Shown here in pieces: positions 1 through 64,000 of a stretch of DNA of 64,000 nucleotides; position 1 is the first letter of the stretch; each line of letters starts with the position of its first letter. The notes under the pieces are model-generated. The model saw only the letters and a list, made by a program, of their open reading frames with translations. It did not search any database and was not told where the DNA came from. Source of the stretch: Eunapius fragilis (Eukaryota; Porifera; Demospongiae; Spongillida; Spongillidae); the NCBI GenBank assembly GCA_963681505.1, contig OY811974.1, positions 3,707,271 through 3,771,270 on the forward strand, in the 5' to 3' direction. The translations under genes were made by a program, and so were the position numbers.

Positions 1-696
1 ACGGCTCGGATATCCGATAAAAGATCAGAAGTGTTCGATAAGCAAGAAGGAAACAAATCCTACAAGTTAACATCAACATCTGTTAAACAAATATAAAAAG
101 AAAATACAATGCTGTGTACATTCCTGATAGTATACGTCATTGCAAGTATTACGACTTTCTGTTAATCTATATAGGCTGTTAATTCTTTTTACTAAAAACT
201 ATTAACTACCGGTACCAATTATCTTCCTTTATATAGATGATATTGACGTTACGTATAATCAATGATGAGACGTGGACTTCGGGTCTTTCTGTATATTGAT
301 AATGTGAAATTATGTAAAACCAATGATAAGACGTGTAGTTCATTCACTTCGTTAAGAAAGCGCATTTCATGCTCTTTTGAGATAGTTAACCATTGCTTTC
401 GATTAGCAAAATGGAAACATACGGTATTGGATTAAGTGTATCTTCGCACTGCTACATTGCATGTATTGTACATTCTACAATTCCTTCGAGTAATTACTAA
501 TCACCGGCTAATTCTAACCATACAAATGCTCGGAACCTAACAATCACGGATGATGACAATTATTACGCTGAAAAGCTATGGAGTTCATAGTTCATTAGCT
601 CAATGTTCAATACAATGATGATTTTATTGCGATATGAGAAAGCGTTTTGAAAGTATTATTTCTGTACTATGAACAGGTTGAAAAGTTAAACTTACC

Positions 697-1395
697 CTCA
701 GGTATGTTAAGACTGGTTACACTGTATTTGGAATTTTTATTTTCGGCGAATTCAAACATTACAACATGCCGCTTTTCTGTTTGGGTACTTCTTGAAGGTA
801 TTCTCTTTATACCAAATCTTTGTTCAATGATCCCGCAAATTAATTCAATTGATAGTTGTCATAGCAACCTTAGTAGTTTAATGCATCGAGCTCCGAAATA
901 TGGGGGCGTTTCTTTACGTTTTCGCAAAACCCGGGTGATTTAATATTGTTGTTTGTGGACAAAACCTGTTATATACTGTTTAGTTGATACTGGTCTGACT
1001 ATTGTGGGTGGGCACAACGAAATCTAACATCGCTTGCACAACGAAAATGATGAATTTTTTGCTTAATTTTTCGTAGTTTTAATGTTTGTCTGCAAGCGCT
1101 CGAAGCGTTTCGAAATAATGATCAAAAAGCCTAGTATAATGATTAAATCCCTGCAGAAACATGCGAAAAACTATTCTTTAATTACCGGGTTTTCAATTCC
1201 AACATTAAGTCAATTATTTCACCGTGCGTAACCGTTGTCATAGAAACAACATTATATATTAATTACGCGTTATCCATCGAAAATGTTGGACATTCTTAAT
1301 CAGTGGTAACGTCTGTGTATGAATATTTATAAATGAACGCTTCCTTTGGCAGCCATTTAATAATTTTAAGTGTTGTCAGTCTTAACACACCTGAG
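697..1395 (+). mobile_element. 0.7-kb MITE nested in the left arm
   Basis: The element is bounded by 19-bp terminal inverted repeats: CTCAGGTATGTTAAGACTG on the left, and on the right a sequence whose reverse complement is CTCAGGTGTGTTAAGACTG. A second complete copy lies at 6295-7007. A 98-codon reading frame overlaps its left half and is shared between copies, but it has no recognisable domain and its first codons lie outside the element, so I treat the element as non-coding. It contains GTTGTCATAGCAAC at 856-869, an RFX X-box-like motif. The superfamily is not clear, because the target-site duplication cannot be read cleanly. Confidence 0.85.
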
Positions 1396-1811
1396 CTATT
1401 GTGGATGCCGCATGAGCGTGTTGGCGTGGCGTACCAGCAAGTTGCTGTATCCAGGGCTTGTAATTGATATCATCGAAGTGCATGAATTACGCGATATGCC
1501 GTTTAATAATCATAATTCATCGTAAAATAACCTTAATTCTTTTCTAGAACCATAAGACAGCCGTGTTTGTGCTTATATAGAACCATCAACGAAATACAAT
1601 CATATGTGCACACCCTGTAGAGAGTGTCTAAACATGTATAAATTGACATTCTGGCACCTAACAATAATGCTGTTAAGATTTTTCAAATATCATTGCAGTC
1701 CCAATTAGAACAATAATAGCTAAGTCAATGGCAGTTGTTATTGACAATGTTAACAGATATTTAGTTACATGTTTGAACACAATTGAACTATCATTTTAAT
1801 GAACACTATAG

Positions 1812-2718
1812 TTAACTGATCATCACTTCTTGGCAAGACTTTCCAAGTCATGGTAATGCTTGGCAAGTCTTGACAAGACTTGACGATAATTTTTCTTAGG
1901 GTTGTAATTAACAACCTTAATAAGATCAAAATTTTTGAAAACGCAGGCCCGTAGGCTTATGGGTTCCCGGATTAGTTCCGGCCACCCTATTCCAAGATTA
2001 ATTTTTTGTGTGAGAGGAGGTGGATTTAGCAATTCAGGTAGTATTATGTATAATAATGATAAGGAACCCCCCCCCCCCCCCCCCCCCCCACCACCACCAG
2101 CCATTATAGCCAAAGATTAATTATCAGCATCACGAGGCCGGAGGATGTGAAGCAGAGCTAGAGAAAGAAGACACTAATCTAGTACTGAAAGTGGTGTCGT
2201 CACATATAGCTTGTCACACTTGACGATAGTGTATCTCTAAGCCGAAATTCTCAACAATATAGAGCGATTCATTAATTTCCTGTCGCTTGTATCGAGCTAA
2301 GTGGGCTGTTGATGCAAAGAATAATGTACGACCCTACATGATGTACTTGACCTAAGCAAAGAAAACGTGATGCATCATCACTTAGCATTCCATACGATCC
2401 AAGCCTTCACCTTTTGCAACACTGAATTATTACGAATGGTACAGTATCATTGATTCGCTATATGCACCTCTAATTAGTCTTTCATCCATAAATTTAATTA
2501 ATATAATATTTACGTATATCAAACGAGCAATTCCATGATAAAAGTCATTAATTGAGAGTGAACGCTATTGGGGAGGCGATACAAGAACTCATAAACCCTG
2601 TTATCATTAATGGAGGGTAGGGAGTTTTAGAATTCAATTCTACCTTCTTTATATTATAAAAAATATGCAGCTGCAAGCCGAAGCGGGAAAAGAATATATC
2701 AAGGCGTTATGTCTCATG
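1812..2718. other. Spacer of the inverted repeat, no gene seen
   Basis: This is the unpaired centre of the inverted repeat. It contains short TTGGCAAGACTT-like direct repeats near 1828-1885 and a 23-base poly-C tract at 2067-2089 followed by CCA triplets. Around 2186-2310 it has weak resemblance to 8345-8475. No coding region is supported: open frames here translate the poly-C tract. Confidence 0.7.
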
Positions 2719-2806
2719 CTCAGGTATGTTAAGACTGGCTACACTAAATTGCAAATTCAAACATTACAGCATGCCGCTTTTCTGTTTGGGTACTTCTTGT
2801 AGCTAT
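2719..2806 (+). mobile_element. Truncated copy of the 0.7-kb MITE
   Basis: This starts with the CTCAGGTATGTTAAGACTG end and follows the MITE through its first 80 or so bases, with a deletion of the TTTGATTTTTCGG region. It then stops at the junction with the right palindrome arm. The junction shares AGCTAT between the MITE and the arm, a possible microhomology breakpoint. Confidence 0.75.
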
Positions 2807-3198
2807 AGTGTTCATTAAAATGATAGTTCAATTGTGTTCAAACATGTAACTAAATATCTGTTAACATTGTCAATAACAACTTGTTCTAATTGGGACTGCA
2901 ATGATATTTGAAAAATCTTAACAGCATTATTGTTAGGTGCCAGAATGTCAATTTATACATGTTTAGACACTCTCTACAGGGTGTGCACATATGATTGTAT
3001 TTCGTTGATGGTTCTATATAAGCACAAACACGGCTGTCTTATGGTTCTAGAAAAGAATTAAGGTTATTTTACGATGAATTATGATTATTAAACGGCATAT
3101 CGCGTAATTCATGCACTTCGATGATATCAATTACAAGCCCTGGATACAGCAACTTGCTGGTACGCCACGCCAACACGCTCATGCGGCATCCACAATAG

Positions 3199-3897
3199 CT
3201 CAGGTGTGTTAAGACTGACAACACTTAAAATTATTAAATGGCTGCCAAAGGAAGCGTTCATTTATAAATATTCATACACAGACGTTACCACTGATTAAGA
3301 ATGTCCAACATTTTCGATGGATAACGCGTAATTAATATATAATGTTGTTTCTATGACAACGGTTACGCACGGTGAAATAATTGACTTAATGTTGGAATTG
3401 AAAACCCGGTAATTAAAGAATAGTTTTTCGCATGTTTCTGCAGGGATTTAATCATTATACTAGGCTTTTTGATCATTATTTCGAAACGCTTCGAGCGCTT
3501 GCAGACAAACATTAAAACTACGAAAAATTAAGCAAAAAATTCATCATTTTCGTTGTGCAAGCGATGTTAGATTTCGTTGTGCCCACCCACAATAGTCAGA
3601 CCAGTATCAACTAAACAGTATATAACAGGTTTTGTCCACAAACAACAATATTAAATCACCCGGGTTTTGCGAAAACGTAAAGAAACGCCCCCATATTTCG
3701 GAGCTCGATGCATTAAACTACTAAGGTTGCTATGACAACTATCAATTGAATTAATTTGCGGGATCATTGAACAAAGATTTGGTATAAAGAGAATACCTTC
3801 AAGAAGTACCCAAACAGAAAAGCGGCATGTTGTAATGTTTGAATTCGCCGAAAATAAAAATTCCAAATACAGTGTAACCAGTCTTAACATACCTGAG
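3199..3897 (-). mobile_element. 0.7-kb MITE nested in the right arm
   Basis: Mirror image of the copy at 697-1395, with identical ends and interior where compared. It lies at exactly the symmetrical position, so it was duplicated with the arm and did not insert independently. Confidence 0.9.
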
Positions 3898-4611
3898 GGT
3901 AAGTTTAACTTTTCAACCTGTTCATAGTACAGAAATAATACTTTCAAAACGCTTTCTCATATCGCAATAAAATCATCATTGTATTGAACATTGAGCTAAT
4001 GAACTATGAACTCCATAGCTTTTCAGCGTAATAATTGTCATCATCCGTGATTGTTAGGTTCCGAGCATTTGTATGGTTAGAATTAGCCGGTGATTAGTAA
4101 TTACTCGAAGGAATTGTAGAATGTACAATACATGCAATGTAGCAGTGCGAAGATACACTTAATCCAATACCGTATGTTTCCATTTTGCTAATCGAAAGCA
4201 ATGGTTAACTATCTCAAAAGAGCATGAAATGCGCTTTCTTAACGAAGTGAATGAACTACACGTCTTATCATTGGTTTTACATAATTTCACATTATCAATA
4301 TACAGAAAGACCCGAAGTCCACGTCTCATCATTGATTATACGTAACGTCAATATCATCTATATAAAGGAAGATAATTGGTACCGGTAGTTAATAGTTTTT
4401 AGTAAAAAGAATTAACAGCCTATATAGATTAACAGAAAGTCGTAATACTTGCAATGACGTATACTATCAGGAATGTACACAGCATTGTATTTTCTTTTTA
4501 TATTTGTTTAACAGATGTTGATGTTAACTTGTAGGATTTGTTTCCTTCTTGCTTATCGAACACTTCTGATCTTTTATCGGATATCCGAGCCGTAGCGCAA
4601 TTGGCTTAACC

Positions 4612-4913
4612 GGCCATGGATTCTAGAATATCTATACTACTAAAATAATAATAGTGATGCTATGATTTCACAGAGGTAATGCAATACATTTAAATCCTAT
4701 ACTTCAACATCTGTGCGTTTAATTTTAAACGAATATAGAAAAATAAACAAAAACGGATGTGATGTTTACATCATTACTGTATTTTTATATTTGCATTGAT
4801 GTCCACATCAATACTGTTAATTGATGTCCACATCAATACTGTTTTAACAGATGTTGATGTAGACCTGTAGGGTTTCTTTTACCGAGCATAAGCATGAAGG
4901 CAATTGGCTTAAC
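4612..4913. repeat. Degenerate short relative of the arm ends
   Basis: 4842-4913 resembles the right-arm terminus (TTTTAACAGATGTTGATGT, then CAATTGGCTTAACC), with internal losses. 4692-4745 resembles the same terminus inverted. 4612-4681 is also repeated, inverted, at about 11007-11075 (TAATAGTGATGCTATGATTT core). Two copies of TTGATGTCCACATCAATACTG lie in tandem at 4797-4842. This looks like an internally deleted, aged family member. Confidence 0.6.
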
Positions 4914-5754
4914 CATTAAGCCTTTGAAAGCAAATACTAACAATGGATTGCATCAATACGTATTAGTGGTAGCTATATACAGTACAGATGCGATGGAGAT
5001 ATCGTCATTATCGCAAGATATCAATATAAAATTATTGAGGCTTAACCTTTAATCTCCAGGCAGCGGTCCTTGATTTAGACTGCTAAAGTCCTAGTCTAGG
5101 ACCACCACATACAGCTTCGAAATTAAACGTTGTAATTGTATTAAATGAGTTTATTGGTGAAAAAAAGAGATCTCTGTTTTTGCTTGTGACTTCACACCCA
5201 TATGTACTCTATTTCCAGGAAACACATTTTAACACAAGTAAAACACTGCCTTATAATTGTACTCCAATTTATGCATACATTGTGCTTCAAAAATATATGA
5301 TGAGTCAAATGAATTTGGTTAAATGATTGCATTCACATGAATACCAGCACCAACATGATTTAATTGCATTTTGTATTTACATGGTATGTCATGTAAATAC
5401 AATTAGCTGTAATAATCAAAAGTAATATTTCTTCTGTTAGTGGCTAACTTATTAATACCCTTACAAACAGCCCGCAGACATCAATGACTCGCTATACAAT
5501 AATGTTATTCCATGCATGCATGGCAGCAGTTTTCAGCGCTATTCCACTTCTCCACAGCAGCACCATGACCTTACCTATAGGGTACGACATATCACTTTTA
5601 CATGCACTCTCATGTCATTCTTACATTTCATCTCTCTATGTTCAATTAACGTATTGAAGCTATCAGTATTAGAAATTGCCTTCAAAAACATTATCGTTAA
5701 AGCTTGGAATTTTAATCCGACTACCTCGATTGAATCGTAGAAAGTTTAATACAC
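4914..5754. other. Intergenic, no gene seen
   Basis: AT-rich DNA. At 5042 the sequence TTAACCTTTAATCTCC is the same 16-base end seen on the piggyBac-like element at 53341, followed by a GGTCC/GGACC hairpin. I found no partner end, so it may be a solo terminus. Otherwise nothing is recognisable. Confidence 0.6.
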
Positions 5755-6035
5755 ATACAAGTAAGCAGTGCGAAGATAGTACTGAAAGTTTCAACAACGA
5801 TTAATCTCATACCGTATGATGTTCCCATTTTTCTTATCGAAAGCATTGGTTGATTATCTGAAATGCTCTAACATGCAATGCTCTGTTCTAACGTAAGTAT
5901 ATGAACTACACATGTTATCATTGATTTCAATCTGGAAGATAAATGACACTTAAAATGGTTTCAAGAAGGTGTATGAATAAACAGCCTGCTTTATTAGAAA
6001 GTCACAATACTTGCATGAGTTGGTCTCAGGACACT
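5755..6035 (-). repeat. Diverged partial copy of the palindrome arm
   Basis: This matches the right arm around 4140-4470 in the same orientation (for example GCAGTGCGAAGATA, then TTATCGAAAGCATTGG, GAACTACACATGTTATCATTG and ACAGCCTG). It has many substitutions and indels, so it is clearly older than the 1-4593 pair. Confidence 0.7.
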
Positions 6036-6294
6036 ATGCAACGGGATTGTAGAGCGTAGTATTTCGCTACAATAACTTATCATAATCTCTGACGTATCGA
6101 ATCTAGTGATGGTAGGTGACCTTTAAGGATTGGCAACAGCAACCAGTTTTTAAATTCCGAGGCATTCCAATAATTTAAGTGCTCAGAATTCATGTGGAGG
6201 GCGTTGCTGTTCAAGAAGTTGATCAATAATACGAAGATGTTTGCTCAGGTAAAATGTCTCTTCGTGTTTACAAGAATCAAACGACAGTTGCATT

Positions 6295-7007
6295 CTCAGG
6301 TATGTTAAGACTGGCTACACTGTATTTGGAATTTGATTTTTCGGCGAATTCAAACATTACAACATGCCGCTTTTCTGTTTGGGTACTTCTTGAAGCTATT
6401 CTCTTTATACCAAATCTTTGTTCAATGATCCCGCAAATTAATTCAATTGATAGTTGTCATAGCAACCTTAGTAGTTTAATGCATCGCGCTCCGAAATATG
6501 GAGGCGCTTCTTTACGTTTTCGCAAAACCCGGGTGATTTAATATTGTTGTTTGTGGACAAAAACAGTTATATATTGTTTATTTGATACTGGTCTAACTAT
6601 TGTGGGTGGGCACAACGAAATCTAACATCGTTTGCATAATTTGCACAACGAAAATGTGCTTAATTTTAATGTTTGTCTGCAAGCGCTCGAAGCGTTTCGA
6701 AATAATGATCAAAAAGCCTAGTATAATGATTAAATATGGGTATCCCAGAAGTAGAAGAACTGCAGAAACATGCGAAAAACTATTCTTTAATCACCCGGGT
6801 TTTCAATTCTAACATTAAGTCAATTATTTCACCGTGCGTAACCGTTGTCATAGTAACAACATTATATATTAATTACGCGTTATTAATCGAAAATGTATTG
6901 GACATTATTAATCAGTGGTAACGTCTGTGTATGAATATTTATGAATAAACGCTTCCTTTGGCAGCCATTTAATAATTTTAAGTGTAGTCAGTCTTAACAC
7001 ACCTGAG
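6295..7007 (+). mobile_element. 0.7-kb MITE, isolated copy
   Basis: Complete copy with the CTCAGGTATGTTAAGACTG end at 6295 and the matching inverted end at 7007. It is close in sequence to the nested copies, with scattered changes and small indels. It carries two RFX X-box-like motifs: GTTGTCATAGCAAC at 6453-6466 and GTTGTCATAGTAAC at 6844-6857. It abuts a transposase relic on its right (7008 onward), so it may have inserted into that older transposon. Confidence 0.88.
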
Positions 7008-7740
7008 TTGATCGCTTTACTACTCCTTCTAGCACACAATGCATGTAGAAGATGAATTACTAAATTAAAAATTGATGACAATGGAGAAACACCTTTAACA
7101 CCATTAACAGGAAGCTGACTAGATTCAGCTAATTTTGCATCATGTAGAATATTGACGTGAGTACGCATTGTGTAGTCAACTCCTTATAGACGTGTGTGCT
7201 CCTTTGCCAAGATGCTTAAGCACCAGGGTGAAGGCATACACTACAACCATATTCTCCATTCATCTTAAGGACTAAAGCTCCGATCAAAGACTGTTTTACT
7301 CGACATAGATGTGTCTGCACCTGTGATCTTTTTCAATACCCTTCTGATTCGTTTGGTCCATACCACAGTCCAAATAATATAGGGCAGTGCAAGAGAAAAT
7401 TGGGCTTTTGCAATTTTTTTAATTTAACAGTTTTTGGATACAGGATAGCGCTCTCTTCTTACGCATCCAAAATTGGACAGTGTATCATAGAGCTACAAAG
7501 CGCTGAATTTTTAATTAGCCATACATTTCAATGGCAAGCATTACTTTCTTTTAGTTGTCTTGGAATTTTCTCAAAATCCTACATAAGCCCGAATTTCTCT
7601 TGCACTGCCCCATATTATGTTTTCAGCTTTCTGCCGTAGTAATGGAGGGAGGTTAAGTATTATGAGTAGAATTGGCCAGAGGGTGATTGAACTGGATTTG
7701 TAGATTGGTATTCCATCAGTGCAAAGAGTAACAGTGGCTA
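7008..7740 (-). pseudogene. Decayed DNA-transposon transposase
   Basis: Read on the minus strand from 7740 downward, pieces in shifting frames match a transposase layout I associate with Transposase_21/CACTA-like proteins in animals. The pieces are TDGIPIYKSSSITLWP (about 7708-7662), GLWYGPNE (about 7360), NGEYGCSVCLHPG (about 7260-7220) and VNGVKGVSPLSS (about 7095-7060), followed by an FNLV...HALC segment. Stops and frameshifts separate the pieces, so it cannot make a working enzyme. A MITE sits inside it (7374-7619) and another abuts its 3' side (6295-7007). The family name is recalled, not searched; that it is a transposase relic is more certain than which superfamily. Confidence 0.62.
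7374..7619. mobile_element. MITE with GGGCAGTGC ends, inside the transposase relic
   Basis: The left end at 7382 reads GGGCAGTGCAAGAGAAA. The right end at 7610 is its inverse with one or two changes. Pairing continues a few bases outward (ATAATATA / CATATTAT). The interior (ACGCATCCAAAATTGGACAG, then TAATTAGCCATACATTTCAA) is shared with 13023-13160 and, inverted, with 40250-40494. These three loci are therefore one family. Confidence 0.8.
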
Positions 7741-9565
7741 ATCATTAAAAAATCTGTCTTGGGAAATGAAACAATAAAGCTCAGTGGACTACTCTTTTAA
7801 TGCTCAATAACATTGTCGACAATCAACTGAAGAATCTACGCAATGCATTTGAAGCTCAAGGTTGTGAATATTATTCTCTACTCGATGAATACGAGAGCTT
7901 AATTAAAACCCTACAAATTCGTGGCACTGAAGTTTAGAAAACAAATGGTGGATCATGTTAACGGACGGGAACAAGATATGGGGGAAGAAAAAAATCCTAT
8001 TAGCACAAGTAAATTTATCAGAACCAAAAGAAGTGCCATATAAAGTACTGTAGTTTCTTTATCGATACGCTCTCTACATTGAAGACGCTTTGTTAATATG
8101 TTCCACTTTCTTTATTGCATTCAAATACTCAAACTTCTATGATCAAAGCATACTGTATACATATAATCCATTTTTAAGTCATGGTTTTCATAACAGCATG
8201 TTGAGGATTGATTCTAACGATTCATATCTAAAATACTGCTAGATTGATGAACCAAGATTTACCGATAATCTTGAGCAGGTAAAACACAATACAAACGCAC
8301 CCGAGCGTCCATCCGCCAACATGTTAGCCTTCATCCCAAAAAGGGAAATGGTGTCGTCAATATAGCTGTTCACTGATGACTTAGTAGTGCATCATTCTCC
8401 ACAGAGAAATTTATGCAGAACGATTCAATATCCAGCGGCTTCCGTCGAGCTTAGTGTGCTATCATGCTTAATTTATTTTCAAGAGTTCTATTTGCGCCTT
8501 ACATGTACTTCAAACGATGTAAGTGATGGATAATCTACACATTTTACGAAATAAACGATCCATCCTTTACCATTAGCTACTTCTATAGCCTTTGCAATGT
8601 TCAATGATGTTTTAAATGGAGATATTAATAATAAAATTGATTTCTAGAGCCATAATGAAGAGCTAAAAGCATTATGTACGTTCGTGTTTCTTTACGAGCA
8701 AAGTGTATGTACATTATTATTTTCTATATTATTGATGTTATTCATAATAAATTACCGGAGTATATATGATTCTTAATCCATGTATTGTTATCACATTAAA
8801 TTATGTACGATGCTTACAACTATACTTAATTTGATCGACTACTCTGCTCTTGAACGATCCAGCTAGTTGAAACTATCTGCATTAGCGTATGATTAATCGT
8901 ATAAGTACCTGTACATATGCTATAAGATGATTACTTCAGTCAAAAGCAATAATGAATATTCGCGATGCTTATTTCGTTAAATTAGAAAGTAACAATGTAT
9001 CCTTTGTTAATAATTGCGTTAACGAGAAATCTATCTTCACTAAAACTAAGTAGTGAGTTTTAATACGATATGAGCATGCTTATTGCATCATTAAATAGCT
9101 GATGATATGCCTAGACTGTCAATCTTCACCAACTACCAATCTGATTAATCTCATGTATCCTGAGTGGATACATTAGATGGCAATAAGTAACTATGATCAT
9201 TACAATCAATCGGTATGCATATCGTACTCAATTCAGGGTAGTTGCTTATCATTTGATGTTACGACGTGCAGTGTTTTTTCATCTACAAATCTTCATATTT
9301 CATGATTATCTCTTTACTAGTTAATAATAAATTATGTAGTACAGATAGATGTTGATACGCAATAGTCGACGAGCAGCAATACATACATTGTGCTCAATTA
9401 TGCCAAGAATGCACCATTGCTTTAAACTGTAATCCGATTAATCATTTATCATCTTAGGAACAACACCACTCCATATTCTTCAATGTGCAGTATCAAGCAC
9501 AGTTCATCCGTGGGCGGACACAGCTTTAATATATAGTACCATCTAATGCACAATATAAGGGTCAA
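7741..9565. other. Intergenic, mostly unrecognised
   Basis: A short plus-strand frame at about 7805-7936 (starting LNNIVDNQLKNLR) looks protein-like but has no start or family I recognise; it may be another transposon remnant. 8345-8475 weakly resembles 2186-2310. The rest is AT-rich, with no supported feature. Confidence 0.5.
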
Positions 9566-9669
9566 ACCATGGTCACAGTGATTAATGAAGATCTCTAGCA
9601 TAAATATCAAAGCTAGGTGTGCTTTTGCAACGCAGTGATAGCATATGCTACAAGCATTTAACGTCAATT
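9566..9669. repeat. 104-bp direct repeat, copy 1
   Basis: This block, from ACCATGGTCACAGTG to TTTAACGTCAATT, recurs at 10169-10273 in the same orientation with about two differences (GG versus GC, and one extra A). Weak similarity continues upstream of each copy. Confidence 0.9.
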
Positions 9670-10168
9670 CAGAGCGGCCTTATAAAGTGTATAATGTCGC
9701 TCGTTTAATATGGTTTACAATCAACACAATGTACCATAAAGGCGATAATGCCATCACCGTAGTACTTGCCCCTATAGCGTTTTTATGTAATCCGTACTAG
9801 TAATTGCCATATGAAGAGAATAGTTATATTCCAATTTCACTCATGCGTTCGCTGAAGATGATCCGAGGATTTTCACATCAATAATCCTCAAACTATTATG
9901 TCTTGGTACAAATTGTCTATACATAAATCATTTTGTATGTATATATAGATGATAGACATAATGACTGATCTGTGATTCCCAGGTATTATATATTTCTTGT
10001 GTGTTTAAGTTGTCGTTGATTACGTGGGCGTCCAAGATATCATGCATCAACACAAAAAGATGTACCTAATAAAATGATTATGGTAGGAAAAACAGCATGC
10101 ATGCATAAATTTATAATGCATAATTGTACTATACTTTAACTATTGCACAATACAAGGATAATTTTCAG

Positions 10169-10273
10169 ACCATGCTCACAGTGATTAATGAAAGATCTCT
10201 AGCATAAATATCAAAGCTAGGTGTGCTTTTGCAACGCAGTGATAGCATATGCTACAAGCATTTAACGTCAATT
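10169..10273. repeat. 105-bp direct repeat, copy 2
   Basis: Near-identical to 9566-9669, about 600 bp downstream. The unit contains an inner palindrome-like CTCTAGCATAAATATCAAAG stretch. No inverted ends were seen, so it may be the residue of a larger repeat or a recombination product. Confidence 0.9.
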
Positions 10274-11150
10274 TAATAGTTTTGTTAATCAGTTCCGCGA
10301 GCGCAATATCTTGTCATACATAGAAATAACTTGGAAATGAAAAAATATTAATATTAACGTTATAAATGCTATTCTATGCTACGTGAACATTCATATAGTA
10401 TACTTATACGAACAAAGCATCCGTATAGTCCACGCATCGCGAATGTACGTCATGTGTATTCATATCAGCGTCTAAGATTCAATAGTGTCTTCTTGAACTA
10501 AACAACTAAAATTAAACATACCCATAATAAATGTAGATCACAAATTAAACTCTTTTTTATACCATTCCCTGACAACGTTCATATTCTGTCGATTTATAAT
10601 TGCCGGCTTGATTAAAGGCAATAGGTCTTGGTTTGCATTACGATCCTAATGAGCTTCTAGTGGTGTTTCGTAAGGTCTGGACTTCTAAACGTGCCAATTT
10701 GGGCCAGGTAGAAGACAACCTGCTGCAACAACTGTTCAGGAAGTGAGAAAGTATTCAAAATGTGTAATCTGCTTGTAATAGAAGTTTGGTTCAGGAACCA
10801 TTTTACAAACGCCATGCAGATTGAAACGAATAGTTAGATTGATATCCATTAATGAACACATTGTACGTAAACTATTGCATCATTTTTAGGTGCGTTCAGC
10901 AAAAATCTACAAACATATTGGAAGAATATTAGTATGGAAATGCAACAACAAATCCATTGAGGGAAAAGTTTATAAGGGTAAAAGTTTCAGCTCAAAAGAA
11001 GTAAGCTTACCTCTGTGAAATCATAGCATCACTATTATTATTGTAGTAATGTAGATAGTCTAGGAGGATTCATGGCTATGACATATTGATTGTGATAAAT
11101 AAATTGCACCTCGATGTGCTTTACTCGATTAATTAACTGAGAGGCTTATT
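10274..11150. other. Intergenic, no gene seen
   Basis: AT-rich DNA with no supported coding region. The stretch 11007-11075 is the inverted partner of 4612-4681 (shared core AAATCATAGCATCACTATTA). Confidence 0.55.
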
Positions 11151-11975
11151 GGTTAAGCCAATTGCGCTTATGGCTCGGATATACGATATGAGATCGAAGT
11201 GTTCGATAAGCAAAATGGAAACAAATCCAACAAGTTAACATCAACATCTGTTAAACAAATACAAAAAGAATATACAGACATACTATGCTGTACATTCCTG
11301 ATATATAATATACGTAGAAAAACTCATTGCAAGTATTACGACTTTCTGTTAAGATAGGCTGTTAATTCTTTCTACTAGAAACTATTAACGGTACCAATTA
11401 TCTTCCTGTATATAGATGATGTTGACGTTACGTATAATCAATGATGAGTCGTGGACTTCGGTCTTTCTGTATCTATTTGATGATGTAGAAATTGTGATAA
11501 GACGTGTAGATCATTTATTACGTTAAGAAAAGCGCATTTCATGTTCTTTTGAGATAGTTAACCATTGCTTTCGATTAGCAAAATGGAAACATCTTTTACG
11601 GTATGAGATTAAGTTTATTATCTTGTATCTTCGCACTGTCTACATTGCTGGTATTGTACATTCTACAATTCCTTCGAGTAAGTCGGGTAATAAGTACCAA
11701 TCACCAGCTAATTCTAACCATACAAATGCTCGCACGGATGATTGCAATTATTACCCTGAAAAGCAATGGAGTTCATTAGTTCAATGTTCAATGCAATGAT
11801 GATTTCATTGCGATATGAGAAAGCGCTTTGAAAGTATTATTTCTGTACCATATATGAACAGGTTGAAAAGTTAAACTTACTATTGTGGAGCGAGCGTGTT
11901 GGTGTACCAGCAAGTTGCTGTTGGATGGGCTTGTAATTGATATCATCGAAATGCATAAATTACGAGATAATCATA
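11151..11975 (+). repeat. Palindrome-arm copy lacking the nested MITE
   Basis: This starts with GGTTAAGCCAATTGCGCT and follows the left-arm sequence of 1-1500 with moderate divergence. At 11880/11881 it reads AACTTAC|TATTGTGG, where the 1-4593 arms have the whole 0.7-kb MITE. It is therefore a natural related empty site, fixing the MITE as a later insertion. Similarity fades after about 11975. Confidence 0.85.
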
Positions 11976-13022
11976 ATTACATGAGATTAATAATGCAGTG
12001 ATAATACGTGATAATACGTGATGTATGTTTTGATACTTTATTCACTAAGGTGGGCATACATTACGACTGTTCTGGTGAGATTAGCTGTTGTGTATCATCC
12101 TTAGAGATTAATGCAATTCTATGGCGCGATGTGCATTCACATCTGCAATCAAAGCATTCTGTTTTGTCCAAGTATCGTGACTATACATAAGTCGTTGATA
12201 ATAAATCGTAAAACAAGATATAATTTAAAGTGGTGTTTGCACGTTTATTGGTAGTGTATCACAACCAAAGTTCTTCACAGAAAGTTGTTCTGAGCGATTC
12301 AAACTTTTCCCAACGCTTGTGTCACGTTAACTCGACACAAGCGATGGGAAAGTGAAGAATGTGGAGAATGGCGGTTGAGATAAAGTGCAAAATCAACTGT
12401 GACCAGCTATGTGACGATACCATATCAAAATAAGCCTCATAGTTAAGAGTTAATTACGAAGGTAGGGCGTAAATTGCAAAAGCAGGTGGCATGGGAGGTA
12501 TGGCGTATGCTACCTTTACTGCAATATTTTTCATCTCGTCGTGCGGGCGTCGTAATATCTTAATGCATCACCAAAAATATTAAAATATGGAGAAGAAATA
12601 AGATGTATGAATTATTGAAACTCAGTAAAAAAAATAAAAATATCGGTGCATAGACTTCACACTTATTTCGATGCGGATAATTTACTGCAACAGTTTTATT
12701 GCGGGCGTCCATGATATCTTATCGTGCATCAACACAAAAAATATGTTCACATAGAGGGGAATAACATGCATGCATGAATTTTAAAAGTCAGTATAAACAT
12801 AATTGATCTTGACACAAGCGAAGAGAAAGTGTTGAACGAACTTTCTCTGTGTAGCGCGCTAATATTTTACCTTAATAGTAATGCATCAAGTAGCGTGGGA
12901 TAGCAATACATTATAGCGGCAGCTGTATCCAGTGTGCTACTGCGATATAGTTTTTTGACGATTTCGTCTTTATCGCGATATATATGAGTAAATCATTGAG
13001 ATATTCAATAACAATTGAGACA
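11976..13022. other. Intergenic repeats, no gene
   Basis: A hairpin at 12304-12352 pairs CTTTTCCCAACGCTTGTGTC with its near-complement. Two related blocks start GCGGGCGTC at about 12543 and 12702 (GGGCGTCCATGATATC, then GCATCAACACAAAAA) and also match about 10025-10120. A block at 12905-13010 resembles 4965-5040. All look like decayed repeats. Confidence 0.6.
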
Positions 13023-13160
13023 TGCAAAATCATCTTTCTGGGTATTTTATTTCCGAGAACTATCAAATGGTCCTTACACATCCTAAATTGGACTGTCCAT
13101 TATAAAGTTATTGTGCACTGAATTTATAATTAGCCATACATTTCAATTCTAGCGTGAGCT
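13023..13160. mobile_element. Partial MITE related to 7374-7619 and 40250-40494
   Basis: TGGTCCTTACACATCCTAAA, then TTATAAAGTTATTG and TAATTAGCCATACATTTCAA match the reverse complement of 40310-40402 almost base for base. The terminal repeats are not intact here. Confidence 0.75.
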
Positions 13161-13441
13161 TGTACTGTTTATCAATAGCTGCTGACTATACAATATAGAT
13201 CATTTAGTGAAAATAGGTAGTGATGGTGGTAGTAGGTAGTTATGGTTCTACCATTAATTCAATGTTATTGTCAATCACAGCTGGATGTGATAACGTTATC
13301 TTCTCTATTTCTATAGATATAACTATAAAGGCTTTGTAGGCTCCATTGTCAGTTTAACAAGCTAATTGTATCAGGAATCACAATAATGTTCAGTTTCATG
13401 TTAAATGGACCATGTTAATGAGGGTTTGCAATTGTAAACCC

Positions 13442-13507
13442 ATATTTGTATGAGGGTAACTAACAAATATTATAACATATATTTGTATGAGGGTAACTAA
13501 CAAATGT
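13442..13507. repeat. Two-copy tandem repeat
   Basis: ATTTGTATGAGGGTAACTAA plus CAAAT occurs twice with a period of about 38 bases. Otherwise 13161-14045 holds no recognisable gene. A short ATCA-type microsatellite lies at about 13990-14017, and a possible poly-A signal for the downstream SELENBP gene (AATAAA on the minus strand) lies at 13892-13897. Confidence 0.7.
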
Positions 13508-14045
13508 GATGATTAGAATTAACTAACAAACAGGCGCTGCAATTAAATAAATCAGTCTTTTAACTAATAGTTAACTTCACCATCCGACGTGCAATACAAT
13601 TATGGGCGTTATGGAATATGTGAAATGAACACGATGCATCTAACTATGTATTATGGCAGTACCCCTCTTATGCAAGATACCTAATTTATGGTATTGTAGT
13701 ACTATGATGAGGTGGGGATGAGAAAAGAGATTTGATAAAACCTCTGTGATAAGATACTAAAGAACGAGCGGGGCTATTCTTTTGTCGTATCATGACCAGG
13801 TATGATATACCTAGAAAGTACATACTGCAGCTGCTAGAAAACAAGAATGATTTATTACACTATCTACTAAAGCAAACCAGTAATTCACACGTTTATTCAT
13901 GGGTATCGCGATTGCAAAAGATTTCTCATTTTCAAGGTGATTAATTAAAATTGCCCGAGGCTCTATGAATAAAACCTGAGCAGGTGCAAATCAATCAATC
14001 AATCAATAAATCAAATTACATATAATGTTATAGCGATCAACAGTT

Positions 14046-17000
14046 TCACATCCAGATATCAGAGGTGCAGTCACCTCCTGGATACCGCATCTCATGGGCA
14101 AGAGCTGGTCCATCTGGTTCACATCCGAAGTCCACCAGAAATTTTTCATTGATTTTCAATCCACCATTAGCTGTGTCAACATCAATTTGAAGCATCACAG
14201 AACCATTCCTAAGAAACAGAAATAGTTACCACTAAGTGTAACAAAGCAACATTATATACCCAGCCATCCGTGGTAATAGAAAGGGCAATGGTAATGATTA
14301 GCTCACTGCAGCTAGATCTAAGAAACGCATACGTAAAGATTTATCAATATACCATAGTAAAACTGGTTACATGTATGTTTGGGTTTGTACATGTCCAATA
14401 CCATTAATGATACTAGCATACTTCACAAGCTAGATAGCTTAGTAAACCCGAAACAATGATATACATGTACTAAGAACGCGAGAAAAAATATTGCTTTTAG
14501 ATAAAAAGATTAACCTAGCTGCAAAATTATTCAAGCTTAAATCAGATTACAATCTGTTAGATTTTAGCCTAAAATCAGAATCTGACACAAGCCAACTTGC
14601 CACATGTAGTATACATCAATGCTGACGTAATGTATGACTGTACCAGCAATACCTCATTGTGCGGAACAATTGTCTTTGTTAAGCAAGCCAGAGGCAGCCG
14701 CTGAATGTTCCAGAAGAACTCATGCTATTTGTATATTGTCGTGCACGTTTTGTGTTGGTTGTGTAATTGTGTATTATAGTGTTTGTGCGCCGTGTACCTA
14801 CTTCAAGTGCAACCATAGGATCACATCGACGTGACCCCAATGAGTATCTATATGAGCTCAATCACTGAAATAAAATAAATTTGACATAGGCAAATAATTT
14901 CGTGTCACCATCCACATTACTCATGACTTATTGTGAGGTATTTTACTGGGTTAGAACTATCCTTTCTTCATTTTGACAGGCGTTGGTTGTGGTGTTATAA
15001 TTCTGGATGGAATAGGTAGAACTGTAGCACCTAAAATAAACTATAATAATGCTATCAAAATTTATTTTTTATCTGATAAACATGTCCAATCATCATGTGC
15101 ATACAATCTGTACTTACAATAACCATCTTGGTGTACTGTGAAGCACTCAATAACGCCATAACTATAATACCATATTTGCAGAGGCTTGTCAAAATGCAAC
15201 ACATTGTTACATTATATAGTTGTTTTCCCTATTTGTACAAAGCATTGCACTTCTTCCAATCCTAACCAACATATTAGTTGAATAGTATCATGATGAGCTC
15301 TAAATTTATTGAATTATTGTTGACACAAAGGAAGTACATGTTATTCTACGATGAGAATGAACCACATTAGATTGCTTTGTTAATGTGCATTTGATAAAAG
15401 TCACATGTACACATATCATTCCTCACATTTTTCATCCCCCACTTACAACAACATATCCGGATAAAACTGTTGATCCCATGTGCTTTCCAACGAAGTTGTA
15501 ACATAGAGCCTCTTACCATCCAAAGAAAGCTGAATCATCTGAGGTCCTCCATAGATCCTTTTACCACCAACTAGCAATGGTTCAGGCTGCTCACTACCAT
15601 CTTGAAGCTTGACATTTCCACCCTTGCACATACTCCCTCCAATAAATACCTGGAAGTGGAAGTCGTAAGCAGTATTAAATATAATATGTTCCTTAAAAGG
15701 TTAGGTCAGGATAATACAATTACAGAGGTTTTAGCTATCCAGAGCAAAAATAAAATTCTGACCAAATAATAAACCTTCAGACAACACGAGTATTAAAGTA
15801 GATTACATCATTTTTAATGACACTATTACACTTGTAGCATCGAAAACACTTCAGAGGATTAAATTTAGTAATTTGCTCTTCTTTCTACTTGCGCCATGAA
15901 TAAAAGTTCCAATGCATTCATTCATAAACCCAATATATTATTTTGGTTATACACGGTACCAGTATTAACTACTTAACAAGTAAAGGTCTTCAAGAACATG
16001 AGACTGAAGTGACGTAACATGACATGCATGCACAAATTCCCCACAACCCACCTGCCCCACAAGCTTCGGCTTTTTCCTATCAGTGATGTCATACTGTCGA
16101 ACATCACCTTGCACCCAGTTGGAGAAGTATAAATATTTGTCGTCAAGAGATATGAGCAAATCTGTAATAAGACCTGTACAAAGAAATGCTAACACTTTGA
16201 ATTATGAAAGCAGCATCTGGCACCAACCCGGCATTTCAGGTAAGGCCCATCCTTCAACTTTTTTATTCGGTACATCAATAACTTTTTCTGCACTCCAAGT
16301 ACCATTCTAGGAAGCAAATGAGAAAATTGTAATTCTAATATCAAACTGCAATAGTTGAACACATACCTCACTCTTGAAAAAGTGGAAAACATTAGAGGAG
16401 AGTGCCACACCCACATATCCTTGAGCTTCATCTGGATTGTGCAAGAACCTCAGCTCCAGTGGAATCATACCGTCAGAGGTTCCAAGATCAATGTCTTGCA
16501 CAGGAGTATGCTTCTCCCAATTCCACACATGCAGTGTGTGTCCATATTTACCTGCATGTTGGTCATAGTGTGCCATAATGCACTGGACATAGAATTCCTC
16601 ACTAAAGGCATATGCGGTTCATAGATTGAGAGAATCACAAGATAAAAGTGCTGTGTATCAGTTGAGAATGACAATTGTGGCATAGCATAAACAGCTACTG
16701 CACCAATAGTACACAAAACTATAAACATGTCCACTTCTAAATGAAAGATGTGTCATCAGGGAATTAATACATTGATGGGTAGTCAATTCCAAGTAATATG
16801 TATCACAGTACTACATGTACATGTATATATGGATGTATACAGTGATGAACTTACCCTCAACAACATCTGTTAGATTGAATCCTTTCAGAAATGCATGTGG
16901 ATCTCCCCATTCACTACTGATCATCACATTATGGCGGACTTGGTACCAGAAGTCGTAGCCAAATGGAGTAGAATGGCTTCCTTCCCAGTTTCCTTTAACT

Positions 17001-18605
17001 TCAAATGTATCACCATCAAGCAGAATAAACCCACCTATTGAAGGCAAATCAATATTACACTAAACCATGCAATTCCATTAGTTCCAGGAAGTTCTTGTAG
17101 TAAATATTTTTACAATGCAATTGTTCAATTCAGCTCTCCACATTACCTTTGGCATTCCCATCTGCATCTCCCATAGCACTAATCATAATATCACCATTTG
17201 CAAGGCAGTGGGATGTGTGGGGATACATTAGCCCAGATTTCTGTTTAATCTCATCGGTTTCAACCACCTGCATTCATAACGACAATGAGACAGGGAAATA
17301 TCCAGGCTGAGCTTGGTGGACAAAATCCAGAGTGGTTAGAAACAAAAAAATGCCCTGTGCGTTCAGGGCTTTTGCAGCCTGGAATTGAGTATCCAGCATG
17401 GAAAAGCCTTTATTATAACCATTCTGGATAGCTTGGAAGACATAAATTCCCACCCTGGACATTTCTTTGAGTTTGTGATGTTTATACATACTCACCTCCC
17501 AACACCTTATTGATTAATACATTGTTTTGCTACTGGATATAATTAACCTAGCATTTCTACTGTCCATCCACACATTGGACCATAAGGACAAAATTGTACC
17601 AAACAAGGCTAATATTTAATTTACCTTGAAAATTGAAGGAGCCTTAGGGTTGCTACCAGTATCAATGATATATACTCGGGACGAAACAAGAGCTGGCAAT
17701 ATAAGGCGATTGCGTTTCTTGGTGCAGTCGCCATGACAGCTAAGATGAAATACCAGAGGTTTCAAGCGAGCAAGTAAAACACATCATACATTCATATGAT
17801 TCATCAATGCAATACATGTACGTACAAATACTACCTGCTGCAGGCATTCCAGCCTGAGTGGTGGAGCTCATCACCTAGGTGTGGCATTGGCAGTCGATGT
17901 ATAACCTATAACAGATATTAAGTGGGATTGCTCAAACATGCATAAGTTTATCAAGCCTGAAATTTACCTTTCCATACAGCTCAGATGCTGGATCACAATC
18001 AACTGTTGCTAAGTAGTCTGGCTTTTTCCTATCTGTTCCGTTATAGATACATTGCACATAAATCAATTTCTCCCGATGAGCCTTCATGGCCTCAGAAGGG
18101 CTAGCATAGCCAGGACCACATCCTACAGAAATGACATGTATGTTGCTATTTATAGCCTTGGTTTCAACAACAAAGACTTTGATGGCAAATACAGAATGCG
18201 TATGGGTTCTTCAACCACTATCAGTTTCCTTCTACAAGCTACAATAATATTGACTTTGTATCAGTATTGTCTTCCCTTTTGTCCTCTACGAACGCAAATA
18301 ACCAGACCTTTTAAGCTTTTAATATTTTAATTAACGTATACTTGATATAAAACGGATCTAATAGTGCCTCTTAGAAACAATCTCCAAATACAGCATGCAT
18401 TATACATTTTCATATAAGTAGAGATACACGTTACAGATGCAGCGATGCAAAGTTGAAGTTAAAACGCGTAATGTGCAGCTCTTTCCGCGTGCTATTTCTC
18501 ATATAAATGGTCCTAGCTAAAAATTCCCACATCACTTATCACGTCTTATCAGTCTAAATATAAACTCACAAACGTACAATCCTTACCAAACGCTGCGTCA
18601 GCCAT
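14046..18605 (-). CDS. SELENBP1: SELENBP1-type methanethiol oxidase, 11 exons
   Basis: Selenium-binding protein 1 family members oxidise methanethiol to H2O2, formaldehyde and H2S (EC 1.8.3.4). Exons, in transcript order: 18605-18587, 18122-17968, 17905-17835, 17739-17625, 17267-17147, 17034-16855, 16551-16367, 16306-16228, 16173-16052, 15649-15447, 14208-14046. Every junction is GT-AG and the frame closes exactly at 470 aa, near the vertebrate length of about 472. The protein starts [20 protein letters not shown]. It keeps C80-SS-C83, the H137-TSH-C141 motif, the FGYDFWYQ and [16 protein letters not shown] blocks, YFSNW in exon 9, and the C-terminal GGDC-SDIW signature. It is predicted cytosolic, with no signal peptide. 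A near-copy of its promoter and first exon lies upstream, and a fragment of its last exon lies at 33105-33495. Identity rests on family resemblance along the whole length. Confidence 0.96.
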
Positions 18606-18665
18606 TTCCGCATTGAATTATTGACAGTATTAATATTACAATTATATTTACAATTATACTTTCAG
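18470..18665 (-). repeat. Promoter/exon-1 block, gene copy
   Basis: The segment from the first SELENBP intron through exon 1 and its 5' flank is repeated at 19290-19545 (TATAAATGGTCCTAGCTAAA, then CACGTCTTATCAGTCTAAAT and on to the ATG). The two differ by scattered substitutions and small indels. Confidence 0.88.
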
Positions 18666-18728
18666 AGTACAGTTTAAGGTACTTAAACCTAGTTAATAAA
18701 CAACCACCGCGCCTCATTACCAAGACAA

Positions 18729-18757
18729 TCACGTGAGACGTGACACGCATGCGCATG
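18729..18757. promoter_or_regulatory. Candidate promoter motifs upstream of SELENBP
   Basis: About 125-150 bp upstream of the SELENBP start codon lie TCACGTGA (18729-18736), a symmetrical E-box, and CGCATGCGCA (18746-18755), close to the NRF-1 site. Both are common in animal housekeeping promoters. The function is inferred from position only. Confidence 0.4.
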
Positions 18758-19037
18758 TCAGTAGTGCGTCTCATTGCGAAACGGTAGTGGATCAAAGCGG
18801 AATAATTTTCGTTTTCTTTTAACTGATTTCTCCATCACCATCCGGGATGATGTGAGTCTGTGGGCAGGGATATGGCACGGTACGAGTGGGTGGTGCCATA
18901 TCACCACACAAACACCCAAACTTGCCGCGCCACGCCTACCCCGGCCCAGACCCCTGCCAAGAGCATGTAGACACAAATCAGTGCTGGCCATTCAACAATA
19001 TCGTGATAGAGAAGGTTAAGTAAGAATCGAGGATATA

Positions 19038-19250
19038 TCACACATGTACTCCATCACACACGACACATCCATCCCGCCCCCACAAACACCAACATCCCTG
19101 TTGTAACTGGGCCATCTCCTCCAGTCTGCTCTTCCTGTTGGTCATCATATCGTTAGCTGCTTCGATCGATCCTGAAGGGTACTCACTCATTGACGAATGG
19201 CCTGAGGACACCAGACCTACTTTCCACGTAGCATTGATGTAATCCATCTG
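19038..19250 (-). pseudogene. Duplicated coiled-coil-like exon remnant
   Basis: The minus strand reads a helix-like stretch (SIEAANDMMTNRKSRLEEMA). A second copy lies at about 19590-19800, with a one-base insertion that shifts the frame. The whole block (TACTCCATCACACAC, then CCTCCAGTCTGCTCTTCCTG, and GTTGGTCATCATATCG) is duplicated together with the SELENBP promoter block. I do not recognise the parent protein; it may be an exon carried in from another gene. Confidence 0.35.
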
Positions 19251-19466
19251 CAGCTGTTGGGAATCTGGGTCTGGGTACGAGACTAGTTATGTGCTGCTCT
19301 TTCCACGTGCCACTTCTATTTGATTGATGTCATATAAATCCACGTGCCATTTCTATTTGATTGATGTCATATAAATGGTCCTAGCTAAAAAGCGCTGTGC
19401 AAATTCCCACATCACTAAACACGTCTTATCAGTCTAAATATAAACGCACAAATGTACAATCCTTAC

Positions 19467-19485
19467 CAAATGCTGCATCAGCCAT
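19467..19485 (-). CDS. Duplicate SELENBP first exon (alternative start?)
   Basis: This 19-base exon copy still encodes M-A-D-A-A-F plus one base and is followed by an intact GTAAGG donor in the same phase as the gene's exon 1. Its flank is also duplicated, including two tandem 38-bp CACGTG-containing units at 19302-19375. Splicing from here to exon 2 (18122) would give an almost identical protein, so it could be a second promoter. It could also be silent debris; only transcript data can decide. Confidence 0.5.
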
Positions 19486-19799
19486 TTCCGCATTTAATTA
19501 TTGACTGTAATATTACAATTCAATTTACAATTATACTTTTAGAGAATGTTGTACATGTAAGAATCGACAACTGTACTCCATCACACACACAATGACACAT
19601 CCATCCCCCCCTCCACAAACACCCACATCCCTTCACTGATCTGTTGTAACTGGGCCACCTCCTCCAGTCTGCTCTTCCTGTTGGTCATCATATCGGTTAG
19701 CTTCTTCCATCGATCCTAAGAGGACTCACGTAATGATGAATGGCCTTTGAGGCCCACCTGGACCTCAGCCTGAAGCTGCTTCCCTGTGCTTCTGATGTC

Positions 19800-20584
19800 T
19801 GGAAGTGCCTGGCAGGAGGTGGGAGGAGCATCGATCATTAGAGTACATGGTGCACGATGTTACCATGCTTCAATGTACACATTAATTATAACATCACTGC
19901 ATAAAACAAAACGTTTCTAAACTCATCCCAAATAAGTACATTGCAAAATGTGCAGACCAACCAAAGCTAGACAGGATGGCTCATATGATGGAGATAACCA
20001 AGGTCCTTAACCACCCGGCTATATATCTCAACCATTACTGATATGTGCTCTAACTCATCTCCATCATTGTAGCTGATTTGGCACAATGACGGAGCCATAA
20101 TGACTTCAACCTGCTATCAGTTCCTGTTTTACCAAATGTATAGGCTTTGTCATTACAGTTAGATGCTTGGAAGGGGGTGGAACAGTGTTTTGCAGTTGCA
20201 ACAGAAACACCGGGATGTTGGAGGGAGCGATGGTAGGTTTGTGTCCAAATGGGAGTGGAATACATGTACAATGGAATAGGAGCCACAAAAGCCAAAAAAA
20301 AGTAGTATGAGCCAAAAGTGATATCTTGCAATATTTGGCCTGAAATTCATGATTGGATATTGGAATTTATGAACAATGCATTCATTTATGATGTTCCACA
20401 GGGGAAGAATGTATTCAGAAGGTGGTATTTTCCATTAGTCAGTCCTCCCTCACTTGGGAAACATTACAGCTCTATTATGCACACACGCACTTACAAACAC
20501 AAATATGTGCCAATGTCATTGCAAAGACAAACCACAGTAGCAATCACACATATATAATTCTGCAATTCAATCCTTAATACATTA
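19800..20584. other. Intergenic, no gene seen
   Basis: 3' flank of the LRR gene. Short open frames occur, but none has codon structure or motifs that persuade me. Confidence 0.55.
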
Positions 20585-22408
20585 TTACATATTAGCAATG
20601 TGATCAACGCAGTGCCAATTATTGGAAACGACAGAATACTTGTGTTGTATTGACAACTCTTCCAATAAATCTGACAAAGCTACATGCAATATCTCATCAT
20701 TCATTTCAATATCAGCAACTACCTCATAGACAGACAACCTTTTGAGGCAACAGTCTCTTCCCGTGTCAACTAAAGTATCTCTGAAAATCTTCAAATGTAA
20801 AAAGGTTATGAGGTTACTACTTAGATCAAGTTCAAAGAGATGCAGCTGCGATAATTTACAAATACCTGCGAAGAACAACCTAATATCAAGGTTAGAAGCA
20901 AGGCCGATATGGTTCTCACGAACACTAAGCACACGAAGTGAGTGAGCCTGTGGTATGATTAAGGCAAGCAAGTTTAAGAGGTTTCCTTCACTTAAAAAAC
21001 ATGAATCAAGGTAGAGCTCCAAAAGATCAGTACAAAGCAACACTGACTTGATACATGCTGATGGATTTGCTAAAAGGGTGAAGTTCACCCCAGAAAGATT
21101 AATCACTGTAGAGGCAATACTGGAGTGAGTCAAGATGTCACTTATAACAGACTCAGACTGCTCCCTGGGAAAGATAAGTGCTAAAGACTGGAAGTTTAAT
21201 TTATCATACTGCACAAGAACAGGGAGCAAAAAATGCAGGTCAATGGATTGCAGATGAAGGGTTTTCCTTGAAAAATCATGAGTAGGAGCATAGAACGATG
21301 TTTGCATAGGTTGTTCCCCTAGAATACGAACATTGCAAATATATAACCGTTGAGTGGCAAAAGCATTAGACAACAAAAAGGAGTGAATAATTGAGTGAAA
21401 ATATTCTCTCGTCAAAGCACAATTTTCAATACCCAATGATTTTAGACAAGGCTGATTTAAAAGAAGTTTAATCGCTGACAACAACTTTGCTGTGTTTTTA
21501 CCCGAACGAGGAAAGAACCAGTTAGAAATAAAAAATTCTTCCAGCTGCTTTTGGGCCAAAATAACTGAAGCTACAATATCAGCTACACTCTCGACATCTT
21601 CATGGTCAATTTCTTCATCACTGACTATTGCAATCCCTTTCAATACTAAAACTTTGTCTGCAGCACTACACTTTATTGACAGCACGGGTAGAATGCACTT
21701 CCATGTTACTGTTTCACAGTTGAAGAACTCAATATAATGAAGGTGTGATGAAGAATTGTTGCAGAGCTCCTCAATAACATATGCACAAAAAGCAGGAAAT
21801 ACATCATATTTGAATGGGTTAGGATTAAAAATTACATGCTCAACTTGTGACAAAAATATTTCAAGCCCAAACTCTTGAGGCAAGAGCTTAAGCGCGTTGG
21901 TAAAAACAAGCAATCTTGGGTAATATCCACAGTGTATTGTAAGGTGCTGCATTAACGAAACATTTGTAAATTCGATTGCATCATACCTACTTGATGCATG
22001 GATCACATCATGCACCCAATGAGGTTGCATACGATCAACTGGTAAAAAAAGGAAACTTTTACAAAGATTCTGTGCTTCCATTGAGCGATGTCCCTTCAGT
22101 TGTAAGTCTACATTCACTGCTATAGAACATAGTTTGTTGAAGTACACTTGTTTTGCTGACCATTCATGTTGTAGTCTGCTATGAATGCGCGACTCACCAC
22201 TGAATTCCAGGCATCTCCTCCATATAATTTCCATGTCCACATCCCTCACAAAAGGCGTTTTTTCCAGCTTGCAGATATCCACAACGGGTAAGGCCAGTAG
22301 CAGTTTTAATTTAATGCGTGTCGGTACTGTTTGAGAAAGCAATGCTACAGGGAATTGTTCAAGGTTACGTATAATCCATAATAGGCATTTTCGTTCCAGT
22401 GATTCCAT
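20585..22408 (-). CDS. Intronless leucine-rich-repeat protein
   Basis: A 607-aa single-exon protein. The first 75 residues (MESLERKCLLWIIRNLEQFP; LPVVDICKLE near residue 55; IIWRRC near 83) look like an F-box-like helical segment. After that, degenerate leucine-rich repeats run through the middle and C-terminal half; the clearest are LLELYLDSCFLSEGNLLNLL, HSLRVLSVRENHIG and LHLFELDLSSNLITF (about residues 460-560). No signal peptide or membrane segment is visible. F-box/LRR proteins recruit substrates to SCF ubiquitin ligases, but the F-box assignment here is weak, so I name only the LRR part. The start is the first ATG of the frame, 117 bases from the divergent HINFP start, so the two genes probably share a bidirectional promoter. 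Confidence 0.82.
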   Translation of the reverse strand: MESLERKCLLWIIRNLEQFPVALLSQTVPTRIKLKLLLALPVVDICKLEKTPFVRDVDMEIIWRRCLEFSGESRIHSRLQHEWSAKQVYFNKLCSIAVNVDLQLKGHRSMEAQNLCKSFLFLPVDRMQPHWVHDVIHASSRYDAIEFTNVSLMQHLTIHCGYYPRLLVFTNALKLLPQEFGLEIFLSQVEHVIFNPNPFKYDVFPAFCAYVIEELCNNSSSHLHYIEFFNCETVTWKCILPVLSIKCSAADKVLVLKGIAIVSDEEIDHEDVESVADIVASVILAQKQLEEFFISNWFFPRSGKNTAKLLSAIKLLLNQPCLKSLGIENCALTREYFHSIIHSFLLSNAFATQRLYICNVRILGEQPMQTSFYAPTHDFSRKTLHLQSIDLHFLLPVLVQYDKLNFQSLALIFPREQSESVISDILTHSSIASTVINLSGVNFTLLANPSACIKSVLLCTDLLELYLDSCFLSEGNLLNLLALIIPQAHSLRVLSVRENHIGLASNLDIRLFFAGICKLSQLHLFELDLSSNLITFLHLKIFRDTLVDTGRDCCLKRLSVYEVVADIEMNDEILHVALSDLLEELSIQHKYSVVSNNWHCVDHIANM

Positions 22409-22524
22409 TTTACTATATTATAATTTAAACATTAATTGTAACTCCTCGTTCCCAGAATACTGATTTGTTTAATTGGGCGGAAGGCTCTCGGACCTGGTCT
22501 GACTCTGCAGGCCGGCGGAAGACA
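22409..22524. promoter_or_regulatory. Bidirectional promoter, LRR gene / HINFP
   Basis: Only 116 bases separate the minus-strand LRR start codon from the plus-strand HINFP start. The segment is relatively GC-rich around GGCGGAAGGCTC and GCAGGCCGGCGGAAG, and the GGCGGAAG motif (ETS-like GGAA core) occurs twice (22478 and 22514). Shared promoter use is inferred from geometry. Confidence 0.5.
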
Positions 22525-25500
22525 AGTTAGCCAGTGACTATAAGGCCCTATGTACATTGTATGATTTTATCTCTTTGTAGTGTCTACGGTTTCTAAATAC
22601 CCTAACCTTGCTAGCCCTGTTGTTTGCGAATGGCTTACTCCAACTGGTCTACTGTGTGGCTGTGGCTTTACAGACATGATGGCGTTTCAAAGTCATGTTC
22701 GCGACCACATATCTCACACTGGAGGCTTGAGTAAATGTGCCTGGAATGAATGCAGCTTTTCCTCAAGCGATGCCACTGCGTTTAAATGTCATGTTCTCTA
22801 CCATTGCTATCATTCGTACCTTAAACTACTTGGTAGTGAGGTCCAACTAAAGAGCGATCTTCCAGGGTGCCAGCTATCGAACGAATATGCGAATGTCATA
22901 CCGCCCATAGAAACAGAGCTCAGGTGTTTGTGGAACGATGGCTCATGTGGTGTGCAGTTTGAATGTCCAGGGGACTTCTACGTTCATGTCCATAATCACG
23001 CTGTTTTAGAAACAAGCAATCGTTGCCACTGGAAAGGTAAGGATAGTAGTACTTCACTTTAACTCCCCCCCCCCTGTATTTCAAATTAATATCATTTTAC
23101 ATCATTCCTCTGGAATGCAAAAGGATCTTCGAGCCTTATGTTTCTAATGACTGAATCAAATTAGGCCCAGCTCAAACCAGGCATACAGCCAAGAACCAAA
23201 CTGAATGTACACCTGGTTTCAGGCTGTATTTGAGCTGGGCCTAGGTAGGTTCAGCATTCCAAATGAATGAGAATATGTTAATTTTAAGGGGGTGGAGATT
23301 AGTGGGATTAAAATAAAATACAACCCTGAGTGTTTTCGCTAGCGTACATACTGCTATGTACATGAGCTTAGTTTTTTCACTATATTGCTGACATCTATTC
23401 TTGTTAGATACCAAGTTTGTACCTTGTCAGAAATCATGTTAATATTACTGTTGGTCTTACAATCATCCCGCAATTGTCCAAGCCATCAGAAATATTGTAC
23501 TTTGTATTTGGAGAGTGGATGTTCCTAGGTGTGAGATTTACATCTCCCTCTTGCTTCCCTCTATAGTGCTTGTCACATAGAGAGTAGAAAACCAATAATA
23601 TCTCTAGAATAGAATACGCTACAGGATGATAATTACATTTTTAGAGTCAGCATGTATTTCTATCCCATCATGTGACGACAACGTTGTCATGTGATGTGTT
23701 TGTGTTTTTAGAAAATAATAATTTTTAAGTGTCTGTTTATCGACTGGAGAACAAACTAATTACAGTTATGGCTTCAAATTATTTTACAACTACAACCCCT
23801 TGGTGGCTGTATCTGATAGCAATTTGAGGTACACATCCCAGTGGTTATGGAGATTCGTTACTGATCATCATATTTTGGAGGTCTGTTGGGACTAAGGGCT
23901 AAATGGCGCAAAAATTATACTTTACTATTAGCATGATATCAGTATAAAATATGGCAAAGTTTTTTTTTTTTAAATTACAGATTATAATTATAATTATAGT
24001 GAAAATTATGACATGACATATCATAATAAAATATCTAAACAGTGTACATGTCTGAGGCAAAGCATCTAGACAGCATTGCAGTGGCATTTGCTTTAATAAG
24101 GTTAGGATTTAGCCTGCCATACAGGCTATTGAGGACAGCTGCCTTTGCCTTGTTCGAACTGGTTGCTAGGCGAGAGGCCAGACACGACAATGACTCCATG
24201 GCTTCAGCACCCCAAGCCCCATAAGCTTCAACGACCATGGAGACACAGACCCACCCAAGCTCCCTGCACTTCCCATCATTTGCCTCATGCTTTCTCAGCT
24301 CTGTAGCTCTGGCGGCTGCACCAGCTGTGAGTCCCGCTTCCAACAAAACGTTTAAATTGAGCGGTGGGTCAAAGGTCGCTGGCTTGCCCACAGACCAGTT
24401 GGGTACCAGGATGTCAGCTGGGCGGGAGTGGCTATGGTCAAGGGTGAGGTTGCATCCTGCCTCCACCTTAACACTCAAGTGGGCCCTGCGACAGGCCTCC
24501 GCTAGGGTGTCTCGGAGTTTATTGTGACGAGAGACAACATCACCACCTCGCTTGCAGGTGAGAGCGTGATGGCCTAGGGGATCGAGCACACTCCCTGGAC
24601 ACAGAGCACACATAGCACCACTAGAGGTGTCAAGCCCCAGCCACCACTTGATGGCTACCTGAAATTCAGACGGCTCCAGATGGAGGCCTAGCCCCTCAGA
24701 AGGAATAACTGAGATCCATGAGGCAGCATGTGGGGAGGAGACTGAAAGCAGGCGAGCTCTATCTGCGGGGGAGGAGTTCCTAGGAGCAGATTGAAAAGGT
24801 GGTTGTCCACTTTTGTGGATAGCATCTTTTGGTGTAAGGGTGATGTCAACACATCCTCTACACAGACTGCATCAGAAGTTGGAACAAGGGAGTTGAATGC
24901 CTAGTTGTTTTAAATTTTATCATACAGTGTGAAAGTGATTCTGTGACGTTGCAACAATGATTTTAATTATTAGGATATGCCACTACCACTTGCAATAATA
25001 ATACATGTACAGAAAGACTTCTTACTACCTTTGGCTTTCACCCGCTTTTGAAACCTCAATATAGCTTGTTTTGCAGCAGTTTTGCTGGAGTGTTGTGTTG
25101 CAATAGCAATGGTCAGTAATGTTGAACTGAAACATCGCGGCTTTTACGTTTTCTGACATAGGTACCTTCAGGTAGTCCTGTGCAGTTCTGAAATGTGCCA
25201 GTACCAGACGTAAATGGACCCAATTGAGGAGTATGAACACATTCACTACTGCAGCAACTACAAAAGTAACGTCACTGTTTTGACATCAGAGTGGATGAGA
25301 GTTGCAATGCGTATACTGAAAATTGAACAGAATCCCGTAAGATAAGAGTTTTTAAACTTTAGTATCATTATTTTAGTACCGATAGCGAAGGAATCGAAAC
25401 ATTAAAATCGGCGCTTAAAGGCTGCAATATAACACCTAAAAAGTGAAGTCAAATTTTTGCAGCCGTATAGCGCTTCGTCCCAACAGACCTCCAAAAATAT

Positions 25501-28500
25501 GATATCAGTAACCTATCACCATTACCACTGGGGTGTGTACCTCTCAAATTGCTATTATAGCACCTTGGTGGTATACTTGTAAAAAGGATCTTGAGGCCGT
25601 AAAGTGTAATTGCTTTTGTCTCCAGTCACATAAATAGACGTCTACTTTAAGATTAGTTTGTGTTTTCTAAAAACACCAACTTGTCACATGACAACATTTG
25701 TCATATGATGTGATGCAGAAATACATGCTGATTCTAAAAATGTAATTCGCATCCATATAGCATATTCTATTGTAGAGATGTTGTAGAAAAACTGACATTT
25801 TTGGCTTTGTGACAAGCACCGTACCATTCATCTTTGATCAAAATATTAATATTTCATGCTGATTAATTTTCAGATCAAGTGCAAGTGCCTTTAACCATGC
25901 CTGGTCATCATATGCTGTCTATCTGTTCCCTCTCTACAGGATGTGGTTTTACTGGCAAAGACAAATCAAAGATTCTGGAACATACGCACACACATACAAG
26001 GGAAAAGGTGGTGGCCTGTCCAGTATGTGGCAATCTGTTTGCAAACAATGCCAAATTTAAGGATCACATTGTCAGACAAACTACGGTTGATACATACGCA
26101 TGTAACCCCAATTTGGTGTGTTCGTTCTGCCAAAAATGCCTTCCAAGTGAGCGACTACTTCGGGAACATGTGCGTCGTCATGTCAACACCCTGAAATGTC
26201 CCCACTGTGACCTCACTTGTAATACGCCATCACGTCTTTCACATCATATCCGCTATCGCCACATGGATATCAAGCCACATGAATGCCCTTTGTGCCATAA
26301 AAAGTTTAAGACATCCTATTCCCTCAGTGATCATGTTGAATTGCATAGAGAGAAAAACATTAGCTGCATTATTCCTGGATGCCAGTACTTGTCCAAAACA
26401 GCAAAGGGCTGGCAGAAGCATATGAAAGCTGCTCATTCTACTGATCAGAAGTTATATTGTTGCCACGTGTGTAATGAGAGGTTCGCTGCTGGTACCCAGC
26501 TCTCTACTCATCTAAAGACCATTCATGGATTCACACTACCACCAGGACATTGCCGATTTAGGTAGGTTACAGTACCTAAGGAAATTGTGGCTTATATTTA
26601 TATTTAACACAACTGCATTAACTTAAGTTGTGTACATTCACATAAACTTATGTTGGGCCAGTTCTACAACTCCACCAATTGTAGTACAACTTGGCCTAAT
26701 TATGGACCAGTATCATTCTGGAATTGGTCCATTTGCTTGCTTGACCTGTTCTAGAACTGGTTATCCCATTGGAGCTCAACGTGATTCTTACTATGCAGGT
26801 CATGTAACCGCATTTAAAACTGACAGTGTCCTAATGGAATTGCAAGGAATACAACCTGTAGGTTCAGAAAAGCATTCAATATTTAAACACATTACATGAA
26901 GTCACGACTGCCAAAAGTAGAGTTTGTATACATGTAGGATTCACACATGGCTTCATACATGTACATGTATTTACCTATATGTGTGTGCATGCGAGCGTGT
27001 ATCTTGCTTAGTGTGTGTTTGTGTGGACATGCCTATGTGTGTGTGCTTATAGCATTAGGGTTAGTGTTAGGGTTAGGGTTAGGTGTAGGGTTAGGCAGGG
27101 GTGGATATAAGGTTTCAGAAATGGCCTGACATAATGTCAGACCATATTGGGAGTTGGTCGGACATGGTCTGACATTGCTAATTATAAATATGTCCTTTTA
27201 AATACATTATCATAAACCTCAGTATGGTGTAAATATAATAATCATTCTGCACAATACACTGCAACACAATTCATCACATCTGATCTTCAGACTGACGCAA
27301 ATGATGCCTGCCTTTTGGACCGCTTCGTGGCCATTTTGAACAAACGATTAATAATTCCTATTTGCGTGCATTAATTGGTTTGGAACATTTCCCGTACATG
27401 TAACTATGCATTTTACGATCGTTGGCTTTATAGATGTACACGCAGTACTGTAGCGCTACAGTCTGACCTCGTTAAGAGCGCACTCGTTATAAGCGCATTA
27501 CCTCGTTAGATGTATTGAAAATTGTATTCACGGTTAATGCGGGTACTAACATTATCTATGTCTACAATGTGCAATCTATGCCCTAAGTATGGTAAGAGCG
27601 CAGGGAACAAACGTGGCGCTCTTAACGAGGTCAGACTGTACGTAGCAAACTTTGCTAATCTAGGTAACTATGAATTTAATACCGCTTCATGTGGTTTATG
27701 TCTATACAAACGATTTTCAGTGGTTATGTTTGTACAAACAATCAATTCCACACTTGTGAATTACATTAAAAAACGATCGGCACTTTTGTCCGACAATGGG
27801 AAGTTTGGGCTGACATTGTACAGTTTTGGTCGGATTTTGTCCGATGTCCGACCACTATATCCACGCCTGTTAGGTGTAGACCACTTTTAGGCCTGTCTTT
27901 TAGTGGACCTGCTTTTAGCCTATATACACAGCCAAATCCTCTGTTCCAGATTTGTTGTGACAATTTCTAAACCAGGTTGGTAGGATTTGGCTGTGAGGTG
28001 GTGCCCAGTGAATATTATTGAGATCTACCCTATGTAAGGACTGGGCCTCTGGAACGTTTATATATGCCTATATGGTAGCTAAATATAGTGCACAAACTAT
28101 TAAATTGCTGTAACTTTGATTTGTTTGTACATGTAAGAACAATGAAAACAACACAAAAAATACTACATTACAGAATTGTGTATATTTAATATATGAAGCA
28201 GTGCATTTAAATAATTATGTATGGGCTCAAAGAATGAATTATTTACTTCCTTTCTTACTGGTTGCTGTTACAGAATAACTTACTCCATACTGTGATAGTG
28301 ATATTTCCTTTTCCACTTTCATATCGAAAGACCTTAAAGCAACAATTTTGTAAAGTTTTTACGGGCATCGCATTTTAGTATGTTCAATCAATTCTCGTAA
28401 TAATAGAAAATTACAGGCATTTCCACATTGGTGCACCTAATGTATGTGTGGTAATGTACTCATGTGAGACATACTACACTGAGTCATGGTATGATGTCAT

Positions 28501-28680
28501 CAGTAAGTAACATTGTCGGTTGTTTTTTCCTACCTGAATAGGTATGTAGCAGGTTCTGATGGTCTGAAACGATTGCAGACTGTAAGGATTGATGACGAAA
28601 ATATTGTAACACCAAAGATACACTTGTTTGACAGTAGCAATGGAATCTTTATCGGAGATATCACTTCAACCTCAAGTTGA
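22525..28680 (+). CDS. HINFP: HINFP-like histone H4 transcription factor
   Basis: Exons: 22525 (only the A of ATG is coding), 22581-23036, 25874-26561, 28542-28680, with GT-AG junctions; 427 aa. HINFP binds histone H4 promoters and, with NPAT, drives H4 transcription at S-phase entry in the nucleus. Ten C2H2 fingers can be counted, from CEWLTPTGLLCGCGF at the N-terminus to CHVCNERFAAGTQLSTHLKT. The signature blocks are EKVVACPVCGNLFANNAKF, LLREHVRRHVNTLKCPHCDL and GHCRFRY. The reading frame reaches back to a TTTGTAG acceptor with no in-frame ATG. Splicing GACAA|GTTAG (22525/22526) to TGTCTACGG (22581) across a 55-bp intron recreates ATG TCT ACG, so the start codon seems split. Intron 2 holds a fold-back element and a LINE relic; intron 3 holds hAT- and pogo-like elements. 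Confidence 0.93.
23162..23243. mobile_element. Small hairpin MITE in HINFP intron
   Basis: The ends TAGGCCCAGCTCAAA and TTTGAGCTGGGCCTA are inverse copies, and further inside GGCATACAGCC pairs with GGCTGTA. The element is about 82 bp. Confidence 0.7.
23570..23930. repeat. Fold-back element, left arm
   Basis: This matches the reverse complement of 25450-25828 along about 370 bp. Shared blocks include GTGCTTGTCACA, TTACATTTTTAGA, CAGCATGTATTTCT, TTGTCATGTGA, AGCAATTTGAG and GGAGGTCTGTTGGGAC. Divergence is moderate. The arms enclose the LINE-like relic at 24035-24870. Confidence 0.85.
24035..24870 (-). pseudogene. LINE-type retrotransposon C-terminal fragment
   Basis: The minus-strand frame is open from a stop at about 24872 down to 24035. 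It reads the C-terminal end of a reverse-transcriptase polyprotein common in cnidarian and sponge genomes: ADRARLLSVSSPHAASW, GLHLEPSEFQVAIKWWLG, then CALCPG...DPLGHHALTCKRGGD (a C-x2-C...HH-x3-C zinc-binding pattern), RHNKLRD, and HSRPADILVPN...FDPP. That order resembles the zinc knuckle plus restriction-like endonuclease tail of R2-type elements; the endonuclease part is inference. The RT core is absent, so it is a 5'-truncated dead copy. It sits in HINFP intron 2, antisense to the gene, between two fold-back arms. Confidence 0.75.
25450..25828. repeat. Fold-back element, right arm
   Basis: Inverted partner of 23570-23930. The arm lies immediately upstream of HINFP exon 3 (25874), leaving only about 45 bases for the branch point and acceptor. 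Transcribed in the pre-mRNA, the two arms could pair and loop out the LINE relic. Confidence 0.85.
27053..27095. repeat. Interstitial telomere-like TTAGGG repeats
   Basis: Several TTAGGG and near-TTAGGG units in a row (TTAGTGTTAGGGTTAGGGTT). Similar short arrays occur at 29287-29301 and, as CCCTAA, at 60449-60472. They are too short to be functional telomere. Confidence 0.8.
27096..27869. mobile_element. hAT-like element inserted at telomere-like repeats
   Basis: The ends CAGGGGTGGATATA and TATATCCACGCCTG are inverted repeats, and TTAGG flanks both sides (27091-27095 and 27870-27874). The interior has GTCGGACATGGTCTGAC-like palindromes near each end and no transposase. The pogo-like MITE at 27459-27638 is nested inside. 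CAGGGGTGG-type ends suggest hAT, but an 8-bp target duplication is not evident. Confidence 0.55.
27459..27638. mobile_element. Pogo/Tigger-type MITE
   Basis: The ends CAGTCTGACCTCGTTAAGAG and the exact inverse are flanked by TA on both sides (27457-27458, 27639-27640). Ends of the form CAGTC.ACCTCGTTA with a TA duplication are typical of pogo/Tigger non-autonomous elements. A diverged relative lies at 61205-61376. Confidence 0.85.
27927..27995. mobile_element. Short hairpin element
   Basis: CACAGCCAAATCCT and its inverse bracket about 40 bases. The adjacent segment 28008-28060 matches (inverted) the GAGGCCCAGTCC...AATAATATTCAC repeat seen near 44085-44135 and 41565-41615. Confidence 0.55.
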
Positions 28681-30032
28681 TGGACAGCAACAACAGTTCA
28701 GTGCTGGTGCAGAATACATTATGTTTAGTTTTTTCAGGCAATAATGTGACAATATAAAGCACTCACTAGACGTGTTCAAATTCTTCTCATCCCAGAATTA
28801 TATCTTGGCAGTGGAGATGTTATAACCACGCACAGTTTATCTAACATACATGTTTATATTTTAATTGCTCGAAGGTTCATACTCAGATGTAAAAAAACAA
28901 GTAACTAAAAACATTCTGAAAGTTGGTGAGATATAGGGTTTGAAGGCAATGGTGGTGTATAAAGCAAGGAATCAAGGGTCTGTAACAATTCTTTAAATGT
29001 GTTCCTATCCCGAGTTATGTGTGGTCAAGAAGGAGGAGGATAATTCTGGGACTGGGTACGAGGACGGGCAGTACCCTTTTTTTTTCTACAACCATGTGGT
29101 TTTGCAACATAACACAAACAACAAAATTACACATTTTAGTTCTTCTCGTTCGATTACAACTGATTACAAATACAGTGCAAAGAAAACATGCAGGGGGCGA
29201 AGGAGGGGGGGGGGAGTCTTAGGCACAATTTTACGAGAATGGATGCAATTTAATTTTTAAAATGCGAGACTAGGTAAAATGAGTTTTAGGGTTAGGGTTA
29301 AATTGAGAATTGGAATATACACCAGTTAAGTATAGCATGTTCCATCATCGTTTGACTGGAACAGAGATAAATAATTTCTGGACTGGACGAGTGTTTAATG
29401 TAAAGTTAGTAGAAATGGCAGTTAGTGTTACCATGAAATGCAGAGATGACTTCTGGTGTGTCTCCTATTTAAACCTCGAAGCTCTTGGGTCATTCTATAT
29501 CAATTCAACACACGGATATAACAGTTTTCTGAGCTGACTTGTACTCTTGGTGGCCTGTCATGATGGGATGGCTTACAATTACATAATCACAGCTTTGTAA
29601 CTTGAGACTTACTGGGTATACACTGCTTGAGGTACATGTGTGAGTCAGAATGCAAGTGGAGTACCAAGAAGAATGGTGTCAACAAGAGTGTGTGGTGTGT
29701 GAGTGTGTGCATTCTTGTAGTGCAGGCATACATCTAAATTTGCACATGGCAACAAGAGACAACACGGATATAACATAATAATTCTAACACAAGCTTACAA
29801 AGCAACATGTGATATGACGTTACTGAGGTCAGTTGTGTGTATGTTGTGTGGTTTGATGGATGACTGCCAAAGCCATTTCTTTGCGTACTGTACATATGTT
29901 TGTGATTGCAGCATGACTCGTATGTGTATATGAATGTGTGCATGGGTGTGCATGTGCATAAGGCAACAAGAGACCTGTTGTTAATAAAATTACCAGAGCA
30001 AAGAATTTACACGAACAACAAACATGTGACTA

Positions 30033-30073
<41 letters not shown>

Positions 30074-30300
30074 TCGTGTGTGTGTGTGTGTGTGTGTGCG
30101 TGCACATGGCAACTCTTGAAAGATGATCACGATAAAGCAAAGGCTCCAATAGAAACACAAGTAGAACATGTGTGAATAGGATAAAATAGCAAATAAAGAA
30201 TATTACAATACCTAACAATTGATATTGATGTCTGAATGTGGCTATGGCATTTATGTGTGTGAGTGTGCGTGTATGAAGTGCACATATGCCAACACCAGAC
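28681..30300. other. Intergenic; TG-rich microsatellites, no gene seen
   Basis: Downstream of HINFP. There are imperfect TG-rich stretches from 29680 on and a strong (GT)n array at about 30036-30098. The phrase ATGGCAACAAGAG or relatives recurs about every 100-250 bases (29748, 29960, 30107), suggesting a degraded tandem array. Open frames in the GT array are artefacts of the repeat. Confidence 0.6.
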
Positions 30301-30301
30301 A

Positions 30302-30408
30302 TTGTTCACAAGTTCCACTTGCATGTTCACTAGTCCTGCATGCCAGACAATATGGTCACTGCTCAAATTTGATGAGATGTGGCTCATATGCAATGTACCT
30401 TGATTTCA
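30302..30408 (-). pseudogene. Fragment of the GH38/DUF5054-like gene
   Basis: GTTCCACTTGCATGTTCACT, then GTCCTGCATGCCA.ACAATATGG.CACTG match 35885-35945 of the gene in the same orientation, including codons for VWHAG, NMQVEL and NN. An internal deletion removes part of the following helix. The flanks do not match, so it is an isolated fragment. Confidence 0.8.
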
Positions 30409-30870
30409 TTTTGCAGGGCATTCTGAATGAGTCATTGTCTAGAAATGTACCTTGTATCATTGGTGGTGTGCTTCCTCAGTTTAGCTGCATGTACGGCTGT
30501 ATACACTTACTAAGTTGAGGGCTGGCATAATGGAACACTGCAGTCATTTCTCCTGAAGTCCTCATTCATGGGAGGAGGGGCCAGGCCTAATGGCATATGA
30601 AGGAATTTTTAAAAAGCAAGCTCATAGTGTGGCCACAGTACAAAGATGAGCTATATCAAATAGGCCCACGAGCACGTCACAAGAATACAAATGCACACAC
30701 ATATATACCAATGCCATTTATAAATGCTAACCTGCACACAAATAACAACACATTCCATGTCATGCTTGCCTGTGTGCACTTCAGATAATGCTATATAAAG
30801 TAGATGGTCTTGATGGAGCTGATCATCGCCCACTGTGCAAACTGTGACAGGGATGTAAATGTGCATATGT

Positions 30871-31220
30871 CACAGGGAAAAGTTATAAACGTCCAGCCTG
30901 GATTTTTAGGCTGGTTTTTAACAAAAACCCATCCTGGAAATGGAGCAAATAGCGTAAAAACCATCCTGGGATTGAGCGGCCAGGGTGGGAATAGATATGG
31001 TTCTACCCTGGTTCTGTCAAACAAAAACCATGTTGAGGTAATAATTATATTCATACTTCAACATGGGTTTTGTTCGACCAAATCAGGGTAGAACAACAGA
31101 TTTTACACTATTCCCACCTGGACGTTCAATCCCAGGATGGTTTTTACGCTATTAGGATGGGTTTTTGTTAAATACCTGCCAAAAAAAATCCAGTCTGGAC
31201 GTTTATAACTTTTTCCTGTG
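30871..31220. mobile_element. 350-bp fold-back MITE, CACAGGGAAA ends
   Basis: Arms of about 165 bp pair across a short loop centred at 31045. The left begins CACAGGGAAAAGTTATAAAC; the right ends with the inverse (GTTTATAACTTTTTCCTGTG). TGT flanks both sides (30868-30870, 31221-31223), a 3-bp target duplication. The element at 61872-62042 shares the CACAGGGAAA end and also has a 3-bp duplication (ACT). Confidence 0.88.
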
Positions 31221-31923
31221 TGTGTGCCTAAATAAATAGCTAATCAGGAATAGTGAATTACAGAACCTAGCTGTTATGCCAGCTAGACAACTGCATGGTT
31301 AATAAAACCACAAAGCTATTCAACCCAGTCTATCACTACCAAATAAAGACACTACACTTTAAACTGATAGTGCATCATGTCTGCCTCATCTATTAATATG
31401 CCTCTTGGGTGTTGTTCATTCCTGTTCTTGATGCCTTTAAAATGCACTGCTGGTCTGTGAGGGATTGTATACATTCCCAGTGACTTCATGATGGGGGGGG
31501 GGGGGGGGCTAGGGACGATAGCAAGTACCATTATGATATTTTGTATAGTAGTTAGGTTAATCCCTTTATAGCTAGTATACTTTGATGTTTACATGTACCT
31601 TAGTCATGTGTTGGAGCATATATAAAAGACTGTGTGTGCTACTTCATGCAGTAACATGTTCTTGTTTTCCTGTTCATGTGGTTTATATTGTAAGTTTGGG
31701 ATGGGGGGGGGGGGGGGGGGGGCAGGGGGGAAAAGCCCCCCGCCCCATCGAGCGGATGCCTATGCCCTGTGTGCAGCATTTGACTTTATTTTAACCAAAC
31801 CAAGCCATGAAAATGAATTGAATTCTAAGCAACACCATACAGCCACAATTTCTTTTGTGCTCACACAGTGCACGGCCCAGATGAGCATAAACCTAGGATA
31901 ACCACAATTCACACACAATCATG
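31221..31923. other. Intergenic with two poly-G tracts
   Basis: Poly-G runs of 16 (31493-31508) and 20 (31703-31722) bases; the second is followed by GGGGGG...AAAAGCCCCCC, which can form a hairpin. No gene is supported. Confidence 0.65.
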
Positions 31924-32350
31924 CTAAAGCTTAGTAATGTGCAAATCTTTCAGGTACACTCTGGAAGCAAGAAAGTGAAGAAATGCAGTTAGCCACCAAA
32001 ATGTCAGCAGGACATGACCTTGATTGTCATTATCCAAACTGCTTCTTTGTTCAACATGAGCAGACAAACCAGCTCTACGAAAGGTGCGCACATTCCTCAA
32101 GGTATTGTGCCTTGTTGTTTGATCACCACCACATTGACAGGTGACACAGTGATGTCCTAATGTGTCCAAGGGTTTACTGGGACAGGAGCATACCACCTGA
32201 GACCCATCATGGTTAGATGAAGGATTGATGCCATAACTTGAAATTCATTGGTTAGAAAATGTAAGCCCTAGATGGAGTGACTGAAATCCATGCAACAGCA
32301 TGTGGGGATGTGACCAAGATAAGCCTAAGCCTTTCTGACCAAGAACTTGA
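31924..32350 (-). pseudogene. Second LINE C-terminal relic
   Basis: A degenerate relative of the 24035-24870 fragment on the minus strand: TSPHAVAWISVTPS (about 32295), then PLDTLGHHCVTCQCGGD and RHNTLRNV, then RRAGLSAHVE. Frameshifts and stops interrupt it; downstream of the zinc-binding pattern it quickly loses similarity. Confidence 0.72.
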
Positions 32351-33104
32351 ATTACGACTCAGCTAGTTCCAACTTATCAGATAAATGTTTCTGAGATGGT
32401 ATGTGGGCATTAAGCTAATGGAAAGGTGGTTATTAGACTGTGATATAACATCAACTAGATGATAGTTTAAAGATCGATGGAATTGCTTTATGAAGCAATA
32501 TATGCAGCTGAAGAATGGAGCACCAATCCAAAGCCTCCTCGAGTTAAACTTGCTTCCAGGCAATATTTGAAGTATCTACTCCTGTGCATTTGCAGATGAA
32601 TGACAAATAATAGCATCATCACTCTCAAGTGCAGAATTAATAACACATGATGGTGTAACCAAATGATCAGTTCACGAGTTTGCCAAATCTGGCACAGTTT
32701 CACAGTAGAACTAGAGCCACCTGATGACGAATGGTACCTATCTGCTCAATGGCAGATAGAATATTCATACTTCTTTAATACAACAATGTGCAGAAATCTG
32801 CATCACCGACAGGAGACCTTAATGGATACCATAGATGTTTGAACTGCAACTGGAAACTGGGATAATTCACACTGCCCAAGCAGTTTAACATTTTTATAAG
32901 TTGATGAAGAACCCAAGTGGTGGACCCAATGATTGCAAGATATCTACGCTTTCAACACTGAAGATGACTTGCCAGCGAGAGCATCATCATCAAGATACTA
33001 TGAAATAAATCAACCCAGGAAAGCACATATAATTTGCTAGTTAGTTGTCTCAAAACCTCTCCAATAGCAATTGGTCAAAAAACAAGTTTTTTTCACCCGT
33101 TTTT
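32351..33104. other. Intergenic, no gene seen
   Basis: No convincing coding region. It may include more of the decayed retroelement upstream of the relic at 31924-32350, but I cannot read a family from it. Confidence 0.5.
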
Positions 33105-33495
33105 AGCACATGTATATCATTGTTTCAGGTTTATTAAGCTATCAAGTTATATTTTATATGATGTTTGCTAGAATGATGGCATGTACATACATGTAGCCAG
33201 TACTTCAATGGTATATGGTTATATAAATCTTTATGTATGTGTTTTGTCTCAGATGTAAGTAGATCTATTGAAGCTAGTGAGCTAATCATTAACATTGCCT
33301 TTTCTAGTGGATCAATGAAAAATATTTCTTGTGGACTTTGTATGTGAACCAGATGGGCTTACTCTTTCCCATGAGATGAGGTATCCAGGAGATTAATGCA
33401 CGACTGATATTGGATGGATGTGAAACTGCTGATCGCTATAACAGTATGAGTAATTTGATTTTGATTGATTTGCACCTGCTCAAGTTTTTGTCATA
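33105..33495 (+). pseudogene. SELENBP last intron/exon fragment, dead
   Basis: This matches the reverse complement of about 14475-13960, the end of SELENBP intron 10 plus exon 11 and 3' flank. An internal deletion of about 120 bp (14159-14278) removes the splice acceptor and the first third of the exon. The remaining reading has a frameshift and a TAA (GGAGATTAATGC where the gene has GGAGGTGACTGC). Intron sequence is included, so it arose by DNA duplication, not retrocopying. Confidence 0.88.
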
Positions 33496-34094
33496 GTGCT
33501 TGTGTTAGTCACCTTGTAAATAAAAGCATTCAAGAATGTTAGTGGCATATAGCAATACATCGGTGACGTGAAAAGCATGGAAACAAGGTCATGGGACCAG
33601 ATCACATAGGTGATCAGATCAGTGTTGTCATTATTATAAGACATGGTCAGTTTTTATTTATGCATACATGCACATGCAATAGCAACTAAGCCATGATTGG
33701 TTCAGCTGGCTGTCTGTTCATGCATTTGGGCGGGAATTAGATTGTCAATACCACTTAGCTGTAAAGTTCGCACTCGATGATAGTGAGACCTGTGGCAGAT
33801 GTACACTATCAATGGCTGTGCAGGCCTATCCTTTCACCAAAGCAAGTTCTTGATTTAATGTTCTCTATTCTAACCGAACTCAAAATATGAATGGGATTAA
33901 GTAGAATATTTGAATCAAATATCAAATTTATTATTAGTGGCTGATTTTAAGTAATTTTTCAATTTGCTTTTTAAAAATGTATCATCGATTGCTTCACAAA
34001 GTTTCATCTGCAGGCAGTTACAAGATGTAATGTCACACAGGAAAAGAATATGAGTCGTTTGTACAAAATGGAATGTAAATGCAGTTAAATTAAA
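33496..34094. other. Intergenic, 3' flank of the GH38-like gene
   Basis: No gene seen. A minus-strand AATAAA (33927-33932) about 165 bases past the stop could be the poly-A signal of the gene at 34095-36572. Confidence 0.5.
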
Positions 34095-36572
34095 TTATAC
34101 ATCGAAACTAATAACAAACCGGGCTTTAAAATTCTCATCACCAATGCTAAATGGGTACCACAATGGATAATTCGTATTCCATATATTGTTGTGGAGGTTG
34201 AATGCAACTCCAGCTACATCACTATCAAGAAATGGATCAAGAGGAACGGGAAATGGAGTGGGATACTTGCCTTTTAAAATTGGGCATATGAGAGGAACAT
34301 CAGGGGAATGAAGATCCATCACAACTGAACTAGGAGCGGATTCCATTAATGTAGCCTTTTCTCCTGCATGTTGAAATTGAGATCCATTTTTTATCACTGA
34401 AGAAAATGCAACTGACGTAAATGTAGATATTTTATGAACCATTCCTATCCAGAATGTATCAGAGTATTGTAGCTGTGGGTAGAAAGAGAACATTGTAGCT
34501 TCTGCTAAGCGGGTAGCAGTTTTGTTAATCCAAAGCAGGTCAAAATCCATTTTGACTAATGCATTCGGACCATTGGATATGTTGAGGCTTAGCCAAAAAT
34601 ATTCAGGTGCACCGTAATCTGTATGGAAAATTGGATTCTGCAGTGATAGTTGCAGAACAAAGTTCCCTTCACTCAGATTTGATTTGTATAGTTGCATCAA
34701 TTTAGTAGATGTCACGCTGGTGATAGGGTGAGCATTTACAGTACTGTTTGGCTTATCGTAACCTGCATTGCCATAATAGTTATAAATCGATGACATGTAG
34801 TCAAAATCCGTTTCATTATAGGTGTGATATGTGAGGACTGCTAATGGGTTATCACTGTTTGCAAAGATAAACTTGGCTTGTCCACTGTTGACAACCAATG
34901 TATTTATATTGCCCTGATCTGCATCAAATCCCAACAAGACAGTTCCATTGAATAGAGTGAATTGCTCAGAAGGGTCAACAGGTGTGTAATTTGCCAATGA
35001 TGGCACAATGGGCTGCAGCTGTATGATATTATTTATTATGTAATCATACAAAGGATGACCGGAAGCTGCTTCAAGTGTTAGGTTTATGAATTGTCTTTGC
35101 TCTTGCCATGACATCTCACAATTAGCATAGTTTTCCCCACCTCTGGCCTTCTGAAATGCGTTGTTTGACCAATTGATATTGTCATAAACATCTGGGAGAC
35201 CCCAAGTGTGCTCAGGAAGCTTCATCAAGAATTGAGTAGCGTTGGATATCTTTGGGTCATCTAAGTCACACTGCAATTCTTCCAAGCAGGATAGAAGTGC
35301 TGAACTAACAGCTCTGTATTCAGCCATCTTACGAGGATCTGATGCTACCCCTTGAATCCATGTGTCTCCGATCTCCCCGTTGATGACAGGCAGTGAAGAG
35401 ATGTTAACTCTGTCAATAAATGCGCTAAAGGTTGATGCAAACACATTCGCACCTGGAAATTGTGCTCGCAGTATATCATAGTTGCTCTCTATTTCAGAAA
35501 TGGACATCGGAGGCCCACTGTTGTCAGTTCAAAAAGCAAATGCCAGGGCATCAGTTGATCCAGGAGGAATGACAATGCTTTGTAGAGAGAGGCCACCCGC
35601 ATTATTCACACTGTCACCAGGATTAAGTGGGTAACCACCAGGATGCCACAATGCAATAATGCCCTTATTATTAAAGTTCCACTGGAATATAGGAGGAACT
35701 GCAGGTGGCGCTGAACCTGGATTAACTCCAACTGTGATGCCCTTGATTCCATTTTGTATAAGAAAGGGGATAGAACAAGCTGTGAGCCCTGGGACATCTC
35801 TTTGACTCACGACTGTGGTTTGGTGCTGAAACTGCTGGTCCAACTGTTTTGATATCTGAATACCAGCCTGTAGTACAGCATTGTTCATCAGTTCCACTTG
35901 CATATTCATTGGTCCTGCATGCCACACAATATGGCCACTGAGAATGGCTTGCTTGAATTTGATGACATCTTCCTGAGAGGGGCATTGTACCTTAATTCCA
36001 CTTAGTATTAAATTTGGAGGGCATTCTAAGTACAAGCGAATGAGCCAAGGGTGACTTGTGTATATGAAGCTGTCATTATGGTTAAGAATGCTCATGTCAA
36101 TCGCAATATTCACTGCTCTAGGGAAATATTGCTGGAAATATGTGTTGACAACATTTGCAATAAAGCCAGTTTCTGGAATGCCATCGTACCCTACGTCCAA
36201 ATGATTCATGAAGATGACGTGTATGTTTTTAACAGCGGGCACTTTTGACCAAGTTGTGATTGGAATGTCGTCCCAAACAATTTCTGTACATCTCTCGTCT
36301 CTAATACGGCCGCTTATAGTTTCACCGTTGTCCAATTCTCCGAGCAACGAAGCTCCACTTTCATTGTACATCAATACTCCAGTGGCCCATACTGCGTTGG
36401 TACTAACAGCGACAACGATCAACTCTTCGGTACTTGTGTAGTCTATCCTAAATAACAACTGAGCGGTAGGAATGGAAAATTCTTGATCAGTCCACGTACC
36501 ACTCAGATCGCATCCTTGTGCGATTATAAACAGGTAGCATAGCCATTGAACGAAAGTAATCGAAGACACCAT
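34095..36572 (-). CDS. Secreted GH38/DUF5054-like protein with in-frame TGA
   Basis: One uninterrupted frame of 825 codons apart from a single TGA at 35529-35531 (AFAF-TGA-TDNSGPP), which splits it into 347 aa and a 470-aa continuation. The start MVSSITFVQWLCYLF is a signal peptide (about residues 1-20). H124-L-D126 in FMNHLDVGYD matches the zinc-binding HxD of family 38 alpha-mannosidases, and D259 in SQRDVPGL lies where the catalytic nucleophile is expected. The WHAG, ALWHPGGYPLNPG and C-terminal YPLWYPFSIGDENFKARF blocks fit the DUF5054 branch. The substrate is unknown; cleavage of secreted or dietary glycans is a guess. The gene has no introns, unlike its neighbours. The TGA could be a nonsense mutation of CGA (Arg), a sequencing error, or recoding. 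Fragments lie at 30302-30408 and 38393-38497. Confidence 0.85.
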
Positions 36573-37559
36573 TTTGTATTAATATATTACCACCACATGA
36601 ATAATTATTTTGGCATCATTCTAAGCATAACTTCTGTTTCGATTGGATGAAACAGCTTTTAAAAATATTTACGGTCAATAGAGAAAAAAACACCATTGTA
36701 CTTAAATGGTACATACAGTGTCTGAATTTATAGCAGGCAAGTAAAGCTCCAGCTTAAACTGAATAAGAAAAGAGGTTTACCAAAACAGACCACTACAGTC
36801 CTTTATCTCAATACTCATTGTCACTAAAAATTAAACATATAATAAAACATATGCAGCAGACTTTGCAACTGAGGGATGGCCCTGGCCACTGATCTCACTA
36901 GAAATAAGTTGAGAGGGCCATAGATCTCCGCAGCCATTTTTGCTATAGAGCTGGCTTGGCTGATGGCAAGCAAAGAGGCTAGTCAGGTGAATGCACACTT
37001 CACCTCTTTGCCCCAGTTGCCGTATGTTACTTCGGCCAGTGGCATCTAAACTTCTGGCACTTGTTATTGTTAGGGCAAGAGCTAGCTAGTGAAGGTGCAG
37101 AACTGTAGTTTAGATTTTGGGTATAGCTGTGATTCTTGTATTCGCCATGTCTTCATTACACATACGGATATATCATTCAGGGCCTGATCAAGAATGTCTA
37201 TCCATTGTCCTTCGCTAATGCAATGTTCAGTCTTGAATAAAGGTCACTAGTAGCTTGGAATCTTGATTTAAAAAAATGAATGACATCAATGTAGAAAAAC
37301 ACTGCTGCACCTCACTGCCCCATGCTCATAAGTCATGCAGTCCACCAGCATGAGCACCCTTGTATCATTGGTAATGTGATTCCACAGTCAATAAGGTTAA
37401 ACCTACTGTTGCTCACGCTGCATACAATATGTAACACTATGTAAAACGCTGATATCAAATGATGCTACATGACCTTCTCCTATTCAATTCCATAACTAGG
37501 GTATCTACTGGCCTTTACTGCAGAAGTTAATCCCAGAGCCTACTTCCATCTGGTCTGAC
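36573..37559. other. Intergenic, no gene seen
   Basis: Upstream flank of the GH38-like gene. AT-rich, with no recognisable element. Confidence 0.5.
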
Positions 37560-37745
37560 CAATGAGCTTGACGCAATGAGCCAAGGTATTGATCTTAAAA
37601 GCTATTGGGGTGCACAGATTTACTATTGAAAAGAAATAAGGAAGCCATCACATTCAAGGTGTAGCCTAGACATATATGCATACAGAGGGGAATCACAGAA
37701 AGCCAACTTGAAGCATGTGGAGATGTAATTGTAAAGGCTTTCCAA
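37560..37745 (-). pseudogene. Third LINE C-terminal relic (short)
   Basis: The minus strand reads ITSPHASSWLSVIPL, the same block as SSPHAASWISVIPS in the relic at 24035-24870, followed by a weak LGYTL...MASLFL counterpart. Nothing else is preserved. Confidence 0.5.
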
Positions 37746-38392
37746 TGTACACTAATTATATTTACAATTAATTTTAACCATAAGTGGCTTTGTGTCACAA
37801 TATAATATACATGACATTGGCAATGCTATATAAGGTAAAATTTAATTGTGATTTGTGGCCCCCCCCCCCCCCCCCTCTCCCACTGTTTAGTTTTGCGCAA
37901 TCACAATGTCAGGAAGAACAATTGAATGCAATATACTTTATAATTATTATATACAGCACAGGCATGATGAGAGATAGATTCACACTATGAGCTAGGCTTC
38001 ACTGATACTGTACAGTTTAAAAAAACATTGCAGTGGTTGAAGACATTAATCCTCTGCATGCACCCTTGTGCAAAAAGGTTAGGGACCCATGAGCTCACCT
38101 TGCTGTACACCAGCTTATGGGCTGAAATTTCCCAAAGGATGCCACAAAATGCTATTCCCTCATTTTCCTGTAAGTTGCCTAATCTTTCCTATAGCAATGG
38201 GATAAGGTTTCAATTTGAACTTAGCAAAAGGACCTGCAGAAGTGCCCTTTGGGGTGGGACAAAAATTCCGATGAAAAAGAATACCCAATTCAGTTGTACA
38301 TCAGTGCCCCTAGGGAAGCAAACGGGCACTGCTGCATTGTCAAAATACGTCCACTGGCAACGCCTTTAGCTATTACCGGAAATGTTGGAATT
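37746..38392. other. Intergenic; poly-C tract, unrecognised open frame
   Basis: A 17-base poly-C run lies at 37859-37875. A 113-codon plus-strand frame (38028-38369) is open but has no family I recognise and no clear codon bias; I do not call it a gene. Confidence 0.45.
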
Positions 38393-38497
38393 TGTCAAAG
38401 AGGTGGGGAAAACTATGCTAACTGTGAGGAGATGTCATGGCAAGAGCAAAGACTATCCATAAACCTAACACTTGAAGCAGCTTCCGGTCAAACGTTG
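38393..38497 (+). pseudogene. Second fragment of the GH38/DUF5054-like gene
   Basis: The plus strand reads RGGENYANCEEMSWQEQR and LTLEAASGQ, matching RGGENYANCEMSWQEQR and LTLEAASGH in the gene (about 35070-35145), with a 3-base insertion. It is in the opposite orientation to the gene, about 1.8 kb from its 5' end, and has no flanking match. Confidence 0.88.
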
Positions 38498-38802
38498 GAA
38501 TTTGTCCCATTCCCATCAAGATATAGTAAGAGAGGAGAGTATTATACACCTTTAAATCTCTAACGCGCGAAAGTTTCATAGCCCATATATATGACGCTAT
38601 ACATGTATGGGCAAAACCAAATTAAACACATTACTACCAATTAATAATTTTCGGAGAGCTTCCTGTGGGCGTTGCTTGTCATATATGTAATTAAAGTACA
38701 CTCGGAAGATCGAAAAAGTACGATGGCTTTATTGCAGCCATTCGTTCGTAGGTGTTGATTGTTTTGTTCGTGTATCGAATAACTTGTGCGATTGACATCG
38801 TT

Positions 38803-40496
38803 ATGCTAGCTGCTCCAAGTACGTCGAATTTCAGAGGGAGGAAAAAGGTAAACGATACGCCTATATTGCTTAGAGCCATATATGATATTATGATATGGCT
38901 AAGAACTGTGATGTTAAGCGCTGCATGAGTTGTGGTGTGTTTGTATACATGCATTGTGCGTGTGTTGACACTTATCGTACGCTTGTGTACGTTGTTTGCA
39001 AGCATAGTAACAATTAATAGGGTTCATTTTTATTTAGGTGTGTTGGACATCTGACCCAAGCAATGTTGTGTGGTGCGAAGACACCAGTTCAGTCAAGGAG
39101 TGCGACCGTTGCACTGACAGCAGCGAAGCAACGTCTGAGGTACTAGTGCACGAAGATGCCACTAGCGGTGCTTTTGGAGTGGTGGATTTCCATTGCGAAA
39201 GCTTCTACCTGAACGAAGACGATGATGTACGCTATAAATCCCTCTGCACGTGGCTTGTGTTGAGGTGAACTGGTGTGGCCTAAATGGGTGGTTCCACACA
39301 AATCTTTGGCTTCGCTGTTAGTATAGGCGCATGTAAATATGGATTGCGGGTTGATAGATAATACCTTTGTGTGTTGTTATCGATGGGGTTCCACTGTTAT
39401 AGGCTTTGTATAATATATCTAGGTTTTCACGGATGAATTAGTCACTGAAGTGAAACCCACGAAGAAAAGAAGGAAATTTCATCTTTTCCAAGGGGTTACG
39501 ACAGAGGTAAGCTCGGTTAGTTGCGAATTGTACATGTAAATCTGTATATTCCAATGTATTTCACCCTTTGAATAACCATTCTTTACAGGACCATAAGCTT
39601 TGCTTTGGGTCAGCAGCTACTCAGTCATCACTGACACAGAGAATTACATGCAGTAGTCACGTTTCACCATCTCTCATCTCGTCGTCAATGCCATTGATAT
39701 GCAACTACAATTTGAACAACAATGAGATCCATATTACTAATGAGGCATCAGCCAGTACTGGCATGGACAGGTAATACTGGAAGTTAAAGATGAGATATTA
39801 TACATCAGTTGAAAATTACAGACAGATAATTGGATATCGCACTAGCATGATTGGAAATGTAAATAAATTTAAATGTAAAAATTCAAAGATATACACAGTC
39901 ATTACAGTCACTGTATTGTCTGAGGTCAATGCTATATAAAAATGAATGGCTCTTTTTCACTGATATCTTTTTATGAAATCTTGTATATGGTTTCTATGCT
40001 GGCATTTTGTTATGGCATATTGTTATGTCCATTGGGTAGAAATGATTATGTGTCACCTTTTTTTTCTGAAGGGAAAGGGAATCACTCTTTTCTCCAGTCT
40101 ATTCCTATGCTGTCCAGTCCAGAAGTACTAGTAAGTGCAGATTCAATTCCATACATGCTTGGTCCAGTAGGGCCTTTATAAAAATACTGTTCAGTAAACC
40201 ATTATTTAGATATATATGGGACAGTTCATGAGTATTGCTATATATATATAGTGTCCAGCAAAATCACCCTTATGATACTTTATCAAATTTTCCAGGACAA
40301 GCAAAAGAAAAGTAACGCTCGCATTGTAATGTATGGCTAATTATAAATTCAGTGCCTAATAACTTTATGATGGATAGTCCAATTTAAGATGCGTAAGGAC
40401 CATTTATTTGATAGAAGCTCTTTGGAGTTCACGGAAAATGAAAAAATTTGAAAACTTGAAAAGCTATCCAGAAGGGTGATTTTGCTGGACACTGTC

Positions 40497-40536
<40 letters not shown>

Positions 40537-41885
40537 AAGTGTCCAAGATAATGATCCTTCACTTATATATATGTATAAAATTTATAAAAATGATTCACAT
40601 TTGAATTGCTATAACTTCCCAATGGTGAAAGCTTTTGACTTTCTACTTTCACAACTTCATGCTACACCATTTCTTTATGGTAAGATACATTTGGGGTCTT
40701 GCATTAGCTTTGTGCCAGTGGTGCAATGTCCGATACCCCTTGTGGTTCAAACTCCCCATATTTTTCGACAGGAAAATTCAATTCACTTCAATTTTGGTTT
40801 ATACATAGAGGGATCCTGTACCTACTGATTTGTACTGTTCGTTGATTTTTACTTCATCCCTTATGGAGATACAGCTGTGCAAGGTTGTTGCACATTTCTC
40901 ATTCATTTCTCGCCATTAGCCTATTACTACCTGGTTCCCGCTAGATTCGCTCATAAGCTTTGTCTATTTGAAATTTTTTTTCTCTTTGTCTTAGGTTACA
41001 GTGCTTTCATCGGCCTACTATGCAACCTCTTTCTCAACTAATTTTGTTATGTTTATATTCAGATTCATTCTCTTTATGTTTGGTCCTGCATGTGCAAATA
41101 AACCACATATTTCATTACCTTCTATTTCTTTAGTGGTCATAATTGTATCAGCACAAAAATGGTAGTATGTCATTTCAAGTCTCTCATGTTACATTAATGC
41201 ACTCATGCCCTCCACTGTATGCTCATACCCATGGTCTCCTCTACATGATCATGTCCAAAGGCCTCCATGTGTCATTGTTGTGTTTTTCATGCATGTAACA
41301 GGACTGTGTGTTGTATGTATAGTGGTGTAGGAGCATAGGGCCTGTGGGGTCAAATGCCCCAACACTTTTGTCAGAGGAAGCGCATTGCCCCCTCCCCCCC
41401 CCATCTACCACATGATGATCTACCATATCTCGTGTCCCATATTCCATTACATTTATGCACTCACACACTTGCAACTACTCCATACCATTCACTATATATG
41501 CTTATGTGCACCATTGATTGTAGAACTTACTGTTTACTAGTCTGATTGTTATATAAAATTTCCAGGGCCCAGATCTTAATCTTTTGGGATACAGCAGGAA
41601 TAATATTTTAAAAAGTAGGTCTACTACAGTCCGTCTTACAGAGAGGATCTACAAATATCACAGAAGATAAATTGCACAGCTTACTAGAAAGGGCACACAC
41701 TCACACACACACACTTAGAATTAATGATTCTGATGAGTATGGCTGTCAGTTTGCTATGACCAGATGCAAAGTCACCCATATAAATTCAATAGCTAATGCA
41801 TTTGTGTGTATGACTCCGCAACTAATGAGACATATGGTCACATACCCATCTGAGATTAGAGCACTTGGTGTCATTTTTGGAAAAT

Positions 41886-41947
<62 letters not shown>

Positions 41948-44900
41948 ATTGGTACCTTCCTTGGAGGGTGAATTGATGTGTTGACAAGCTACTTCTAGAT
42001 TTGCTCACCTAGAAATGGAAGTCCCGCATACAAGTAATAAAGACATTCTCTATGAGAAAGTTGGTGGCATATAGGATTGGAAGGTAATATTGAGTCTAAT
42101 AATAAGGGAAAATATAATACGTACACTGTTGAACAACATAATGTGCTAAATATAGACTGTTGCATTTTCCTGTATTATTATACCCTTGTTTATACAACTA
42201 TTGCCTTCCAACCCTATATGCCATCAACTTTCTCATAGAGAATGTCTTTATTACTTGTTTCATCAGTTTTTTTTCTTTGTGAGATAGAACATAACTAATT
42301 TTGTATAAGACCATTAGTGGTGTTTAGGAGGGTGTGTCTCCTGGATGGAATGGAAAAAAAAGGGGGGGGGGGGGGTTCCCTGATGTGGAGGAGCGAGCGG
42401 CATCTGATGGTGATGTGGGTGGGGAATCTTATGTGGAAGAGGCGTCTACTGATGGAGAAATATTGCTTTCTACAAATATACTTTTAGCAATCTTGAATCA
42501 AAGATTTTTACCTTGTTCTAACTGTAACTACCGTTTTAACTGTCAAGCACTCGACTTATATACGTGCATGCGGTCCAATTGTGGTCCACATGTGCGGGTC
42601 TACGCACAACTGCAAAACTGCAATGGCTATGGGAGTTATGGATGAATAAGTATTGTTATTACAAAACATCAAAACTTTTAATCCGCGTAATTCAAAAGTG
42701 GTTTGGCCTGGGGACAAAATAATTGAACTATATGTATAGGTATATGAGGTTAGTAGTTGGGTAAAGATTAGAGAAGGTCATAGTTTTTTTTGTTTGACTA
42801 GACATGGCTTTACTCCTATGGGACAGTATCATTGTTATGATCACCTTTGTGGGTTTGGAAGAGCATTACTTGCCTGGTTCCGCAAACAAGCGATCAAAAT
42901 GCATGGGTTCAGCTACCATCACCATACGCAGCAGGATATGTACCAGTAGTGATATTTGGTCTAACTCTTTAAGTGCCACCACTTGCATGGCCATATATAG
43001 GCTCACAATGCTATAACAGTACAACATCGGAGCCATGAGATAAAGTGCACGGTGTATCAGCTAGGGGAGAGGGTCAAGGTAAAGCCACAACTGGGACAAC
43101 CATTCTTTATTGTTGTGATTTGTGTTCTGCAGACACCTGTAGATAGTTTAACCGCCTACGGTTTTTCATTTCATCCCTTTGCAGCTATATGTTGCATGGG
43201 CGGCAGAAGGGTGGCTGTGGGGAGGGTGCGGGAGACCACCCCTCCCTTATGTTACTACGTACCCCATCCTTATGTTGGTATGTACCCTCCATTATGCTGA
43301 TCTACCATCCCTTATGTTGCTACGTACCCATTCTTATGCTGCTATGTACCCCCCTCCCTTATGTTGCTATGTACCCACCCTTATGTTGCTATGTATGTAC
43401 CCTCCCCTTATGTTGCTACATACCCCTCCCTTATGTTGCAACTGTACATACGCCTCCCTTATGTTGCTATGTACCCCTCCCTTATGTTGCTATGTACCCC
43501 TCCGTTATGTTGCCATGCATCCCACCCTTATGTTGCCATGTACCCACCCTTATGTTGCTATGTACCCACCCCTATGCTGCTATGTACCCTACCCTTATGT
43601 TGCTATGTACCCCTTCCTTTATGTTGCTATGGTAGTTACTCCTCTCCTCCCCAGCAAACCTAATACTGTATATTCATGTCTGTCATGTTTCTTTTCTATG
43701 CAATTTATTTAAATATCTGGACACATCAACTTAGTTGAAGTTTCTGTATGTCATATTCTAAAACATGTGTGGATGCTTTTGGAACTTGCTTTCGTGAAGC
43801 CATGGGTACATATGAAGCCATGTGTGTGAATACTCTATATAAACACTACAGTACTGGTTTGGTCATATAGAAATTTCGCAGCTTGATCATAGAGAAAATA
43901 AAGCATATACATTGGGACTTAGCCAACTATTAGTTATCGTAGTGGTTGCTATGAACACTGATTAGTTTTCATAGCGATTGCTATGATCACTGATGGTTTC
44001 TTTAGTTACCAATGTATATGCTTTATTTTCTCTATGGTTGAGCTGGGAATTTTCTCTATGATCGAGCCGGTACTGTACAGAGGCCCAGTCCAAAGATTAT
44101 CTTTTGGGATAGGGTAGTAATAATATTCACTATCACTATATGCTACACTTCCATTGAAAAAAGTAGGTGTTCTTCTTACAGAGCAGGTTCACGAATAGTC
44201 CAAATCACAAAATGGACTCGATGACCAACACCACCAGTATGTAATATGTCCACTGTAGTATTATAACTTAGTAAGCACTGCCAATAGGAAAGAGTACCAT
44301 TGATGGGGAGATGAGATTTGTCCCCTTCCCCCCCCCCCCCCCCCCCAATCAATCCTATTATTTCTTGGATCATAAATCATTGTAAGTCTCTTAATGAAAA
44401 AGGACGTCAATAGCGTTCACCGTTCGGACGTTATAACGATTCGAACGCGATGGTATTTGGGCCACAAAATTGTGTTGTGAACTGCCTCATATATATATAC
44501 ATGTATGCACATCGGTGTGATCCTTAGCAGTTTAGAGATGTTAATGACTAAAGGTAACTGACCTACACTAGGCAACAATGTAGCATGGAACTCAATGATA
44601 TTTAGAATTTCATTGTTTTGTGCGCTATGTGTTGCCTAGTGTAACCTTAAGTGCCTAACGGTCAAATAATGGTTATTCAGACTATGACCAAATTTTTAAA
44701 TAGCAGATTGAAAATTCGCTGTGCATGGAAGTAATTTAAGATTGATGTGTGTATTTGTTCCCTCATAAGGCTAGTTCTATTGTTTCCTCTGGAGACTTTA
44801 AATGCATACACATACATAAAAGGGACAGGTTCATGCCAACTTGCCTATTCAACTGTAAAAAATCTCCATGGGTTACAAAATGTACATGTACCTCCAGCAA

Positions 44901-47900
44901 TTGAGACATCTCCTTTAGCAAGTTCATCTCAGCCCGCAATGGAATCTTATGATGTCTACATGCAGCAATATGGTAAGAACTTGTTCAGTATTATTTTCAC
45001 CTATGTGTGGTATTACTACTTGTGGGTCATTCCATTATTAGTGGTGGAAGTGCATGCTTCACATCTTCAGATCCTAATGCAATTACTCATATTTGTCTAT
45101 CTAAGGATGAATGTTACTTGAACCAGTTAATACTCTAATAACCTTAATGATTTATGAAATATACTGCACTGAATAATTAATTTTTTCAGAAAATTTTGCA
45201 ACTTGGCAGGTTCATAACGTTTCCATTCTAGTAACTTCTTTGGCATAAAATTGAAGCTCAATCTACGTAGAATCTGTATATATTAATAACTTTAGTAGGT
45301 GATGAAAGGGTTAAATAAACATTATTATCATTTCACGGATTTCTAGATTGAGACGGTTTCTGGATCGATACACTGAATTTTTTTTTTTCAGGATTGAAGT
45401 TTCCATCAATATTGTTGTTTTTATGAAATACAAATTCAGTGTATTGACAAGCTCTAGGGATCACATTGAGTTTTACGAGTGTCCGCCATCTTAAATGTTA
45501 TCCAGTATATTTTAGCACTAATGTTTGCTTATACGTCACAAGTGTGTTACATAAGTATCCAGCTAGTAGAAATGATTTTTAAAATGAATTAAACACGATA
45601 GAAGCAATCTATTGTAATCTATTCAAGGGTAGTGTTCAGTTTGAAGGGAGGAACATGAGCCATGTGCGCATGTGATGGCTGCACGTGCATAGCAGGGCAA
45701 AAGAGATCTTCAAGCCATTCAACTGCATCAATGAGATATCCTCCAGTATATTCACACAATTCATCAGTCCAAAAACGTCCCCAATCAGCCAAAAAAAAAA
45801 GATAAATTGGTACACATGGTGTCATTACTGTTATCCACCTCCGACAGCATGAGCAGAGAGATTGCATAATGTTTGAAGCATTTGGCACATCACACTTAAC
45901 ATTAAAAAGGCATCCTTAATTACTGCATACTTCCATGTCCTGACAAGCTTCAGTTGACACATTAGCAGAATTTTTACTAAAAGGACTCACCAGATAGGTA
46001 ATATAGGCTCTGTAGCTACATTGTGGCAGACTTCTGATAGAGGTCCAGTAATGATATCTAATCCCATTGTTGCTCGTGGTGGTCTCTGAACATGCTATTG
46101 AATGGTCAAATATACAGCCATTAATGCTTGAGCAAGGTGGACCTAGCCTAGCCATAATGCATCATCACAACATTCCGTTCTATGTCTTCCAGGATAATTG
46201 GCCTTTTATTTATCCAAATGGGGCTCTATTTTCAGCAAATTAGAGAAGGAATGATAATTTGGTTAGCTGTATCTTTTAGATATTCTTCATTGCCCTAACT
46301 TGTGATTATAGTTCAATTAATGGTTTCTGAGGATGAGCAAGCCACATGTGCTGGGTTTTTACTATATTCTCAAGATCTGTCTCTTTCCAAGGTTTCACCT
46401 TGCTAGTAACATCATTGCTTTTCTGAATTCTGTGAAGCCTAATTTAACTCTGAGGTAATGATATTCAATACCCTGGATCCCAGCAGCTCTGTAAAAGACC
46501 TCACCTGGTCTTTATATTGAGACACAAATTTTTTAATATTCATATAGTGGCCATATCACCACCGTAACACTGATAAATTGACCAAGGATTTGTGACTACA
46601 CAAAATATTTTATATGAACAAATCCAAATAACCACTCAGGACTACCACTGACTTTATTAGATTTTCATAGCAATGGAACTAAAGCAATGCCCTTTCTATT
46701 GAGACTAGCAAGTCGTTTGGCTACTAGATTGAATTGTCTGAAGTCCGAAGCTATATGGCTGGCTTAGTTTGACCCTCACTAGATCCAATTGTACTGTTGT
46801 CAAGGTCCCCATGTGTTTGCATGTAGGTTCAGGTGCGTACATGAACTTTTGAAATTGCTCACTTAGGTAAGCAATATTCAGCCCAAGACTCTCAAAGCCT
46901 ACAGATTGTGTGTGATATTGAAAATGGTGGTTTTAGTATTATAAAGGTGTCAAAGTCTCATTGCCTCTTATCTCTATTTTAGACATACGTGTAGCGGGAA
47001 AATATGTTATGCACTCTAATGATATGAACTACAATATGACCCTCATTCACCCTATGATTTCTGTTTGGTGGTATATGTGCTGTATTCCTAATATAGCATG
47101 AAATACGTAATAGCAGCAGTGTGGGTACGATACATATGGCTGTGTCATTTTGTCTGTGAACAGTTTTAGTAGTCCTCTGAAAACAGAGAATGTGACAAAA
47201 CCATATACCAGGTTCTTCTGTTGATACATTATGCGATCATATGAAGGACTGTGTATGTAAAGGCCCCCCCCCCCCCCCCCTCACCTACTGCATTAGAAAA
47301 AAATTTGCTCACTTAGTTGTTTTCATAAATTGACAGTCGTGGTGCTGTACAAGTGGTGATACTGTGGTTTGAATTGAAATTCTGGAAAAAAAGCATGAAA
47401 CTATTGATTTTAGCTTGCTTATGTAAGTAAGCATCACATATAACATAAGTAAGATTGTGTTGATCAATTTTTGTTTGTAGTGGTAGGTATGTTTCTGTAT
47501 GTTATGTATATGAATAGTATTTTACAATGATCTAGAGAAAATACAATTATCAAAAATACAATCATTTAGCTAATTGCTCGGTGCTTGCAAGGGTTGAACT
47601 TCTAAATAATCTATATATTTACATAAGAACTGACAAAACACATTAAAGAAGTGAAATGACAAAACAGAATGGGGAGGCTTTGGAGCCAGTCAAGTATACT
47701 TGTTTGTGGTGAGAAATATTATCAAATGTATGGTTTGATGAGTATTTCTATTCACATGTTTCTACAATATTATGTTTAGGTCTTCAAATGTCCAATGAAT
47801 GTGCCTATGGTTTACCACCATATGTCCCATACCCGATTCCAATTGCTGCCCCAACACCGATGGATCTGTGAGTTTTCTTACGTTAAAGATTTTAGTTATC

Positions 47901-50900
47901 TTGGGTATAGATTGTTGTCATTGTATTGTACTGTACATGTACCAATTAGGTGTGACTTCATTTCTAGTCTTATGTGTATTCCTTGCAGATCTCTAAAATG
48001 TTACAGGCTTTAGATGTAACTGAGATTGATCTTGTTTTGGGGAACATTAGAATACCTTTAATCTGGATCTAAAAATGCAATAGATCATCCATTCAACCTA
48101 TGTATGTATGTTGAATATTGTGTCCTTTGTAATTGCTGTCTTTTTCTTTAAATCAGTTTATTTTTCTCTATAATCAAAATAGCCTCTTAATTGGAACTAT
48201 CTATTTCACTCTAAAGTCAATGTGCAACACGCTGAGCAGCACTCCATTGTTGCATTGTGTGGAGCATGTTTTATACATACTAAGAATGTAATTATTAGGG
48301 ACTGCTTCTAGTTTAAGTTGACTTAGTGATAGATATACATGTAGATTGTAATAGTATACTCACCTCTTTTCACCGATTCATGACCGAATTGCATATGTTG
48401 CGTCATGATTTTAAATAGTGCATGATAATGTAACTGGGTCGACTAGTTTCATTGTAACTTTGACCTTCTTCACACTCATTGAGTATGGGTCTACAGCATT
48501 TGATATACAAAATATCAATCACCTATCGAGCATACCATTCAAAGATCAGAAGGTCATCAAACCACCAACTTGTGTTCAAGCAACCTATAACGCTGTCATT
48601 AAGGCTTTGTATATTTATGTACTAAGCCACTGTACAGGCTATGGTAAAAATGAGCATCCAATAAATTTGCTTCGGTGGGTGGTGCTGTACCATAGATATT
48701 ACAAGTAAATGGAAGCCATACAAAGCAGTACACACCACAGTTATGTGATACGATAAGTACATACACTGTACATGAATGAAATGCCAAGGACACGAATACA
48801 ATAATAAAATATAAATGAAAGTCAGCTGCCACAAATTTGCAGCAATTGTCGTGAAATGACTATACATCTTTGCAGAGATGGTTCCGAATCAGTTGAGCTT
48901 ATGTGACGTATCCAGGGGGGGGAATAACCGTAATTTGTGTGATGTAGTTTATGATCAGCGGCCCCATATGGCATGCAAATACATGTATATGGCTCTAAGG
49001 CCTATATGGATGTGGGTGTGCAGAAAGTGATGAGTGAATGCTGTATAATCTCACATAATCCAGACTTAACTTTTGCATAGCATTACATTATTGACTTCTT
49101 ATTTTTGTAATTTCATGTCAGCTTTTTGGGGGTGTTTTTGTACAGTGTAACAGAAGATAGCGCACTAGTTAGTATCCTGATTCCGGAATATCACAATTCA
49201 GGGGTGTAAGATAGTACAATTTTCAATGTAAGTTGTTTGGGCTTGGAGGTAGTTATAAAATATTAACCTGGATTATCACATTGCTTAAACCTTCACCCAT
49301 TCTCCAGTGAATTTATATAATTTAGTGTTATGCATTAGTATCTTAAGAACAGTGTCCATTCCAAATATAGAATTGATAGCTGCTACAGTTTGCCTGTAGT
49401 AGCTTTGATCTCTACAGACAAGGGTAGTGTAATTCTAATACACCATGAATGAAATATTGCAAAGAGGCAGCAGGGTGTTTTGAGAATGCAAGGGTACGAA
49501 TGCCTGTTTAATTTGCTGTTGATACCGAGTATGTAAATATAGCATATTAAATTTGTGGTGTATGTTGTCAGTATAGCCCTTCCAAGTATAAAATTGATAA
49601 ATCACCAATTTTGTCCAATCTTATAAAGGAAGGAGTAGAATAGTGCTGCTCAATATTAAGGAATTTTAATATTTGAAATGCTACAGGTTCCACTTCATCA
49701 AGTACCTTCCACCGCTAACTGAAGAAGTTCTAAATAGACCTCCAGGTAACAACATGCAGTTGTCAAGCTGTGGGGATAAGTAATGTATTTAGAATGCATC
49801 AGAAATTAAGGAAAATTGATTTGGAGGGGGGGGGGGGGTGTATAGCTCATATTCCATTTCTCCATCATAGTTATATGTATTTGTTTTAGCATCCTTCTAT
49901 ATCTTCTAGCATTACCTAGAAAGACACGAAGGACACCTGATTTGACGCTGGTGCTAGACCTGGTGAGTTAATGTATCATGTAACAGATTAATTTCATCGT
50001 CTTGTTGAGATATTTTTAACCTACAGATACTTGTACATGCACATGTATATGTCACAGGGTCATTTCACATACAATTGACCACCCAAACAATATAATTGTC
50101 TTGTATTGAAGTATCATTTATCTTAATATAGTCCCCATGGCATTTTATGAAATTAGTTACAGGATCAGAAGTTGTGGTCTTGACTGCCATTGTTTATAGT
50201 TTGTATGTACATCTACACAATAAATATAAACCGTTTGGTTGAGGTTGGGAACTCCATTGTCTACTCTGTTTGTAAATAGACGCTCAATGCAATAAAATAG
50301 CTGATACAGACGTAGTCAGGTGAAAGCCATGGATAGGGTTGATACACATTGTAGAATTTTGTGTACTGCACATGCAGATGTATAAAACACCATCTGCTTG
50401 TACATGTGACAATTGCATGTGAGTGTGTGTGTGTGATTATGATGTTTGTTTTTGTCTGCCTATTATTGATATATAGTGTAGTCCGTCTATAGCAAGTTTT
50501 AAAAAAGCAACTTAGGATACACTTGTGCACACATTTTTTAATGAAACTAGACATGGATCAGGAACCAAATGTGAAGTTAGGTAAACCAGCATCCATAATG
50601 AGATCTTGCACCACATAGAATGGACCAACCTTGTGAGACAGATAGCTGCTACAGCACAGCAGCTGTGCATTGGTAGGAAGCTGCATGCAACTGTCAGAAG
50701 TGACACAAATGCCTACCCTGTGTTTTCCTTAAGGCCGACATACACGGGTCGACTTCCTGCCGATTTATCGCCTGCAACTCAAATGAATATGCGTAAAAAC
50801 TCCGTAAAACTTTAGTTTACTGAATTTTCACCCGTATTCATTTGAGTTGCAGGCGATAAATCGGCAGGAAGTCGACCCTTGTATGTCGGGCCTTTAGACA

Positions 50901-53900
50901 GGACATTCATGTATGAATTTAATTTTAAGGAAGTCGCCACAAATTGAGTATTAAGTGTTGCAACAATCAACACTTCATTCACAGTTTACTTTTTATGGAC
51001 AGCTTGCTTTTGTCAAGGAAGCACTTGCTGTTGTCAAACCAACTAATTGCCCACCAAACAATGAATGTCATACATGTCCTGTCTATGGAAAACCAAAGCA
51101 CATTAGAGGTAATATATATTACTACTGCTTCATACTATGGTTCCTAAGACCAACTTTTTTTTTTAAATTACCAAATTTGAGTTCTAACGGTTGCCATTTT
51201 GTTGTTGAACTTCAAACACTATAAAGGTGTTTTGATAGGTAGCTCAATGTACAATGTTGATTTACTTAATGGAACAACAATTCATGGTTGTCACTGCATG
51301 ACAGATTATACTGAACATGTACATAAAATGTCTAGTAATATTTGGGTTTTATGACAAATCATGTTTGTGCTTTTTTTCAATAAAACTGCTGTAAAATAGC
51401 ATTAATTTCAAACCCATATGGCTAAACTACCCACATGCATATTTTCAGCAATTAGTTCCTGTTTTGACACATTATGAACCATTTACACTTGTCCATACCA
51501 AAGTTTGGTAACCGCACATAAAATTGAACAAAGGAGCGACTCACCAGCATCAAAATGGCAATGTGCTCGACAATAGAGTCAGAATCTGCAGATTACTTGT
51601 CTATAATCTATGTATTGATCTTCAATTTCTTGATTATAGATTAAGTTAAATTCAACATTCTGCTGTATCTGATAGCAACAGGACTCCTTCGGGTACGTTG
51701 CCATTTTGCTGGAGAGACGTTCCTTCATTCTGTCCTGAGTTCATCTCATCACTTGCATTGTGTAGCCCCCAGTTAATGTGCATGTTGTAACCAGCTCAGC
51801 CGATATTGAGTTAGTGACAATCAGTACTGTCAAGTGCTGCCTTCAAGAACTCCACCTGAATTCGTCGGAAGTCCTCTTACACATGACAGATTATTTCAGT
51901 TTGTTGGCTTAGTCTTGCAGCCTGGGTGTCCTACGTTCAATTCTTAGGGCGCCAAGTGCACGTATGCTTGCAGTAATTGCCATCTGTGTCACACGGTTAT
52001 TCACTCTGTACACAGAAAAGCCCTAAGGGCATAGAGCTATATGACTGTAGTGTTGGTATTTCATAGAAAAGAAAGCAGGAACTAACAGCTGCAGGTGTAT
52101 GTGTAATGGCGTCTCTATCGTCTCCAACACCTTAGAATATAAGCACCTTCTTATTCTAACATGAGAGATCGAAGCCTTTTTAAGAACCTGGACACCAGAA
52201 ATAACACCCATGGATAAAACTATCGTATTTTCATCATCTGTTATATTCTATGTACGGCTTCGAATCCCTCACCACTTGGGTCCAGGTTTTGTTGGCAAGC
52301 GTTCTTTTCCAAGGTAGTACACCAAACAAACATCATAAAATCATTCTTATATCGTAGTTAATATCTTTAAGTAAGCTAACGGCAAAGCTCTTCAAAAATG
52401 ATGACTACTATGCAACTGGCAGCCATATTTAAAAACATTGCTGGCAAATAATCAATTAATAATGGATGCTCAAGGAGTTAATCACCCTCCAGTTTTATAG
52501 ACATTAATACCATCAATCCACACATGAATGATGCAGTTGTTTATATGCTTCCTCTCAGCGGAATGTTATGAAGGCACTAATTTTGTCTTGACCTTATCAC
52601 TGAAATGCTACATGTATGTGACCTATCCTTCTGTGGCTATTTGTTGTACTGACAAAGATTTAATGACATGTGTGTTCATGGCCATTTCACCCAGTACCCA
52701 GGTAACCTGAAAATAATTCTGTAGCTTGCATTTCTTTGGGTGTCACACGATGTTTTATTCTTTCTATTGGTGTCATTTTGGTGAGGAATGCTAAATTTAT
52801 GTGCTACTGTGGATGCAAATATGTTCTTTCAGGCATTTAATTGTTGTCATGTTTACGTCAGGTTTACAATTATGTTCTAGGATGAAACACTTGTGCACTG
52901 CAGCCTGATGGAGCTTGAAAATTCAGAACTAACATTTGATGTGCTCTTTGGAAAACAAGTATTCAAGGTATGATACACAAAGGCTGTTTGCATAACTATT
53001 GGCATAGTGTTTGTACATCCTAATATTGTATTCAAATTTGAAAACTGATGATTTCAAGTAGTTAATGAAGTTTAGATCTTGTAAGTGTCTATTCTTGTTC
53101 CCTATTATTGTTGCAACATAGCACCTGCTGTATTAAATGTCAATCATGATTCATGAGCGGAGTGTGTTTAGCACCACTGAGTTATGAAATATGTGGTTAA
53201 TATTTTTTGTGCTGTGGTGGTACCCTGGTAACCAATCGCATTCATTCCCTCTTGTCTAGGTCTATGCCAGATTGAGGCCATATTTTAAGGAATTCCTGCA
53301 AACAGTTTCTGAATTATTTGAGGTAAATTAAAAACATTGTTTAACCTTTAATCTCCCGACGTCCTATGCATAGGACGCTTGCAAGTAAAAATTAGTATTT
53401 TGGGCAAACGATATGTGAGAAGAACGAAGTATAAATTCTACTGCCTGTAGTAGTAGTTTTCATAGTAGAAGATTGTACATCCTCCTTACTATGCGTGCTT
53501 GATGGAGATATACAGTCAAAAGTAAAACTGCTTGTTTTTGGTAAAGGGGTGTGTTTGGAAAATGTTCAAACGGGCACAAGTATTGTCAGAACGATAAAGA
53601 AGACCTAAGGAAAGAAGGAGTTCGTAAGGTAGGCTTTGGCACTTAACACAGTAAAGATACATCTAGTAGAGTGGGAAGACGAGGGCTCCACAAAAGGGGA
53701 AAGAAAACTCCACCGTGAAATAAATCAGGACGATGATAATACTCATTTGCCAGTAAATGATGATGAGAGTGAAGAAACTTCCATGGAGGAAGAGGTTGAT
53801 GACAATGTTGGAAGGCGTGGTATACTACATACATGCACGTGCATATACAATCTTTGACTCTCTTTATACTTTTTCATCACAATGATTTACCTGGTCCTGC

Positions 53901-56900
53901 TTCAGAATTTGATCACCATTACCAGCCACAAGCAACCTTTATACCTCATGAGAGTCTTTGGGCAGTACGAGATGCCTTACTAATTGACAGAGTTGGACTG
54001 TAATTATTTAATCTTAATTTATGTGTATGATGCAAGTTAGTTATGTTTTAGCACACCCATATGAACAGAGAATAAAGCAAAATTGTACTCTAGAAATGGT
54101 CAGCAAATCAGAAAATCCTGGTACATCCATGTAATTATTATGAAATACAGTCAATACATTAGCAAAGCAACTTCTAATACCAACAAGATAAGTCATAACT
54201 GGTTGCAAAAACATTGGGCTACTGGGACCAATGCCATCAGTGAAAAACAGCCCAGTACTTGAAAAAGATCTTAGAATTTTGTGTATGGTACAAAGCTTTT
54301 CATCAGCCACAAGGGTGGTAGCATGCATAAGAGTGGTCAAATAATCAAGCATGTTCTTAGTATAAGACATGTCTTTGGCACAGTGGAAAGAAAAAAGTAC
54401 GTTTTTAAGTTTGAGTTGTTGGCTTGAGAACGGAATGAACAATATGTATTTGTCTTTTGGGGATAGCTAAACAAGAAGTGCTGTATCGTCAGTAGAAAAC
54501 TGTAAAATGCATTGGAGTTGGAACTGTTGAGCAAAGATTGCATAAAGTAGCACACACACACAGCGTCATAAAACATTTTTAAAAAGGTATAGTTGTAATT
54601 TTTCTGTAACTATGAAATAATGCATTTTTAATGTCTATTGTCCTGAGTGGCCACCCGGGGGTACAATTGGACACCCGGGTGGACAGCAAAAAAAGTTTTT
54701 GCCGTTCGGTCATGGAAGGGACCTAGTGGCATTTAACGGTACCGGCTTATAGAACAAGTCTTTCTAGGATCGGGCCGAGATAAGTAAGGCTTAAATCCTT
54801 TCGATACCCGTAAAACGAGCCGTGCTAGCGGACCTATCCATTACGCTCCGTGCGGTACGTACATATCGTATACGTACCACGTAAGGTAAGTTTTTTTTGC
54901 CAACGTTCATACAGATAGTAAAATAGCTGTTTCTCTGGACTAGTGTTTGTCAACTAAAAGTGATTGAGAACTTTCACTGTCTGTTTAGGCCTATGTTTAA
55001 AAGGTCATGTACGAGTATAGTCTAGGCCTATACGCGTACATGTCCTTTTAAACATAGGTCTATACAGACAGCTGAAAGCTCTCAATCACCTTTTGTTGAC
55101 AAACACTAGTCCAGAGAAACAGCTATTTTACTATCTGTATGAACGTTGGCAAAAAAAACTTACCTTACGTAGCTCGTATACGATATGTACGTACCGCACG
55201 GAACGTAATGGATAGGTCTGCTAGCACGGCTCGTTTTACGGGTATCGAAAGGATTTAAGCCTTACTTATCTCGGCCCGATCCTAGAAAGACTTGTTCTAT
55301 AAGCCGGTACCGTTAAATGCCACTAGGTCCCTTCCATGACCGAACGGCAAAAACTTTTTTTGCTGTCCACCCGGGTGTCCAATTGTACCCCCGGGTGGCC
55401 ACTCAGGACAATAGACATTAAGGACCACATCCATTACTTGAATTTTACCGACCAACTTGGTGATGCAGAAATTAATTGACAATTTGTAAATTAAGTATGA
55501 AGTGTCATGAAACAACTGTGAAGATATGATTGCTAGGTAATTCAATTTCAATTTAATTTAAATGTTGAATGTTTGGTCCTACACGTATGGCCAGTCTCTG
55601 AAGATTAAAGGTTAATCCATTCAACATACATTTAAAACAGTAAATATGGTATGCTACATTTGAGTATGATAGGAGTACTGTTGAATGATGAATGGATGTC
55701 AAAATATCGGTATGTAACATTTTATTGCGCAGATTTCGCCTGCAATATTGTCTAGTTGGGATGATGTGCATTAATTAAGTGACCATGATACATACATGTA
55801 CATCATCATTTTCAACCTGTGTCTACATCATTTAATGATAGATCGAACAAACGCCTACATGTAGGCGAAAAGTGCTGTTTTAGCCTACATGTAGGCATTC
55901 TATTGCAACGTATGGTCCTTGCATTCAATGCCGTATAAAACTTTGAACTTGAATAAAGTAACACTTAAGCATAGGGCTTCGTTTTTAATTCGCTTTGGAG
56001 CTCATTCAATCATTGGCTCTTTAGATACACGATCCAGATGGAGGAGCGTACAAAAATTGCCTACGATCTTGATGAAAGATGAGTATAAAAGTTGGAAAGC
56101 GTGTGTATTAGGCAAAAATTATATCTGCCTATAAAACGAAGAATGCTTCTAGTAAATCGGAACAACTCCAGCTAAATGAGGGGTTATTCCCAACAGAGCA
56201 CTAGCAGCACGCTGGCATTGTTTTCTGCCGCCAGCTTGCAAGTAGCCCTCTTTATTATATTGGTCCTTATTATTTCAAGCATTGGGTGTTTGTACATTGT
56301 TTGGAATAAAGTGGTTTACAACACCTACATGTAGGTTAACGCGCCTACGCGTAGGTGACGATCTATCATTAACACTCCACACATTCAGTATAGTGATTGC
56401 AATAATGAAGTTAATAAATTTTTCCCTCAGGTGATTATTTTTACTGCTTCGACAAAAGTTTATGCTGATCAACTATTGAATTTCTTGGACCCTTCTCGCA
56501 AGTTGATACGTCACAGACTTTTTCGAGAACACTGTGTGTGTGTTGGAGGAAATTTTATAAAAGATTTGGGAATACTTGGGCGTGATCTTGCAAAGACAGT
56601 TATTATTGATAACTCACCCCAAGCATTTGGATATCAGGTTGGTAATTTTTGCATGTAAATGTGTTCTGATTGTGAAATGGAGTATTTCTTAACAGCTGTC
56701 GAATGGAATCCCAATTTTAAGCTGGTTTAAAGATGACAGAGATTCTGAACTTCTGCAGTTGATACCTTTTTTGGAGTCTTTGCTTGGAACTGTACGTTCA
56801 TTATTTTCTGTATTTTGCTACCTGGAGTGTGCCAATAGATTATTTTTTAAGGTTGTGATTACATTTGTTTTTGTAAATGTAGCACTTACACATACTCTTT

Positions 56901-57390
56901 AAATTCCATCTTCATACTTAGTGTGATATCCCAAAGCTATCAAAGTTACTCTTTCTTTTGCCCCACCCTCTTTTGCAACACTATATTCTTTCACAAGCAG
57001 TTTGGTTGTATTGACAATTTAGATACTGCAAATGGAAATATAGTTTATGGTATTGTATGCAGTGATTAAATCTTTAGGGCCTTTGATGCATCTTGCTATA
57101 TCGCAAATGTCAATGTCTTAATATAGAAAATAGTGTCCAACTAATGATTAAACAAACCATTTATCACACCTAAGTAGATGTTTTTTATTCTTATCAAAAT
57201 TGAGTTGGAAATGCTTACACTGATAATTTCGGTAAGTGATAGATACACAGTGTATTATCTGAATTGCTACTTGTGCTTTTGCCTTGAAATCAAATGATGA
57301 TTATTATGATGTATCATTTACACTCAGGATGATGTTCGGCCAAGCATAAAGGAACGGTATCGAATGCACGAGCTTCTTCCTCAGGACTAA
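38803..57390 (+). CDS. CTDSPL2: CTDSPL2-like FCP/SCP phosphatase, 13 exons
   Basis: Exons: 38803-38847, 39038-39226, 39423-39506, 39589-39770, 44770-44972, 47780-47867, 49687-49745, 49910-49962, 52881-52967, 53260-53322, 56431-56637, 56696-56791, 57328-57390. All junctions are GT-AG, phases agree throughout, and the frame closes at 472 aa (human CTDSPL2/SCP4 is 466). The nuclear HAD-type Ser/Thr phosphatase domain fills the last 190 residues: [11 protein letters not shown], then catalytic D300-L-D302-E-T-L-V, the [15 protein letters not shown] block, [22 protein letters not shown] and [12 protein letters not shown] at the end. The family dephosphorylates phosphoserine targets such as RNA polymerase II CTD and SMADs. 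The N-terminal 280 residues are low-complexity with a KPTKKRRK basic patch (possible NLS) and are less certain. The DxDxT motif is split by the 2.9-kb intron 8. Introns carry many MITEs. Confidence 0.95.
40250..40494. mobile_element. MITE with AGTGTCCAGCAAAATC ends
   Basis: AGTGTCCAGCAAAATCACCC at the left and its inverse at the right, inside (AT)n sequence. A longer end (TATATATGGGACAGTGTCC) is visible on the right, while on the left it is split by about 26 bases. The core is shared with 13023-13160 and 7374-7619. A further AGTGTCCAAGATAATGATCC at 40546 may be another end. Lies in CTDSPL2 intron 4. Confidence 0.8.
40500..40532. repeat. (AT)n microsatellite
   Basis: About 16 AT units, next to the MITE end. 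A (GT)n array of about 29 units lies at 41887-41946 in the same intron. Confidence 0.95.
41887..41946. repeat. (GT)n microsatellite
   Basis: Uninterrupted GT dinucleotide run of about 60 bases in CTDSPL2 intron 4. Confidence 0.95.
42030..42258. mobile_element. 229-bp MITE, ACAAGTAATAAAGAC ends
   Basis: Terminal inverted repeats of about 63 bp: ACAAGTAATAAAGACATTCT, continuing through TCTATGAGAAAGTTG.TGGCATATAGG.TTGGAAGG, and the inverse at the right. The middle third is also imperfectly palindromic. The target duplication is unclear. Confidence 0.85.
43243..43635 (+). repeat. Minisatellite, about 16 units of 22-27 bp
   Basis: Units of the form CTTATGTTGCTATGTACCCC are repeated with small length changes over 390 bp. 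All three plus frames are open across it because the unit lacks stops in every frame, giving artefact frames rich in Tyr, Cys, Met and Pro. Lies in CTDSPL2 intron 4. Confidence 0.93.
43849..44075. mobile_element. 227-bp hairpin MITE with TA duplication
   Basis: The ends CAGTACTGG and CCGGTACTG are flanked by TA on both sides (43847-43848, 44076-44077). Inverted arms of about 65 bp include CATAGAGAAAATAAAGCATA. The middle has two copies of a GTTGCTATGA / GATTGCTATGA motif. TA duplication and CAG ends point to the Tc1/mariner-pogo group. Confidence 0.82.
45619..46160 (-). other. Unrecognised open stretches in CTDSPL2 intron 5
   Basis: Two minus-strand frames (46155-45916 and 45888-45619) encode Cys/Trp-containing peptides ([36 protein letters not shown]). 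They look more protein-like than chance, but I see no family, start context or splice structure I trust. They may be a nested gene or transposon remnant. Confidence 0.3.
50732..50893. mobile_element. 162-bp Harbinger-like MITE
   Basis: The ends AGGCCGACATACA and its inverse (TGTATGTCGGGCCT) continue into 60-bp near-perfect arms (GGTCGACTTCCTGCCGATTT, then ATCGCCTGCAACTCAAATGA). TTA flanks both sides (50729-50731, 50894-50896). A 3-bp TTA duplication with GGCC-type ends fits PIF/Harbinger. Lies in CTDSPL2 intron 8. Confidence 0.88.
53345..55611. mobile_element. piggyBac-like element, 2.3 kb, TTAA-flanked
   Basis: CCTTTAATCTCC at the left and its inverse (with one change) at the right, flanked by TTAA at 53341-53344 and 55612-55615. 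A subterminal palindrome CGTCCTATGCATAGGACG lies at 53359-53376. Both are hallmarks of piggyBac-type elements. An acidic frame at about 53640-53830 ([15 protein letters not shown]) could be a remnant of the acidic N-terminus of a transposase; no catalytic domain is visible, so the element is non-autonomous. It carries the nested palindrome 54632-55417. Lies in CTDSPL2 intron 10. Confidence 0.75.
54632..55417. mobile_element. 786-bp near-perfect palindrome, TTAA-flanked
   Basis: Arms of about 390 bp meet at 55025 with almost no loop. The ends are TGTCTATTGTCCTGAGTGGC and the exact inverse, with TTAA immediately outside on both sides (54628-54631, 55418-55421). Only a handful of mismatches are visible (for example GTACCACG versus GAGCTACG near the KpnI-like GGTACC-bearing region). 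No coding capacity. The TTAA duplication points to piggyBac-type mobilisation of a fold-back structure. Confidence 0.93.
55836..56368. mobile_element. 533-bp TTAA-flanked MITE with subterminal palindromes
   Basis: The ends TGATAGATCG and CGATCTATCA are flanked by TTAA (55832-55835, 56369-56372). Four 14-16 bp palindromes lie just inside the ends: CGCCTACATGTAGGCG at 55851, GCCTACATGTAGGC at 55880, ACCTACATGTAGGT at 56321 and GCCTACGCGTAGGT at 56343. Ends at 56368, 62 bases before CTDSPL2 exon 11. Confidence 0.88.
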
Positions 57391-57570
57391 TGCAATCTTA
57401 CTTTGCTGAATAACTTTTTGTATGTCTTGTCACCTTTATTTAATGATGTGATCACATTAAAATCACTTTTGCATGTCTAATTTTTGTACATCTTAAATAC
57501 CGAAGTGCATCTGTGCAGGAGCCCATTGCGAGGTGGGATGGGTTCCCCAGCTAGTCTTATTCCACTGAAA

Positions 57571-57576
57571 AATAAA
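57571..57576 (+). terminator. Possible CTDSPL2 poly-A signal
   Basis: AATAAA 180 bases after the stop codon in otherwise AT-rich 3' flank. An ATTAAA at 57456 is an alternative. Confidence 0.35.
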
Positions 57577-60548
57577 TGTGCCCTGACGACTTAAATCCTT
57601 TCATTTGAATCCTTAAGTACAATGCACAATAATAGTAATTATACAGTTAAAGCAACCGTAGATGTAGGATTGAAAAGACACGGTTTCGCTTACAATAGGT
57701 GCAGTTTAACTATCCTAAAATTCAACTGTGATGAACAGGCGTTTGCGACATGCGGTTGTGTATCAAAGTGTTAGTAACTTCAATGTGGTGTTCCAACTAA
57801 CATATATCTCTGCTGCTCCCTTTCATGAAGATACAGTGCTTTGTATGTAACTTTACTTTATCCATCCAAAAAAAGAATTTATCCTCCGTTCTCAATATCA
57901 TAGATTTCCTCAACCAAGACAAAGATTTTATTTTTATTATTTAATTATTTCATATTCTAACAGAAACCTATGTCCTATGTTATTTCTTAATTATGCACTG
58001 TAAATTAGTCTGCCCATACATCATGGAGTTACAATGGCCTGAATTTTAAACTATGCACTACACACAGTGGCGGTCGACCGATTTAATCAACTCGCGGACG
58101 GTCAGGTAACCGGCTAGGCGATCATGGTTCCGGTCAATATCCAGCCGCCAAGGGTCTCTCCCGATCCAGTATCGAGCAGGTCGCTTCGAGCCTTATCCAG
58201 CACGGTCATGGTCAATATTTGACCGCCTTAGTAAATTGTCCAACTAGTCGACGGTCATGGCTGGCGGTCCTATGCTGGTAACGGGTTACCTGAAAGCAGA
58301 CTTTTGAACTGAAGCCACGATATTGATGCTTGCACAGGCAGCTAGGCTTCAGTGAAACAGGAAATCGTAGATAACAATTAACAGGCGCGTATCCAGAATG
58401 TGCTGGAGGGGGGTGCTGAGACGCGCGCGAAATTTTGGCAATCACGCCCATTGTATTCATTCTTGAGATGGAGGGCGGTGCCTGGTCCCCCCCCCCCCTA
58501 AATACGCCCCTCAATAAATGGCATAGTCATAGAAAACTACGTTGCAATACTTATAATAGACTTTCTACCGCGGACGTCACACAAATTAAGGGACAAGTTT
58601 TTAAATGGTGTAACTTCACCATCATAGATTTTCCTTTTAAAGTTTTTTTATTTTTATTTTTAAAAAACTATTATCATGCATGTACTAGTACACATATACA
58701 CCACTTGAAAAACATGCAAAAATCAAAGTTAAACTCTACGCACCCTCATGCAGATCTGAATTAGCCTGAACGTGAAAGTATAAGAAGTAAATTATCGCAC
58801 TTTTCATTTTACTGTATTTCACGATGGAGCTTTGTAAGTGACTTCTATACAGCGGATGATGCGGATCGAAGTTGAATTTTTAGCGGGTCAACTCGTGGTA
58901 ACTTGTGAACACTATACATGTCATTTGGAGTATAGTTAGGCATTCATTTAGTACCCGCTGTGTTTCTTCGTGGAGTTCTTATATTTTGTCGAACACAGAC
59001 ATCTAATTTGTGACGTCGGCGATAAAAGCTTGTAATGACGTTATCATTATGGGTGGTGATAAATTGGTCCTATATGACAGGATTAGTTTTTTTTTACGGT
59101 TGGCCGTCATATTTCTGACGGTTACCCTATTTAATTTTTAACAGATTAGGGGCTTTACTCCCGGACGGTCACGGACAGCATGAATAATGTCCTATGGCGG
59201 ACGGCTGCCAGGCGGCAACACTGGTGGCGATTTCTTACACATTAATGTTTTAAACGAGGGTAAATAGCAGATCTCCTTGTTGACCTCTGTTGCGAATGCA
59301 AGCAGCCCAATTAAAATGCATATGGTGGCAGTCGGCGCTGGATACTCTAAAGAAAAACTCCTTTAAATACATCACGGCCCGCGCGCGCCATGCAGATTGT
59401 TCACAAGCTTCAAAAGGGCGGTGGGCGAATGTGTCGCCGTGACGCATACAAATTCCATATAAGGCGTTTTGAATTGAACCATTTTGTGAAGATCACTAAT
59501 CTCTTCCATACTTCCTGCCAGAGGTCAAAGGATGTTCAACCAAGCACTGAAACAATGCATGCATGTGTCCGTAGCGTACATTTTAATTTCAAAATATTTT
59601 ATTTCAATACCGGGTCCGGAATACTTTTGTCGCCACCGGAAAGAGGACACTTTTTCCCACAACGATTCTGCACTGATGACACTAGCATGATAAAGTAGTG
59701 AATCCAAGTAGTGGACTAGCCAGTAGTAGCTTCGTTTTGAAAATCCCCAAGTCGCAGTCACATTTAAAAAAAGGGAGTAATAAATTTATACATATTGCAT
59801 GAATATCTTGTCGCTGCAGAGGACGCTACGGCCCTGATTAGTACATGTATTTGCAAGGGTGGATTAAGAGGGGGGGGGGGGGGGGGGGGGCCTTTCCTAT
59901 GAACAATAACGGCAATTCGGCAAAATTTGCGTGTGCCGTACTTCCCCTCCATTTTTTTGTACAGGAACCCCCTTCTTTTATTCCTGCATCTGCCCTGAAT
60001 TGGGCATGCGGGAATTCCTAGTTGCCTCTCCCTCTCGATTAGCGTTCATGCGATGCGGTAGTTACATGTGTACATGCACAGTACAGCTCACGAAACTTGT
60101 TGGCGGAGAAAAATTGATGGTGATACAGTTGGCCAGGCGGAATTAAAGTTCCGGCTACTAAAGATATCCGTCGCATATGAACAGGGCTCGGTACCGTTTT
60201 TGATGATATGATTTTGATAGGGTTTAATGCCAAACATTCTACACTCGTAAGAAAATGGTGTCCGAAGTATTCGCAATACCTTTCGCAATACCTTTACAGC
60301 GATGGTTCAGGCGAGGCTTAGTGTAAAAGATAACTACGCATATATACAATTCTTAAAAAAATAAATCCGTGACGTCACGGTGAAGCAATTTATAATTGTC
60401 ACACCTCCATTTCTGTGTGACGTCACCGATTTTTAAATGGGACGGTATCCTAACCCTAACCCTAACCCTAACACACTTCTGGGTAAATTTTTTTTTTTTC
60501 ATTTTCCGTGAACTCCAAACAGCAAATGGCCGCTTTCGGCCGATTTCG
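57577..60548. other. Intergenic transposon debris
   Basis: 58070-59225 may be one decayed element: CAGTGGCGGTCGACCG near 58066 and CGGCAACACTGGTGGCG near 59212 are hAT-style ends of opposite sense. Inside it, 58382-58512 looks like a small hAT-like insertion (CAGGCGCGTATCCAG ... TAAATACGCCCCTC) with a 12-base poly-C. A 21-base poly-G lies at 59870-59890. CCCTAACCCTAACCCTAAC lies at 60449-60472. 60155-60235 and 60595-60650 share an inverted block (GATCCGTCGCA.ATGAA, then TTGTGATAGGGTTT). No gene is supported. Confidence 0.55.
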
Positions 60549-61118
60549 TTAACGGGGGGAGTGCCCATGAAGAAATGGTATACCTGTAACATAATGCTGA
60601 AACCCTATCACAATCATCATCTTCATTTGCGACGGATCTTTAGCTAGCGTCAAAAGATCTGATAAGTATACGGTACGGAGTGTAAAATAGAGGCTCAAAT
60701 GAGATTGTAGCAGTTCTGTAACAAATTTTTGTAGTGATTTACATATAATAGTGCCCTCCGGTGATAGCTTTGCACACTTAATGGAATAACGATGCTTGCT
60801 GGGGACGCATTCATGTTTACATAGCTGTAGACATGACTGTAGACATGGCATAGAATGATCTGAGACGCTTGTTTTCGTAGGGTGTACCCACACATCATCC
60901 AAAACAACATTCATATGGTAGCATGCACTAGTTATCGTTGAGTTAATTAGACAGTTTCGAAATTCTTGTATGGCAATAAGAATTGAACAATTAGAAAATC
61001 CATTATTTATCACTGTGGGTGTATCAAACAAGCTAACAAAGGGACAATAGAGCCAGTGATCATCGTACACCCCATTTGAGCTCGAAAGGAAGGTTACGTC
61101 GCAACTGCTGTTCGAAAT
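60549..61118 (-). CDS. Unrecognised Cys-rich exon, probably coding
   Basis: The minus-strand frame is open from a CTGTAG acceptor (exon begins 61118) to a TAA at 60549, about 189 codons. It is rich in Cys and has potential N-glycosylation sites. Sample segments are CDVTFLSSSNGVYDDHWLYC, NCSILIAIQEFRNCLINSTI, CLQSCLQLCKHECVPSKHRY and KLSPEGTIICKSLQKFVTEL. It looks like part of a secreted or extracellular domain, but I recognise no family. There is no ATG at its start, so an upstream exon (higher coordinates) would be needed. The last 15 codons overlap an inverted repeat block, so the true end may be earlier. Confidence 0.45.
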   Translation of the reverse strand: MSNSSCDVTFLSSSNGVYDDHWLYCPFVSLFDTPTVINNGFSNCSILIAIQEFRNCLINSTITSACYHMNVVLDDVWVHPTKTSVSDHSMPCLQSCLQLCKHECVPSKHRYSIKCAKLSPEGTIICKSLQKFVTELLQSHLSLYFTLRTVYLSDLLTLAKDPSQMKMMIVIGFQHYVTGIPFLHGHSPR

Positions 61119-61204
61119 CTACAGAGCTATGACGCAGAAGAGCACTGTGGCTGTATATCTGTGGGTTGTACTATATGTCGGTACGTAACGCGTGTATACT
61201 GTAA

Positions 61205-61376
61205 ATCTGACCTCGTTAAGAACGCACTCTTTATAAGCGCATCCCCCCGTTATAGATGTATTCAAAATTATATTCATGGTAATGAGGGTACCAACATTAT
61301 CTATTCCGCAATCTATGCTCTTAAGTATGGTAAGAGCCTCAGCGCGAACGTGGCGCTCATAACGAGGTCAGACTGC
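61205..61376. mobile_element. Diverged pogo-type MITE
   Basis: This follows the 27459-27638 element from TCTGACCTCGTTAAG to AACGAGGTCAGACTG, with many changes (for example a GCGCATCCCCCCGTT variant). The left CAGTC end is eroded. Confidence 0.8.
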
Positions 61377-61567
61377 TTGCGCAGGGCTGCCGTGATAATA
61401 TCAATATTTTTTGGTCATATCGCACGCGCATGTCGATGAAATAATGTATCGTATTTATCATCGCATATCGCAATATAGATGATATCGGCAAAAGACCATG
61501 CAGTATCCCGTGCTTGAACTTTCATACTCGTTAGCCGTGGGGATTAAATTTAATAGAAGCACGGTAT

Positions 61568-61660
61568 CAGTGGCGGATCTGGGGGGGGGGGGGGGGGTTT
61601 GGGGTTTAAACCCCCCCTCCCAGCCCTTCGATAATATTTTCATAGCAGGAAACAATCTGC
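61568..61660. repeat. hAT-like end with poly-G run
   Basis: CAGTGGCGGATCT followed by 17 G (61581-61597) and a GGGTTT/AAACCC palindrome. CAGTGGCGGATC-type starts are typical of hAT non-autonomous elements; no second end was found. Confidence 0.5.
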
Positions 61661-61871
61661 ATTGATAGTTTTGAATAAATCATTTTAACCCACCCCCTCT
61701 TTAACTGGCACGCCCCCTTCGTACGTCTGCTCCTGACTATATGAATAATTTCTCAGTTGCACTGTAAAAGTTGCGCGAGAATACAATGTGCAACGTTACA
61801 GTGTAACAACTTAACCGCCAAATGAGTACTGATGAGTACTGTTATAGTTCAGTTATAATCTTATTGCGACT

Positions 61872-62042
61872 CACAGGGAAAAAACGCGTGGAATCAAGTT
61901 CTGATTTTACAGAGGATTTTTATATCTTCTGAAAAATCATTGCGTGATCTTACATAGAAAATCTGATGCGTGTGATTTGTGTGTGATTCTCTGCAATATC
62001 ACACAATGATTCCAAAATGATTCCACGTGTTCTTTCCCTGTG
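61872..62042. mobile_element. 171-bp MITE, CACAGGGAAA ends
   Basis: The left CACAGGGAAAAAACGCGTGG pairs with the right CCACGTGTTCTTTCCCTGTG. ACT flanks both sides (61869-61871, 62043-62045). It shares end sequence and a 3-bp duplication with 30871-31220. Confidence 0.88.
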
Positions 62043-62555
62043 ACTGCTATCTCTAACATAGTGCGTGTGCGTGTAAAGTTTATGATGTATGCAATTGAGC
62101 GCATAGGGTTTACCTTAAACAACTTTACTAAAATATAAGGCAACTGACGTGCTAATTGTCAACGCCAGCTTCATTCTCGTCTCGATAACTGGAACAACTT
62201 ACATTAATTTGATTTAGCTGGCGAAGCAATGAGTTCAGAGCGGCAATTGTCATGTACAGGTCCTTTTATGTAGAGAATGTGAAGGTAACTGGCACTTAGC
62301 GGTTTCAAAACGCATATATAAGAAGCAACACACCTGAAACCCAATTTGTCTTTGGTACAATTAGTGGCATCGAAGATTCACTTTTGCTAAGAAACAGCCC
62401 ATTTTTTGTAACTCACATATAAAACGTTATGTGCTACGCAACAATACAATAACTTCTAAATTGAATGAACCACACTGACATAAATCAGTGCATGAATGTA
62501 TTTGTGGTATTCAGATAATGAAATTAATTGTTGCACTGTTCATTTCCTATCAAAG

Positions 62556-63655
62556 TGTACATTATATTGTTATTAGCTTGTATATCCTTCTTTGTGCATA
62601 CAAATCTAGGTATTCAGCAGCCTTCTGTAGCACAGACAAGTAAGTTTTATCTAGTAAATGCAATTGAAAGCCTAGATGCATTATTTAATCATACACTTAT
62701 CCAATATTACATTTTAGAGTTAAATTATACTATGGTGGGGACCATGAAGGTATGCACTTTGAGTCAACCATACAGCCAAAATACAACATGCTAAGCTTAG
62801 GCAAAGATTCATTAGGCCTTAATGCTTTTGTCCCATCATAATAATTTAAATAAAACTGCTTGGTAACAGACATCAGTTGCGCCTGCTATGATGTTACATG
62901 CTTTCAGCCTGTGCAGAGTTTACTTGCAGCAATGGTAATTGCGTAAAGGATTCACTGAAGTGTAATAATTGGAATGACTGTGGAGATGGAAGCGATGAGT
63001 ATGGATGTGGTAAGTGGAAATATTTCTGTAGCAACTTACGTATATCTTGCATCTTGTATTTCCTAAATGGCTTCTAATTTATACAAAATAAATTTTTTTA
63101 GATGATTTATATAACACACCTTGCAATGCACAGATGTAGCTGAATATTAGACATGTAGTTAGTATGCTATGCCATTACCTATAAACCTATTCATACAGGA
63201 ATATGCAGCTCTAATCTTTTTCGGTGCCAGAATGGTAACTGTGTAAAAAGCACTGATGTATGTAACTATGGTAATGACTGTGGTGACAACAGTGATGAAT
63301 TCGGTTGTGGTAAGTCATGACAAGGTATGTAGTTTCATGTATGGATTTAATGCAAACAACAAATGTACTTTATAGTATCCTTACCCACATATAAATGGAG
63401 TAAAGCACCCTAACTACAGAAGAGATCTTGTATGATTAATATTGGCTATTGTTTCATTCAGGGCTATATCAATAAATGCTGGCTATTCTGAAATCCTTAT
63501 TGTGTATGGTTTCATTATTAATGTCATCTTTGTTACAGAACACTGCTCTGCTATTCAATTTCGATGTCCCTATGGTAACTGTATTAACTCAAGCCTTACT
63601 TGCAATGGAGTAAATAATTGTCCATACCATGACAACACAGATGAACGTGGCTGTT
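62556..63655 (+). CDS. LDL-receptor class A repeat protein, 5' part
   Basis: Exons visible: 62556-62639 (signal peptide), 62908-63009, 63199-63309 and 63539-63655; the gene runs off the window. Each of the last three exons encodes one LDLa domain with its six Cys and the acidic Ca-binding motif: [20 protein letters not shown], and a variant [12 protein letters not shown]. All introns are phase 1, the classic arrangement for exon-shuffled extracellular modules. The first exon has no in-frame ATG. If an upstream exon ends in A, the CAAAG|TG junction gives ATG and a hydrophobic leader starting [13 protein letters not shown]. LDLa modules bind ligands at the cell surface; the full architecture (receptor, protease or matrix protein) cannot be told from here. 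Confidence 0.85.
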
Positions 63656-63860
63656 GTAAGTAATATTGAGTATGGTTGTTTTTAATGCATACGTTAATTA
63701 GTTTGCAGGTGAAATATTATTCAATACACAATTAACTCGGGGAAAAAACGACGCAATCGCGCGCAATTGCGCAAAAAATGGCCATAAACCAGCGTTCTTC
63801 AAACGCTGTATCTCCTTGATTGTACAATATGGTACGAAGCGGCCCTGTGTCTATAAAAGT

Positions 63861-64000
63861 TCAAAGATGGTTTAATTTGCGATGCATCGTTCCGAAGATA
63901 TTCACATTCAAGTATAAAGATTCCAAGTACAAAACCCCGCGAAATCCACCCTCTTACTTGAACGTTAATATCTTTGGAACGATGCATCGCAAACATCTTT
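63861..64000. mobile_element. Hairpin element cut by window edge
   Basis: 63861-63918 (AAGATGGTTTAATTTGCGAT, then GCATCGTTCCGAAGATATTC) pairs with the reverse complement of 63955-64000. Lies in the intron after LDLa exon 3. The outer boundary is not visible. Confidence 0.7.

Follow-up and report, generated by a model that had tools for sequence, protein, structure and literature searches.

What are the TTAA-flanked structures that occupy most of one intron of a CTDSPL2-like gene in the sponge Eunapius fragilis, and why do three of them lie together? The intron was analyzed within a window of 64,000 nucleotides (i.e., the whole stretch of DNA under study). Our reading, to which we assign a probability of roughly 0.93, is that three non-autonomous piggyBac elements, from three related E. 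fragilis families, integrated independently by cut-and-paste transposition at TTAA into one AT- and TTAA-rich intron.

Three inverted-end elements in one intron

The features of the locus, in window coordinates, are as follows ("." denotes no strand).

53323..56430, +, host intron of the CTDSPL2-like gene; GT..AG borders, ~3.1 kb
53341..53344,., TTAA flanking the 2.3-kb element on the left (target copy; sequence read)
53345..55611,., 2.3-kb element, 2,267 bp; tips CCTTTAATCTCC / CCTTTAATCTTC
54628..54631,., TTAA flanking the palindrome on the left (target copy); present once in related 2.3-kb copies without the palindrome
54632..55417,., palindrome (foldback piggyBac), 786 bp, inside the 2.3-kb element; tips TGTCTATTGTCC on both sides
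55418..55421,., TTAA flanking the palindrome on the right (target copy; sequence read)
55612..55615,., TTAA flanking the 2.3-kb element on the right (target copy; sequence read)
55832..55835,., TTAA flanking the 533-bp element on the left (target copy; sequence read)
55836..56368,., 533-bp non-autonomous piggyBac; tips TGATAGATCG on both sides
56369..56372,., TTAA flanking the 533-bp element on the right (target copy; sequence read)

The initial annotation had described three TTAA-flanked elements with inverted ends, one nested in another, and our delineation agreed with it base for base (2,267, 786, and 533 bp), including an exact TTAA on both sides of each element (at 53341/55612, 54628/55418, and 55832/56369). 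It had also stated that the elements fill most of the intron; together they measure 2.80 kb of 3.1 kb. Removal of the three elements with one TTAA each from positions 53323 to 56430 leaves about 300 bp (301 bp); the intron of the CTDSPL2-like gene has been swollen approximately tenfold by three cut-and-paste piggyBac elements, with the palindrome nested in another. The name of the host gene, CTDSPL2 in that annotation, is consistent with a NIF/CTD-phosphatase domain encoded in the exon 3' of the intron (PF03031; E = 3.7e-24, Pfam search).

These structures are not due to chance. We scanned the window for TTAA with 12-bp inverted tips (≤1 mismatch; partners within 5 kb) and used ten first-order Markov shuffles of the window as a control. 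The window contained 46 pairs, the majority of which sit in giant inverted repeats at 67-7000, versus 0 or 1 pair per shuffle. With ≤2 mismatches and outside 67-7000, the scan returned the three elements, two pairs within the palindrome, the pair 30918-31171, and three weak 2-mismatch pairs; the shuffles yielded 0 to 4 pairs at ≤2 mismatches. The pair 30918-31171 was rejected as a fourth element, being part of a larger palindrome that extends past its TTAAs.

Open reading frames within the window elements are short, and a Pfam search with one window fragment gave no match. With no transposase domain of their own and with ends common to coding relatives (described below), the elements are of the MITE or non-autonomous type. 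Like piggyBac-derived MITEs and foldbacks, they are short, non-coding, and multicopy, and they carry the ends of a coding relative. The usual MITE has shorter and less perfect inverted repeats than the 786-bp element, which is nearly all arm (349-nt arms that are 98% complementary, 44-nt inner arms at 91%, and a 7-nt center; arms ~96 to 98% alike overall).

TTAA target duplications and coding relatives

All three families have other copies in the genome. Matches to the palindrome tip with ≤2 mismatches numbered 179+179 (0+0 for the reversed control), and exact matches to the 533-bp tip numbered 67+66 (2+2 for the reversed control). Among seven palindrome-family loci with unrelated flanks (window included), six had both ends with TTAA, and the seventh had one end with TTAA. 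Both TTAAs were exact in 6/10 fetched copies of the 533-bp family, several other members of which measure 561 bp between TTAAs. The ends and TTAA of the 2.3-kb family likewise recur elsewhere with unrelated flanks.

A single TTAA is present at related loci that lack the insert, so the TTAAs are target duplications, and the view that TTAA forms part of the inverted ends was rejected. Such single-TTAA sites were found in at least one place for each family, in agreement with the proposed insertion at TTAA. Palindrome-free sites were found in eight places among closer relatives (two being near-duplicates on C1, and two having small indels beside the TTAA) and in four among more distant ones. The 533-bp family provided one place (L070 versus L008, with a 5-base difference adjoining the TTAA), and the 2.3-kb family provided one (L065), which belongs to a relative and not to the copy in the window; the majority of the further copies examined yielded no usable site.

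A search for piggyBac transposases with matching ends, as the initial annotation had suggested, recovered for each family a relative with predicted PF13843 (DDE_Tnp_1_7) sequence, which we take to be the piggyBac transposase domain (Pfam's own description is "Transposase IS4"). The longer relative of the 2.3-kb family with the same ends (C9:3929397-3932363) gave E = 4.6e-22 for one piece; its match contains two internal stops, possibly marking introns or breaks. The relative of the palindrome (~C7:8176142-8180901) has palindrome-family sequence at both ends and matched in two pieces (E = 3.5e-21 and 1.9e-10). That of the 533-bp family (C2:3561367-3564015) has the family's ends and an open 582-aa frame (E = 1.9e-41). 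Two other long copies were rejected as coding relatives: a 2.5-kb palindrome copy on C8 (L069), which has a stranger at its center, and a 2.9-kb 533-type copy on C5 (L084), whose frames contained nothing transposase-like by eye.

The assignment of all three families to piggyBac thus no longer depends on TTAA alone, a target common to Kolobok, but on a PF13843 transposase lying between the same ends in each family; judged by these sequences, all three are piggyBac families. The C9-type, C7, and C2 proteins each show the motifs DE.MSSW or DESMGSW, ADSAF, and IDVH in this order; matched by eye to known piggyBac motifs, these are candidate sites of the three catalytic Asp residues. A copy on C3 (L134) has ANSAF in place of ADSAF. 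The proteins have a cysteine/histidine-rich C-terminal tail past the catalytic part (by eye) and an extra small N-terminal stretch, GKIKK..KGVI.., which is weakly KOW-like in one of them (E = 0.2). A PDB sequence search returned no piggyBac chain at E ≤ 1. In a limited literature search on sponge piggyBac elements and TTAA foldbacks, we found no description of these families, although earlier print is possible.

The initial annotation had called the elements three distinct piggyBac-type families. The distinction holds in that each has PF13843 relatives with its own ends and BLAST detected no similarity among the three window elements, but the families are not unrelated: the transposase pieces of their relatives are 24 to 53% identical, and a palindrome is shared (see below).

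The tips of the palindrome and of the 533-bp element start with TG, whereas the 2.3-kb family has a CC tip, and these two TG..CA elements could in principle belong to another superfamily that uses TTAA, such as Sola3 or Kolobok. Kolobok likewise duplicates TTAA, but its termini are given as 5'-RR..YY-3' (PMC9587614), versus CC..GG, TG..CA, and TG..CA here. Both TG..CA families, moreover, have longer same-ended members with DDE_Tnp_1_7, and the subterminal palindrome of the 533-bp family is common to the CC-tip piggyBac family. A Kolobok or Sola3 origin was rejected upon discovery of the coding relatives and is scarcely credible.

Within piggyBac, each window element can be related to a longer member. 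Without the nested insert and the extra TTAA, the 2.3-kb element measures 1,477 bp; it appears to be a decayed, internally deleted, non-autonomous relative of the 2.96-kb transposase-bearing element and would be the oldest copy of the three. The palindrome, which inserted at a TTAA within it, would be the youngest. Its arms share 85 to 97% identity with the C7 element's ends, and by this comparison the palindrome is most probably the ends of a C7-like coding piggyBac minus the coding part. The C7 element itself has a frameshift separating its two transposase pieces, a right end reading GACATATTAA in place of the expected GACATTAA, a nested stranger, and, on the left, a second stretch of inner-arm sequence; we therefore regard it as a relative of the palindrome's source and not necessarily the source itself. 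The 533-bp element has the ends of a third piggyBac, one copy of which elsewhere has the open 582-aa frame. The short forms would have originated from longer members and been mobilized by the transposases of their relatives.

The same resemblance to C7 raises another role for the intronic palindrome: transcribed along with the gene, it would fold into a long RNA hairpin serving as input for small-RNA silencing of its coding piggyBac relatives. The predicted RNA fold (−729 kcal/mol; 20 shuffles averaged −217) accords with a hairpin, but such folding is expected of any transcribed palindrome and the copies are young and scattered, which makes this role very improbable.

Clustering of the three families

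The initial annotation had seen in the three families inside 3.1 kb a local hot spot. Such an intron would attract piggyBac insertion through chromatin or DNA structure beyond its TTAA content. Cross-family pairs within 5 kb do exceed genome-wide expectation (1, 2, and 1 seen; 0.15, 0.19, and 0.09 expected), but these figures rest on partial copy lists, the locus was selected because it is a cluster, and a single other cross-family pair remains once it is excluded. Among the other 106 fetched loci bearing an end of any of the families, 1 contained two families (109 in all, 3 being the present locus; many overlap, and some span just a few hundred bases). Same-family pairs are also in excess over a uniform distribution (533-533 within 50 kb, 5 versus 0.36; 2.3-2.3 within 20 kb, 5 versus 0.23), an excess that may reflect segmental duplication or local hopping. 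The residual intron offers a simple cause in its TTAA density (7 in 301 bp, versus 8.1 per kb across the window), a level reached by 4/212 window bins. A hot spot is thus not supported and seems unlikely; independent insertions into a TTAA-rich intron remain our preferred reading.

Subterminal palindromes and end recognition

The sponge elements resemble Trichoplusia ni piggyBac and Myotis piggyBat in TTAA duplication, DDE_Tnp_1_7, the C/H-rich tail, and subterminal palindromes; they differ in having their own tip and palindrome sequences and, in two of three families, TG..CA tips. Subterminal palindromes are CCACCCGGGTGG in the 786-bp element, CGCCTACATGTAGGCG and CCTACGCGTAGG in the 533-bp element, and GTCCTATGCATAGGAC at the left end of the 2.3-kb element. 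Despite their different tips, the 533-bp and 2.3-kb families have CCTACGCGTAGG in common, which has 274 occurrences across the genome (versus 6 in the reversed control). In the C9 element, the window palindrome, and a 533-bp-family copy (L070), perfect palindromes of ≥10 bp begin 14 to 23 and 34 to 41 bp from the tips; the ends of L134 contained none of ≥10 bp. Subterminal palindromes are described for piggyBac and for the left end of piggyBat, the right end of which is without them (PMC11707139). By analogy with known piggyBacs, those of the sponge elements would be bound by the C-terminal zinc domain of the transposases.

We tentatively suggest, as a possibility that we rate below even odds, that related sponge piggyBac transposases recognize a common "address," CCTACGCGTAGG, located ~14 to 40 bp in from the ends, and that the tips have diverged (CCTTTAATCTCC versus TGATAGATCG). 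If so, families with unlike tips could form one cross-mobilization group, with the palindrome outweighing the tip as the determinant of specificity. Three sets, each comprising a coding relative, a non-autonomous copy, and a subterminal palindrome, occur in one genome and make the rule of tip versus palindrome recognition testable. The 786-bp palindrome is a clear example of a foldback made up of the long ends of a transposon itself, and the locus illustrates how piggyBac families can fill an intron in a compact sponge genome.

The host intron and the TTAA target

The genome of the freshwater sponge Eunapius fragilis (assembly odEunFrag1.1) is described as having 23 chromosomes that total 218.91 Mb and a mitochondrial genome of 28.5 kb, with chromosomes 1 and 4 of 24.99 and 14.35 Mb, respectively (PMC12616128). 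We searched 218,937,333 bases in 24 contigs (C1, C2, etc.); the window lies on C4 (3,707,271 to 3,771,270). When the window sequence was re-read, the three piggyBac-type elements and their TTAAs lay exactly where the initial annotation had placed them, within one intron of a CTDSPL2-like gene whose following exon encodes the CTD-phosphatase domain (PF03031).

Features of the host intron
53323-56430: host intron, GT..AG borders
53345-55611: 2.3-kb element, TTAA flanked
54632-55417: 786-bp palindrome nested in the 2.3-kb element, TTAA flanked
55836-56368: 533-bp element, TTAA flanked

Minus elements and TTAAs, the intron measures ~300 bp. As RNA, the palindrome is predicted to fold into a single long hairpin (-729 kcal/mol, whereas 20 shuffled sequences averaged -217); a silencing role for it is speculation. 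Elsewhere in the window, giant inverted repeats (67-7000), near exact in a TTAA scan, enclose a 2.3-kb-family tip at 5042, and a ~340-bp palindrome at 30870-31215 (extent judged by eye) has TTAA within its arms, unlike the TTAA elements.

Arms of the giant inverted repeats (TTAA scan)
~67-1800 versus 2800-4527
~3225-3750 versus 6440-6981

Because TTAA is its own reverse complement, the flanks alone cannot tell a duplicated target from part of the element ends. The surroundings of the palindrome are a repeat with other copies that lack it, and at eight such places among the closer relatives a single TTAA joins both sides; the pair near C1:22.5 Mb are near-duplicates of each other, and the sites on C5 and at C1:10.4 Mb have small indels next to the TTAA.

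Palindrome-free sites with one TTAA
near C15:3609185
near C14:5397759
near C14:3967865
near C14:5426791
near C5:5823856
near C1:22569907
near C1:22514846
near C1:10439362

Four more distant relatives (fetched loci L063, L064, L065, and L068) also have one TTAA; a site on C19 reads TTTAA, and further sites with altered bases (TTCA, TGAA, ATAA, GTAA, and TAAA) hold no insert. The repeat around the 533-family copy L070 is also present at L008, where a single TTAA stands with an adjoining 5-base difference. L065, a 2.3-kb-family relative, occupies one half of a local duplication; the other half has just one TTAA. Among the matches listed, no usable spanning match was found for the remaining copies tested, including both window elements, and the search for L071 returned matches to simple repeats only. 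Amid unrelated flanks, the palindrome family kept TTAA at both ends in six of seven loci examined and at one end in L006. Both TTAAs were exact in 6 of 10 fetched 533-family copies (the other 4 have mutated or missing ends), and several 2.3-kb-family copies keep TTAA in unrelated flanks, some with an altered TTAA. Judged from these sequences, TTAA is the duplicated target and not an element end.

Transposase-bearing relatives

When up to 2 mismatches were allowed, the palindrome tip TTAATGTCTATTGTCCTGAGTGG occurred 179 times per strand genome-wide versus 0 times for the reversed control. Of 100 ends listed, 74 formed 37 pairs and 26 were unpaired; the sequences of five of the eight long pairs and six of the unpaired ends were inspected.

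Lengths of the 37 palindrome end pairs (among 100 ends listed)
774-829 bp: 19
440-466 bp: 9
259 bp: 1
>1 kb: 8

One of those inspected, a C7 element (~8176142-8180901), carries palindrome-arm sequence at both ends (85 to 97% identical in pieces), with a piggyBac transposase between them that is split into two pieces differing in frame (PF13843, DDE_Tnp_1_7; E values of 3.5e-21 and 1.9e-10), so that the palindrome looks like the ends of such an element without its middle; the C7 element also holds a nested stranger and an additional inner-arm piece on the left. The four best-matching full copies, not a random sample, matched the window copy at 98.7 to 99.6% identity when both were oriented alike versus 95.8 to 96.7% when flipped, and thus most arm differences are older than the spread. 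Several palindrome copies hold other transposons (L069, L008, L081, L082, L083, and L106), a number of them inserted in or close to the centre or at a TATA step; these copies were chosen as longer or unpaired and give no rate. The L069 insert has a 7-bp repeat (ACTATAC), L082 and L083 share one inserted element, which sits at TATA and has a frame that looks THAP-like by eye, and the inserts in L081, L008, and L106 have what we take to be hAT-like tips. L107, L108, L109, and L111 are incomplete; the breaks at the centre in L107 and ~45 bp beyond it in L111 hint that the full palindrome is unstable.

The exact 533 tip TTAATGATAGATCG occurred 67 + 66 times versus 2 + 2 for the reversed control. 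Most of 20 sampled unpaired ends run on into the short element, with no continuation in L118, L122, and L123 and a partial one in L115, L116, and L129. Both 533 ends flank an open 582-amino-acid frame at C2:3561367-3564015 (PF13843; E = 1.9e-41). In L134, on C3, both ends are present and the piggyBac frames are broken (E values of 7.3e-9 and 2.4e-7; a third piece, at 0.016, missed the cutoff); in L133, on C2, a left end is accompanied by one broken frame (E = 1.5e-5). A series of 533-family ends spans ~140 kb (C2:2995286-3131383), reflecting local hopping or segmental duplication.

With the palindrome removed, the window 2.3-kb element aligns piecewise to a 2,959-bp C9 element (pieces 1-351, 354-647, and 1133-1485 at 68 to 73%, and a 24-base piece at 92%) and lacks the C9 span from ~764 to 2517, where the catalytic part sits. 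Three of four protein pieces searched from the C9 element and its relatives matched DDE_Tnp_1_7 (E values of 4.6e-22, 8.4e-22, and 1.4e-9); the C-terminal piece had no Pfam match. Left-part and right-part matches of this family lie 8 to 9 kb apart at C9:4497849-4506970, C20:5843718-5852651, and C3:6202294-6210626, and so are large composites, nested copies, or neighbours. An HTH-like frame (by eye) lies between such parts in L056 and L057.

Subterminal palindromes and transposase kinship

The subterminal palindrome CCTACGCGTAGG is common to the 2.3-kb and 533 families. In the C9 element it occurs twice near the left tip, at distances of 19 and 39 bp, and once near the right tip, at 23 bp. The 533 copy L070 has CCTACATGTAGG 19 bp from its left tip and, on the right, CCTACGCGTAGG 14 bp and CCTACATGTAGG 34 bp from the tip. 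The window palindrome has CACCCGGGTG at 41 bp from its tip. Genome-wide, the 12-mer CCTACGCGTAGG occurred 274 times versus 6 for the reversed control. Twenty sites were fetched from 50 listed on C1 and C2, chosen away from known copies; by eye, 19 adjoin a recognisable tip from one or other of these two families (15 CCTTTAATCTCC-like and 4 TGATAGATCG-like). In several of the 19 the TTAA is mutated, and some of them form near-identical pairs. The remaining site (L088), also judged by eye, has no adjoining family tip. Cysteine-rich C-terminal domains of known piggyBacs are described as binding such palindromes (PMC11707139). The transposases of the sponge relatives have a tail rich in cysteine and histidine (by eye), which by analogy may bind these palindromes.

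The transposases of the three families' relatives are related. Aligned pieces of the C7 and C9 proteins are 24 to 43% identical; the C3 protein matches both at 29 to 53% in catalytic and C-terminal pieces, with only a weak alignment of its small N-terminal piece, and is 93 to 94% identical to the C2 protein. Coding relatives from all three families (L080, L106, L134, and L135) have a small N-terminal stretch before the catalytic part, with the motifs GKIKK..KGVI.. and VLRGKF.TQKGVV and only a weak KOW match (E = 0.2).

Order of insertion, clustering, and piggyBac load

The 2.3-kb element is older than the palindrome that it hosts, because the palindrome is nested in it and has near-identical copies versus diverged 2.3-kb relatives (mostly 65 to 88% identical, with a few short pieces at 91 to 95%). 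The window 533 copy is 90 to 95% identical to seven others without gaps, and 82 to 90% in a separate comparison.

The three neighbouring insertions had been taken to suggest a local hot spot. Our proximity lists are partial (at least 82 palindrome, 40 533-type, and 51 2.3-kb-type places, neighbours merged). Among the matches listed, cross-family pairs within 5 kb comprised one of each kind at the window locus and one further pair (C1:21354821 and 21359396), versus uniform expectations by kind of 0.15, 0.19, and 0.09 from the same partial lists. The fetched loci that contain an end from at least one family number 109, many of them overlapping or too short to reveal neighbours; 3 are the window locus and 1 other (L030) has two families. 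The bare intron is TTAA rich, with 7 in 301 bp versus 8.1 per kb in the window, a level reached by 4 of 212 bins. On these grounds, the cluster does not call for a special hot spot; a weak one is compatible with the incomplete copy lists. Same-family clustering exceeded the uniform expectation among the matches listed and may reflect duplication or local hopping.

Genome-wide, PF13843 matches numbered at least 117, with 116 of 483 candidates scored, and include sets sharing identical scores and open frames. The E. fragilis genome is rich in piggyBacs, some of them probably recent.
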